In this document: piece by piece, positions 1-41,997 of the stretch
Numbering within the stretch: position 1 is the stretch's first letter
How the letters are laid out: the number at the start of each line of letters is the position of its first letter
Assembly (NCBI GenBank): GCA_947574215.1
Contig: CANPIX010000009.1
Span: forward strand, 1-41,997
Source: an uncultured Mycoplasmatota bacterium
GTDB taxonomy: Bacteria; Bacillota_I; Bacilli_A; RF39; UBA660
DNA: 41,997 nucleotides
Direction of reading: 5' to 3'
Program-made: the position numbers and the translations under genes
The notes under the pieces: model-generated
Seen by the model: only the letters and a program-made list of their open reading frames with translations
What the model was told of the DNA's origin: nothing
The model's database searches: none

Positions 1-413
1 CAACCACTGGAAACTATACAGGAATCTATGATATGAGTGGAGGGGCCTGGGAATACGTGATGGGTGTAATGCTAAATGCTGATAATACAGTAACAGTAAA
101 TGGAATAACATCAATCGAAAGAAAATATTATGATACATACCAATATGGTACAAGTAATATAACATACAATCGAAGAATTTTAGGGGATGCAACAGGAGAG
201 ATGGGACCATTTTCGAATGCCAAGTATGGAAGTCAAACTAGACAAATCAGTTCTTGGTATAAAGATGAAGCATGGTTTTTGAATTCTTCAGCTCCTTGGT
301 CTAGGCGTAGTGGCGATTACACGCTTGGTATGAGCAGTGGTATTTTTAGTTATGCTAACAGTAATGGAAGTTTAGATATAGGCTATGGTTTTCGAACGGT
401 TTTATCTTTATAA
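1..413 (+). CDS. C-terminal part of a secreted/pilin-like protein (5' truncated)
   Basis: The reading frame is open from the window edge (first full codon at base 3) to the TAA at 411-413, so the start lies outside the window. The visible 136 residues contain the segment GIYDMSGGAWEYVMG, are rich in Gly, Ser, Asn, Tyr and Trp, and end in GFRTVLSL. From memory, this kind of C-terminus is seen on surface proteins with a prepilin-type N-terminus in gut Bacilli and recalls the fold of formylglycine-generating-enzyme-like domains; that is recall and not proof. No membrane segment is visible in the part present. An extracellular protein is the best guess. It is followed by the separate lon promoter. 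Confidence 0.5.
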   Translation, partial: TTGNYTGIYDMSGGAWEYVMGVMLNADNTVTVNGITSIERKYYDTYQYGTSNITYNRRILGDATGEMGPFSNAKYGSQTRQISSWYKDEAWFLNSSAPWSRRSGDYTLGMSSGIFSYANSNGSLDIGYGFRTVLSL

Positions 414-470
414 CTTAGTTTCTCCTATTTATTATTAACAAAAATTGGTTGTAAAAAAATGTAAATAACA

Positions 471-499
471 TTTACTTTTTATGGGAGAGTCGATATAAT
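471..499 (+). promoter_or_regulatory. Sigma-A-type promoter of lon
   Basis: TTTACT at 471-476 and a consensus TATAAT at 494-499 are separated by 17 bp. No CIRCE repeat is seen here, unlike at clpB. Confidence 0.6.
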
Positions 500-531
500 A
501 AAAAACATAAATTTTGGGAGATGATGATGTT

Positions 532-2844
532 TTGAAAAATACTTTGCCAGTATTACTACTTAAAAATTTGATTCTTCTCCCTAATCAAGACGTAAAATTA
601 GAACTAAATACAGATTTAAGTCGAGATGTTGTTTTTTTAGCTAATGAATCTTATCACAATGAACTTATTGTGATGTCCTTAAAAGATCAAAAAGAAGAAC
701 TTCCAGATGTGAGTGATTTACCAAGTATAGCTATTGTTGCAAAAATAAAAAGTAAAATTTTACTTCCTAATGGAAATTTGCGTGTGACCTTAAGAGGTTT
801 GTTTCGTGCTGAAGTTGGTAAATTACTTAATAATAAAGAAAACGAAAATATTTTGGAATGTTCTTTTCTTAAAATGGATATTCCTAAGTATGATGAAGTT
901 GAAGCTTTAGCCGTCAAAAGAAAATTGGAAGAACTTGTAAATATTTATGTAAATAGTGTGGGAGTTTCCAATAGTATTTTAAATTTAATAAAAGATTTAA
1001 AAGATTTAAATAAATTAACGGATGTTGTTGCTTCTTTTCTTCCTCTTTCTTTTTCACGAAAATTAGAATATATTGAAGAGATGAATCCAGTTTTTCGTGC
1101 CAATCGTTTGTTAGAAGATTTACATTTAGAATTGGAAATTATTAAGTTAGATCAAAAATTAGAAGAAAGCTTACAGTTAAGTTTAGAAGAAAGCCAAAAA
1201 GAATTTTTATTAAAAGAGAAATTAAAGGAAATTGAAAAAGAATTAGGAATTGCGGATTCTAAAGAAAAAGAAGTGCTTTATTATGAAAAAAAATTAGAAA
1301 AAAGCAATATTGAAAATCCTAAGATTGTTGTGAAAATAAAAAGTGAAATCAAAAAATTAAAACGAATGGGAGAAACAAGCCCAGAAGTTTCCAATGTACG
1401 AAATTATTTGGATTGGATGTTTAGCTTACCATGGAATCAATATTCAAAAGATGAAAAAAATTTTGATTCTGTAAAAAAATCTTTAGATAAATCTCATTTT
1501 GGAATGAATGAGGCGAAAATGAAGGTTGTCGAGTATGTGGCAGCAAAAAATCATAGTCAATCCATATCTACACCAGTACTTTGTTTAATTGGTCCTCCTG
1601 GTTGTGGAAAAACTACTTTTGCAAAATCTATTGCTGATAGTTTGCATAAATCGTTTTTTAAAATGAGTGTAGGTGGTTTAAACGATAGTGCAATTTTAAA
1701 TGGACATAGAAGAACGTATTTAGGGGCGAGTCCAGGAAAAATTATAGAAGGTCTAAAAAAATGTGGGACAAAAAATCCAGTGTTTTTAATTGATGAAGTC
1801 GATAAAATGGTTAAAGATTATAAAGGAGATCCTGCGAGTGTTTTATTAGATATTTTAGATGAGTCGCAAAATAAAACTTTTGTTGATAATTATATTGAAG
1901 AAGAATTTGATTTATCGTCAATATTGTTTATTTTAACCGCAAATCGAAAAGAAGATATTCCGTATGAACTTAAAGATCGTTTGGAAATAATAGAACTTTC
2001 TAGTTATACAGTATTAGAAAAAATGTCTATTGCTAAAAAATATCTTATTCCTAATATTTTAGAAGAACATAATTTATCTTCAAAGAATATTAAGTTTTTA
2101 GATTCTTCGTTAAAAGAAATTATTTTAAATTATACAAAAGAAGCAGGAGTAAGAGATTTAAAACGGATTTTGGTAAGAATTTTGCGAAAGTTAATTGTGG
2201 AGAATCATTATGAGAATGTCAAAATTACTAATGATAATTTGTTTTCTTTTTTAGGGCCCAACAAATATGAGAGTGGCGGAGTTTTAGAAAAAAACTTACC
2301 TGGAATAGTGAATGCTTTAGCTGTTTACTCAAATGGTGGAGAAGTGATACCTATTGAAACTTGTTGTTATCATGGAACTGGAAAAATAAAAATTACTGGG
2401 CAAGTTGAAAAAATTATGGGAGAAAGTATAGAGGTATCTCTTAGCTATATACTAAACAATAAAGAAAAATTTGATTTGCATATTGAAAATTTTCAAACGA
2501 AAGATTTACACATTCACTTTTTAAATGCTTCTGTTAAAAAAGAAGGGCCAAGTGCAGGTATTACTATTACAACCGCTTTATTAAGTTTATTGAAAAATAA
2601 AAAAATTTCTTCTACGATTTCAATGACAGGAGAAATGACTTTAAATGGTTTTGTTCGAAAAGTTGGTGGTTTAAAAGAAAAATTAATTGGTGCTTCAAAT
2701 GCAGGAATGAAAGTCGTTTTTATTCCTAAAGAAAACCATAATGATTTAAAGGATGTTCCAGTAGAAGTTTTCGAAAAATTAGAAATAATAGAAATTACAA
2801 ATTATGAGGAATTGTATAAATGGGTATTTAAAGAAAAAAATTGA
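532..2844 (+). CDS. lon: ATP-dependent protease Lon (LonA)
   Basis: Lon is a cytoplasmic hexameric AAA+ serine protease that degrades misfolded and regulatory proteins. In order the protein shows an N-terminal LAN substrate domain, a long charged coiled coil (about 190-300), Walker A GPPGCGKT (354-361), Walker B FLIDEVDKM, and the S16 protease domain with catalytic Ser674 in GPSAG and Lys717 in GGLKEK, 43 residues apart as in the family. At 770 residues it is of normal length. The frame is open from a TTG at 514, but that codon lies inside the ribosome binding site GGGAG (516-520). The TTG at 532 is better placed and gives the usual N-terminus MKNTLPVLLLKN. It ends with TGA. No gene partner overlaps it, so it looks monocistronic. 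Confidence 0.95.
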   Translation: MKNTLPVLLLKNLILLPNQDVKLELNTDLSRDVVFLANESYHNELIVMSLKDQKEELPDVSDLPSIAIVAKIKSKILLPNGNLRVTLRGLFRAEVGKLLNNKENENILECSFLKMDIPKYDEVEALAVKRKLEELVNIYVNSVGVSNSILNLIKDLKDLNKLTDVVASFLPLSFSRKLEYIEEMNPVFRANRLLEDLHLELEIIKLDQKLEESLQLSLEESQKEFLLKEKLKEIEKELGIADSKEKEVLYYEKKLEKSNIENPKIVVKIKSEIKKLKRMGETSPEVSNVRNYLDWMFSLPWNQYSKDEKNFDSVKKSLDKSHFGMNEAKMKVVEYVAAKNHSQSISTPVLCLIGPPGCGKTTFAKSIADSLHKSFFKMSVGGLNDSAILNGHRRTYLGASPGKIIEGLKKCGTKNPVFLIDEVDKMVKDYKGDPASVLLDILDESQNKTFVDNYIEEEFDLSSILFILTANRKEDIPYELKDRLEIIELSSYTVLEKMSIAKKYLIPNILEEHNLSSKNIKFLDSSLKEIILNYTKEAGVRDLKRILVRILRKLIVENHYENVKITNDNLFSFLGPNKYESGGVLEKNLPGIVNALAVYSNGGEVIPIETCCYHGTGKIKITGQVEKIMGESIEVSLSYILNNKEKFDLHIENFQTKDLHIHFLNASVKKEGPSAGITITTALLSLLKNKKISSTISMTGEMTLNGFVRKVGGLKEKLIGASNAGMKVVFIPKENHNDLKDVPVEVFEKLEIIEITNYEELYKWVFKEKN

Positions 2845-2875
2845 GATTATTGTTTTTATTAAGTATATTTATATG

Positions 2876-2903
2876 AAATACTGTGCATGTCATAGTATTT
2901 TTT
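2876..2903 (+). terminator. Rho-independent terminator of lon
   Basis: A 10-bp stem (AAATACTGTG at 2876-2885 with CATAGTATTT at 2891-2900, one G:U pair) closes a 5-nt loop, and the T run continues to 2903. It lies 31 bases after the lon stop. Confidence 0.8.
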
Positions 2904-2938
2904 CTATTCTTTAAACTTAGAAAAAGTAATATTTCTAT

Positions 2939-2966
2939 GAATAAAAAAAAAGTGAATTCATAAAAT
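2939..2966 (+). promoter_or_regulatory. Possible sporulation (sigma-E-like) promoter of spoVID
   Basis: CATAAAAT at 2959-2966 matches the sigma-E -10 pattern (CATAcaaT), and GAATAAA at 2939-2945, 13 bp upstream, resembles its -35. In B. subtilis spoVID is sigma-E dependent, so the fit is biologically sensible. In DNA this AT-rich the match could still be chance. Confidence 0.4.
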
Positions 2967-2988
2967 GGAATAAGAAAGGGTGAAAGAA

Positions 2989-3678
2989 ATGAAAAGTATA
3001 GTTCCTTATACAAAAGAAATTGAATTTAAAACAAAAATTGCAGAGATATGTAGTATATCATTGGAACATGAATTGAATATTTTAGAAAATGAAATAGAAG
3101 GTAATTTTATTGTTTCAGGAGAATATAAAAGTCATGAAGTAAGTGTAAATAAAGAGCCATTTCATTATAAATTACCATTTACTTTAGAAGTTACAGAAGA
3201 TATTTTAAAAGAATCTATTGATTTTGAAATTACAGATTTTACTTACGAAGTTATGGCAAATTCTACATTAAAAGTAAATATTGAATTTTGTGTAACAGCC
3301 GATGAAATGGAAAAAATAGAGGAAGCAGAAGTGGAAGAAGTTTTAGAACGAGAAATAGAAGAAAAGGAAGAAATTCGTGAATCAGTAATGGAGGAAATTA
3401 AAGATTTATTTCCTGAAGCAGAGGAAGAAATAGTGGAAGAAAAAGATGAAAAATTAGAAGAGCGTTTGGATGAAGAAAGTGAAACGATTATTTTGAGTGC
3501 TATGCAAGAAAAAGAAGCAGAATTTGCTACGTATCATATTCATATCGTGAATGGTAGTGATTCAATTGAGAGCATTTGTACTTTGTACAATACAGATACC
3601 AATACTTTAAAAGAATACAATAATGTAGAAAGCATAAATGTAGGAGATAAACTTATAATTCCTTGTTTCGATGAATAA
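2989..3678 (+). CDS. spoVID: Spore coat morphogenetic protein, SpoVID-like (SPOCS + LysM)
   Basis: In Bacilli SpoVID helps the coat encase the forespore. Residues about 1-105 resemble the N-terminal SPOCS-type beta domain of SpoVID, with PFTLEVTEDIL-type strands. Residues about 107-175 are a very acidic Glu-rich linker. The last 50 residues are a LysM repeat (HIHIVNGSDSIESICTLY through INVGDKLIIP), which binds glycan. At 229 residues it is much shorter than the B. subtilis protein, chiefly in the linker. A GTG at 2980 is in frame, but it sits in the AGAAAGGGTG ribosome binding site, so the ATG at 2989 is chosen. It overlaps the next gene by 8 bp, reproducing the conserved spoVID-ysxE gene order, which supports the call. 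Confidence 0.75.
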   Translation: MKSIVPYTKEIEFKTKIAEICSISLEHELNILENEIEGNFIVSGEYKSHEVSVNKEPFHYKLPFTLEVTEDILKESIDFEITDFTYEVMANSTLKVNIEFCVTADEMEKIEEAEVEEVLEREIEEKEEIRESVMEEIKDLFPEAEEEIVEEKDEKLEERLDEESETIILSAMQEKEAEFATYHIHIVNGSDSIESICTLYNTDTNTLKEYNNVESINVGDKLIIPCFDE

Positions 3679-4567
3679 ATCCATTGAAGTTTTAAAGAAG
3701 ATATACAAGCCCTATCGATATACCATTTTAGGAAAAGTAACAATTTTAAACACGACTTCTGGGGATTTTGTAGTTAAGGAAAAATGTGAAAAAGATATTA
3801 AAGAATTGTTTTCTTATTTAAAAAGTCGTAATTTTCATAATTTTCCCAAACTTATTGATGAGTCAAGAAGTGATGTCAATGTATACGAATATATTGAAAG
3901 TGTTGCGATGCCAGAAGAACAAAAAGCACTTGATATGATTGAAATAATTAGTAATTTACATAATAAAACAACGTATTATAAAACCGTAACGGAAGATGAT
4001 TTTAAAGAAATTTATGACAATATAAAAAGTAATATTCTTTATTTAAAAAATGAATACACTCAATTCTATGATGAAATAAAAAGAGAGAAGTTTATGTCTC
4101 CTTCTCATTATTCTTTAATTCGAAATATATACAAAATATTTTCTGCGCTTGATTTTGTAGAAGCTCAATTAGAGGAATGGTTTTTACTTGCAAAAGATCA
4201 AACCAAAAAAAGAGTTTCGTATGTTCATAATCATTTAAGCTTAGACCATTATATTAAAAACGATGAAGACTATTTAATTAGTTGGGAAAAATGTAGAGTG
4301 GATTCACCGATCATTGACTTGGTTAAGTTTTATCAAAATGATTATTTGAAAATACATTTTAGTGTCATTATATCTAAATATTTTGAAAAAGTAAATTTAA
4401 GTGATGATGAAAAAAAATTGTTTTTTCTTTTGATTTCTTTACCTCCTAAAATAGAATTTACAAAAAATGAGTTTAAAGATTGTCAAACGGTAAGAAAAGT
4501 ACTGGATTATGTATTTCTTACAGAAGAGTTAGTGAGGCCATATTACTCGGTACAAGAGAAAGATTAG
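3671..4567 (+). CDS. ysxE: CotS/YsxE-family spore coat protein with kinase-like fold, probably catalytically dead
   Basis: This 298-residue protein has the aminoglycoside-phosphotransferase/CotS layout and directly follows spoVID with an 8-bp overlap, as ysxE does in Bacillus. The region matching the catalytic loop (usually HGDxxxxN) reads HNHLSLDHYI, so the catalytic Asp position is His. The metal-binding loop (usually IDWExxxxxxPxxDL) reads ISWEKCRVDSPIIDL, so the Asp is Ser. Both key acids are therefore missing and a structural role in the coat is more likely than phosphotransfer. The alignment was made by eye. Its 3' end overlaps a minus-strand gene by 39 bp. Confidence 0.7.
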   Translation: MNKSIEVLKKIYKPYRYTILGKVTILNTTSGDFVVKEKCEKDIKELFSYLKSRNFHNFPKLIDESRSDVNVYEYIESVAMPEEQKALDMIEIISNLHNKTTYYKTVTEDDFKEIYDNIKSNILYLKNEYTQFYDEIKREKFMSPSHYSLIRNIYKIFSALDFVEAQLEEWFLLAKDQTKKRVSYVHNHLSLDHYIKNDEDYLISWEKCRVDSPIIDLVKFYQNDYLKIHFSVIISKYFEKVNLSDDEKKLFFLLISLPPKIEFTKNEFKDCQTVRKVLDYVFLTEELVRPYYSVQEKD

Positions 4568-4741
4568 AATAAATATTTCTAAAAGTAATACGAAAATATT
4601 AAAACGCAGGGGTAAAATAAGGGTTATCAATAATTGATAAAAGATTAAAATACATAAAGCAAATATCGCTAATATTGTAAAAAATCCTCCTCCACGATTA
4701 TTATTGCAAGGCGGTGGAGGACAAGGTCTATTGTTAAACAT
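4529..4741 (-). CDS. Small Cys/Pro/Asn-rich membrane protein of unknown function
   Basis: I do not recognise this 70-residue protein. Its N-terminus is MFNNRPCPPPPCNNNRGGG, with two Cys around a four-Pro run. Two hydrophobic stretches follow (about 20-41 and 45-66), so it should be a two-pass membrane protein. Reading it as a real gene is supported by a clean AGGTGAT ribosome binding site 3 nt before ATG and a CATACAAT box 5 nt further upstream. Its 3' end runs 39 bp into the end of the convergent ysxE. The composition recalls small proteins made during sporulation, and the promoter box would fit that, but this is inference. Confidence 0.6.
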   Translation of the reverse strand: MFNNRPCPPPPCNNNRGGGFFTILAIFALCILIFYQLLITLILPLRFNIFVLLLEIFILIFLLYRVIWPH

Positions 4742-4744
4742 ATA

Positions 4745-4764
4745 ATCACCTATGGTATTGTATG
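4745..4764 (-). promoter_or_regulatory. CATACAAT box fused to the ribosome binding site
   Basis: Read on the minus strand, CATACAAT (4764-4757), five bases, AGGTGAT (4751-4745), three bases, then ATG. The octamer fits a sigma-E/sigma-K -10 element. No convincing -35 is visible. The same arrangement precedes 13316 (minus) and 10905 (plus). Confidence 0.45.
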
Positions 4765-4786
4765 TTTTTTTTATGAAAAGGAAACC

Positions 4787-4815
4787 TTTACAAAATTCTT
4801 GTAGTTTACTATAAT
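4787..4815 (+). promoter_or_regulatory. Sigma-A-type promoter of the prepilin pair
   Basis: TTTACA (4787-4792), 17 bp, TATAAT (4810-4815); the start codon follows at 4838. Confidence 0.7.
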
Positions 4816-4837
4816 AAAGACAATAGGATGTGGCACA

Positions 4838-5416
4838 ATGAAGAAAAAAAAGGGATTTGTTTTTGTAGAAACTTTAGTGGTCGTTGCAGTTTTGACGGCC
4901 TCTTTGCTTATGCTTTATTCTACCTACAATGCGGTGATTCAAAAAGAAAAAACACGAATAAAATATAATGATTCGGTTTACTTATATCGAACGTATTATA
5001 TTGAAAAGTTTTTTCGTAATTTTCGATTGGATGTAGTAGCTTCAAAATTAAATAATACGGATGCGAATCGTCTTTTAATTCTTTCTGGCTTCGGTTGCAC
5101 AGGAGATCTATTTATGAACGAAGAAGACAACATCGGTTTGTGTGAAATATTATTGCAAGATCTTCATGTTACTAATTTGTATTTGGCTTATAATGATCTA
5201 AGTCGTTTGCAAACGTGTGATAATCAAATTGGAATTTGTGAAGCTTTGGTACAAGTAAATTCTCCAATGGCGGATTATTTAAAAACAATTGGTGGAGCAG
5301 GAAAATCAGGATATCGAATTATTGTGGAATATTCTGAAAATAAAGATGGTACACGTTGTGAAGGAGAAAGTTGTCAATTTTATTATGCCACTATTAGTTT
5401 GGGGGATTTGCTATGA
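4838..5416 (+). CDS. Prepilin-like protein (type IV pilin/pseudopilin N-terminus)
   Basis: The 192-residue protein begins with Lys-rich MKKKKGFVFVETLVVV followed by one hydrophobic helix (about 7-27). This is the arrangement of a class III signal peptide cut after Gly6 by a prepilin peptidase, with Glu at +5 as required for pilin assembly. The C-terminal part has six Cys in pairs (for example CGxGxC-like spacing around GFGCTGD and CDNQIGIC) and is probably extracellular. It shares a 4-bp ATGA overlap with the next prepilin gene, so the two are translationally coupled. No assembly ATPase or peptidase is in the window. The fold beyond the N-terminus is unassigned. A minor pseudopilin of a competence-type or type II secretion system is the likeliest role. 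Confidence 0.7.
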   Translation: MKKKKGFVFVETLVVVAVLTASLLMLYSTYNAVIQKEKTRIKYNDSVYLYRTYYIEKFFRNFRLDVVASKLNNTDANRLLILSGFGCTGDLFMNEEDNIGLCEILLQDLHVTNLYLAYNDLSRLQTCDNQIGICEALVQVNSPMADYLKTIGGAGKSGYRIIVEYSENKDGTRCEGESCQFYYATISLGDLL

Positions 5417-6003
5417 AATTAAATAAAAAAGGGGTCACTTTAGTAGAATTGATTATTAGTATTTCTCTGATTTCTATTGTAATTATGTTTTTGTTTCGCT
5501 TGCTTGTTGATGTACGATATAGTGAAAACAATACGGATTATAATCGAGAAAATCAACAAACAAGAGCAATCATTATTAAAACGTTGGAAACTGATTTTTT
5601 GGAAAGAAAATTGATAGGCCTAAAAGAACTTCCGAGCAATGCAAATGAATTTCGTTTGGAATTGCAATATGCAGATCAAACCACAGGAAAATTGAATGTG
5701 TATGAAGATAATATTTTATACACCAATAGTTTGGGAACAGAGAAGTGGTTTTTGAAAAAAGAAAAAGAGAATACAAAATTAAAACCCAATTGTGTAACGT
5801 ATCAAACCAGTTTATCTAAAAATGTGGAAGGGGAATTCTTTTATATTCAATTTACAATTCCTATTAGTGTAAATCCTAACAAAAAAAATTACATAGATGA
5901 TTTGGAATTTTTCTATTTAGGTGAGAAAAAAGATATTTTGGAAAATTCTTTTCCTATTGGACGTAGTACTTTAGGAAATTATAATGCAAATCAGTGTGGA
6001 TAA
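5413..6003 (+). CDS. Prepilin-like protein with canonical N-methylation motif
   Basis: The N-terminus MKLNKKGVTLVELIISISLISI is a textbook prepilin cleavage and methylation motif (cleavage after Gly7, Glu at +5), followed by a 20-residue hydrophobic helix. The remaining 165 residues are soluble and unassigned. The start overlaps the upstream gene's stop (ATGA), with the ribosome binding site GGGGGAT inside that gene. Its last 33 bp overlap the end of the convergent ylbJ gene. It is probably a minor pilin acting with the gene before it. Confidence 0.75.
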   Translation: MKLNKKGVTLVELIISISLISIVIMFLFRLLVDVRYSENNTDYNRENQQTRAIIIKTLETDFLERKLIGLKELPSNANEFRLELQYADQTTGKLNVYEDNILYTNSLGTEKWFLKKEKENTKLKPNCVTYQTSLSKNVEGEFFYIQFTIPISVNPNKKNYIDDLEFFYLGEKKDILENSFPIGRSTLGNYNANQCG

Positions 6004-6882
6004 AGTGGCATGAATTACTCTAGAAAAAAAGAAAGGTTTGTAGGCAATATTTTCTTCTTGAATAATGTTTTTTATTTGCGTGTGAATACTAAATCCACCG
6101 AAAGAAATAAATAGCGAAGCTAATACTTCTTTAAGAGGAATATTAATATTTAAGGAAGGTAGCTTTGCAAGACCACCTGTTGCTTCTAAAATTCCATTTA
6201 AAATACATTGAAATAGAGGAGAGGAAAAAACAACGGTGGTAGTTTCACAAATAAGAAAATAAAACAAAATCGTACCCAAAATTAGAAGCAATGTATCCAT
6301 GCTTCTTTTTAAACTTTTTGAAAGCGTTTTGGAAAAAGTTGAAGGAACAAACGTTAAGCTTTCTTTTTTTTCATAAGGATATTTTCGAAAAAAGAAAGCA
6401 ATAGCAAAATTTAAAACGTATTGAATCAATATTACTTTTAAAGTTATGGAAGTAGAATGAAATATAGTTTGTAACATATTGTATAAAAAAAGAGGATTTA
6501 AAAAACAAGAATACGTTAAAATAACACTGGCTTCTTTTCTGGAAATTTTATTTTCTTTTACTAAATTGGTTATTAAATACGCGTTGGTAGGGGTTCCAGA
6601 AAACATAGACATAATAAAAATATAAGTGGCCATAGTGGAAAAACCAAATATTTTTCTAAATATTTTCGATAGACTTTTTTCTATAAAGAAATAAAAATTG
6701 TAATTCATTAAAATATCATTAATTAAAAACATTGGAAATAAAGAAGGAAAAACATTTTCAAGAAATAAAAAACATCCTTCTAGAATACATTTTTTAAAAG
6801 TTGCGTTTTTTAGAAATAGCAAAAAAACAAAGACTAAAGTAAAAAAAACGTAAATAGAATTCTTTTTTGAATAATTTTTCAT
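5971..6882 (-). CDS. ylbJ: Sporulation integral membrane protein YlbJ-like
   Basis: This 303-residue, very hydrophobic protein has about eight membrane segments and the nucleoside-recognition (gate) domain pattern, with SLFPMFLINDIL near the N-terminus, MFSGTPTNAYLI in the middle (YlbJ proteins have SGYP-like turns here) and FGGFSIHTQ near the C-terminus. YlbJ is needed for normal spore formation in B. subtilis; its transported substrate is not known with certainty. The ATG at 6882 follows GAAAGTGAT. The gene is divergent from ylbL, which is also its ylb-region neighbour in Bacillus and supports the call. Its 3' end overlaps the prepilin gene by 33 bp. Confidence 0.75.
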   Translation of the reverse strand: MKNYSKKNSIYVFFTLVFVFLLFLKNATFKKCILEGCFLFLENVFPSLFPMFLINDILMNYNFYFFIEKSLSKIFRKIFGFSTMATYIFIMSMFSGTPTNAYLITNLVKENKISRKEASVILTYSCFLNPLFLYNMLQTIFHSTSITLKVILIQYVLNFAIAFFFRKYPYEKKESLTFVPSTFSKTLSKSLKRSMDTLLLILGTILFYFLICETTTVVFSSPLFQCILNGILEATGGLAKLPSLNINIPLKEVLASLFISFGGFSIHTQIKNIIQEENIAYKPFFFSRVIHATLSTLICIIIS

Positions 6883-6923
6883 ATTATCACTTTCATTTGA
6901 TATAATTAATAAGGTGAAGAAAC

Positions 6924-7928
6924 ATGATTAATAAAGTATATGATAAAATAAAGAAAATCTTAAAAGAAAATTATAAATTTTTGATTACTTTGGTTGTTTT
7001 ATTTCTTTTTTTCTTTTATGAACTTCCGTTTGTTGTTTATAGACCAGGAGGAACGATTGATTTACAATCACGAATTACAGTTGAAACAAGTTATAAAGCC
7101 GAAGGAAGTCTTTCTATGTCTTACGTTTCTATGATGAAAGGAAATATTCCATTTGTTTTATTATCTTTTGTATTGCCAAATTGGGATTTAGTAAAAACAA
7201 ACAGTATCACTTTGGAGGATGAAAGTGTTGATGAATCTATTGTTCGGGATCATTTGTCTTTAGAAGAAGGGCTTGATAATGCGGTCATAAGTGCGTACCG
7301 TTTAGCCAATAAAAAGATTGAAATTAAAGAAATATTTCCTGTTGTTGCCTATATTACAAAAGAGGCACAAACGGATTTGAAAGTTGGAGACATTCTACTA
7401 TATGTTAATGGAAATAAATTTACAGAATTGAAAGATTTACAAGTGTATATTAATTCTTTAGAAAAAGATCAAGTTGTTCATTTCCAGGTTTTAAGAGAAG
7501 AAAAAGAATTAGAATGTACCGCAAAAGTGTATGAAATGGAAAAAGATTTAAAAGTTGGAATTTCTATTCTTAATAAATACCGTTATGAAGTAGATCCTAA
7601 AATTAAAATTGAAACAAAAGAGAGTGAATCAGGATCTTCTGGAGGATTAATGACAGCTCTTGCAATCTACAATGCCTTAACAGAAGAAGACATTACTAGA
7701 GGTAAAAATATTGTAGGGACAGGAACTATTTCTATAGATGGACAGGTAGGAGAAATTGGGGGAATCAAATATAAGCTTTTGGGAGCTGAAAAAGCACACG
7801 CTGATTTGTTTTTATGTCCTTATGAAAACTATGAGGAAGCAAAAGAAGTAAAAGAAAAAAATAAGTTGCAATTGAATATTCTTCCTGTAAAATCTTTAAA
7901 AGACGCTGTTCAAATTTTAGAAAAGTAA
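6924..7928 (+). CDS. ylbL: Membrane-anchored PDZ-Lon (S16) protease, YlbL/SepM family
   Basis: A single N-terminal membrane helix (about 18-35) anchors an extracytoplasmic protein. Residues about 130-200 form a PDZ domain (VGDILLYVNGNKF), and residues 225-334 are a Lon-type protease domain. By alignment the catalytic Ser is Ser239 in GSSGGLM (the family usually has GPSAGLM) and the Lys is Lys284 in GGIKYKLLGA. The pair is intact although the flanking P and A are replaced. Relatives include SepM, which trims competence signals in streptococci; in Bacillus the substrates are poorly known. The 334-residue length is typical. The ATG at 6924 follows AAGGTGAAG. Confidence 0.85.
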   Translation: MINKVYDKIKKILKENYKFLITLVVLFLFFFYELPFVVYRPGGTIDLQSRITVETSYKAEGSLSMSYVSMMKGNIPFVLLSFVLPNWDLVKTNSITLEDESVDESIVRDHLSLEEGLDNAVISAYRLANKKIEIKEIFPVVAYITKEAQTDLKVGDILLYVNGNKFTELKDLQVYINSLEKDQVVHFQVLREEKELECTAKVYEMEKDLKVGISILNKYRYEVDPKIKIETKESESGSSGGLMTALAIYNALTEEDITRGKNIVGTGTISIDGQVGEIGGIKYKLLGAEKAHADLFLCPYENYEEAKEVKEKNKLQLNILPVKSLKDAVQILEK

Positions 7929-7936
7929 ATTAATAC

Positions 7937-7965
7937 TTTTCAAATACTAGATTTTAGTCTATAAT
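7937..7965 (+). promoter_or_regulatory. Sigma-A-type promoter
   Basis: TTTTCA (7937-7942), 17 bp, TATAAT (7960-7965), upstream of the secreted protein gene at 8000. Confidence 0.55.
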
Positions 7966-7999
7966 GTTAAGTGAAGAATAGAAAAATAAGGTGAAGTTT

Positions 8000-8617
8000 A
8001 TGCGTTTGAAGTATCGTATTCCATTAGCAATTATAGCTATTTTAATGATTGCAATTTTGTTTGTTGCGAGCAGTTATGCTCTTTGGAATGTTACGATTTA
8101 TCAAGAAACAGAAAATATAATTGAAACAGGATGCTTTTCTTTAGAGTTTCAAGATGTCAGTTCTTCTATTCATTTAGATAATACTTATCCTATAACTGAT
8201 GAAAAAGGAATGAAAACAACGCCTTATCAATTTAAAATTACAAATACTTGTACTGTAGATGCAAAATATACGATTTATTTAAATACTTTAGAAGTAGATG
8301 GAACAAAATTAAGTGATCATTTAATAAAGTATTCTTTATTAAAAAAAGATGGAGCTGTTGCAGTGGCAATGCCTTTGGATACGGCTGAATTGAACTTGGA
8401 TACATCGCATTTTACTTTTGATAAAAAGATCGTAAAATCCTATGAAATTGGTTCTGGCACTTTGAAAGGAAAAACTTCTGAGACTAGTACCGATGGAGAA
8501 AGTGCAACTTACAATTTACGACTATGGATTGATGAATCTGCGACTAATACTATTGCAGGCCAAACTTTTGAAGCGGGAATTTCAACAATTGCTTATGCAA
8601 CTAAATTGGAAGACTAA
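8000..8617 (+). CDS. Secreted SipW-signal (TasA/camelysin-like) protein, function unknown
   Basis: The 205-residue protein has a short basic N-terminus, one hydrophobic segment (about 8-28) ending in ASSYALW, and then a beta-rich region of the type found in SipW-dependent TasA/camelysin relatives (TGCFSLEF, YQFKITNTCTVDAKYTIYLN). Such proteins form matrix fibres or surface proteins in Bacillus. No SipW-type peptidase is in the window. A GTG at 7991 is in frame but forms part of the AAGGTGAAG ribosome binding site, so the ATG at 8000 is preferred. It has its own promoter and terminator, so it is monocistronic. The family call rests on signal shape and composition. Confidence 0.55.
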   Translation: MRLKYRIPLAIIAILMIAILFVASSYALWNVTIYQETENIIETGCFSLEFQDVSSSIHLDNTYPITDEKGMKTTPYQFKITNTCTVDAKYTIYLNTLEVDGTKLSDHLIKYSLLKKDGAVAVAMPLDTAELNLDTSHFTFDKKIVKSYEIGSGTLKGKTSETSTDGESATYNLRLWIDESATNTIAGQTFEAGISTIAYATKLED

Positions 8618-8632
8618 AATGTTTTAATTGGT

Positions 8633-8661
8633 AGTTATCTTTAAAAAAAGATAACTTTTTT
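8633..8661 (+). terminator. Rho-independent terminator
   Basis: Perfect 10-bp stem AGTTATCTTT/AAAGATAACT (8633-8642, 8647-8656), AAAA loop, six T residues to 8661. Confidence 0.85.
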
Positions 8662-8668
8662 ATAAAGC

Positions 8669-8705
8669 AATAATTAGCACTTGGTATTGACAAGTGCTAA
8701 TTATT
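8669..8705 (+). promoter_or_regulatory. CIRCE operator (HrcA binding site)
   Basis: TTAGCACTT (8674-8682), nine bases, AAGTGCTAA (8692-8700) is the CIRCE repeat with one symmetric change per arm. The symmetry extends to 14-bp arms (8669-8682 and 8692-8705). The operator overlaps the -35 box of the clpB promoter, so HrcA would block RNA polymerase. Confidence 0.93.
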
Positions 8706-8715
8706 GTTTTATAAT
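8687..8715 (+). promoter_or_regulatory. Consensus sigma-A promoter of clpB
   Basis: TTGACA (8687-8692), exactly 17 bp, TATAAT (8710-8715): both hexamers are perfect consensus. A promoter this strong makes sense under tight HrcA repression. Confidence 0.92.
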
Positions 8716-8738
8716 GAGGCTAAGAAAAGAGGGATAAT

Positions 8739-10850
8739 ATGTACAACAATCAAGAAGAGAATCAAAATGTTTTAGAAAAATATGGCCGTGACATTGTTGC
8801 AAGTGTCCTAGAAAATAAAATAGATCCTGTCATTGGAAGAGAGGATGAAATACGTGATATAATTCGAATTCTTTCAAGGAAAACAAAGAATAATCCTGTA
8901 TTGATTGGAGAACCTGGAGTGGGAAAAACGGCCATTGTGGAAGGACTTGCTGAAAGAATAGTTGCAGGAGATGTTCCTAATAGTTTAAAGAATAAGCGTA
9001 TATGGGAACTTGATATGGGGGCATTAGTAGCAGGAGCGAAATATCGTGGTGAGTTTGAAGAACGTTTAAAAGCTGTTTTAAAAGAAGTTAAAGAAAGTGA
9101 TGGAGACATCATTATGTTTATTGACGAAATTCACATGATCGTTGGTGCTGGGGAAACGGGAGCTATGGATGCTGGAAATTTATTGAAGCCAATGCTTGCT
9201 CGTGGTGAAATTAAATTAATTGGAGCGACTACTTTGAATGAATATCGAAAATATATTGAACGTGATGGAGCTTTGGAGCGAAGACTTCAAAAAGTCTTAG
9301 TAAAAGAACCTAATGTACTTGATACAATAACTATTTTACGTGGTTTAAAAGAACGATTTGAAGTTTTTCATAAAGTAAGCATTAAGGATAATGCTTTGGT
9401 ATCTGCAGCTACTTTAAGTGATCGTTACATTACAGATCGTTTTTTACCAGATAAAGCTATTGATTTGGTAGATGAAGCGTGTGCTACAATAAAAATGCAA
9501 ATGGATTCTGTTCCAGTTGAGTTGGATACTTTAACTCGTGATATTATGCGTTTTGAAATTGAAAGAGAAGCACTAAAAAAAGAGCGTGACGATCTTTCTA
9601 AAACTCGTTTAGTCGAATTGGAAGAAAAAATCGCCGAGTTGAAAGAAAAAGAGAGTTTGATGCGTAATTCTTGGGAAGCAGAAAAAGAAGTGAATGAAAA
9701 AATAAATAAGAAAAAAGAAGAATTGGAAACAGCGCGTCATACTCTTTCAATGGCCGAAAATAGTTATGATTTAGAAACTAGTGCAAAATTTCGTCATGGA
9801 GTAATTCCAAATTTAGAACGAGAATTAGAAGATTTAAAGAAATCTACAAAAAATTTGATGCTTTCGGATACAGTGAGTGATGAAGATATTGCTTCTGTAA
9901 TTTCCAAATGGACCAATATTCCTGTAGCAAAATTAGTGAGTGGAGAAAAAGAAAAATTACTTCACTTGGAGGAAAATTTAAGAAAAAGAGTAAAAGGTCA
10001 AGATGAAGCTTTAAAATTAGTGAGTGAGGCAATTATTCGAGCTAGAAGTGGAATCAAAGATCCTAATCGTCCTATTGGTTCTTTCATTTTTTTAGGTCCA
10101 ACAGGTGTTGGTAAAACAGAAGTTGCTAAGAGTTTAGCTGGTGAATTGTTTGACGATGAACGCCATATGATTCGAATTGATTGTTCTGAATATATGGAAG
10201 CCTTTAACGTTAGTCGTTTGGTTGGGGCTCCTCCTGGATACGTTGGTTATGATGAAGGGGGACAATTAACTGAAGCTGTAAGACGAAATCCTTTTTCGAT
10301 TGTTTTGTTTGATGAAATTGAGAAAGCTCATCGCGATGTTTTTAATATTCTTTTACAAATATTAGATGATGGGCGTATTACTGATAGTCAAGGAAGAACT
10401 ATTGATTTTAAAAATACCATTATTATTATGACAAGCAATTTGGGAAGTGAGTACATTTTAGAAGAAAAAGAAAATAGTGAAGCTATGGTAATGAGCGAAC
10501 TTAGAAATACATTTCGACCAGAATTTATTAATCGTTTGGATGAAATTATTGTTTTCAAATCTTTAACAGAAGATGTTATCTTTGCTATTTTGGATAAAAT
10601 TATTTTAGAAATAGAAAATCGTTTGGTTCCAAGTAATATACATATTGAACTTACGAGTGAAGCACGAAATAAAATTATAGAACAAGCTTTTGATAAAAAT
10701 TATGGAGCGCGTCCTATAAAAAGATACGTTACTCGAAATATTGAAACCTTACTTGCTAATTTGATCCTTGAAGATCAAGTCAAATACAACGATACTTTAT
10801 TAATTGATTACGAGGAAAATCATTATGTGATACGTTCTAGAGAAAATTAA
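8739..10850 (+). CDS. clpB: ClpB disaggregase lacking the N-terminal domain
   Basis: Two AAA+ modules are present: Walker A GEPGVGKT (57-64) with FIDEIHM, and Walker A GPTGVGKT (453-460) with [10 protein letters not shown] charged coiled-coil M-domain lies between them (about 270-375), introduced by the ClpB-type [14 protein letters not shown]. No ClpP-docking tripeptide loop is seen, which favours ClpB over ClpC. At 703 residues the protein lacks the usual ~140-residue Clp-N domain and begins almost directly with the linker before NBD1, like the short ClpB of several Mollicutes. It works with DnaK to resolve aggregates. The ATG at 8739 follows GAGGG; no upstream in-frame extension is possible past the promoter. 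It is regulated by CIRCE/HrcA. Confidence 0.92.
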
Positions 10851-10863
10851 AGAAAAAAGGATT

Positions 10864-10903
10864 AAAAATCACCTATTGTCATAAAATGTAATAGGTGATT
10901 TTT
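10864..10903 (+). terminator. 14-bp hairpin ending clpB and covering the ylbD ribosome binding site
   Basis: AAAAATCACCTATT (10864-10877) pairs perfectly with AATAGGTGATTTTT (10890-10903) around a 12-nt loop, and the T run continues to the ylbD start. It lies 13 bases after the clpB stop and has the form of an intrinsic terminator. The AGGTGAT ribosome binding site of ylbD is inside the 3' arm, so read-through transcripts would hide it. Confidence 0.75.
10880..10899 (+). promoter_or_regulatory. CATAAAAT box within the hairpin loop, fused to the ylbD ribosome binding site
   Basis: CATAAAAT (10880-10887), five bases, AGGTGAT (10893-10899). As a sporulation-sigma -10 box it would start RNA at about 10894, after the left arm of the hairpin, leaving the ribosome binding site free. 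No convincing -35 is seen. Confidence 0.4.
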
Positions 10904-10904
10904 T

Positions 10905-11264
10905 ATGGCTACTAAAGAAGATTTTAAAAATTTTGCAAAAAGCCATCCAGAATTGGTACATTATATAAAAAACGGGGAGGCAACTTGGCAAAAATTTTAT
11001 GAAATTTATGATATTTATGGAGAAGAAGAAACCGCATGGCAAGACTATTTTAGAAAAACAACTTCTACAAACAATGAATATAACTTTAAATCCATAACCG
11101 AAAAAATAAAAAATATTGATTTATCTTCTATTCAAGAGCATATCAATACTGCACAAAAAGCTCTTGGAATTGTTCAAGAATTAACGGGAAAAGGTACTGG
11201 TGCCACAGCTACAGCTCAAGAAGTAGTAACGCCACGACCTATAAACAAAATATTTGAGGATTAA
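10905..11264 (+). CDS. ylbD: YlbD-like spore coat protein
   Basis: The 119-residue protein begins FKNFAKSHPELVHYIKNGEATWQKFYEIYDIYGEEETAWQDY (positions 7-48; not all contiguous motifs are universal). This is the shape of the YlbD coat family, where the first 50 residues carry the conserved HPxLV and WQxxYExYxxYGE-like motifs. The second half is low complexity and Thr/Ala-rich. YlbD is a minor spore-coat protein in Bacillus. The ylbE-like gene follows after 3 bp, as in Bacillus, which supports both calls. The ATG at 10905 is the only start with a ribosome binding site (AGGTGAT), which lies in a hairpin. Confidence 0.7.
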   Translation: MATKEDFKNFAKSHPELVHYIKNGEATWQKFYEIYDIYGEEETAWQDYFRKTTSTNNEYNFKSITEKIKNIDLSSIQEHINTAQKALGIVQELTGKGTGATATAQEVVTPRPINKIFED

Positions 11265-11267
11265 GGT

Positions 11268-11489
11268 ATGGATTATTTATTACAACAAAAATTAAATGAA
11301 GATAAAAAAATGGATTTTTTTTTAAAAGAAAATTCTTTTTGGATAAAAGAATTAAATCGTAATGTAGACAATTACAAACTTTTTGTAAATGCAATGAAAG
11401 AAAAATACCATTTAAAAGTGACTGATAAAATTAATAATGCTATTGATAATATGGACTTAATCACAGGAATACTTGATACATTAAAGTAA
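11268..11489 (+). CDS. ylbE: YlbE-like protein
   Basis: This 73-residue, probably cytoplasmic or coat-associated protein matches the YlbE-like family in size and in the central FLKENSFWIKELNRN segment (the family has an xxPxWYRxLSRNP-like motif there) and a C-terminal helix with NMDL. Its function is unknown even in B. subtilis. It starts 3 bp after ylbD with the ribosome binding site GAGGATTAAGG inside the ylbD end, so the two form one translation unit. Confidence 0.6.
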   Translation: MDYLLQQKLNEDKKMDFFLKENSFWIKELNRNVDNYKLFVNAMKEKYHLKVTDKINNAIDNMDLITGILDTLK

Positions 11490-11553
11490 AAGTTTAGGTT
11501 TAATTTTATTATTATTCAAAGATCGTATAGTAAAGTTCTTTTGATTTCAATTG

Positions 11554-11568
11554 TTTGCAACTTGCAAA
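11554..11568 (+). repeat. Perfect palindrome, possible operator
   Basis: TTTGCAA, one base, TTGCAAA. It lies 38 bp upstream of the -35 box of the next gene, a position fit for an activator or repressor. No regulator is recognised from this sequence. The rest of 11490-11606 shows nothing else. Confidence 0.3.
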
Positions 11569-11606
11569 TCATGATTGTTTATTAGACACATTAAAACAAT
11601 TTTTCG

Positions 11607-11635
11607 TTGACGATAGTGCATTTTGGATGTACAAT
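11607..11635 (+). promoter_or_regulatory. Sigma-A-type promoter of the pilin-like gene
   Basis: TTGACG (11607-11612), 17 bp, TACAAT (11630-11635). Confidence 0.65.
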
Positions 11636-11664
11636 TAATGTAATAGTAGACAAGGATGGTTTTT

Positions 11665-12129
11665 ATGAAAGTTAGTAAAAATAAAAATGGTTTTACATTG
11701 GTAGAATTATTGGCGGTTATTGTTATTTTAGCGGTTATTATTTTGATTGCATCTAGTAATGTTTTGTCTCAAATGGATAAAGCACGTAAAAATGCTTTGG
11801 CGATTGAAGGAAATACATTAATTAATTCTGCAAAAAATGCGTATCAAAATGGTATTTTAGAAGGTACAATTACAACCGGAAGTGCATGTTTTTCTTTAGA
11901 TTATTTGTATAAAGAAGGTTTATTTAGTAAAGGCGCAAAAGATCATTATTCTGGAAGTGTTTTAGTAAAGCCTGATGGTTCTGGTAAAGTAGTTACTTAT
12001 ACTTATTGGATTAGTAATGGAAGTTATGTCGTGTCAGGCGATACAGGAACAACGGGAAGTGGTGCAACTAATGGAACTTCTGCTTCTTCCACTTGTGGAG
12101 ACATACAAGGCGCTAAAATGTTTTCTTAA
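11665..12129 (+). CDS. Type IV pilin-like major-type prepilin
   Basis: The N-terminus MKVSKNKNGFTLVELLAVIVILAVIILI is a canonical prepilin leader with cleavage at G/FTLVE and a long hydrophobic assembly helix. The mature protein is about 145 residues, with a Gly/Ser/Thr-rich C-terminus and Cys near 76 and 148 that could form the D-region disulfide. This resembles major pseudopilins such as ComGC-type subunits but with a larger globular part. An upstream ATG at 11656 is in frame, but it overlaps the AAGGATGG ribosome binding site, so 11665 is used. It has its own promoter and terminator and is separate from the two minor prepilin genes 6 kb away. Confidence 0.8.
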   Translation: MKVSKNKNGFTLVELLAVIVILAVIILIASSNVLSQMDKARKNALAIEGNTLINSAKNAYQNGILEGTITTGSACFSLDYLYKEGLFSKGAKDHYSGSVLVKPDGSGKVVTYTYWISNGSYVVSGDTGTTGSGATNGTSASSTCGDIQGAKMFS

Positions 12130-12152
12130 GAAGAATTATCTTCTTTTTTTTT
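12128..12152 (+). terminator. Rho-independent terminator overlapping the pilin stop codon
   Basis: AAGAAGA (12128-12134), loop ATTA, TCTTCTT (12139-12145), then T residues to 12152. Confidence 0.75.
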
Positions 12153-12186
12153 GTCTTTTATGAGATAATTTGTTTAGGTGAAGTAT

Positions 12187-13065
12187 ATGATTATAGGTTG
12201 TCATGTTAATTTTACAAGTGAACAATTGCTGGGAAGTACAAAACAAGCCATTTTATATGGAGCAAATGCATTTATGTTTTATACTGGTGCACCTCAAAAT
12301 ACAATTCGAAAAAATTTAGATGAACAATTAACAAAAGAAGCACACAAATTAATGCAAGAAAATAATATTGAATTAAAAAACGTTATTTGTCATGCACCTT
12401 ACATTATTAATTTAGCTAATAATTTAAGCGAAGAAAAATGGCAATTTAGTGTTCAATTTTTAAAACAAGAATTAGAAAGATGTAAATTGTTAGGAATTTC
12501 GTATATTGTAGTTCATCCAGGCAGTGCAGTAGGCATTGAAAAAAGTATAGCTCTACAAAATATTAGTGATGCTTTAAATTTAATTATAAAAGAAGATTAC
12601 CCAATGATTCTTTTAGAAACAATGGCAGGAAAAGGTACAGAATGTGGTTGTACCTTAGAAGAAATAGCAACGATTTTAGAAAAAGTACATTCTAAATACA
12701 TAGGAGTTTGCATTGACACTTGTCATTTGAATGATGCAGGATATAATGTAGAAAAATTTGATGATTTATTAAATGAAATTGATGAAACCATTGGATTAAA
12801 AAAAGTACATTGTGTTCATTTAAATGATAGTAAAAATGTTTTGGGCTCGCATAAAGATCGTCATGAAAATTTAGGATTAGGAACTATTGGATTTGAGGCT
12901 CTTTTACATGTGGTAGAAAATGAAAAATTAAAAGATGTTCCTAAAATATTAGAAACACCTTATATTGATAGAGAATATCCTCCTTATAAATTTGAAATAG
13001 CTTCTTTAAAAACAAAAACCGAAAACAAAAATTTAATACAAGACATTATAGATTATTATAAATAA
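12187..13065 (+). CDS. nfo: Endonuclease IV (AP endonuclease)
   Basis: Endonuclease IV is a zinc enzyme that cuts DNA 5' of abasic sites in base excision repair. The TIM-barrel metal ligands are in place: CHAPY, VVHPGS, ETMAGKGTE, CIDTCHLNDAGY, CVHLNDSK, the SHKDRHENLGLG motif and a final LETP. At 292 residues it is of normal length. A GTG at 12178 is in frame, but it belongs to the AGGTGAAG ribosome binding site, so the ATG at 12187 (MIIGCHVNF) is chosen. The convergent yqfT-like gene overlaps its last 10 bp. In B. subtilis nfo (yqfS) also neighbours yqfT, where it is expressed with sporulation genes. Confidence 0.95.
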   Translation: MIIGCHVNFTSEQLLGSTKQAILYGANAFMFYTGAPQNTIRKNLDEQLTKEAHKLMQENNIELKNVICHAPYIINLANNLSEEKWQFSVQFLKQELERCKLLGISYIVVHPGSAVGIEKSIALQNISDALNLIIKEDYPMILLETMAGKGTECGCTLEEIATILEKVHSKYIGVCIDTCHLNDAGYNVEKFDDLLNEIDETIGLKKVHCVHLNDSKNVLGSHKDRHENLGLGTIGFEALLHVVENEKLKDVPKILETPYIDREYPPYKFEIASLKTKTENKNLIQDIIDYYK

Positions 13066-13316
13066 TTTTTGTATCGTATTGAGTATTCTTTGAATAATTT
13101 TTTGATTTTTTCTAAGTTCTCTTCTGTAAATCTATCTTTGTATCGATCAAGATTTAAAGCGTTTGGATTGGCAATTACCGTTTGCCAATTTTTTTTCACA
13201 AAAGTATAAGTAAAATCAAGCTCTTCTTCACTTAAAAAAACATTGTTTTTTTTGGCAAAATTATCAATATCGTTTTTGCTTACTTTATTCATATATCTTT
13301 CTATAATATTAAACAT
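13056..13316 (-). CDS. Small YqfT/DUF2624-like protein
   Basis: This 86-residue, charged, helical protein has no signal or membrane segment. The pattern of a leading NKVSKNDIDNFAKKNNVFLSEEE segment (residues about 10-32) and a C-terminal RFTEENLEKIKKLF helix resembles the DUF2624 (YqfT) family, whose gene adjoins nfo in Bacillus; here it is convergent with nfo and overlaps it by 10 bp. Family membership is by pattern and synteny only. It has a clear ribosome binding site, AGGTGGT, with a CATACAAT box 5 nt upstream. Its function is unknown. Confidence 0.55.
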   Translation of the reverse strand: MFNIIERYMNKVSKNDIDNFAKKNNVFLSEEELDFTYTFVKKNWQTVIANPNALNLDRYKDRFTEENLEKIKKLFKEYSIRYKNYL

Positions 13317-13319
13317 AAT

Positions 13320-13339
13320 ACCACCTAGTATATTGTATG
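13320..13339 (-). promoter_or_regulatory. CATACAAT box fused to the ribosome binding site
   Basis: On the minus strand CATACAAT (13339-13332), five bases, AGGTGGT (13326-13320), three bases, ATG. This is the same geometry as at 4745-4764. A sporulation-sigma -10 box is possible; no firm -35 is seen. Confidence 0.45.
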
Positions 13340-13378
13340 AAATAATTATTTTTTTGAATACTAATAATAGGTGTTTTT

Positions 13379-15328
13379 ATGAAAAAGTTATATATTTTGT
13401 TTGCTTTTAGTTTTATGACTCTTACCGTTTTTACTTTATATAAAGTTATGTTCCAAAAAAAAGAATATTATCAAAAAGAATATGAAGAGAAAACCAACGT
13501 ATATGTAAGTTCTTTATCAAGACCTAGAGGAAGAATATTAGATTGTAAAGGGAAAATTTTAGTAGATAATGTGGGTGTGAAAGCAATTGTGTATCGTAAA
13601 ATTAATAATATTCGTTTAGAAGAGGAAATAGAGATTGCTACAAAATTAGCAGATTTTTTAGATTTGTCAGAAAGTATTAGCGATTTGGATTTAAAAAAAT
13701 ATTGGCTTACTACTCATAAACAGGAGGGAGAGAATTTAGTTACGCAGGAAGAATACGATTTGTACGAAAAAAGAAAATTAAATAGCAATGATTTGTATTT
13801 GCTAAAATTAGATCGAATTACAAAAGAAATGTTAGAAGTCTACAATGCAAGAGAACGCAAAATTGCTTATTTGTATACGATTATGAACAAAGGCTATTAT
13901 TACGATGCGAAAGTAATAAAACTAGAAGCGACTGAAAAAGAATACGCCCGCATTTTAGAAGAAAAAATAAAGGGTGTGACCAATGAAATGTATTTTAAAA
14001 GAGAATATCCTTATGGGAATACGTTGCGAAGTATTTTTGGAAGTGTAGGAAGTATTCCAAAAGAATTAGAAACCTACTACTTAAATCAGGGATACGCTTT
14101 AGACGATCGTGTTGGAATCAGTTTTTTAGAACAAGAATACGATGCATTTTTAAAAGGGGAAAAAGATACTTACAAAGTGGAAGAGGATGGTACTCTTACA
14201 TTAATTCAGGAAGGTAAAAGAGGAAATGATTTGATTTTAAATATTGATATTGATATGCAACTTGGGATTGAAGAAATTTTAAAGGAAGAAATTAAGAAAG
14301 GAAAAAAATTAAAAAACACAGAATACTACCAAGGAAGTTATGTTTTAGTAGGTGATCCAAATACTGGTGCCATTAAAACGATAGTAGGCTTAAAATATAT
14401 AAAAGATGCAATTTTTAAAAATGTAGAAAGTGATGTAATTTCTTCTTCTTTTACTGTAGGGAGTATTGTAAAAGGGGCTAGTATGGCTATGGCATATAAA
14501 GAAAATTTAGTTGATGTTGGAAAAAAGATAAAGGATTCGTGTGTAAAGTTGTATTTAGTACCAGAAAAGTGTTCTTACAAAAGTCTTGGATATGTGGATG
14601 ATATTACGGCATTAAAAACAAGCTCTAATTATTATCAATTTTTATTGGCTATTCAACTTGCAGGATACAAATACACCCCTAATTTGAAGATGAATGTTAG
14701 TGAACGAGAATTTTCTATTTATCGAGAAGCTTTCTCCAAATTTGGTTTAGGAGTAAAAACGGGTATTGATTTGCCTAAAGAACAAATAGGAATCAAAGGA
14801 AATACTATAGCGCCAGATTTACTCCTTAATTTTTCAATAGGACAATACGACACTTATACCCCCCTATCTCTTTTACAATACATCAACACGATAGCCAATA
14901 ATGGTACACGTTATCGTTTGGCATTGCTTGATAAAATTGTCGATAAGGATGGAAATATTTTGGTTCAATTTGTTCCAGAAGTTTTAAGCACTTTTGATTT
15001 AGAGGAAACGTATTTCACTCGTATCAAAGAAGGATTTTATCAAGTTGTAAATGGAGGAACTGGGTCGGGTTATGTTGATTCTTCTTTTCAAGCTGTAGGA
15101 AAAACTGGAACAAGCGAAACCATTTACGATAGCGACCAAGATGGGGTAGGAGATATTAAAACGATTAACAATACTTTTGCTATGTATGCTCCCTATGATC
15201 ATCCGAAATACAGTATTGTTAGTGTCAGTCCACATGTTAGTCATTATAGTGGAAAAACTGATTATTTTGCTTATATCAATCGTTACATTAGTAAATCTGT
15301 AAGTGATTATGTATTTTTAAATTATTAA
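13379..15328 (+). CDS. Class B penicillin-binding protein (transpeptidase), PBP2/PbpA-like
   Basis: A short cytoplasmic tail and one membrane helix (about 4-22) are followed by the class B dimerisation motif RPRGRILDCKGKIL (50-63) and a transpeptidase domain. The three catalytic motifs are Ser362-x-x-Lys365 (SIVK), SSN (415-417) and KTGT (575-578), all intact. The usual PGSTFK context is altered to TVGSIVK. It crosslinks peptidoglycan outside the membrane. The division PBP with PASTA is elsewhere in the window (23324), so this 649-residue enzyme is most likely the elongation PBP. The neighbourhood of nfo/yqfT also lies near pbpA in Bacillus. The ATG at 13379 follows TAGGTG. Confidence 0.88.
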   Translation: MKKLYILFAFSFMTLTVFTLYKVMFQKKEYYQKEYEEKTNVYVSSLSRPRGRILDCKGKILVDNVGVKAIVYRKINNIRLEEEIEIATKLADFLDLSESISDLDLKKYWLTTHKQEGENLVTQEEYDLYEKRKLNSNDLYLLKLDRITKEMLEVYNARERKIAYLYTIMNKGYYYDAKVIKLEATEKEYARILEEKIKGVTNEMYFKREYPYGNTLRSIFGSVGSIPKELETYYLNQGYALDDRVGISFLEQEYDAFLKGEKDTYKVEEDGTLTLIQEGKRGNDLILNIDIDMQLGIEEILKEEIKKGKKLKNTEYYQGSYVLVGDPNTGAIKTIVGLKYIKDAIFKNVESDVISSSFTVGSIVKGASMAMAYKENLVDVGKKIKDSCVKLYLVPEKCSYKSLGYVDDITALKTSSNYYQFLLAIQLAGYKYTPNLKMNVSEREFSIYREAFSKFGLGVKTGIDLPKEQIGIKGNTIAPDLLLNFSIGQYDTYTPLSLLQYINTIANNGTRYRLALLDKIVDKDGNILVQFVPEVLSTFDLEETYFTRIKEGFYQVVNGGTGSGYVDSSFQAVGKTGTSETIYDSDQDGVGDIKTINNTFAMYAPYDHPKYSIVSVSPHVSHYSGKTDYFAYINRYISKSVSDYVFLNY

Positions 15329-15345
15329 GTTTTAATAATTTTTTT
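15319..15345 (+). terminator. Rho-independent terminator of the PBP gene
   Basis: AAATTATTAA (15319-15328, including the stop codon) pairs with TTAATAATTT (15332-15341) around a 3-nt loop, with T residues to 15345. Confidence 0.65.
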
Positions 15346-15417
15346 CTTATTTTTATTTAAAATTTTTGTTATTGAAAAAGTAAATTAGTAGGAAAATGAC
15401 AAAGGAGTGAGAATAAA

Positions 15418-15446
15418 TTGACAAATTAGAATATAAATGATAGAAT
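15418..15446 (+). promoter_or_regulatory. Sigma-A promoter of the MoxR operon
   Basis: TTGACA (15418-15423), 17 bp, TAGAAT (15441-15446). Confidence 0.75.
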
Positions 15447-15472
15447 ATCTCTTCAAAAAGGGGGGTTTTTTT

Positions 15473-16423
15473 ATGCCAACTAAAGAGGATAGGGAATGGA
15501 TCATAAAGGTATATCAAGAATTTTACCAGGAACTAGATAAAGTCCTAATAGGGCAAGAAAAGGTAAAGAGAGCAGTTGCTGCTTCCATGCTTTGTAGTAA
15601 CTGTAAGTTATTATTTTCCGGAAATTCAGGTCTTGGAAAAACAACATTAGGAGTTGCATTACGAAATAGTCTTAATTCAATCAGAATATCTATGCTAGCG
15701 GATTTAAATGCGAGTGAAATACAAGAAATTTTAATAGCGAAAGAAAATTTACAATTGCTTTATATGGACGAATTTAACCGAGTTAATGGAAGAACTTTGT
15801 CGGGATTAAATGAATTATTAGAAGAAAATCAAATAACGTTCAACAATAAAGTTTATCCTTATCCAAATCTTTATGTATTTGCGAGTCAAAATATCGAAGA
15901 ATTCACAGGTATTTTTACAGTACCCTATGCAATTTATGATCGATTTGATATGGAAATTATTTTTGAAAATTTAACAAAAGAAGAAAAAGATGCTTTGATA
16001 TTTGATGATTTTTCTGCTTCTACAAAACTAAATTTTGATTTTTCTCAATTAGAACGTGTACGCCAAGTTGTTGATTCTTTTAAGCCTGATATAAGTCTTT
16101 TGTCGAATGTTGTTGATGAGATTGATGCTATGCAATTTGGTAAAGAAAAGATATTTACTAATTCCAACATACGTGCACACAGATTTACATTAAAGTTGGC
16201 CAAATTAATGGCTTTGGCAAATGGAAGAACAAATATTTTATCTTCTGATTATGCTGAATTTCTTTCTTATATTTATGTTCATCGAATTAGTCCACAATTG
16301 GCGCGTGATAAAAATTCAAAAGAAAGTATTCAACAAAAATTTATTAATTTTGAAGATCAAGTATTAAGAAAAAAAAGAAAATTGCAGATATTTAATTTAA
16401 AAGAAGGAAAAACACATGAATGA
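15473..16423 (+). CDS. MoxR-type AAA+ ATPase
   Basis: MoxR ATPases act as chaperones for the maturation or activation of a membrane or secreted partner encoded next to them. This 316-residue protein has Walker A GNSGLGKT (50-57), Walker B LLYMDEFNRV, sensor-1 FASQN, and the arginine-finger segment YDRFDME, then the lid domain. An ATG at 15437 in frame lacks a ribosome binding site, whereas the ATG at 15473 follows AAGGGGGG. Its end overlaps the next gene by 8 bp, tying it to the transglutaminase-like membrane protein. The usual DUF58 (von Willebrand-related) gene between moxR and a transglutaminase is absent here. Confidence 0.85.
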   Translation: MPTKEDREWIIKVYQEFYQELDKVLIGQEKVKRAVAASMLCSNCKLLFSGNSGLGKTTLGVALRNSLNSIRISMLADLNASEIQEILIAKENLQLLYMDEFNRVNGRTLSGLNELLEENQITFNNKVYPYPNLYVFASQNIEEFTGIFTVPYAIYDRFDMEIIFENLTKEEKDALIFDDFSASTKLNFDFSQLERVRQVVDSFKPDISLLSNVVDEIDAMQFGKEKIFTNSNIRAHRFTLKLAKLMALANGRTNILSSDYAEFLSYIYVHRISPQLARDKNSKESIQQKFINFEDQVLRKKRKLQIFNLKEGKTHE

Positions 16424-19142
16424 TTTTCAAAAGTGTAAAGATAGCTTAAATTTTATTTTAAAAAAAGGGGATTTGTTTGATGTTTTGATAAAAAGAAAAA
16501 ATAGATCTATCTTTAAGTTTCCCTTTATTAAAACTAATCTTTTGTTATTTTCTCGAATTTTATTTCTAGGAAATTTATGTGTAGAAAAATTTTCTTCCTA
16601 TTTTTCACCTGTAGAACAGGTAAAAAAAGCACAAGAACAAATTCGTAAAAGTATAGGAATTCCTGTAGATGTTTTTCGAACGAAACAAGAAGTAGGGTCT
16701 TTTCCCTACTTAAATATAGAAAAAGACTTTAAAATTAGTAGATTTCGTTATAAATTGTTTCTATTATACGAAAATGAAGGAATTCCAACAAATACCTATG
16801 TAGAAAATTTAAAAAAGATTTATCATTTTTGTGAACAACATTCTATTTCAGGAGTTTTATTGTATTCGCAAGATGTTTTGAAAATGGTCCCAGATAAAGA
16901 TTGTTATTTGTCCACTTTTAAAAGTTTAAGGGCTCTTATGGGCGGAGAATTAGAAAATGCGATAGATTCTAAAAATTTGGGCTTTTACGAACTTACTTTG
17001 GATCAATTAAATTCTTTATTGCAAGAAGTAGATGTTTATCAAATGGAAAAAGAATCTCTTGATTATTTTAAAGAAAACATACACGATAGGAGTGTACAAG
17101 AAGCAATAGATACTTTTTTGAAAGAAGGAAATCTATTTCGACTAAAAGAAATTGTTAGAGAAAAATTTACACTGTTATTAAATGATCTTAGTGGGTACAA
17201 AGATAAAGTATATGGTAAAATGTACCAAAACTTTCAAATTCATGAAGAATATGTACAAAGAATTGTTACAAATAAAGATGGAAAAATTATCGAGAAAGAA
17301 ATTCTTACTTTGTATACTCTTTTGGAGGTACAAAATTTAGAGGATTTATTTAGTAAGTTGGAAGGAAATGTTGATAATCTTGATCTTTATATGATGAGTG
17401 CATTGTATTTGTATTTGTGTGAATCACCACAGGTTTCTTGTGCAAAAGGACAAGGTATATCTTTATATGATTTTTATTATAAATGTTATCAAAAAAATGA
17501 AAAACATATTCCTTTATTTTATCTAAAATCAAATCGTATCTTTGCTTTTGTTTTTCAAATATATGGTGTTTTGATAACCGAAGTTGTTTTTATTTTATTT
17601 GTAGCAATTCTTTTGTTAGGGAAAGACTTTATTTATAATTCCGTTTCACAAACAAAAGATTCTACTGATTTAAATGATTTTGTTGATGGTTTAAACAGCA
17701 TTGAAAAATATTGTAATAAATCTTTTGCTTTTGAAAAAGAAATTTTTACCTCTTTTTTAACGAATTTCAAAGATGTAATTCCTAAAAAACAGAACAACGA
17801 AAATCAAAAAGAAAATAAAGATTACCTCGATTTAAATGGGGATACAGGGGATGTTTTAGAGCAGGAAAAAGAAATTTTGGCTACTATAAATCCATTAGAG
17901 GAAAACATAACTTTACCTACTTATTTTGCGATTTCGCAGGCTTATGCGGGATATTATAATGAAGGGAATTTTAAATATATAATGGATTCCCCAAAATTTT
18001 TGGGCCCTTTGAGCGAAGAAGATTCTCTTTTTGAAATTTGTTATGAGCTTTCAAATGAAGATTTACAAATAAGTCTTTCTTTAGAAGAAGCAAGTTTTGC
18101 GAAAACGTTTTATCCCGTAGGAAATGATTATGTGTTAACAGGTTATACGATTACAGATAAAAAAGATGTATCCAAAACTTTTGTTTGGGATTTGGAAAGA
18201 GAAAAAAAGGGTTTGCATTTAACAGAAAAAGAAATAGCTATTTTGAGGTCTATGGATACGCCAGAAATTTGTTATACGTATGGTTTAGAGAAAAATGAAA
18301 AAAATTCTTTTCTGTTTTGTTTATCATTAGTTGATACAAGGTATATTCTTGAAGAAATTTCATCAGAAGAAATAAGAAATAGTATTCTAAAAGGATTAGA
18401 GTTAGATACCGATGCATCCTTAGAAGAAATTTTTGCTACAATTCAATGCAAAGAATATAGTAAAACTCCAATTGCCGATGCAAAACTTTCTTTAGAACAG
18501 TTAACACAAACTGAATATTACGAAGCAATTGCTTCTTTGGATTCTTTGGTGTGCAATCTTGCTGCTATGCTTGCAACAAGAGTGGATGAAGATTTAACCT
18601 ATGTAATAGGATATAAGAATACAGACGATTTTTATATAACAAACTTGGAAGCACATGCCTGGGGAATGTACAAAACAGGGGAAATAGTTGATGTAACACC
18701 TTATGAAAAAGTAAATGCTTTTAATCAGATCTTTCTTGATATTTTGGAATGGGGCGAAAAATATCATATTGGCATTTGGGGAGTTTTGCTTCTCATAGGT
18801 TTTAAATTAAAAAAAGTATATGGAAAAAAAGTTGTTTTTTGTCTTAAAAAAAGAGAAATAGAAAAAATTTTAGAAAATCCGAATTTAGCAGTTGCCTATG
18901 CAAACTTAATGGACGTTTTGTATGCGAGTGAGGCGATTCCTGTTTACAGAAAGCCAAGTGATTTTGCAGAAACAATTGCTAAAGATTTTTATGGATATAC
19001 GAAAGAAGAGTTAATCAGTATCAAAAAAGAATTGCAACAAAGAAATGTTTTAAAGGACAATTTAAAACTTATTGATAACATTCCGCTTATAGTGGAAAAT
19101 CAAGAAAAATTAAAAAGAATTTTAAGAAAAAAAGAAGAATGA
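16416..19142 (+). CDS. TgpA-like membrane transglutaminase/protease fold with a large extra cytoplasmic domain
   Basis: Residues 1-375 are soluble and match nothing I know. A membrane helix (about 377-403) leads to a ~375-residue extracytoplasmic region. A second helix (about 781-797) returns to a cytoplasmic C-terminus of ~110 residues whose YANLMDVLYASEAIPVYRKPSDFAETIA pattern (split here from a longer run) resembles DUF4129 of TgpA. The outer region carries a transglutaminase-core triad: Cys713 (VCNLAAML), His747 (EAHAWGMY) and Asp759 (IVDVTP), with YVIGY between them as in the family. Standard TgpA proteins have many N-terminal membrane helices; this one has a single helix and a large cytoplasmic domain instead. 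It overlaps the moxR gene by 8 bp, so MoxR probably acts on it. Substrate unknown. Confidence 0.7.
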   Translation: MNDFQKCKDSLNFILKKGDLFDVLIKRKNRSIFKFPFIKTNLLLFSRILFLGNLCVEKFSSYFSPVEQVKKAQEQIRKSIGIPVDVFRTKQEVGSFPYLNIEKDFKISRFRYKLFLLYENEGIPTNTYVENLKKIYHFCEQHSISGVLLYSQDVLKMVPDKDCYLSTFKSLRALMGGELENAIDSKNLGFYELTLDQLNSLLQEVDVYQMEKESLDYFKENIHDRSVQEAIDTFLKEGNLFRLKEIVREKFTLLLNDLSGYKDKVYGKMYQNFQIHEEYVQRIVTNKDGKIIEKEILTLYTLLEVQNLEDLFSKLEGNVDNLDLYMMSALYLYLCESPQVSCAKGQGISLYDFYYKCYQKNEKHIPLFYLKSNRIFAFVFQIYGVLITEVVFILFVAILLLGKDFIYNSVSQTKDSTDLNDFVDGLNSIEKYCNKSFAFEKEIFTSFLTNFKDVIPKKQNNENQKENKDYLDLNGDTGDVLEQEKEILATINPLEENITLPTYFAISQAYAGYYNEGNFKYIMDSPKFLGPLSEEDSLFEICYELSNEDLQISLSLEEASFAKTFYPVGNDYVLTGYTITDKKDVSKTFVWDLEREKKGLHLTEKEIAILRSMDTPEICYTYGLEKNEKNSFLFCLSLVDTRYILEEISSEEIRNSILKGLELDTDASLEEIFATIQCKEYSKTPIADAKLSLEQLTQTEYYEAIASLDSLVCNLAAMLATRVDEDLTYVIGYKNTDDFYITNLEAHAWGMYKTGEIVDVTPYEKVNAFNQIFLDILEWGEKYHIGIWGVLLLIGFKLKKVYGKKVVFCLKKREIEKILENPNLAVAYANLMDVLYASEAIPVYRKPSDFAETIAKDFYGYTKEELISIKKELQQRNVLKDNLKLIDNIPLIVENQEKLKRILRKKEE

Positions 19143-19171
19143 TTGCAAAAGGATACATTTTACTATATAAT
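19143..19171 (+). promoter_or_regulatory. Sigma-A promoter of rpmG-efp
   Basis: TTGCAA (19143-19148), 17 bp, TATAAT (19166-19171). It begins at the stop of the previous gene. Confidence 0.75.
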
Positions 19172-19205
19172 ACATATAGTTTAAAAAGAAAGAGAGGTAT
19201 CTTGC

Positions 19206-19379
19206 ATGGCAAAAAATCTAAATCGTGTATTTTTTGGTCTTAAATGTACAGAATGTGGATACTCTAGACGTCCAACAATAAAGAACAAAAAAAATACAAC
19301 GGATAAATTAGAATTACAAAAATATTGTCCTAAATGTAAAAAAACAACTGCATTTAAAGAAACTAAGTTAGGAAAATAG
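19206..19379 (+). CDS. rpmG: 50S ribosomal protein L33 (zinc-binding form)
   Basis: This 57-codon gene reads [19 protein letters not shown] at its start and ends ETKLGK. The two CxxC pairs (Cys14/17 and Cys41/44) are the zinc ribbon of the C+ form of L33. The [24 protein letters not shown] stretch (residues 21-44) is the family core. A GAGAGG ribosome binding site lies upstream. The efp gene starts 12 bp later, so the two are probably co-transcribed. It is easily missed because it is under 60 codons. Confidence 0.93.
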
Positions 19380-19391
19380 GAGGTTTAACTT

Positions 19392-19952
19392 ATGAATATA
19401 AGTGTAAATGAAATAAAAAATGGTATGACTATTATGGTAGATGGAGCTCCTTGCCTTATACAAGATTTTTCTCATGTAAAACCTGGTAAAGGTGCGGCTT
19501 TCGTTAAAATGAAACTCAAAAACTTAAAGACTGGTTCTATTACGGAAGTGTCTTTTAATTCAGGAACAAAAGTTGATCGAGCTCATATTACAAAATCTCC
19601 TATGCAATACTTATATGCCGATGGTGATCATTTTGTTTTTATGGATACAAATACTTATGAACAAACGGAAATTGCTTCTAATGTTTTAGGGGATGATGTA
19701 AAATTTTTAAAAGAAAACTTAGAAATTTTAATTGATTTTTATGAGGGAGAAATTATAGGAATAACCTTACCAGAAAAAATTGAATTTGAAGTTACAGAAA
19801 CTGAACCAGCGGTTAAAGGAAATACAGCAAACAACGCGATGAAAGATGCGACAATTGAAACCGGGTATAAAGTAAAAGTTCCGCTATTTATTGAAACTGG
19901 AGAACGCATTATTATTTCTACTAAAGATGGTAAATATTCTAGTAGAGCCTAA
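19392..19952 (+). CDS. efp: Translation elongation factor P
   Basis: EF-P binds between the P and E sites of the ribosome and rescues stalling at polyproline. The 186-residue length and three beta-barrel domains are standard. The loop HVKPGKGAAF carries the Lys (Lys33) that is post-translationally modified in many bacteria; the PGKG context is of the Bacillus type. The C-terminal signature IETGERIIISTKDGKYSSR is intact. A strong AGGAGG ribosome binding site is present. It is probably co-transcribed with rpmG. Confidence 0.96.
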   Translation: MNISVNEIKNGMTIMVDGAPCLIQDFSHVKPGKGAAFVKMKLKNLKTGSITEVSFNSGTKVDRAHITKSPMQYLYADGDHFVFMDTNTYEQTEIASNVLGDDVKFLKENLEILIDFYEGEIIGITLPEKIEFEVTETEPAVKGNTANNAMKDATIETGYKVKVPLFIETGERIIISTKDGKYSSRA

Positions 19953-19972
19953 GGCTCATTTTGGTACTATAA

Positions 19973-20024
19973 AAGTGTAATAATTAATTACAGAAATGTG
20001 ATTGAATATTACACTTCTTTTTAT
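19973..20024 (+). terminator. Possible terminator after efp
   Basis: AAGTGTAATA (19973-19982) pairs with TATTACACTT (20007-20016), with a T-rich stretch after it. The loop is long (24 nt), so it may instead be part of the left end of the insertion element. Confidence 0.5.
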
Positions 20025-20030
20025 TATGAT

Positions 20031-20219
20031 TGAAGTGATTGGATAACGTGGCTCTTTTAGAGATAAAGTTCTCGTCATAAAAAGTGTTGTCCAACCTTCA
20101 CATAATATATTCGTTTAAGCAAGTTGAGATTGAAATAGTTCTCGAGTAAAGAACCAAAATGAAGATATGTTGAGGAGTTGGAACCAGTCATAATAAAAAA
20201 GAATAGGAAGGAAAAGAAA
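20031..20219 (+). ncRNA. Candidate IS110 bridge (seek) RNA
   Basis: A long imperfect stem pairs 20031-20047 (TGAAG, TGA bulge, TTGGATAAC) with 20086-20100 (GTTGTCCAA, C, CTTCA), including a G:U pair. It encloses a smaller hairpin CTCT-TTT-AGAG and a 38-nt loop region. A second hairpin (GTTCT 20138-20142 with AGAAC 20150-20154) follows. The octamer AGTTCTCG occurs once in each structure, at 20067-20074 and 20137-20144, exactly 70 bp apart. Two internal-loop stems are what a bridge RNA uses for target and donor binding. The 3' boundary is unknown. Confidence 0.6.
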
Positions 20220-21425
20220 ATGAAGTATGGAAAGGGAATTGATGTTTCAAAAGGAAAAAGTACAATAGCTATGTTAAGTATTGTAGGAGAAGTGATAGAA
20301 GAACCATTTGAAATTAATCATGATGTTGATGGATTAAATTTATTAGAGAAAAAATTAAAAGATATTCCTAGGGAAGATTTAAAGATTGTTATGGAAGAAA
20401 CAGGAACGTATCATTTGCCAGTATTGAATTATTTGCTTGATAAAGGATATTTTGTAGTAGCAGAAAATGCTTTGAAAATTAAAAAGTATTTAGATCGAGG
20501 ATTAAGAAAAGCAAAGACAGATAAAAAAGATTCTTATAAATTAGCAGAATATACATGTGATAATTGGTATAAGCTGCATAAAGTAAGAGAAAACAGTGAA
20601 ACTTATAATAATCTTAGATTTCTATCGAGACAATATATAAATAATATAAATGTTCAAGTGAAACAAAAGAACAATTTTTCTAATTTATGTGATTTACTAT
20701 TTCCTGGATTTTATCCATTATTAGATGAAAACAATTTTATATTGGGATTAGAAATATTCAAAAAATATTATCATCCAGAAATTGTGACAAATAAAAAACA
20801 ATCTCAGTTTGTTGAAGAGATTGATAAATTAGCAAAAAAATTAGGACATAAGGGAGCAGGAATAACTCTAGCTAATAAGATTTATTCACTAGCTTCCAAA
20901 ACAATTTCTCCACATCCTAATAATAAATTCGCACAACTATCAGCAATGAGCTGTGCAGATGCTTTAATTTTAACAATTAAAACAACTACTATAATTATAA
21001 CAGAAATGGATAAACTTGCAAGAGAGTTACCAGAATATGATGTTATAAATGAAATACCAGGATGTGGAAAAAAACTAACTTCAAGAGTAATAGCAGAAAT
21101 TGGAGATGTTAGAAGATTTAAGAATGCAGGAAGTATTATAGCTTATGCTGGTTTAGATGCCCCACCATATCAATCTGGACAATTTGAAGCAACAAATAGG
21201 CATATATCAAAACGAGGAAATAAGTATTTAAGAAAAACAGGATATGAAGTAATGAAATCAATAAAAAGTAGTTGTAAATCAGATAACGAATTAAAATCTT
21301 ATATTATAAAAAAAGAAAACGAAGGTAAGTTAAAGAAAGTGGCAAAAATAGCAGGATTAAACAAATTTTTGAGAATGTATTATGGAATAGTAAAAAAGCA
21401 ATATAAACAACTAGAAATATGGTAA
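20220..21425 (+). CDS. IS110-family transposase (DEDD RuvC-like recombinase)
   Basis: The 401-residue protein has the N-terminal RuvC-like DEDD domain with Asp8 (GIDVSK), Glu60 (VMEETGTYH), Asp101 and Asp104 (KTDKKDSYKLA). A coiled-coil middle follows, and then the C-terminal Transposase_20 domain with IPGCGKKLTSRVIAEIGD, AYAGLDAPPYQSG and ISKRGNKYLRKTGYE. The spacing of the acidic residues fits the family closely. The frame is open from 20178, but the ATG at 20220 has a GGAAGGAAAAG ribosome binding site and gives the standard start. There is no frameshift or stop, so the element may be active. It catalyses RNA-guided recombination in the IS110 model. Confidence 0.93.
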   Translation: MKYGKGIDVSKGKSTIAMLSIVGEVIEEPFEINHDVDGLNLLEKKLKDIPREDLKIVMEETGTYHLPVLNYLLDKGYFVVAENALKIKKYLDRGLRKAKTDKKDSYKLAEYTCDNWYKLHKVRENSETYNNLRFLSRQYINNINVQVKQKNNFSNLCDLLFPGFYPLLDENNFILGLEIFKKYYHPEIVTNKKQSQFVEEIDKLAKKLGHKGAGITLANKIYSLASKTISPHPNNKFAQLSAMSCADALILTIKTTTIIITEMDKLARELPEYDVINEIPGCGKKLTSRVIAEIGDVRRFKNAGSIIAYAGLDAPPYQSGQFEATNRHISKRGNKYLRKTGYEVMKSIKSSCKSDNELKSYIIKKENEGKLKKVAKIAGLNKFLRMYYGIVKKQYKQLEIW

Positions 21426-21452
21426 TTTCTATTTTCTAATATGCCAAAAAAA

Positions 21453-21470
21453 AGACCTAGCAATAGGTCT
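21453..21470 (-). terminator. Hairpin with minus-strand T run
   Basis: AGACCTA (21453-21459), GCAA, TAGGTCT (21464-21470) is a perfect 7-bp stem. On the minus strand it is followed by about nine T residues, so it would terminate transcription running leftward from the mraZ side. It could be part of the element's right flank. Confidence 0.45.
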
Positions 21471-21571
21471 GCGTTAGCATGCTTTAATATATAAACATAT
21501 AAATTTTAAAAAAATATTGATTTTTATTAGCAAGTTTTTATGTATAATTTTGCAAAAAAGAAGAAAATCTA

Positions 21572-21603
21572 TTTACAATTTTGGAACAATCGTGTAATAT
21601 AAT
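21572..21603 (+). promoter_or_regulatory. Promoter of the mraZ division operon
   Basis: A TATAAT box at 21598-21603 lies directly before the MraZ repeats. TTTACA at 21572-21577 is 20 bp away, or 17 bp from the alternative TAATAT at 21595-21600, so the exact pairing is uncertain. Confidence 0.55.
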
Positions 21604-21637
21604 GGTAGACAGTGGTACATTGTGGTAGAAAGTGGGG
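21603..21637 (+). promoter_or_regulatory. Four MraZ-binding direct repeats
   Basis: TGGTA at 21603, 21613 and 21623 and TGGGG at 21633 form a strict 10-bp series. MraZ binds TGGGN repeats spaced this way and represses its own operon. The repeats cover the expected transcription start, and the last one doubles as the ribosome binding site. Confidence 0.88.
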
Positions 21638-21645
21638 GAAATAAA

Positions 21646-22080
21646 ATGTTCATGGGCGAATATCATCATTGTATTGATGATAAGTCAAGACTCGTGCTTC
21701 CCTCTAAGTTTCGGAACGGCTTAGGAGAACGATTTGTTGTAGCACGTGGTTTTGAAAAGTGTTTGTATGTTTATCCTATGAAAGAATGGGAAAGATTAGA
21801 AGCACAATTAAAAACTCTACCTTTTACAAAAAAAGACGCTCGTACATTTATTAGAACCTTCTTTTCTGGTGCTACTGAATGTGAGTTTGACCGTCAAGGA
21901 AGAACTTGCCTTACCTCCCCACTAATTGGTTACGCCGGTTTATCAAAAGAATGTGTGGTAATCGGCGCTAACGACCGTGTGGAAATATGGGATAAATTAG
22001 TATGGGATGAATTTATGAGAATAAATAGTGAAAAATTATCTGACATTGCTGAGAATTTATTTATGGATGTGAATTTATAA
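21646..22080 (+). CDS. mraZ: Transcriptional regulator MraZ
   Basis: MraZ is an AbrB-fold DNA-binding protein that forms rings and autoregulates the division and wall cluster. The 144-residue protein has the two tandem SpoVT/AbrB units, each with the DxxGR-type motif (DDKSRLVLPSKF near 10-21 and DRQGRTCLTSPL near 84-95). In-frame GTG codons upstream belong to the operator repeats; the ATG at 21646 gives the standard start MFMGEYHH with GGGGG seven bases before it. Its TAA overlaps the rsmH ATG by one base. Confidence 0.96.
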   Translation: MFMGEYHHCIDDKSRLVLPSKFRNGLGERFVVARGFEKCLYVYPMKEWERLEAQLKTLPFTKKDARTFIRTFFSGATECEFDRQGRTCLTSPLIGYAGLSKECVVIGANDRVEIWDKLVWDEFMRINSEKLSDIAENLFMDVNL

Positions 22081-23003
22081 TGAAGCATTATAGTGTACTT
22101 TTAAAAGAGACCATCGATAATTTAAATTTAAAAGAAGATGGTATTTATATCGATGCCACATTAGGTTACGCTGGGCATAGCAAGCAAATATTAAATAAAA
22201 TAAAAAATGGTTTTTTATTCGCTTTTGATGCAGATGAAGAAGCCATTTCGTATTCCGATAAAGAATTAAGAGGAATACGGGATAATTTTCATATTTTTTC
22301 TACTAATTTTTCGAATATGAAAGAATGTATGAAAGAAGTAAATGTTTTAAAAGTAGATGGAATTTTATTTGATTTGGGTGTGTCAAGTCCCCAAATTGAT
22401 TCTGCCTGTAGAGGATTTTCTTTTATGCAAGATGGTCCGCTAGATATGAGAATGAATCAAAAGCAAGAATTTTCAGCATTTGATATTGTAAACCATTACG
22501 ATAAAAAAGATTTAGTAACACTTTTTTATCAGTATGGTGAAGAAAGTAAAAGCAAGGAAATTGCTGAAGAAATTATAAAAAGTCGTAAAGAGAAAAATAT
22601 TTTAACGACAGAAGAGTTGGTTAAGATTATTGAAAAAGCCGTAGGTGCAAATTATTTTTATAAAAAGCATCCTGAACGTCAAATATTTCAGGCCATTCGA
22701 ATAGAAGTGAATAACGAATTAAATGTGTTAGAAAAAGTACTGCCAGAAGCAATATCTCTTTTGAAAACAGGGGGAAGAATTTGTGTAATTACATTTCATT
22801 CGTTAGAAGATCGAATTGTTAAAAGAATTTTTAAGAAATACAGTGAAGTAAATGAAATGTTAAAAGGATTGCCAGAAATACCTGAAGAATATAAGCCGCT
22901 TCTTAAAATGGTACATAAAAAACCTATAGAAGCCAGTCAAGAAGAATTGGAAAAAAATAGTCGAAGCAAAAGCGCTAAGCTTCGTGTTGTAGAAAGGATT
23001 TAA
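22080..23003 (+). CDS. rsmH: 16S rRNA (cytosine-1402-N4)-methyltransferase RsmH
   Basis: RsmH methylates C1402 in the ribosomal P site using S-adenosylmethionine. The 307-residue protein begins MKHYSVLLKET and shows DATLGYAGHS (cofactor loop), LFDLGVSSPQID, GPLDMRMN, ERQIFQAIRIEVNNEL, the ITFHSLEDRIVK motif and the C-terminal SRSKSAKLRVVER signature, so all family motifs are intact. It is the second gene of the division cluster, and a one-base overlap couples it to mraZ. Confidence 0.97.
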   Translation: MKHYSVLLKETIDNLNLKEDGIYIDATLGYAGHSKQILNKIKNGFLFAFDADEEAISYSDKELRGIRDNFHIFSTNFSNMKECMKEVNVLKVDGILFDLGVSSPQIDSACRGFSFMQDGPLDMRMNQKQEFSAFDIVNHYDKKDLVTLFYQYGEESKSKEIAEEIIKSRKEKNILTTEELVKIIEKAVGANYFYKKHPERQIFQAIRIEVNNELNVLEKVLPEAISLLKTGGRICVITFHSLEDRIVKRIFKKYSEVNEMLKGLPEIPEEYKPLLKMVHKKPIEASQEELEKNSRSKSAKLRVVERI

Positions 23004-23005
23004 TT

Positions 23006-23305
23006 ATGAAAAAGAATACAAAGGGTCGAAATTTTAAAATTGTTAAAGGAGAAAAAATCTTGTATTTTTTATTATTTTTATTGATGATTGCCGTTCCTAT
23101 TTCTAATGTATTTACTAAAGCACTTTTATCCGAATCTAATATTGAAGTGGAAAAATTAAAAAATAAAATAATGGCTCAAGAAAATTTAAATGAAAGTTTG
23201 GGAATGCAAATTAATGAACTTGCTTCTTTGGATAAAATTCAAGAAGTTGCAAAAGCTTCGGGATTAACTTATAATTATGATAATATTAAAATAATTCAAG
23301 ATTAG
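23006..23305 (+). CDS. ftsL: Cell division protein FtsL-like
   Basis: This 99-residue bitopic protein has a basic N-terminus, one membrane helix (about 19-38) and an extracytoplasmic heptad-like coiled coil (about 45-85) ending in a short tail. The sequence itself is poorly conserved, as usual for FtsL. Position between rsmH and the division PBP, size and topology support the call. FtsL forms a complex with FtsB/DivIC and activates FtsW-PBP2B. It starts 2 bp after rsmH with the ribosome binding site GAAAGGA. Confidence 0.85.
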   Translation: MKKNTKGRNFKIVKGEKILYFLLFLLMIAVPISNVFTKALLSESNIEVEKLKNKIMAQENLNESLGMQINELASLDKIQEVAKASGLTYNYDNIKIIQD

Positions 23306-23323
23306 GAATAGAGGAGTTCTATT

Positions 23324-25414
23324 ATGAAAAGAAACAATAGCTTAAAATTTAATATAAAAATTACAATGCTTCTTGTTTCTTTTTTATTTTTGGTAATTAT
23401 TGGAAAATTGTTATATGTGGCTCTTTCATCAAATGTAGATGGAATTGATTTGTATGCGTTTGCTAATAATCGTAATACGGAAAAGAAAACGACATACGCC
23501 TCTCGTGGAGATATTTATTATAGTGGTGGAGAAAAATTAGCAACGGATATGAATTCTTATACCGTTATAGCTTATTTGTCTAGTAGTCGTACAAAAGATG
23601 AAAAGAATCCACAACATGTAGTTGATAAAGAATCGACAGCCAAACTGTTAAGCCCTTTTTTAGAAAAAGAGAGTGAAGAATTGTTAAAGCTTTTGAATCG
23701 GGATAAATACCAAGTAGAATTGAAAAGAGGAATTACTGAAAATGAAAAAAATGAAATTCAAAAATTGAATTTATCAGGTATTGATTTTGTAAAAAGTATT
23801 AAAAGATACTATCCAAGTGGACGTTATGCTTCTTTTATTTTAGGGTATGCTAAGCCTAATGATTATGGTGAAATCAATGGTGAAATGGGATTGGAACTTT
23901 ATTTTAACGATACATTAAAAGGAAAAAATGGTTTTATTGAGTATCAAAAAGACGCTTATGGTTATCAAATTCCGAATACTCCTGTTATTGAGGAAAAAAG
24001 TGTGAGTGGAAAAAGTATATATTTGACTTTAGATGATAAAATTCAGCATTTGCTTGAACATACGATTGCAGGAATAGAAGAAAATTACACATTTGATTGG
24101 GCAACATTAACTATTATGAATGCAAAAACAGGTGCTATTTTAGGAAGTGCAAGTAGTCCTAATTTTGATTTAAATAAACGAGATGATTTGACAACTTATT
24201 TGAATCCTCTTATTAGTTATCAATATGAACCTGGTTCTGTTATGAAAATCTTTTCTTTTATGGACGCTATTGAAAATGGGTTGTATGATGGACAAAAAAA
24301 ATACCAATCGGGTTCTATTGTTTTAAAAGATGGGACCAAAATTAATGATTATAACAACAAAGGTTGGGGAGAAATTGACTTTGATATGGGATTTGCTCGT
24401 TCTAGTAATGTGGCAGCCACACTGTTGTCTCAAGAATTAGGAACAGAAAAATTAAGATCTTTTTATGAAGCTTTAGGTTTTGGTCGTTCAACGGGAATTG
24501 AATTACCAAATGAAGAAGATGGAAAAATTACTTTTAATTATGAAAGTGAAGTGGCAACGGCTTCTTTTGGGCAAGGAATTACAGTAACCGCTATACAAAT
24601 TTTACAAGCTCTTACGACACTTGCGAATGATGGCGTTATGGTGAAACCTTATTTGGTTTCTAAAATCGTTAATGAAAAAAATGAAGTGGTTCAAGAATTT
24701 GGAAGAAAAGAGATTTCGAAAGTAGCGAGCAAAGAAACTATCGAAAAAATGAAAAGCTTAATGCATAAGGTGGTTTACGAAACGAGTAAGGATTTTGCAC
24801 CAAGCAATATTAGTTTGATTGGAAAAACGGGAACAGCTCAAATCGCTAGTCCTAAAGGCGGCTATTTAAAAGGCGAGTACGATTATATAAAAAGTTTTGC
24901 TGGATTATTTCCTTATGAAGATCCAGAATATATTGTTTATATTGCTATAAAGCAAATTGTTGGAGAAACTAAAGATGTTGCTAAAATTGTAAAAAATGTA
25001 GTGGAAGAAACTGCCAAAACATTAAATTTAGTGAATGCTATTAGTGATGAAGACCAAAGTAAAATTCTTTCTTTGTCTAGTTATATTTCAAAACAGACGA
25101 TTACTACTGAAGAAGAATTGAAAAGAAAAGGTTTTACACCTATTGTCATTGGAGATGGAAAATATATTATCAATCAGTATCCTTTGAAAAATAAAGAAAT
25201 GCTTATTGGGGCAAAGGTCTTTTTACTGACCAATTCCGCTTCTTATACAATGCCAGATGTTAGGGGTTGGAGTACAAATGAAATTGTAACCTTTTGCAAT
25301 CTAATAGGTCTTTTGTATGAACTAAATGGTTCTGGAGTTGTAAAAGAAGTAAATATTGCTTTAGGAGAAGTAATTGATAAAGCCAATCCTTTAATTGTAA
25401 CACTAGGAAATTAA
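23324..25414 (+). CDS. pbpB: Division-specific class B penicillin-binding protein with PASTA (PBP2B/FtsI)
   Basis: The septal transpeptidase. It has one membrane helix (about 13-33), the class B motif ASRGDIYYSGGEKLA (59-73), a dimerisation module with RYYPSGRYASFILGY, and then the catalytic motifs Ser305-x-x-Lys308 (PGSVMK), SSN (360-362) and KTGT (501-504). The C-terminal ~110 residues hold PASTA-type sequence; YTMPDVRGWSTNEIV is the clearest unit, with a more diverged one before it. The 696-residue length is typical of Bacilli PBP2B. It directly follows ftsL. The next genes of the usual dcw cluster (mraY, murD, ftsW, ftsZ) do not follow here. Confidence 0.95.
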   Translation: MKRNNSLKFNIKITMLLVSFLFLVIIGKLLYVALSSNVDGIDLYAFANNRNTEKKTTYASRGDIYYSGGEKLATDMNSYTVIAYLSSSRTKDEKNPQHVVDKESTAKLLSPFLEKESEELLKLLNRDKYQVELKRGITENEKNEIQKLNLSGIDFVKSIKRYYPSGRYASFILGYAKPNDYGEINGEMGLELYFNDTLKGKNGFIEYQKDAYGYQIPNTPVIEEKSVSGKSIYLTLDDKIQHLLEHTIAGIEENYTFDWATLTIMNAKTGAILGSASSPNFDLNKRDDLTTYLNPLISYQYEPGSVMKIFSFMDAIENGLYDGQKKYQSGSIVLKDGTKINDYNNKGWGEIDFDMGFARSSNVAATLLSQELGTEKLRSFYEALGFGRSTGIELPNEEDGKITFNYESEVATASFGQGITVTAIQILQALTTLANDGVMVKPYLVSKIVNEKNEVVQEFGRKEISKVASKETIEKMKSLMHKVVYETSKDFAPSNISLIGKTGTAQIASPKGGYLKGEYDYIKSFAGLFPYEDPEYIVYIAIKQIVGETKDVAKIVKNVVEETAKTLNLVNAISDEDQSKILSLSSYISKQTITTEEELKRKGFTPIVIGDGKYIINQYPLKNKEMLIGAKVFLLTNSASYTMPDVRGWSTNEIVTFCNLIGLLYELNGSGVVKEVNIALGEVIDKANPLIVTLGN

Positions 25415-25443
25415 TTGCAGTTTCCAATGATATCGGTTATAAT
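25415..25443 (+). promoter_or_regulatory. Sigma-A promoter
   Basis: TTGCAG (25415-25420), 17 bp, TATAAT (25438-25443). It starts at the pbpB stop, so the next gene has its own promoter. Confidence 0.7.
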
Positions 25444-25471
25444 AAAAAAGTAAAAGGGAAGTGTTTCTATT

Positions 25472-27934
25472 ATGAATCCAGACATTTATAATGAAAGAGT
25501 CGCTAATTTTCAAATAAGAGTAAAAAATCTTCAAACAGAAATTATAGAAAAAAAGATTACTATGGAGAATTTTTTCCAGTTGCAAACTATTATGCAAAAG
25601 GTAAGTTTATTATGGAAAGAATGCGAGTCAATTTTTTATAATATTAAAAATCCTAAATCTCAAGATTTATTACTGGTTTATTTAGAAAATGAAACAGAAT
25701 TTTTAAAGATATTGACTTCCTTATTAAATAATATAGAACATTATCACAAAGTCGTAGGCGAATTTATTGAAAAATCAGAAATCCAAAAAATATGGGAAGA
25801 TGTTTATAAAGTTGTAATTCTTCAGGATAGTATACAAAAATATAATCGAGGATTAGAAATTGTTACTGAAAAAATAAACAAATTTTCTAAAAAAGAAAGA
25901 CAAGTTTTATTTCAACAAGAATATAGTTGGCTAAGCGACAGGATAAAAATGGCTGAAGGAGAGAAAACAGAAGCTATAAATCGTATTGAGGAATTGGAGT
26001 CTAAAGAAGAAAGAAACATAAACAATACAATGTTTTCAGAATCTGAAATGAAGAGAATTTCATTAGAAAAAGAATTGAAAGAAAAAAGTAAGGAAGCGTT
26101 AAATTCTTTTGAAAATTTCTTTGATAAAATAGATGTTGTTTCTGAACAAAAAATACCTGATTTTACAGAAGAAGAACAAAAAGAACTAAGAAAAGAAGAT
26201 GTTCAAGTGGATGAAGCGTATTTAAATACATTGTCTTTACCTTTGCAAATTGAGTATGTTCAATCCGTAATGGAAACGATTGAAAAAGTAAAGGGAAAAA
26301 AAGTTACGGTAAAATACAAAGGCGTTTCCAAAAGAATCTCTAAGAAAAAAAATTGTGTTTCTAGTTGGCTTCGTTGCCAAACGATACTTAGAAGTCTTAC
26401 AATGAAATACGATGAGCAAGTAGTACAATTGGCAGACGAAATGGAAAAAGAAGATGCTTTAAGGATCCAACAAGCTAAAGAAGAGTATGCAAGTTTGTAT
26501 GAAAAATTACTAGTTGTTGAAAATTGTTTATTTAAGTTAGCAGAGAGTGCTAAAGAATTTTTAGGAACCAAGGAAGTTGTGGCGGTTTCCTCTTTCAATA
26601 AAGAACCACTTTATATTCATAAGAAAAGTTTAGATCGTTTTAATGCCTATTTTGTAGAATACAAACGTTTACAAAAAGAAATCAATCGTTTTTTAGAAAG
26701 ACATGATTTAAAAGAAGTTCCACCAGTTGAAAAGTTTGAAGAAATACAGACTGCAAAATATGAACTTTACAATCAAATTTCTTTTTTAAATGAACAAAAA
26801 GAAAAGTTAAATCCTGGAGAAAATGTAGACGAGTTAAACAGTCAAATTTCTAAGTTAAGAAAAGAACTGTATAAAATGAATAAAGGGCATAAATTTGCAA
26901 TATTTGCTAATTTAAAAGTGTTGTTTAAAAGTTTAAGACTTTCAGATGATATTAGTAGTTTTTATGCTTCAATAGCAGAAAATCCGGAGAAATTTAGAAA
27001 TTCAAAGAAATACAAAGCAAATTCTAAAAAAGAAATCTTACAAGATATTCTTACAAAAATACAAAATTCTTGTTTGCTTACAAAAGAAGATGTAAATGAG
27101 AAAATAAATGAAAACAAGAAAAAAATAAATGATTCTTTAGGAATTCAAAAGAAAAAAGATTTTTTACGTGAACAATTTAGTAAAGTAAGAAGAGAATTTT
27201 GTCTTTTTCCTAAAAAAGAAAAAAAATGTACTAGAATAAAAAGAATAAAAGATTCTATTAATAAAAAGAAATTGGTAGGAAGCATTGCAAGTACAGTTAT
27301 TCTCTGTTGTTCCGTTTCAGGCCTTTTGTATTTGCAAAATGATTCTGTAGAAGCACATGAAAAACGAATGGAATCTACTTTAGAAACTACAGAATTTAAA
27401 GAATATGCATTTGAGAATTCTCATAGCGATAATTTTAATTTTTCTAATACTTTTGCAATTCATCAAATGGAAAGTATAGAAGAACAGCAAGTAAAAGAAG
27501 CTCCTGGAAAAGAAAATTATGATAAACAAATGACTTTTAAGTCGATGCCTAAAAAAGAAACGTTTTCTTATGACGATGTTTTAAAAGAAATTGATTTTGG
27601 AGATACTTTTACAAAGCAGGGAAGTGTATACAGAACGGCGGAAGAAGCAGTAACTAAGCAAAATCCTTATTCTACATATTTTGATAAAGATTCGTTAAGT
27701 ACAGTAGAAGGTATAGTTTATAAATACAATGATACTTTTGTTCCTATTTATTCTTCTCAAGAAGATTCAGAATCTTTACGAATTGCAATGGTAAATAACG
27801 GAGCAGAACCAGTAGGGGTACTTGGTCAAAATGAACACACTACTACAAATGATTATGAAGGTTATTTTAGTATAGATGATATTCAATTTGTTTTGAATGA
27901 AGAAACAGAATTAATGAATGAAAGAGGAAGATAA
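25472..27934 (+). CDS. Large coiled-coil, single-pass membrane protein of unknown function
   Basis: I do not recognise this 820-residue protein. Residues 1-600 are Lys/Glu-rich and mostly helical with several coiled-coil stretches (about 150-235, 320-400, 445-475). A very basic segment (about 580-603) precedes one membrane helix (about 604-622, SIASTVILCCSVSGLLYLQ). The last ~200 residues would be outside the cell and end in a small folded domain (about 710-810) with YRTAEEAVTKQNPY, VEGIVYKY and YEGYFSIDDIQF. The basic flank predicts N-in, C-out. The topology suits a cytoplasmic scaffold with an outer sensor or anchor. It lies between pbpB and a DUF1292 gene that begins directly after its stop. 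Confidence 0.7.
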   Translation: MNPDIYNERVANFQIRVKNLQTEIIEKKITMENFFQLQTIMQKVSLLWKECESIFYNIKNPKSQDLLLVYLENETEFLKILTSLLNNIEHYHKVVGEFIEKSEIQKIWEDVYKVVILQDSIQKYNRGLEIVTEKINKFSKKERQVLFQQEYSWLSDRIKMAEGEKTEAINRIEELESKEERNINNTMFSESEMKRISLEKELKEKSKEALNSFENFFDKIDVVSEQKIPDFTEEEQKELRKEDVQVDEAYLNTLSLPLQIEYVQSVMETIEKVKGKKVTVKYKGVSKRISKKKNCVSSWLRCQTILRSLTMKYDEQVVQLADEMEKEDALRIQQAKEEYASLYEKLLVVENCLFKLAESAKEFLGTKEVVAVSSFNKEPLYIHKKSLDRFNAYFVEYKRLQKEINRFLERHDLKEVPPVEKFEEIQTAKYELYNQISFLNEQKEKLNPGENVDELNSQISKLRKELYKMNKGHKFAIFANLKVLFKSLRLSDDISSFYASIAENPEKFRNSKKYKANSKKEILQDILTKIQNSCLLTKEDVNEKINENKKKINDSLGIQKKKDFLREQFSKVRREFCLFPKKEKKCTRIKRIKDSINKKKLVGSIASTVILCCSVSGLLYLQNDSVEAHEKRMESTLETTEFKEYAFENSHSDNFNFSNTFAIHQMESIEEQQVKEAPGKENYDKQMTFKSMPKKETFSYDDVLKEIDFGDTFTKQGSVYRTAEEAVTKQNPYSTYFDKDSLSTVEGIVYKYNDTFVPIYSSQEDSESLRIAMVNNGAEPVGVLGQNEHTTTNDYEGYFSIDDIQFVLNEETELMNERGR

Positions 27935-28231
27935 ATGGAAAAAATAGAACTTTATAAAATACTTACTATAGAAAATGAAGATGGATCTGGCGATAAAGAT
28001 TATACCGTTGCTAATAAAATAGACTATAAGGAAACCACTTATTTGTATTTAATTGAAGTGGATGCTGATGAGAATTTAATTGAAAGTAATCAAATGATAA
28101 CAAAACTTGTAATAAAAGAAGGCGAAGAATCATTAGAAAAAGTTACAGATCCAACAGAATTAAAAGAAGTTGCACGATTGTTTTTTGAACTATTTAAAGA
28201 TTTGGCAAAAGAAGCTATTTCAAATGAATAG
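27935..28231 (+). CDS. DUF1292-type small acidic protein
   Basis: The 98-residue acidic protein shows the DUF1292 (YrzB-like) layout: an EDGSGDKDYTVANKIDYKETTYLYLIE segment (short motif EDG, then YLYL strand), a central run of acidic residues, and a C-terminal DPTELKEVARLFFEL helix. It is widespread in Firmicutes and its function is unknown. The start codon follows the preceding stop with no gap, and the ribosome binding site GAAAGAGG lies in the upstream gene, so the two are translated from one message. Confidence 0.7.
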   Translation: MEKIELYKILTIENEDGSGDKDYTVANKIDYKETTYLYLIEVDADENLIESNQMITKLVIKEGEESLEKVTDPTELKEVARLFFELFKDLAKEAISNE

Positions 28232-28247
28232 CTTTTTTATTGCAAAA

Positions 28248-28273
28248 AAAAGATTTCTTATAAGAAATCTTTT
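28248..28273. terminator. Bidirectional terminator between the DUF1292 gene and rpmB
   Basis: AAAAGATTTCTTA (28248-28260) and TAAGAAATCTTTT (28261-28273) form a perfect 26-bp palindrome with A-rich left and T-rich right flanks. It serves both converging genes and includes part of the rpmB stop codon. Confidence 0.8.
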
Positions 28274-28430
28274 ACGCCATTTTTTTTGCTTCTCTAGCTG
28301 TAATTAATACAGTTTTACCATTTACTTTTTTCTTTTGTAAATTTGGCTTTTGACGTGATTTAACAGCATTACATGCTTTGCTTCTTAAATTTACAGTTAA
28401 AGGTTTCTTTTTTGATATATTTTTAGCCAT
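28272..28430 (-). CDS. rpmB: 50S ribosomal protein L28
   Basis: The 52-residue protein MAKNISKKKPLTVNLRSKA onward contains the L28 core NLRSKACNAVKSRQKPNLQ and VNGKTVLITAREAKKM, corresponding to the RSHAxNAxKRxxxPNLQKxxxxVNGK pattern. Two N-terminal Cys pairs that chelate zinc in some L28 proteins are missing, so it is the zinc-free form. A longer frame reaching 28469 exists, but the ATG at 28430 has the ribosome binding site GGAGGTG and the family N-terminus. Confidence 0.9.
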   Translation of the reverse strand: MAKNISKKKPLTVNLRSKACNAVKSRQKPNLQKKKVNGKTVLITAREAKKMA

Positions 28431-28459
28431 TTTGCACCTCCAAAATTTCTTTCTATAAA

Positions 28460-28488
28460 ATCTTATCATTAGATATGCGAAAAGTCAA
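28460..28488 (-). promoter_or_regulatory. Sigma-A promoter of rpmB
   Basis: On the minus strand TTGACT (28488-28483), 17 bp, TAAGAT (28465-28460). It fits exactly between the helD stop and rpmB. Confidence 0.7.
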
Positions 28489-28492
28489 ATAT

Positions 28493-30499
28493 TTATTCAT
28501 AAACGTAGAGTTCATGTTGGGCTCTTGTAACTGCTACATAGTATAAATTTTTTTCATTCTCTGTAAAATAATTGTCTTGCTCTTGATAAACTAAGACTGC
28601 GTCAAATTCAAGACCTTTTGCTAAATAAGCGGGTAGAATTACAAATTCTTTAATAAATTCCTCTGTTGTCGCTTCAACGTAAGATAAGCTAAACTCAGTT
28701 TTCAATTCTTTATACAATTGGGCTGCGGAAGTGGTGTTTTTAGTAATAATAGCTAATGAATTGTATTTTTCTTTAAGATTTTGTATGTCTTTTTTTAAGA
28801 ATTTTTTATTTTTTCGAATGATGACAGGTTTGTTATTATTTTTTCTTATTGCACAAACATGATGTAGGTCTAAAATTTTATTGGCAAATTCAATAATTTC
28901 TTCACTTGAACGATACGTTTTTGAAAGTTCAATGTACTTTCCAGAGAAAATTTGATTGAGTTCTTCTAACGTTTTGTATTTATAAAAAGGATTAATATTT
29001 TGATGAACATCACCTAAAATGGTAAAAGAAGATTTTTTAAATATTTTGGAAAGAATAATGTATTGCAAATAACTGTAATCTTGCGCTTCATCTATCACAA
29101 CTTGTTCGATGCTATTTTCATAATAAAATCCTTCCATTAGTCCTTTTAAATAAACAAGAATTAAGGCATCATCGTAGGCAATCTTTTTATTATTGTTTAA
29201 TTTTTCAATTTCTTTTTCTGTTATTTCTTCTTTGAAAAAAGAACTTCTATAAAACGTTTGAAGAATTTTTTTATAATCTTTTTTTATATCTAATGCTTCT
29301 AATAAAAGTTTATGATACGTAGCTTTTCTTTTTTTACTTCCATTGTAATTGTTTTCAGAAAATTTAAGAGCCATAGCATCAATTCGCTCAAAAAAAGGTA
29401 CGCTATTGTAACGTTTGTGAAACAATTCGTTTAATTCTTCTTTTCTATATTCATAAACTTTATTTTCAATAAATCCTTTTTTAAAAGAAATGGTATTTTC
29501 TAAATCCTTTACAAATTTTTCTAAATCTTTAATGATTTCATTGCTTTGCTTATAAAGAAATAGACGAGTATTGGTATTTTCTTTTCCATAATGATGGTTT
29601 AAAAAGTCGATATACGATTCAACTGTTTTATATTCTTTTATAATTTTGGATAAATAATCATGAAACGTCGTTTGCAATGTATTTTCTTCTCCAAGTTCTG
29701 GTAAGACATTAGATATGTATTCTGTAAAAATTTGATTAGGAGAAAATATCAAAATTTTATCTGAGGATAAGTTTTTGATTTTATAAAGAAGAAAGGCAAT
29801 TCGATGCAAAGCCACACTTGTTTTTCCACTTCCTGCTATTCCTTGTACGATTAGATGCTTGTCTTTTGTATTTCTTATAACGCTATTTTGTTCTTGTTGA
29901 ATCGTTGTTACAATATTTTTCATTCTATCACTTGATTCGCTTGCTAATACTTCTTGTAAAACTTCGTCGTCAATATTGATAGAACTATCAATAATGCGTA
30001 ATAATTTTTGATTTTCTATTTTGTATTGTCTTTTTTGATGAAGAATAGATTTTATAATTCCCATAGGTGCCTCGTATTGACAAACTCCTGATTCATAATC
30101 ATAAAAAATACTACATATAGGGGCACGCCAGTCGTAAATTAAATTATCTAATTTTTCATCTTTCAAATAGGTAAATCCAATGTATATTTTTTGTTGTCTT
30201 TTTAATTCATCTTCTAATACAATCGAAGCAAAATAGGGAGAATTTTTAATTCTTATTAATTTTTTGAAGTAATCTCTTCTTCTTAATAATTCCATCGCTT
30301 CTTGTTCGTTTGCTGTTCTTACAGAATTTAATTCTTGTTTGTCCATTCCACCTTTGTTTTCCCAAGCGTATTTTCGAAATTCTCGAATTTGCTCAGCGTC
30401 TTTAAAAATATCTTTCTCCATTTTAGCAATTTGTAGATTTAAATAGTGTGCTGTTTTTTTTAAATTTTGTTCTTCAAGTTGTTTTTCATTTGAATTCAT
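28493..30499 (-). CDS. helD: RNA polymerase recycling ATPase HelD (UvrD/Rep-like)
   Basis: HelD binds stalled or post-termination RNA polymerase and pries it from DNA in Gram-positive bacteria. The 668-residue protein has the HelD-type N-terminal coiled coil (1-70), the IYIGFTYLKDE and DWRAPICSIFYDYE motifs typical of the family (absent from true UvrD), Walker A GIAGSGKTSVAL (about 219-230), VVIDEAQDYSYLQY (motif II), ILGDVHQNI, LSKTYRSS, AKGLEFDAVLVY and VAVTRAQHELYV. The length is near the short end for HelD. The ATG at 30499 follows GAAGGT. Its leader contains a terminator-like hairpin. Confidence 0.88.
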   Translation of the reverse strand: MNSNEKQLEEQNLKKTAHYLNLQIAKMEKDIFKDAEQIREFRKYAWENKGGMDKQELNSVRTANEQEAMELLRRRDYFKKLIRIKNSPYFASIVLEDELKRQQKIYIGFTYLKDEKLDNLIYDWRAPICSIFYDYESGVCQYEAPMGIIKSILHQKRQYKIENQKLLRIIDSSINIDDEVLQEVLASESSDRMKNIVTTIQQEQNSVIRNTKDKHLIVQGIAGSGKTSVALHRIAFLLYKIKNLSSDKILIFSPNQIFTEYISNVLPELGEENTLQTTFHDYLSKIIKEYKTVESYIDFLNHHYGKENTNTRLFLYKQSNEIIKDLEKFVKDLENTISFKKGFIENKVYEYRKEELNELFHKRYNSVPFFERIDAMALKFSENNYNGSKKRKATYHKLLLEALDIKKDYKKILQTFYRSSFFKEEITEKEIEKLNNNKKIAYDDALILVYLKGLMEGFYYENSIEQVVIDEAQDYSYLQYIILSKIFKKSSFTILGDVHQNINPFYKYKTLEELNQIFSGKYIELSKTYRSSEEIIEFANKILDLHHVCAIRKNNNKPVIIRKNKKFLKKDIQNLKEKYNSLAIITKNTTSAAQLYKELKTEFSLSYVEATTEEFIKEFVILPAYLAKGLEFDAVLVYQEQDNYFTENEKNLYYVAVTRAQHELYVYE

Positions 30500-30527
30500 A
30501 ATTTTACCTTCTTTCTTTTTAACAAAT

Positions 30528-30555
30528 AAAAAACTCCCGAAAATAATCTTTCGAG
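30528..30555 (-). terminator. Terminator-like hairpin in the helD leader (possible attenuator)
   Basis: In minus-strand RNA CUCGAAA (30555-30549) pairs with UUUCGGG (30542-30536), one U:G, with a 6-nt loop, then AG and six U (30533-30528). It lies between the helD promoter and start codon. An upstream CTTTC could pair instead with GAAAG of the left arm, giving an alternative fold. Confidence 0.4.
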
Positions 30556-30604
30556 CTCAAGGTTGTTCTTTTTGAAAGGTTTTGTAAATAAAAAAGTCCA
30601 TTTC

Positions 30605-30633
30605 ATTTTATCAATAAAATAAAAAGCTGTCAA
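30605..30633 (-). promoter_or_regulatory. Sigma-A promoter of helD
   Basis: On the minus strand TTGACA (30633-30628), 17 bp, TAAAAT (30610-30605). It gives a leader of about 100 nt. Confidence 0.75.
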
Positions 30634-30715
30634 TTTAAAAATATTTAAGAATTCTTTCTTTATTGTCAAAAAAAACGAAAAAAATTCTCTTTTTATTTCT
30701 ATAAATTTTTGGGCA

Positions 30716-30724
30716 TGTTATAAT
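30716..30724 (+). promoter_or_regulatory. Extended -10 promoter of dnaE-polC
   Basis: TGtTATAAT with no good -35 at the proper distance, 31 bp before the dnaE start. Confidence 0.55.
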
Positions 30725-30754
30725 TGAATTAACAACAGGAGGGCGAAGAAAAAT

Positions 30755-33658
30755 ATGTACATACCACTTAAAGTAACAACCGACTATAGTTTATTAAAAA
30801 GTACAATTGTCATAGATGATTTAATTTCTTTTGCCTTGCAATTTAGAATTCCTGCATTAGCTCTTGTCGATGAAAATTTGTATGGTGTAATGGAATTTTA
30901 TAACAAATGCTTAAAAAATCAAATCAAACCCATAGTTGGGCTTGATTTAGTTATGCAAGATAAACATATTTATTTGTATGCTAAGAATTATAAGGGGTAT
31001 AAAAATGTATTAAAACTACATACCCTAAAAACCGAAAGAGAACTTAATTTAGTGGATTTAGAATTTTATAAAAAGGATATTCTAGTGGTTATTCCTTACG
31101 AATCTCTTTCTTACTATAATGAATTTGAACGCATTTTTGAAGAAATCTATATTGGATATCAAAGTGAATATGAAAAAGTGGAAGCTTTATTAAAGACTAA
31201 AAATATTGTCTTTGTAAATGCAATTCGTTCTTTAAAAAAAGAAGATACCGTCTACCTAGACTATTTGGAAATGATTTTAAACGATGAAAAAATAAGCGAC
31301 TACCAAAAGAAAAATTACGAAAAAAATTACTTTTATGAAAAGATAGGGGAAGACGATAAAAAAACAACTTTTGCTTTTGCTGATAAAATAGATTTAGAAA
31401 TTCCAAAAAATGAAAATTACATTCCTCTTTTTAATCCAAAGGAGAAAGATTCTTATTCTTACTTAGAGAATTTAACGTATAAAGGTTTAAAAAAACGTTT
31501 ACATGGAGAAGAAAAAGAAGAATACTTTACAAGACTGAAATATGAACTTAGTGTGATCAAAAATATGGGTTTTGTGGACTATATTTTAATAGTCTATGAT
31601 TACGTTTTGTTTGCTAAAAAAAATAATGTTTTTGTGGGTCCGGGTCGTGGAAGCGCTGCTGGGTCTTTGGTATGCTATACTTTGGGAATTACAGATATTG
31701 ATCCTTTACAATACAATTTGTTGTTTGAACGTTTTCTAAATCCAGAACGTGTAACGATGCCCGATATTGATATTGATTTTGAAAACACAAAGCGTAATTT
31801 GGTCATTGATTATATAAGAAAACGTTATGGAGAAAAAAAAGTGGCTTCCATTATGACCTTTGCAACTTTAAAAAGTAAATTGGTTTTAAGAGAAATGGCA
31901 AGAATCTTAGAGTACACCGATTCTGATTTTGAACGTTTCATCAAAGAAATACAACCCAATTTGAGTCTGCGAGAAAATTTGCAAAATGAAAAAATAAAAA
32001 AAATGATAGAAAACAAAAAAGAGTTACAAAAAATATATAAAATTGCTTTAAAATTGGAAGGATTTAAAAAAAATATTTCTACACATGCGGCAGGCGTTGT
32101 TATTTCGAAAGTAAATTTGGATGATGTGATTCCTATTATTTGCATGGGTGATACAACTTTAACGGGATTAACCATGGAATATTTAGAAGAACTTGGATTA
32201 TTAAAAATGGATTTACTGGCTATTAAAAACTTAACTATTATTTCTAATATTTTGGAACTGATTAAAAAGGATACAGGTAAAGTGTTAAACTTAAATCAAA
32301 TCAATTTAGAAGATAAAGAAGTTTTAAATTGTTTTACTAATGCCGATACGACAGGAATTTTTCAATATGAAAGTAGTGGAATGCGCAGTTTTTTACAAAA
32401 ACTGAAACCTCAAAAATTTAGTGATTTGGTAGCCAGTATTGCTCTTTATAGACCAGGACCTATGGACAATATAAATACATACATTAAGCGAAAAGAAGGA
32501 AGAGAAAAAATAGTGTATCTTGATCCTTCTTTAGAACCTATATTAAAAGAAACGGAAGGAATTATTGTCTATCAAGAACAAGTTATGCAACTATTGGTAA
32601 AAGTTGCCAATTACCGTTTTAGTGAAGCAGACCTTATAAGAAGAGCCATGAGCAAAAAGAAAAAAGACGTTATGGAAAAAGAACAAGAAAAGTTTGTAGC
32701 GCGTGCTATACAAAATGGTTATGCTAAGAAGATTGCCGAAGAAATATATGCATTGATTTTAAAATTTGCAGGCTATGGCTTTAATAAATCGCACTCGGTA
32801 TCGTACGCTTTAATTGGTTATCAAATGGCTTATTTAAAAGTAAAATTTCCAATGTATTTTCTTACCAATCTTTTAAATATGAGTGTTGGAAGTGAAGTGA
32901 AAACCAAAGAGTATCTTATAGAAGCCAAAAGTCATGGATTAACGCTTGTATCTCCTTCTATAAATAGTAGCAATCTAAATTATACCGTTCAAGATGGTAA
33001 ACTTTACCTACCACTTTCTATTATAAAAGGATTGAGTACAATCTCTGTTCAAAGTATAATAGAAGAGAGAGAAAAAAAGGGTTACTTTGTCGATTTTGTG
33101 GATTTTGTAAAACGTATGTTTAATAAAAATATCAATGAAAGAATTATAGAAATATTAATCAATGCGGGAGTGTTTGAATGCTTTCATAACAAAACCACTT
33201 TAAAAGAAAATTTGCCATCCATACTTAATTATGCAGAACTAGCAAGGGATGTGGATGATTCTTTTCTTTTAAAACCCATCTTGAAGCCATGTGAAAATAA
33301 AGAACAAGAAAACAAATTGGAATTTGAAAGTTTTGGTTTTTATATTACCAATCATCCAACGAGTATTTATATGGGGGAAGGTATTACTAAACTAAGTGCT
33401 ATAGAGACATTTTTTGACAAATACATTCGCACGGTGGTATTGATAGAGAGTATAAGAATTACCAAAACCAAAACGGGAGAACAAATGGCATTTTTAGAAG
33501 CGAGTGATGAAACGGGTATTAAAACTTTTGTGGTTTTTGCTCGTCAAATACGACTTTTGGATGATGTAAAAGTAAAAGATATTGTTGAAATTCAAGGGAG
33601 AGTAACGAAACGATTTGATAAATACCAAATTAATGTAAACAATATGATTAAAAAATAA
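30755..33658 (+). CDS. dnaE: DNA polymerase III subunit alpha DnaE
   Basis: A replicative C-family polymerase. In bacteria that also have PolC, DnaE extends primers before handing over. The catalytic Asp residues are in PDIDIDF (336-342) with GPGRGSAAGS upstream, and the family motifs FERFLNPERVTMPD, FQYESSGMR, RPGPM, YQEQVM and FNKSHSVSYALIGYQ follow. The N-terminal PHP domain is degenerate: the usual HxHTxYSLLDG reads LKVTTDYSLLKST and the DHGNLYG motif reads DENLYG, so the metal-binding His are lost. At 967 residues it is short, with a C-terminal OB fold. The ATG follows GGAGGG. PolC begins 14 bp later. Confidence 0.95.
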   Translation: MYIPLKVTTDYSLLKSTIVIDDLISFALQFRIPALALVDENLYGVMEFYNKCLKNQIKPIVGLDLVMQDKHIYLYAKNYKGYKNVLKLHTLKTERELNLVDLEFYKKDILVVIPYESLSYYNEFERIFEEIYIGYQSEYEKVEALLKTKNIVFVNAIRSLKKEDTVYLDYLEMILNDEKISDYQKKNYEKNYFYEKIGEDDKKTTFAFADKIDLEIPKNENYIPLFNPKEKDSYSYLENLTYKGLKKRLHGEEKEEYFTRLKYELSVIKNMGFVDYILIVYDYVLFAKKNNVFVGPGRGSAAGSLVCYTLGITDIDPLQYNLLFERFLNPERVTMPDIDIDFENTKRNLVIDYIRKRYGEKKVASIMTFATLKSKLVLREMARILEYTDSDFERFIKEIQPNLSLRENLQNEKIKKMIENKKELQKIYKIALKLEGFKKNISTHAAGVVISKVNLDDVIPIICMGDTTLTGLTMEYLEELGLLKMDLLAIKNLTIISNILELIKKDTGKVLNLNQINLEDKEVLNCFTNADTTGIFQYESSGMRSFLQKLKPQKFSDLVASIALYRPGPMDNINTYIKRKEGREKIVYLDPSLEPILKETEGIIVYQEQVMQLLVKVANYRFSEADLIRRAMSKKKKDVMEKEQEKFVARAIQNGYAKKIAEEIYALILKFAGYGFNKSHSVSYALIGYQMAYLKVKFPMYFLTNLLNMSVGSEVKTKEYLIEAKSHGLTLVSPSINSSNLNYTVQDGKLYLPLSIIKGLSTISVQSIIEEREKKGYFVDFVDFVKRMFNKNINERIIEILINAGVFECFHNKTTLKENLPSILNYAELARDVDDSFLLKPILKPCENKEQENKLEFESFGFYITNHPTSIYMGEGITKLSAIETFFDKYIRTVVLIESIRITKTKTGEQMAFLEASDETGIKTFVVFARQIRLLDDVKVKDIVEIQGRVTKRFDKYQINVNNMIKK

Positions 33659-33672
33659 AGGAGTAAAAAATC

Positions 33673-36600
33673 ATGACAGAAGAATTAAGACGTTTTTTTA
33701 ATAGTATAAATTTTAAGCCCGATGAAAACGATTTTGAAGGGGCTAGTGTTTTAAAAGTGATTTACTTAAAACAAAAAGATATTTTTGAAGTGTATATCGA
33801 TTTAAAACACGTATTGCCAATAAAAATAGCCAATGAATTGTTTAAAGCTACTTTAAATAAAATTAATGGAGAAAAAACATGTACCGTGTATTTGAGATAC
33901 TCTGAAGTTTCGGAAAAAGATTGTCTAATGTATTTAAAAGAGTTTATAGAAGATTTAACAAAAAAACGACCTTCTTTAATCAATTTAAGAGAGGCTCCAG
34001 TTACTTTAGAAGACGAAATTTTAACGATTGAAGTCAGTACAAAATTAGAAGAGTTGGAAGTGAAAAAAGAAAGCAAAGGTCTAAAAAGTAAGCTTATGCA
34101 ATATGGGCTTGGCGAATATGAAATTACCAGTATTTTAAATGAAGAGCTAAATAAAGAAGTGAAAGCGGATATGGAAAAGAATAAAGAAACTTTTGATGTG
34201 CCTATTTTTGAGTCTCCAAAAAAAGAGCATAAACCCATTGAAGGAGAAATTACTTCGATTAACAATATCATGGGAGATATGAAAAATATTATCGTCGAAG
34301 CATTTGTTTTTGGAATTGATTCAATGGAACATGAAAAAATTAATATCGTCACATTAAAAATAAGTGATAAAACAAACAGTTTGCTTGCAAAAATATTTAA
34401 AAAGGATAAGGCTGAATTTAAAAGTACTTTAAAATCTTTTAAAGAAGGGAACTGGTATCGTTTAGAAGGAAAAGTAGAGTTTGACAATTTTAGTAAAGAT
34501 TTGGTTTTAACCATTCGTCGTTATGAGCCGATTGATTCGAAAGACGAAATTCTTTATGAAGAAACCGATACACCAAGAGTAGAGTTACACACTCATACCA
34601 TGATGAGTGCAATGGATGGGGTTATTGATGCCAAAACACTTGTTAAGCATGCTATTAAAATTGGTCAAAAAGCGATTGCAGTAACGGATCATAACGCTTG
34701 TCAAGCGTTTCCTGATCTTTATCATGCAGTTTGTGATTACAACAAAGGCAAAGAAGAAAGTGAACGTTTTAAAGTTTTGTATGGAGCGGAGATGAACGTG
34801 GTTAATAACGACGTTGATATTATATTTAACAACCGTACATACAATTTGTTAGAAGATACTTATGTTGTATTTGATACCGAGACAACAGGATTTTATGCTG
34901 GAAGTGACCAAATGATTGAAATTGGTGCCGTAAAGATTCAAAGTGGAAAAATTATTGATCGTTTTGATGAGTTAATAGACCCCCATCGTCCTATTCCTAA
35001 AAAGATTACAGAACTTACTTTTATCACAGATGAAATGGTAAGTGGTTGTGATAATGAAGAAAATGTTACCAAACGTTTCTTAGAATGGGCTAGCGACTTT
35101 CCTATGGTAGCTCATAACGCTAAGTTTGATATCTCTTTTATGAAAGCGGCTTGTCATAAATATGGTCTTCCTGAATTTAATTATACGGTTTTGGATACCA
35201 TGAGCATGGCTCGTATGTTGCACCCAGAATGGCCCAATCATAAATTGCAAACCTTAACCAAAAAACTAGATATTCCTTGGGACGAAGAAAAACATCATAG
35301 AGCGGATTACGATGCAGAAGGAACAGCACTTGCCTTTCATAAAATGGCTAAGTCTTTGTATGATCAAAATATTAGTACTACAGACGATTTGCTTAATAAT
35401 ATCGATATGGAATCTTTAGTAAAGTTTAGTTTTCCCTTTCATGCCACTTTCCTTGCTAAAAATAGAGTAGGTTTAAAAAACTTGTTTAAAATTATTTCCA
35501 TTGCCAATACAAAATATTTATACAAAAACGAACAACCTAAAATTCCTAGAAATGAAATTCTAAATTTACGAGAAGGACTTTTAATAGGTTCTGGATGTAT
35601 TAATGGAGAAGTTTTTGAAAAAGCCAAAGGATTAGAAGACGAAGAACTTGTGAATATGATGAGTTTTTATGATTATATTGAAGTTCAACCAGTTAGTGCA
35701 TTTTCTCATTTAATAGGGCCAGAGGCAAGATTTAAAACAACAACGCAAGCAGAAGAATACTTAAAGAGAATTATTCGTGTAGCAAAAGAAGCAGGAAAAC
35801 CTGTTTGTGCAACGGGAGATGTCCATAACTTAAAAAAAGAGGACAAAATATATCGTGAAATTATTGTCAATCAAAAGTTCAACGGAAAACTGCATCCTTT
35901 AAAAAGAAAAGGAATGGAAATTCCCAACCAATATTTAAAAACAACGGAAGAAATGCTCGATGATTTTCAATTTTTAGATGATGAAACGAGACGCGAAATT
36001 GTTATTTTAAATCCCAATCTTATTGCGTCTAAAATAGAAGAAATTGAAGTTATTATTGATACGCCTAATCCATTTGCACCGAAAATTCCTCATTCGGTTG
36101 AAACCATGACAGAACTTGTATATACGAAAGCTCTTGAACTTTATGGAAATCCTCTTCCTTTAAATATAGAAGAACGTCTTGCGAAGGAATTGTATGGGGA
36201 TGCTTTGATTGAGGCTTGTAAATTGGAAGAAGAGGAGATTACAAAAGCATTTTCTTTGGTTCATAAAATCATTAACGAAGGAAAAGTTGCTGTTAAAGAT
36301 ATGGTAAAGAAGCATTTGGATAGTAGTGAAGGTACAGATGAGGAAAAAGATACGATTGCCTATAAAAAACTAGGTGGTATTATCGGAGCCAACTACGACG
36401 TAATTTATTTAATTGCTCAAAAACTTGTAAAACACTCAAATGACGAAGGGTTTTTGGTTGGATCACGTGGAAGTGTTGGTTCTTCTTTTGTCGCTAATAT
36501 GATGGGAATTACAGAAGTAAATAGTTTGCCTGCTCATTATCGTTGTCCAAAATGTAAAAAAAGTATTTTTGATGATGAAGAAGGGAAATCACTTGGTGTA

Positions 36601-38163
36601 ACGTATTCTTGTGGATTTGATTTACCTGATAAAAAGTGTCCAGAGTGCGGAATGAAGATGCAAAAAGATGGACATGATATTCCCTTTGCGACGTTCTTAG
36701 GATTTAATGCTGATAAAGTACCAGATATTGATCTTAATTTTTCTGATTTGAATCAAGCCAGTGCTCATGAATATACAAAAGTTTTGTTTGGAGTGGATAA
36801 CGTTTATCGTGCAGGAACCATTGGAACCGTTGCTGAAAAAACAGCGTATGGCTATGTAAAAGGCTATTGTGAAGAAAAAGGAATTATCATGCGTAGTATT
36901 GAAACAGAGCGTCTAGCCAAAGGATGTACGGGTTGCAAAAGAACAACAGGACAACATCCAGGCGGGATTGTTGTTATTCCTGATTATATGGAAGTTTTTG
37001 ATTTTACCCCTTTTCAATACCCCGCTGAAGATCCATCCAGTCCTTGGCGAACCACCCATTTTGATTACCATGCGATTGACGCTGATGTTTTAAAATTAGA
37101 TATTTTGGGTCATACGGATCCAACACAACTCAGAATGATTCAAGATTTAACAGGAGATGATGTGACCAAAGTTCCACTAGATGATAAAGAAACTATGGCA
37201 CTTTTTACAGGAACTAAGTCTTTAAAAGTAACAAAAGAACAGATCTTATGTGATACGGGAACTCTTGGTGTTCCTGAATTTGGTACTCCATTTACTATTC
37301 AGCTTGTTAAAGATGCTAAACCAACTACCTTTGCAGAACTTGTTAAAATCTCTGGTCTTGCTCATGGAACCGATGTTTGGCTTGGTAATGCACAAGAATT
37401 GATTCAAAAAAATATATGTCCTTTTAAAGACGTTATCGGATGTCGTGATGATATTATGGTTGAATTAATGAATAAAGGAGTTCCAGCTATTAAAGCGTTT
37501 AAGATTATGGAGTTTGTTCGTAAAGGAAAAGCTGGAACAGATCCTGAAACTTGGGCCGGATTTGTGGAAACTTTAAAAGAATACAATATTCCTGATTGGT
37601 ACATCACTTCTTGCCAAAAAATTCAATACATGTTTCCAAAAGCCCACGCTGCGGCGTATGTTACTAGCGCTTTTCGTATCGCTTGGTACAAAGTTCATAA
37701 GCCCCTTGTTTATTATTGCACGTATTTTTCCACTCGCTTTGATGATTTTGATCCAGAAGTGATGGTAAAAGGCTACGACGCGATAAGATCTAAAATGTTG
37801 GAATTACAAAGCAAAGGCTACGATGCTACCAATAAAGATGCATCTCTTTTAGAAACTTTGAAACTTGCTTTAGAAGCGACTGCACGTGGAGTAAAGTTTA
37901 AGATGATTGATATAAAAAAGAGTGAAGGTAAAAACTTTGTTATGGAGGAGAGTGAAAATGCTCTTATACTGCCATTTGCTAGCTTGGATGGACTTGGAGA
38001 TGCCGTAGCGACAAAAATCATGGAAGAAAGAAGTGAAAAACAGTTTTATAGTGTAGAAGATTTTAGTAATCGTGGGAAAGTGAATCAATCCACCATTGAG
38101 AAAATGCGTACTTTAGGCATTTTTGAAGGTATGCCTGAAACGAGTCAACTTAGTTTGTTTTAA
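33673..38163 (+). CDS. polC: DNA polymerase III PolC (with built-in proofreading exonuclease)
   Basis: The main replicative polymerase of low-GC Gram-positives. Domain order: N-terminal domain, OB fold (about 195-285), PHP domain with HTHTMMSAMDG (about 306), a DEDDh 3'-5' exonuclease inserted in the PHP domain (VFDTETTGF near 399, HNAKFD, HRADYDAEGT), the rest of PHP, a four-Cys zinc cluster (CPKC at 958, then SCG and KCPECG up to about 995), and the palm with PDIDLNF (1017-1023). FPKAHAAAYV and RIAWYKVH are at the fingers end. The length of 1496 is normal. The AAGGAG ribosome binding site lies at the dnaE stop, so the two polymerases share one operon. Confidence 0.97.
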   Translation: MTEELRRFFNSINFKPDENDFEGASVLKVIYLKQKDIFEVYIDLKHVLPIKIANELFKATLNKINGEKTCTVYLRYSEVSEKDCLMYLKEFIEDLTKKRPSLINLREAPVTLEDEILTIEVSTKLEELEVKKESKGLKSKLMQYGLGEYEITSILNEELNKEVKADMEKNKETFDVPIFESPKKEHKPIEGEITSINNIMGDMKNIIVEAFVFGIDSMEHEKINIVTLKISDKTNSLLAKIFKKDKAEFKSTLKSFKEGNWYRLEGKVEFDNFSKDLVLTIRRYEPIDSKDEILYEETDTPRVELHTHTMMSAMDGVIDAKTLVKHAIKIGQKAIAVTDHNACQAFPDLYHAVCDYNKGKEESERFKVLYGAEMNVVNNDVDIIFNNRTYNLLEDTYVVFDTETTGFYAGSDQMIEIGAVKIQSGKIIDRFDELIDPHRPIPKKITELTFITDEMVSGCDNEENVTKRFLEWASDFPMVAHNAKFDISFMKAACHKYGLPEFNYTVLDTMSMARMLHPEWPNHKLQTLTKKLDIPWDEEKHHRADYDAEGTALAFHKMAKSLYDQNISTTDDLLNNIDMESLVKFSFPFHATFLAKNRVGLKNLFKIISIANTKYLYKNEQPKIPRNEILNLREGLLIGSGCINGEVFEKAKGLEDEELVNMMSFYDYIEVQPVSAFSHLIGPEARFKTTTQAEEYLKRIIRVAKEAGKPVCATGDVHNLKKEDKIYREIIVNQKFNGKLHPLKRKGMEIPNQYLKTTEEMLDDFQFLDDETRREIVILNPNLIASKIEEIEVIIDTPNPFAPKIPHSVETMTELVYTKALELYGNPLPLNIEERLAKELYGDALIEACKLEEEEITKAFSLVHKIINEGKVAVKDMVKKHLDSSEGTDEEKDTIAYKKLGGIIGANYDVIYLIAQKLVKHSNDEGFLVGSRGSVGSSFVANMMGITEVNSLPAHYRCPKCKKSIFDDEEGKSLGVTYSCGFDLPDKKCPECGMKMQKDGHDIPFATFLGFNADKVPDIDLNFSDLNQASAHEYTKVLFGVDNVYRAGTIGTVAEKTAYGYVKGYCEEKGIIMRSIETERLAKGCTGCKRTTGQHPGGIVVIPDYMEVFDFTPFQYPAEDPSSPWRTTHFDYHAIDADVLKLDILGHTDPTQLRMIQDLTGDDVTKVPLDDKETMALFTGTKSLKVTKEQILCDTGTLGVPEFGTPFTIQLVKDAKPTTFAELVKISGLAHGTDVWLGNAQELIQKNICPFKDVIGCRDDIMVELMNKGVPAIKAFKIMEFVRKGKAGTDPETWAGFVETLKEYNIPDWYITSCQKIQYMFPKAHAAAYVTSAFRIAWYKVHKPLVYYCTYFSTRFDDFDPEVMVKGYDAIRSKMLELQSKGYDATNKDASLLETLKLALEATARGVKFKMIDIKKSEGKNFVMEESENALILPFASLDGLGDAVATKIMEERSEKQFYSVEDFSNRGKVNQSTIEKMRTLGIFEGMPETSQLSLF

Positions 38164-38184
38164 ATTGCAAGCTAAGTTTTTTTT
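38147..38184 (+). terminator. Rho-independent terminator of dnaE-polC
   Basis: AACTTAGTTTG (38147-38157, inside the last polC codons) pairs with CAAGCTAAGTT (38168-38178), one T:G, followed by six T residues. Confidence 0.8.
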
Positions 38185-38250
38185 AATTTCTATATTTTTT
38201 ATTTTTCTAATAATAATAAGTATTTTTGTTTTTAATTGATAACATAATTA

Positions 38251-38259
38251 TGGTATAAT
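38251..38259 (+). promoter_or_regulatory. Extended -10 promoter of the radical SAM gene
   Basis: TGgTATAAT; a TTGATA upstream is too close (12 bp) to be its -35. The start codon is 45 bp downstream. Confidence 0.5.
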
Positions 38260-38303
38260 AAATATTAGAAAATCTAAAAAAGAATATATAGTAGGTAGCG
38301 TAA

Positions 38304-39413
38304 ATGATAGAGGAAATAAAACAAATTAAGATTAAAAATCTTAACAATTTATATGAATATAGACAAAAGTTGTATAAAAAACCTATATTAAAAGATTTGT
38401 TTCTTGAAGTCACTTTAAGATGCAATGCTAAATGTGAACATTGTGGAAGTAGTTGTGGAGAGAATATCTCAAAAGATGAAGTGAGTGCAGAGGATTTAAA
38501 AAAGGCATTGTTAGATATTTCTAAACATTATAATGCGAATGATATACTATTAAATGTAACAGGTGGAGAGCCATTACTTAGACAAGATTTATTTGAAATA
38601 ATGGGTTATGCTAGTAAACTAGGATTTCGATGGGGGATGACTTCCAATGGTATATTAATAACTGATGAGATATTAGAAAAGATGAATCAAACAAATATGG
38701 AATCTATTTCAATCAGTCTTGATGGTTTAAAAGAAACACATGAAAATTTTAGAAAAGTACCAGGATCTTTTGATAAGATCATTAAAAATATAAAAAAATT
38801 ACAAGGTGTTTCTTCAATAAAAGTTGTTCAAGTTACAACCGTTGCTAATAAAAAAAATCTTAATGAATTAGAGGCTTTATACCAATTAATGAAAGAATTA
38901 AATGTTATTTCTTGGAGAGTTATTAATGTTGATCCAATTGGAAGAGCAAAAGAAAATAGTGCTATTTTGCTTGATAAGGATGCGTATAAATATTTATTCC
39001 ATTTTATAAAAGAAAAAAGAGAAGAAAATATAATGAATGTTGAATATGGTTGCAGTCATTATCTAGATATATTTATGGAAAAAGAGATACGAGATACTTA
39101 CTTTTATTGCACTACAGGTTTGTATGTTGCTAGTATATTAAGTAATGGAGATATATTTGTTTGTCCTAATGTTATACGTCGATCGGAATTTGTACAAGGA
39201 AATATTAAGACAGATAGCTTTACAGAAGTTTGGGAAAATAAATTTAAAATGTTTAGAACTGACGAAAGAACAAAATGTGAAAAATGTAGTAAGTGTTCAA
39301 AATGGAAATATTGTCTTGGAGATTCTTTTCATACTTTTGATTTTGATGATAGAAAACCTAATTTTTGTATTAATGAAATATATGATGAAGGGAATTTAGA
39401 AGAAATAAAATAA
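38304..39413 (+). CDS. Radical SAM/SPASM enzyme, substrate unknown
   Basis: Cys40-x3-Cys44-x2-Cys47 (CNAKCEHC) binds the radical SAM cluster, and NVTGGEPLLRQDLFEI, MTSNGILI and SISLDGLKETHE are further family motifs. The C-terminal ~110 residues form a SPASM domain: CTTGLYVASILSNGDIFVCP, then CEKCSKCSKWKYC and a final FC, enough Cys for auxiliary clusters. Such enzymes often modify ribosomally made peptides. No peptide gene is seen directly upstream, and the next gene encodes a 168-residue acidic protein. The 369-residue length is usual. The weak AGGTAG ribosome binding site precedes ATG. High AT content and many ATA/AAA codons suggest an accessory origin. Confidence 0.85.
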   Translation: MIEEIKQIKIKNLNNLYEYRQKLYKKPILKDLFLEVTLRCNAKCEHCGSSCGENISKDEVSAEDLKKALLDISKHYNANDILLNVTGGEPLLRQDLFEIMGYASKLGFRWGMTSNGILITDEILEKMNQTNMESISISLDGLKETHENFRKVPGSFDKIIKNIKKLQGVSSIKVVQVTTVANKKNLNELEALYQLMKELNVISWRVINVDPIGRAKENSAILLDKDAYKYLFHFIKEKREENIMNVEYGCSHYLDIFMEKEIRDTYFYCTTGLYVASILSNGDIFVCPNVIRRSEFVQGNIKTDSFTEVWENKFKMFRTDERTKCEKCSKCSKWKYCLGDSFHTFDFDDRKPNFCINEIYDEGNLEEIK

Positions 39414-39446
39414 AAAAGCATTAATTTTAGTTTGGAGGGAAATACT

Positions 39447-39950
39447 ATGGCTTTATTTAATAAAAAAGAAAAATATAATATTGAAGTAGAAAAAAACATT
39501 CCACAAAAAGTTTATGGAATACCTGATGCTTTGGAAAAAAATGGAAAAGATAAAATCAAAAACTCTATGGAATTTGTAAGAATTGCTATTAATACTAGAG
39601 ATTCAAATTCTATTTTAATGTTAAGTCATTTTACAAGCCCAGAAAAATATGATTTACTAGTAGTTGATCTTAATAATTTAGAAGGTAAATCTATATCAGA
39701 AATATCTATATGCATTTCAGAAGAGTATTATAAAAAATTTTTAAGCAAACTTTATAATATAACAAAAAATTGGAAAATTTCTTATTCAGGAAATAAAGAA
39801 ATTGTATGGAGTTTAAAATTAGATATAGATTCGAATAAAGAGTTTCTATCAGGAAATGGAGAAATTCCAAATAATTGGAACGATTTAGTTGAGTTGATAT
39901 TAGAATATGAAACAATATTTAATAATCAAAAAAAGAAGGAATTTGAATAA
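39447..39950 (+). CDS. Unknown protein paired with the radical SAM enzyme
   Basis: I do not recognise this protein of 167 residues. It has no signal or membrane segment. The N-terminus is MALFNKKEKYNIEVEKNIPQ (19 residues shown plus one) with a VYGIPDAL motif at about 23-30. A strand-rich middle (LLVVDLNNLEG, WKISYSGNKEIVWSLKLDID) follows and the end is acidic. A TTG at 39432 is in frame, but it forms the TTGGAGGGA ribosome binding site, so the ATG at 39447 is used. It lies 33 bp after the radical SAM stop with no terminator between, so the two are probably one operon. It could be a partner, carrier or substrate of that enzyme; nothing decides which. Confidence 0.6.
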   Translation: MALFNKKEKYNIEVEKNIPQKVYGIPDALEKNGKDKIKNSMEFVRIAINTRDSNSILMLSHFTSPEKYDLLVVDLNNLEGKSISEISICISEEYYKKFLSKLYNITKNWKISYSGNKEIVWSLKLDIDSNKEFLSGNGEIPNNWNDLVELILEYETIFNNQKKKEFE

Positions 39951-40049
39951 CTGAATTCACGAAAGATGATCAGTCAAGCTTAACAGAACCAGTCAATTTA
40001 AAATTAAGGTATTATGTTTTCAAACTTTATAAAATATTGAATACAAAGT

Positions 40050-40136
40050 ATGGGCTTATTAAGAAATCAGCCACAAAAAGCCGAAAGAATTATTAAAAAT
40101 GGTTTTGCAAATAAAATTTTGTTCTTTTTAAAATAA
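40050..40136 (+). pseudogene. 28-codon open frame, possibly a gene remnant
   Basis: It begins MGLLRNQPQKAERIIKNGF and ends KILFFLK, an amphipathic and basic composition that looks protein-like, but no ribosome binding site precedes the ATG and a stop lies just upstream. It may be the start of a decayed gene, or a short peptide. Low confidence either way. Confidence 0.25.
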
Positions 40137-40159
40137 GTATAATAATTATTTTTTAATAT

Positions 40160-40193
40160 ATGAACCTTGTTTTTTGTTTAAAACAAGGTTCAT
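40160..40193. repeat. Perfect 14-bp inverted repeat
   Basis: ATGAACCTTGTTTT (40160-40173), TTGTTT loop, AAAACAAGGTTCAT (40180-40193). The stem is strong, but there is no T run on either side, so it is not a standard terminator. The A/U-rich loop end could still act as one, since the stem base includes TTTT/AAAA. Confidence 0.5.
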
Positions 40194-40272
40194 TACATTG
40201 AAAAAATGAAAGAATAAAGAATTGTTTTTGTACATAGCAAAAACTAAAAAAATATAAAAATAGTAAATTACA

Positions 40273-40281
40273 TGATATAAT
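40273..40281 (+). promoter_or_regulatory. Extended -10 promoter
   Basis: TGaTATAAT, 41 bp before the gene at 40323; no -35 is evident. Confidence 0.45.
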
Positions 40282-40322
40282 TATCTATAATAAGTTATAT
40301 TAAAAATAGAAAGGACAACTTT

Positions 40323-40850
40323 ATGGGCAGTGAAAATAGCAAAAAAATTATTAATAATGAATTTGATTATTCTAATTGTTTACCAACAATTGAATGTGTT
40401 ACCTATTTAATTCAATATATTTTTAATGTTTATGATAATTTTTTAAAGCTTCAAACTGAAGATGAAGAAAAAAATAAACCGCTTAAAGTTGAATACAAAG
40501 AATGGAAATACAAAAAAAGTTATGGAGAAAAATTTGAAGTGTATATAAGAGAAAAAACTTATAATAATATTATTTGTAAAGATTTCGTATCTTTTCAAAG
40601 TGCCGTTAATGAGGGTAATCTGAAAAATGTATTAGGATTAACAATTCGTTTAAATCTTGATTATAAAAGAGGAACTGGGGAAAATCTTGATGAATATGAA
40701 AACTCTTTTTATATTTCATTTGAGCCAAATAACGTTATTTTTGCGAGAAAGTCTAATCATATTGAAGAGGATATAAATCAAATAGAAACAAATATTAAAA
40801 CAATTTTAGAAAAATTTCCAACTATTAATACTATATTTTGTACAAAGTAA
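40323..40850 (+). CDS. Unknown soluble protein, first of a tandem distant-paralog pair
   Basis: I do not recognise this 175-residue protein; it has no membrane segment. Side by side with the next gene it shares a layout: a Trp near the start of a strand-rich domain (KEWKYKKSYGEKFEVYI against QKWTVKDYKGYFKVDV), then D-F-x-x-F-x-S, LKNVLGLTIRLNLDYKR against IKNFYLRYSANYYRK, and a C-terminal EEDINQIETNIKTIL helix against SEDKIMNQIYDMIKQKIL. The likeness is weak but runs over ~120 residues in the same order. The ribosome binding site AAAGGA is clear. The next gene starts 18 bp later. Confidence 0.6.
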   Translation: MGSENSKKIINNEFDYSNCLPTIECVTYLIQYIFNVYDNFLKLQTEDEEKNKPLKVEYKEWKYKKSYGEKFEVYIREKTYNNIICKDFVSFQSAVNEGNLKNVLGLTIRLNLDYKRGTGENLDEYENSFYISFEPNNVIFARKSNHIEEDINQIETNIKTILEKFPTINTIFCTK

Positions 40851-40868
40851 AGAAAGGAGTCAATTAAA

Positions 40869-41807
40869 ATGTATGGAAATACAATAAAAGTTGCAAATAA
40901 GATTCTTACTGATAAAGATTTAGAAGAAATATTTTTTAAAATTTATGAAGAGATGAAAATGTGCCAAACTCAATGCAAAAACGAAACGATGCAAAATGAA
41001 AGATATGAAAGAGAATATCAAAAATGGACAGTAAAAGATTATAAAGGCTATTTTAAAGTAGATGTAAATTTTTATGATGATACTAATATTTCTTTTGACA
41101 ATTTTCATAATTTTATGAGTATATTTAATAGCCGTTTGCATGAAATAAAAAATTTTTATTTAAGATATTCGGCTAATTATTATAGAAAACTTGAAGGGCA
41201 ACAAGAAACTTATATTTTACAAAATATCAATTTGGATGTTTATGAAGATAAAATGCATGTTGATGTTAACTTAAATAGTGAGGATAAAATAATGAATCAA
41301 ATATATGATATGATTAAACAAAAGATTTTATCTGCTCCTGAAAAATATGATAAAGTAATTAAAAAGAAATCTTCGATTATTAATAAAGTAAGTTTTGCTA
41401 TTGGAGCCATTCCGACTATTATTGTTTTAACTTTATTAATTTTTGTACCTACGATTAGACAAATTTATGCAATGACATTCGTTTTGTATCCACTTGCTTG
41501 TTTATTATTATCGTTTGTTATAGGAAATACTTTTTGCAGTGGAAAATTTAATAAGTTATATAAAAATATAGTTCCCAAACAAAAATATGTAGGATATGAT
41601 TCCAAAAATAATAAAAGCATTTATAAAGACGATATAGATAGTTATATTGAAACAAGTGAAATTTTAATTGGAAAAAATATAGATAATTTAAAGAATAGAA
41701 ATGAAATAAAAATATTAGAAGAAAAATATAGTAAATATCTTCCAATTGAAATATTAGTAATTCTGATTTTATCTTTTTTGGTAGTTTTAATTGGAAGAAT
41801 AATATAG
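40869..41807 (+). CDS. Unknown membrane protein, second of the tandem pair
   Basis: The 312-residue protein has a ~160-residue N-terminal domain similar in plan to the preceding protein, then a membrane hairpin (about 175-197 and 199-222), a cytoplasmic-looking loop with KYVGYDSKNNKSIYKDDIDSY-type charge (about 240-262, split), and a third helix (about 290-311) at the very C-terminus. I know no function. A soluble copy paired with a membrane-bound copy of the same domain suggests that the two proteins interact. The AAAGGAG ribosome binding site is strong. The two genes form an operon. Confidence 0.65.
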   Translation: MYGNTIKVANKILTDKDLEEIFFKIYEEMKMCQTQCKNETMQNERYEREYQKWTVKDYKGYFKVDVNFYDDTNISFDNFHNFMSIFNSRLHEIKNFYLRYSANYYRKLEGQQETYILQNINLDVYEDKMHVDVNLNSEDKIMNQIYDMIKQKILSAPEKYDKVIKKKSSIINKVSFAIGAIPTIIVLTLLIFVPTIRQIYAMTFVLYPLACLLLSFVIGNTFCSGKFNKLYKNIVPKQKYVGYDSKNNKSIYKDDIDSYIETSEILIGKNIDNLKNRNEIKILEEKYSKYLPIEILVILILSFLVVLIGRII

Positions 41808-41904
41808 TTGAAATTTTAAGAAGTGAATTTTTTGAAGAAAAATTGATGAGTGATGAGGAAATAGAATAAAATAAAAAAGTTGATCTAGAAATGGACTTCT
41901 TTTT

Positions 41905-41935
41905 TTGAAAAAGAGTTCGGGGGGGGGGGTATAAT
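41905..41935 (+). promoter_or_regulatory. Candidate phase-variable promoter
   Basis: TTGAAA (41905-41910) and a consensus TATAAT (41930-41935) are separated by 19 bp, of which the last 11 are a G homopolymer. Loss of two G would give the optimal 17-bp spacer. Slippage in the tract would therefore set promoter strength for the gene running out of the window. Confidence 0.7.
41919..41929 (+). repeat. Poly-G tract (11 G)
   Basis: Eleven consecutive G in a ~30% GC sequence; the next longest G run noticed in the window is six. It lies directly against a TATAAT box. Confidence 0.95.
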
Positions 41936-41949
41936 AAAGATAATAGAAA

Positions 41950-41997
41950 ATGAAAGAGAAAAAAATAAAAAAAGAAGTGATACTTTCTATAAGTATA
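41950..41997 (+). CDS. Start of a possible exported protein (3' truncated)
   Basis: ATG at 41950 opens a frame that stays open to the window edge, MKEKKIKKEVILSISI. A Lys-rich start followed by a hydrophobic run looks like a signal peptide or membrane anchor. There is no clear ribosome binding site, and the expected transcription start is only ~8 bp upstream, so the true start may lie further on. Confidence 0.35.
   Translation, partial: MKEKKIKKEVILSISI

Follow-up and report, generated by a model that had tools for sequence, protein, structure and literature searches.

A poly-G promoter at the end of a contig

The stretch of DNA analysed here (the window, 41,997 nucleotides) is a complete contig, C9, of a 1.11 Mb assembly in 40 contigs from an uncultured bacterium that probably dwells in the gut. 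It bears the following features:

1-413, forward strand: 3' end of another surface-family gene, its C-terminal variable region 99% identical to that at the start of contig C33
20178-21425: IS110-family transposase gene
38304-39413: radical SAM/SPASM gene, immediately preceding the small ORFs
39432-39950, 40323-40850 and 40869-41807: small ORFs without a significant match in a Pfam search
41822-41904, forward strand: remnant of the 3' end of rpoC with its terminator, 90% identical to contig C37, which carries the rpoC end
41905-41910, forward strand: -35 box TTGAAA (TTGACA in the C33 paralog)
41911-41929, forward strand: promoter spacer of 19 bases, composed of AAGAGTTC (41911-41918) and G11
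41919-41929, forward strand: poly-G tract, G11; the genome has eight such tracts
41930-41935, forward strand: -10 box TATAAT
41936-41949, forward strand: 5' leader between TATAAT and ATG, from sequence comparison with paralogs
41950-41997, forward strand: first 16 codons of the downstream gene, start ATG at 41950, beginning MKEKKIKKEVILSISI..., a member of a membrane-anchored, multi-copy family

A sequence-only reading of this DNA had described eleven G residues in the spacer between TTGAAA and a perfect TATAAT (41905-41935), with a spacer of 19 bases at 11 G and of 17 bases at 9 G, and the coordinates bear out both the layout and the arithmetic. The tract is not due to chance: four overlapping G8 matches are observed in the window against 0.08 expected, and none of 100 dinucleotide shuffles of the window reached four. 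The same reading placed the promoter beside an island of unknown genes; this island consists of two or three small ORFs that have no significant Pfam match. Together with these neighbours, the radical SAM/SPASM gene is possibly a peptide-modification locus.

A paralogous promoter at the end of C33 has the structure TTGACA-AAGAGTTC-G10-T-TATAAT, likewise with a 19-base spacer, and precedes the same gene start. C33 keeps a Shine-Dalgarno-like AGAGG, whereas the window copy has TTGAAA and G11, and its leader lacks 13 bases, including AGAGG, that the paralogs on C33, C23 and C7 retain; comparison with these paralogs places the deletion between two ATAGAAAA repeats. The terminator hairpin in the window's rpoC relic is degenerate, at -6.7 kcal/mol versus -19.8 kcal/mol in the C37 copy.

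The window ends 62 bases past TATAAT, and its final 55 bases are identical to C23:775-829 on the reverse strand. The ends of C33 and C37 also overlap C23 by exactly 55 bases, as expected of a k=55 assembly graph, and the overlap allows the downstream gene to be followed into C23. There MKEKKIKKEVILSISI... is followed by GVIALLYILGSTSYAFYTANIENKK..., a hydrophobic N-terminus, and the protein as read across the join begins MKEKKIKKEVILSISIGVIALLYILGSTSYAFYTANIENKK...; the signal peptide-like start noticed in the sequence-only reading is continued by a hydrophobic segment. Very probably the window promoter leads into this membrane-anchored family gene, the exact join being derived from the assembly overlap, and the same entry into C23 is common to several upstream paths, including the end of C33. 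Extending the sequence in this way, as had been proposed, supplies the probable downstream gene.

The downstream family consists of modular, multi-copy, predicted surface proteins, with relatives in 21 of the 22 genomes of the genus and up to 41 matches in a single genome. No usable family name came from searches of Pfam, NCBIfam or PHROGs, apart from a DUF6273 stretch within a single paralog, and a single-sequence AlphaFold model of the downstream protein (pLDDT 46.5) is too poor to use. Family members adjoin housekeeping genes, namely after rpoA (C7), fhs (C23) and the trigger factor gene (C33); the names of these genes, including rpoC, were assigned by sequence inspection. At their 5' edge, the copies in the window, C7 and C23 bear sequence from the end of rpoC or from its terminator, and from this comparison the surface-gene cassettes look as if they had been copied from a site downstream of rpoC.

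A C-terminal stretch of about 50 codons (window 183-403) is highly variable among family members, while its flanks are nearly identical. A diversity-generating retroelement was considered as a source of the variable C-termini and rejected: the stretches examined revealed no template repeat, although the genome encodes two reverse transcriptases whose motifs resemble (I/L)GxxxSQ (on C38 and at C1:48533-49147).

Poly-G tracts in the genome and the genus

The whole genome contains exactly eight G-runs of eight or more bases, six of them G10 and two G11; a count of all such runs yielded no G8 or G9. Four lie in promoters (the window, C33, C8 and C31) and four in reading frames (C21, C34, C17 and C15). 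The C8 promoter combines TTGACA with a 19-base spacer, a spacing found in both poly-G TTGACA pairs (C8 and C33) and, with TTGAAA, in the window. The ordinary TTGACA..TATAAT pairs of the genome number 26; 16 of them are spaced by 16-18 bases, none by 19. The G10 of C31 (C31:75-84) precedes a type IV pilin-like gene (MKNKGFTLV). It follows directly after TTGAC, which puts the tract on the -35 side in an alternative layout of the promoter.

Among the reading-frame tracts, those of C21 and C34 are G10 in the coding frames of two paralogs, assembled out of frame and in frame at 9 or 12. The G11 of C17 (C17:21626-21636) lies near the start of a TOD1/MUCI70-type glycosyltransferase gene, assembled out of frame and in frame at 10 or 13, which is likely a phase-variable surface sugar gene, and the tract of C15 lies near the C-terminus of an open frame. 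Part of our best explanation is that this genome has at least eight poly-G contingency loci, some acting in promoters and others in reading frames.

The arrangement recurs across the genus. The string GGGGGGGGGTATAAT (G9-TATAAT) is present in 16 of the 22 genomes of the genus and absent from all 38 others searched, and the pattern TTGAC-N5..13-G8-TATAAT occurs at 22 sites in 12 of the 22, with tracts from G8 to G11 among the genus promoters. Neither the backwards pattern nor a poly-C version of the TTGAC..TATAAT promoter has a single site in the genus. Tract length differs among related promoters, for which the sequence-only reading had proposed a count in related genomes: upstream of an orthologous ABC-transporter gene (at least 81% identity, 14 species) a tract of G9-G11 is present in seven species and absent in the other seven, and near-identical paralogous promoter pairs differ by G9 versus G10. 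Several of the tract-bearing ABC-transporter copies also carry a second TATAAT closer to the gene.

One relative, genome G011, carries G10 in the first membrane segment of all 29 paralogous surface genes examined. All 29 tracts are out of frame with open frames behind them, and one base fewer restores each frame. These tracts are possibly programmed slippage sites or homogenised contingency loci. Their uniformity exceeds what free slippage alone would leave, and recent duplication, gene conversion, a mutational equilibrium near G10 and programmed slippage are all possible contributors.

Occurrence beyond the genus

The TTGACA version is carried by 14 of 392 genomes of the phylum, and the backwards version by none of them. 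In one other family (f18), 12 of 55 genomes carry a total of 29 sites, each with at least G8 although G7 was allowed. A GTDB-wide scan over 84,980 species genomes, requiring at least G9, returned at least 119 stretches with at least 125 distinct sites. The matches listed come mostly from gut Clostridia and Bacilli, with a few in Saccharibacteria, Streptobacillus, Helicobacter and others; two genus mates of the present bacterium (G013 and G004) are among them. A phage origin of the poly-G promoters was rejected, as 2.9 million viral contigs held only two matches.

Among the matches listed, the downstream ORF usually begins 20-60 bases past the -10 box, and 73 of the 104 readable downstream ORFs (70%) have a strongly hydrophobic N-terminus, compared with 114 of 461 neighbouring ORFs (25%); the Fisher p of about 6e-18 is overstated, since some sites are paralogs and length cut-offs differ. 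Many of the downstream proteins in this set are lipoprotein-like by eye.

Nearly all spacers among the matches listed measure 14-21 bases (one of 14, 11 of 15, 20 of 16, six of 17, 30 of 18, 39 of 19, 13 of 20 and five of 21), so that at G9 or more the 17-base class is rarer than either of its neighbours. Reading this dearth as a sign that the assemblies are mostly in an OFF state was dropped, because the G9 minimum excludes G8 with a 9-base flank, which makes 17 bases. With G8 allowed, 17-base spacers are common in family f18. A non-G part of eight bases is rare among the matches listed, and the spacer pattern is only partly explained by the G9 cut-off.

Probable phase variation and its alternatives

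What the sequences show directly is the anatomy of the window promoter, its recurrence in a set position and on one strand, the related promoters of paralogs and orthologs, and downstream genes of exported type. The window promoter is probably a slipped-strand transcriptional phase-variation (contingency) promoter of the porA/fetA/fim kind, assembled in its weak 19-base state. The sequence-only reading had proposed a phase-variation switch for a surface protein, and comparative evidence argues in its favour: recurrence on one strand in the genus, the C33 paralog, the orthologs and the export signal-like N-termini. Three traits of porA/fetA-type promoters are found here: a homopolymer between recognisable -35 and -10 boxes in the window; a tract length that differs among related promoters (G9-G11 in orthologs, G9/G10 in paralog pairs); and a surface or exported product, predicted from the membrane-anchor segment at the start of the window gene and, among the matches listed, from exported-type N-termini in 73 of 104.

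Sigma-70-type promoters work best near a 17-base spacing. Slipped-strand replication errors in the G-run would alter the -35/-10 distance by single bases, and the cells of a clone would carry spacers of about 17 bases (strong) to 18-20 bases (weak), with output expected to be weak at 19, intermediate at 18 and strongest at 17, the length that loss of two Gs from the assembled spacer would give. If the window copy is still active, expression of a membrane-anchored surface-family protein would switch at random. As a kind, the poly-G promoter reading is well supported by comparison of sequences, and the switching of the window copy itself is a prediction.

Several observations count against phase variation. 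The join to C23 rests on a 55-base assembly overlap, and the end of C33 enters at the same place. In the window copy the -35 box is TTGAAA, not TTGACA, and the leader lacks a Shine-Dalgarno sequence; with its -35 box weakened and that sequence lost, this copy may be less active than the sequence-only reading assumed, and may be a poor or retired member of the family. A retired copy would be a former switch that was copied along with its gene and part of the rpoC terminator and is now weak or silent at any tract length, so that only the paralogs switch. The altered -35 box, the 13-base deletion of AGAGG and the degenerate terminator relic, as compared with C33, C23 and C37, agree with such a history. 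However, the G tract and the perfect TATAAT have been kept, TTGAAA is still a common -35 box and a nearly leaderless transcript could be translated, and we consider retirement unlikely.

The uniformity of the G011 coding tracts also counts against phase variation, being greater than free slippage would leave unless the copies are recent or homogenised. Alternatively, the tract might be a fixed element, in which G-rich non-template DNA beside the -10 box tunes initiation through its structure or spacing geometry and the coding G10 tracts are read by programmed polymerase or ribosome slippage. The occurrence of G and never C at the spacer position in the genus would fit a fixed element, as would 29 of 29 coding tracts at exactly G10, out of frame, with open frames downstream. 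Yet lengths differ among orthologs, among genus promoters (G8-G11) and between near-identical paralogous promoters, which makes this explanation quite improbable. A sequencing or assembly artefact, from two-colour poly-G calls or contig-end junk, is hardly credible: the tract ends 68 bases from the contig end and the sequence leading into at least one other poly-G locus, where its contig begins, resembles junk, but normal sequence lies on both sides, the promoter context is exact and shared with a paralog, and the same arrangement recurs in many independent assemblies, including strain-titled records (Blautia, Coprococcus, Streptobacillus, Helicobacter).

To our knowledge, most documented cases of promoter-spacer phase variation come from a small number of pathogens, the majority of them Gram-negative. 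In Bordetella, the poly-C promoters of fim place a surface structure under homopolymer-length control, and B. pertussis has been the subject of a homopolymer survey (PMC1891110). Phase variation of the window promoter would likewise act through homopolymer length at the promoter of a surface gene, but fim has C on the sense strand and an activator-controlled promoter. Another parallel is offered by Neisseria porA and fetA, with poly-G or poly-C between the -35 and -10 boxes (van der Ende 1995; Carson 2000; both as cited in PMC5320596), where the spacer homopolymer, according to that source, sets the -35/-10 distance and hence transcription of a surface protein. In contrast to these Gram-negative outer-membrane proteins, the present family is multi-copy and modular and belongs to an uncultured lineage related to Bacilli/Tenericutes, and the G-run of the window directly abuts the -10 box on the non-template strand. 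The C17, C21 and C34 tracts, which put their genes out of frame, resemble the translational poly-G contingency genes of the meningococcal haemoglobin receptors HmbR and HpuAB (PMC3786947), whereas the window tract lies in a promoter. Orsi 2010 (PMC2831843) treats homopolymeric tracts as a general prokaryotic mechanism and surveys poly-A/T in coding 5' ends; its abstract shares with our data the theme of reversible homopolymer regulation across prokaryotes but does not treat poly-G promoter spacers. Poly-G spacer promoters of uncultured gut Bacillota did not turn up in a partial literature search, and in the review PMC11868660 the terms Firmicutes and Gram-positive are both absent.

The mechanism is already known from Neisseria and Bordetella; its recurrence across a whole genus and in many gut bacteria is the interesting part. 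We propose tentatively, at somewhat less than even confidence, that poly-G spacers abutting the -10 box represent a widespread, repeatedly evolved form of transcriptional phase variation of exported proteins in uncultured gut Bacillota, and that in this genus a large, modular surface family is under promoter or reading-frame poly-G control, with the commonest length off or weak and contraction by one or two bases turning expression on. Should these promoters switch, surface proteins would differ from cell to cell in many uncultured gut bacteria, and such switching would be hidden by consensus genomes but readable from tract lengths in existing metagenome reads.
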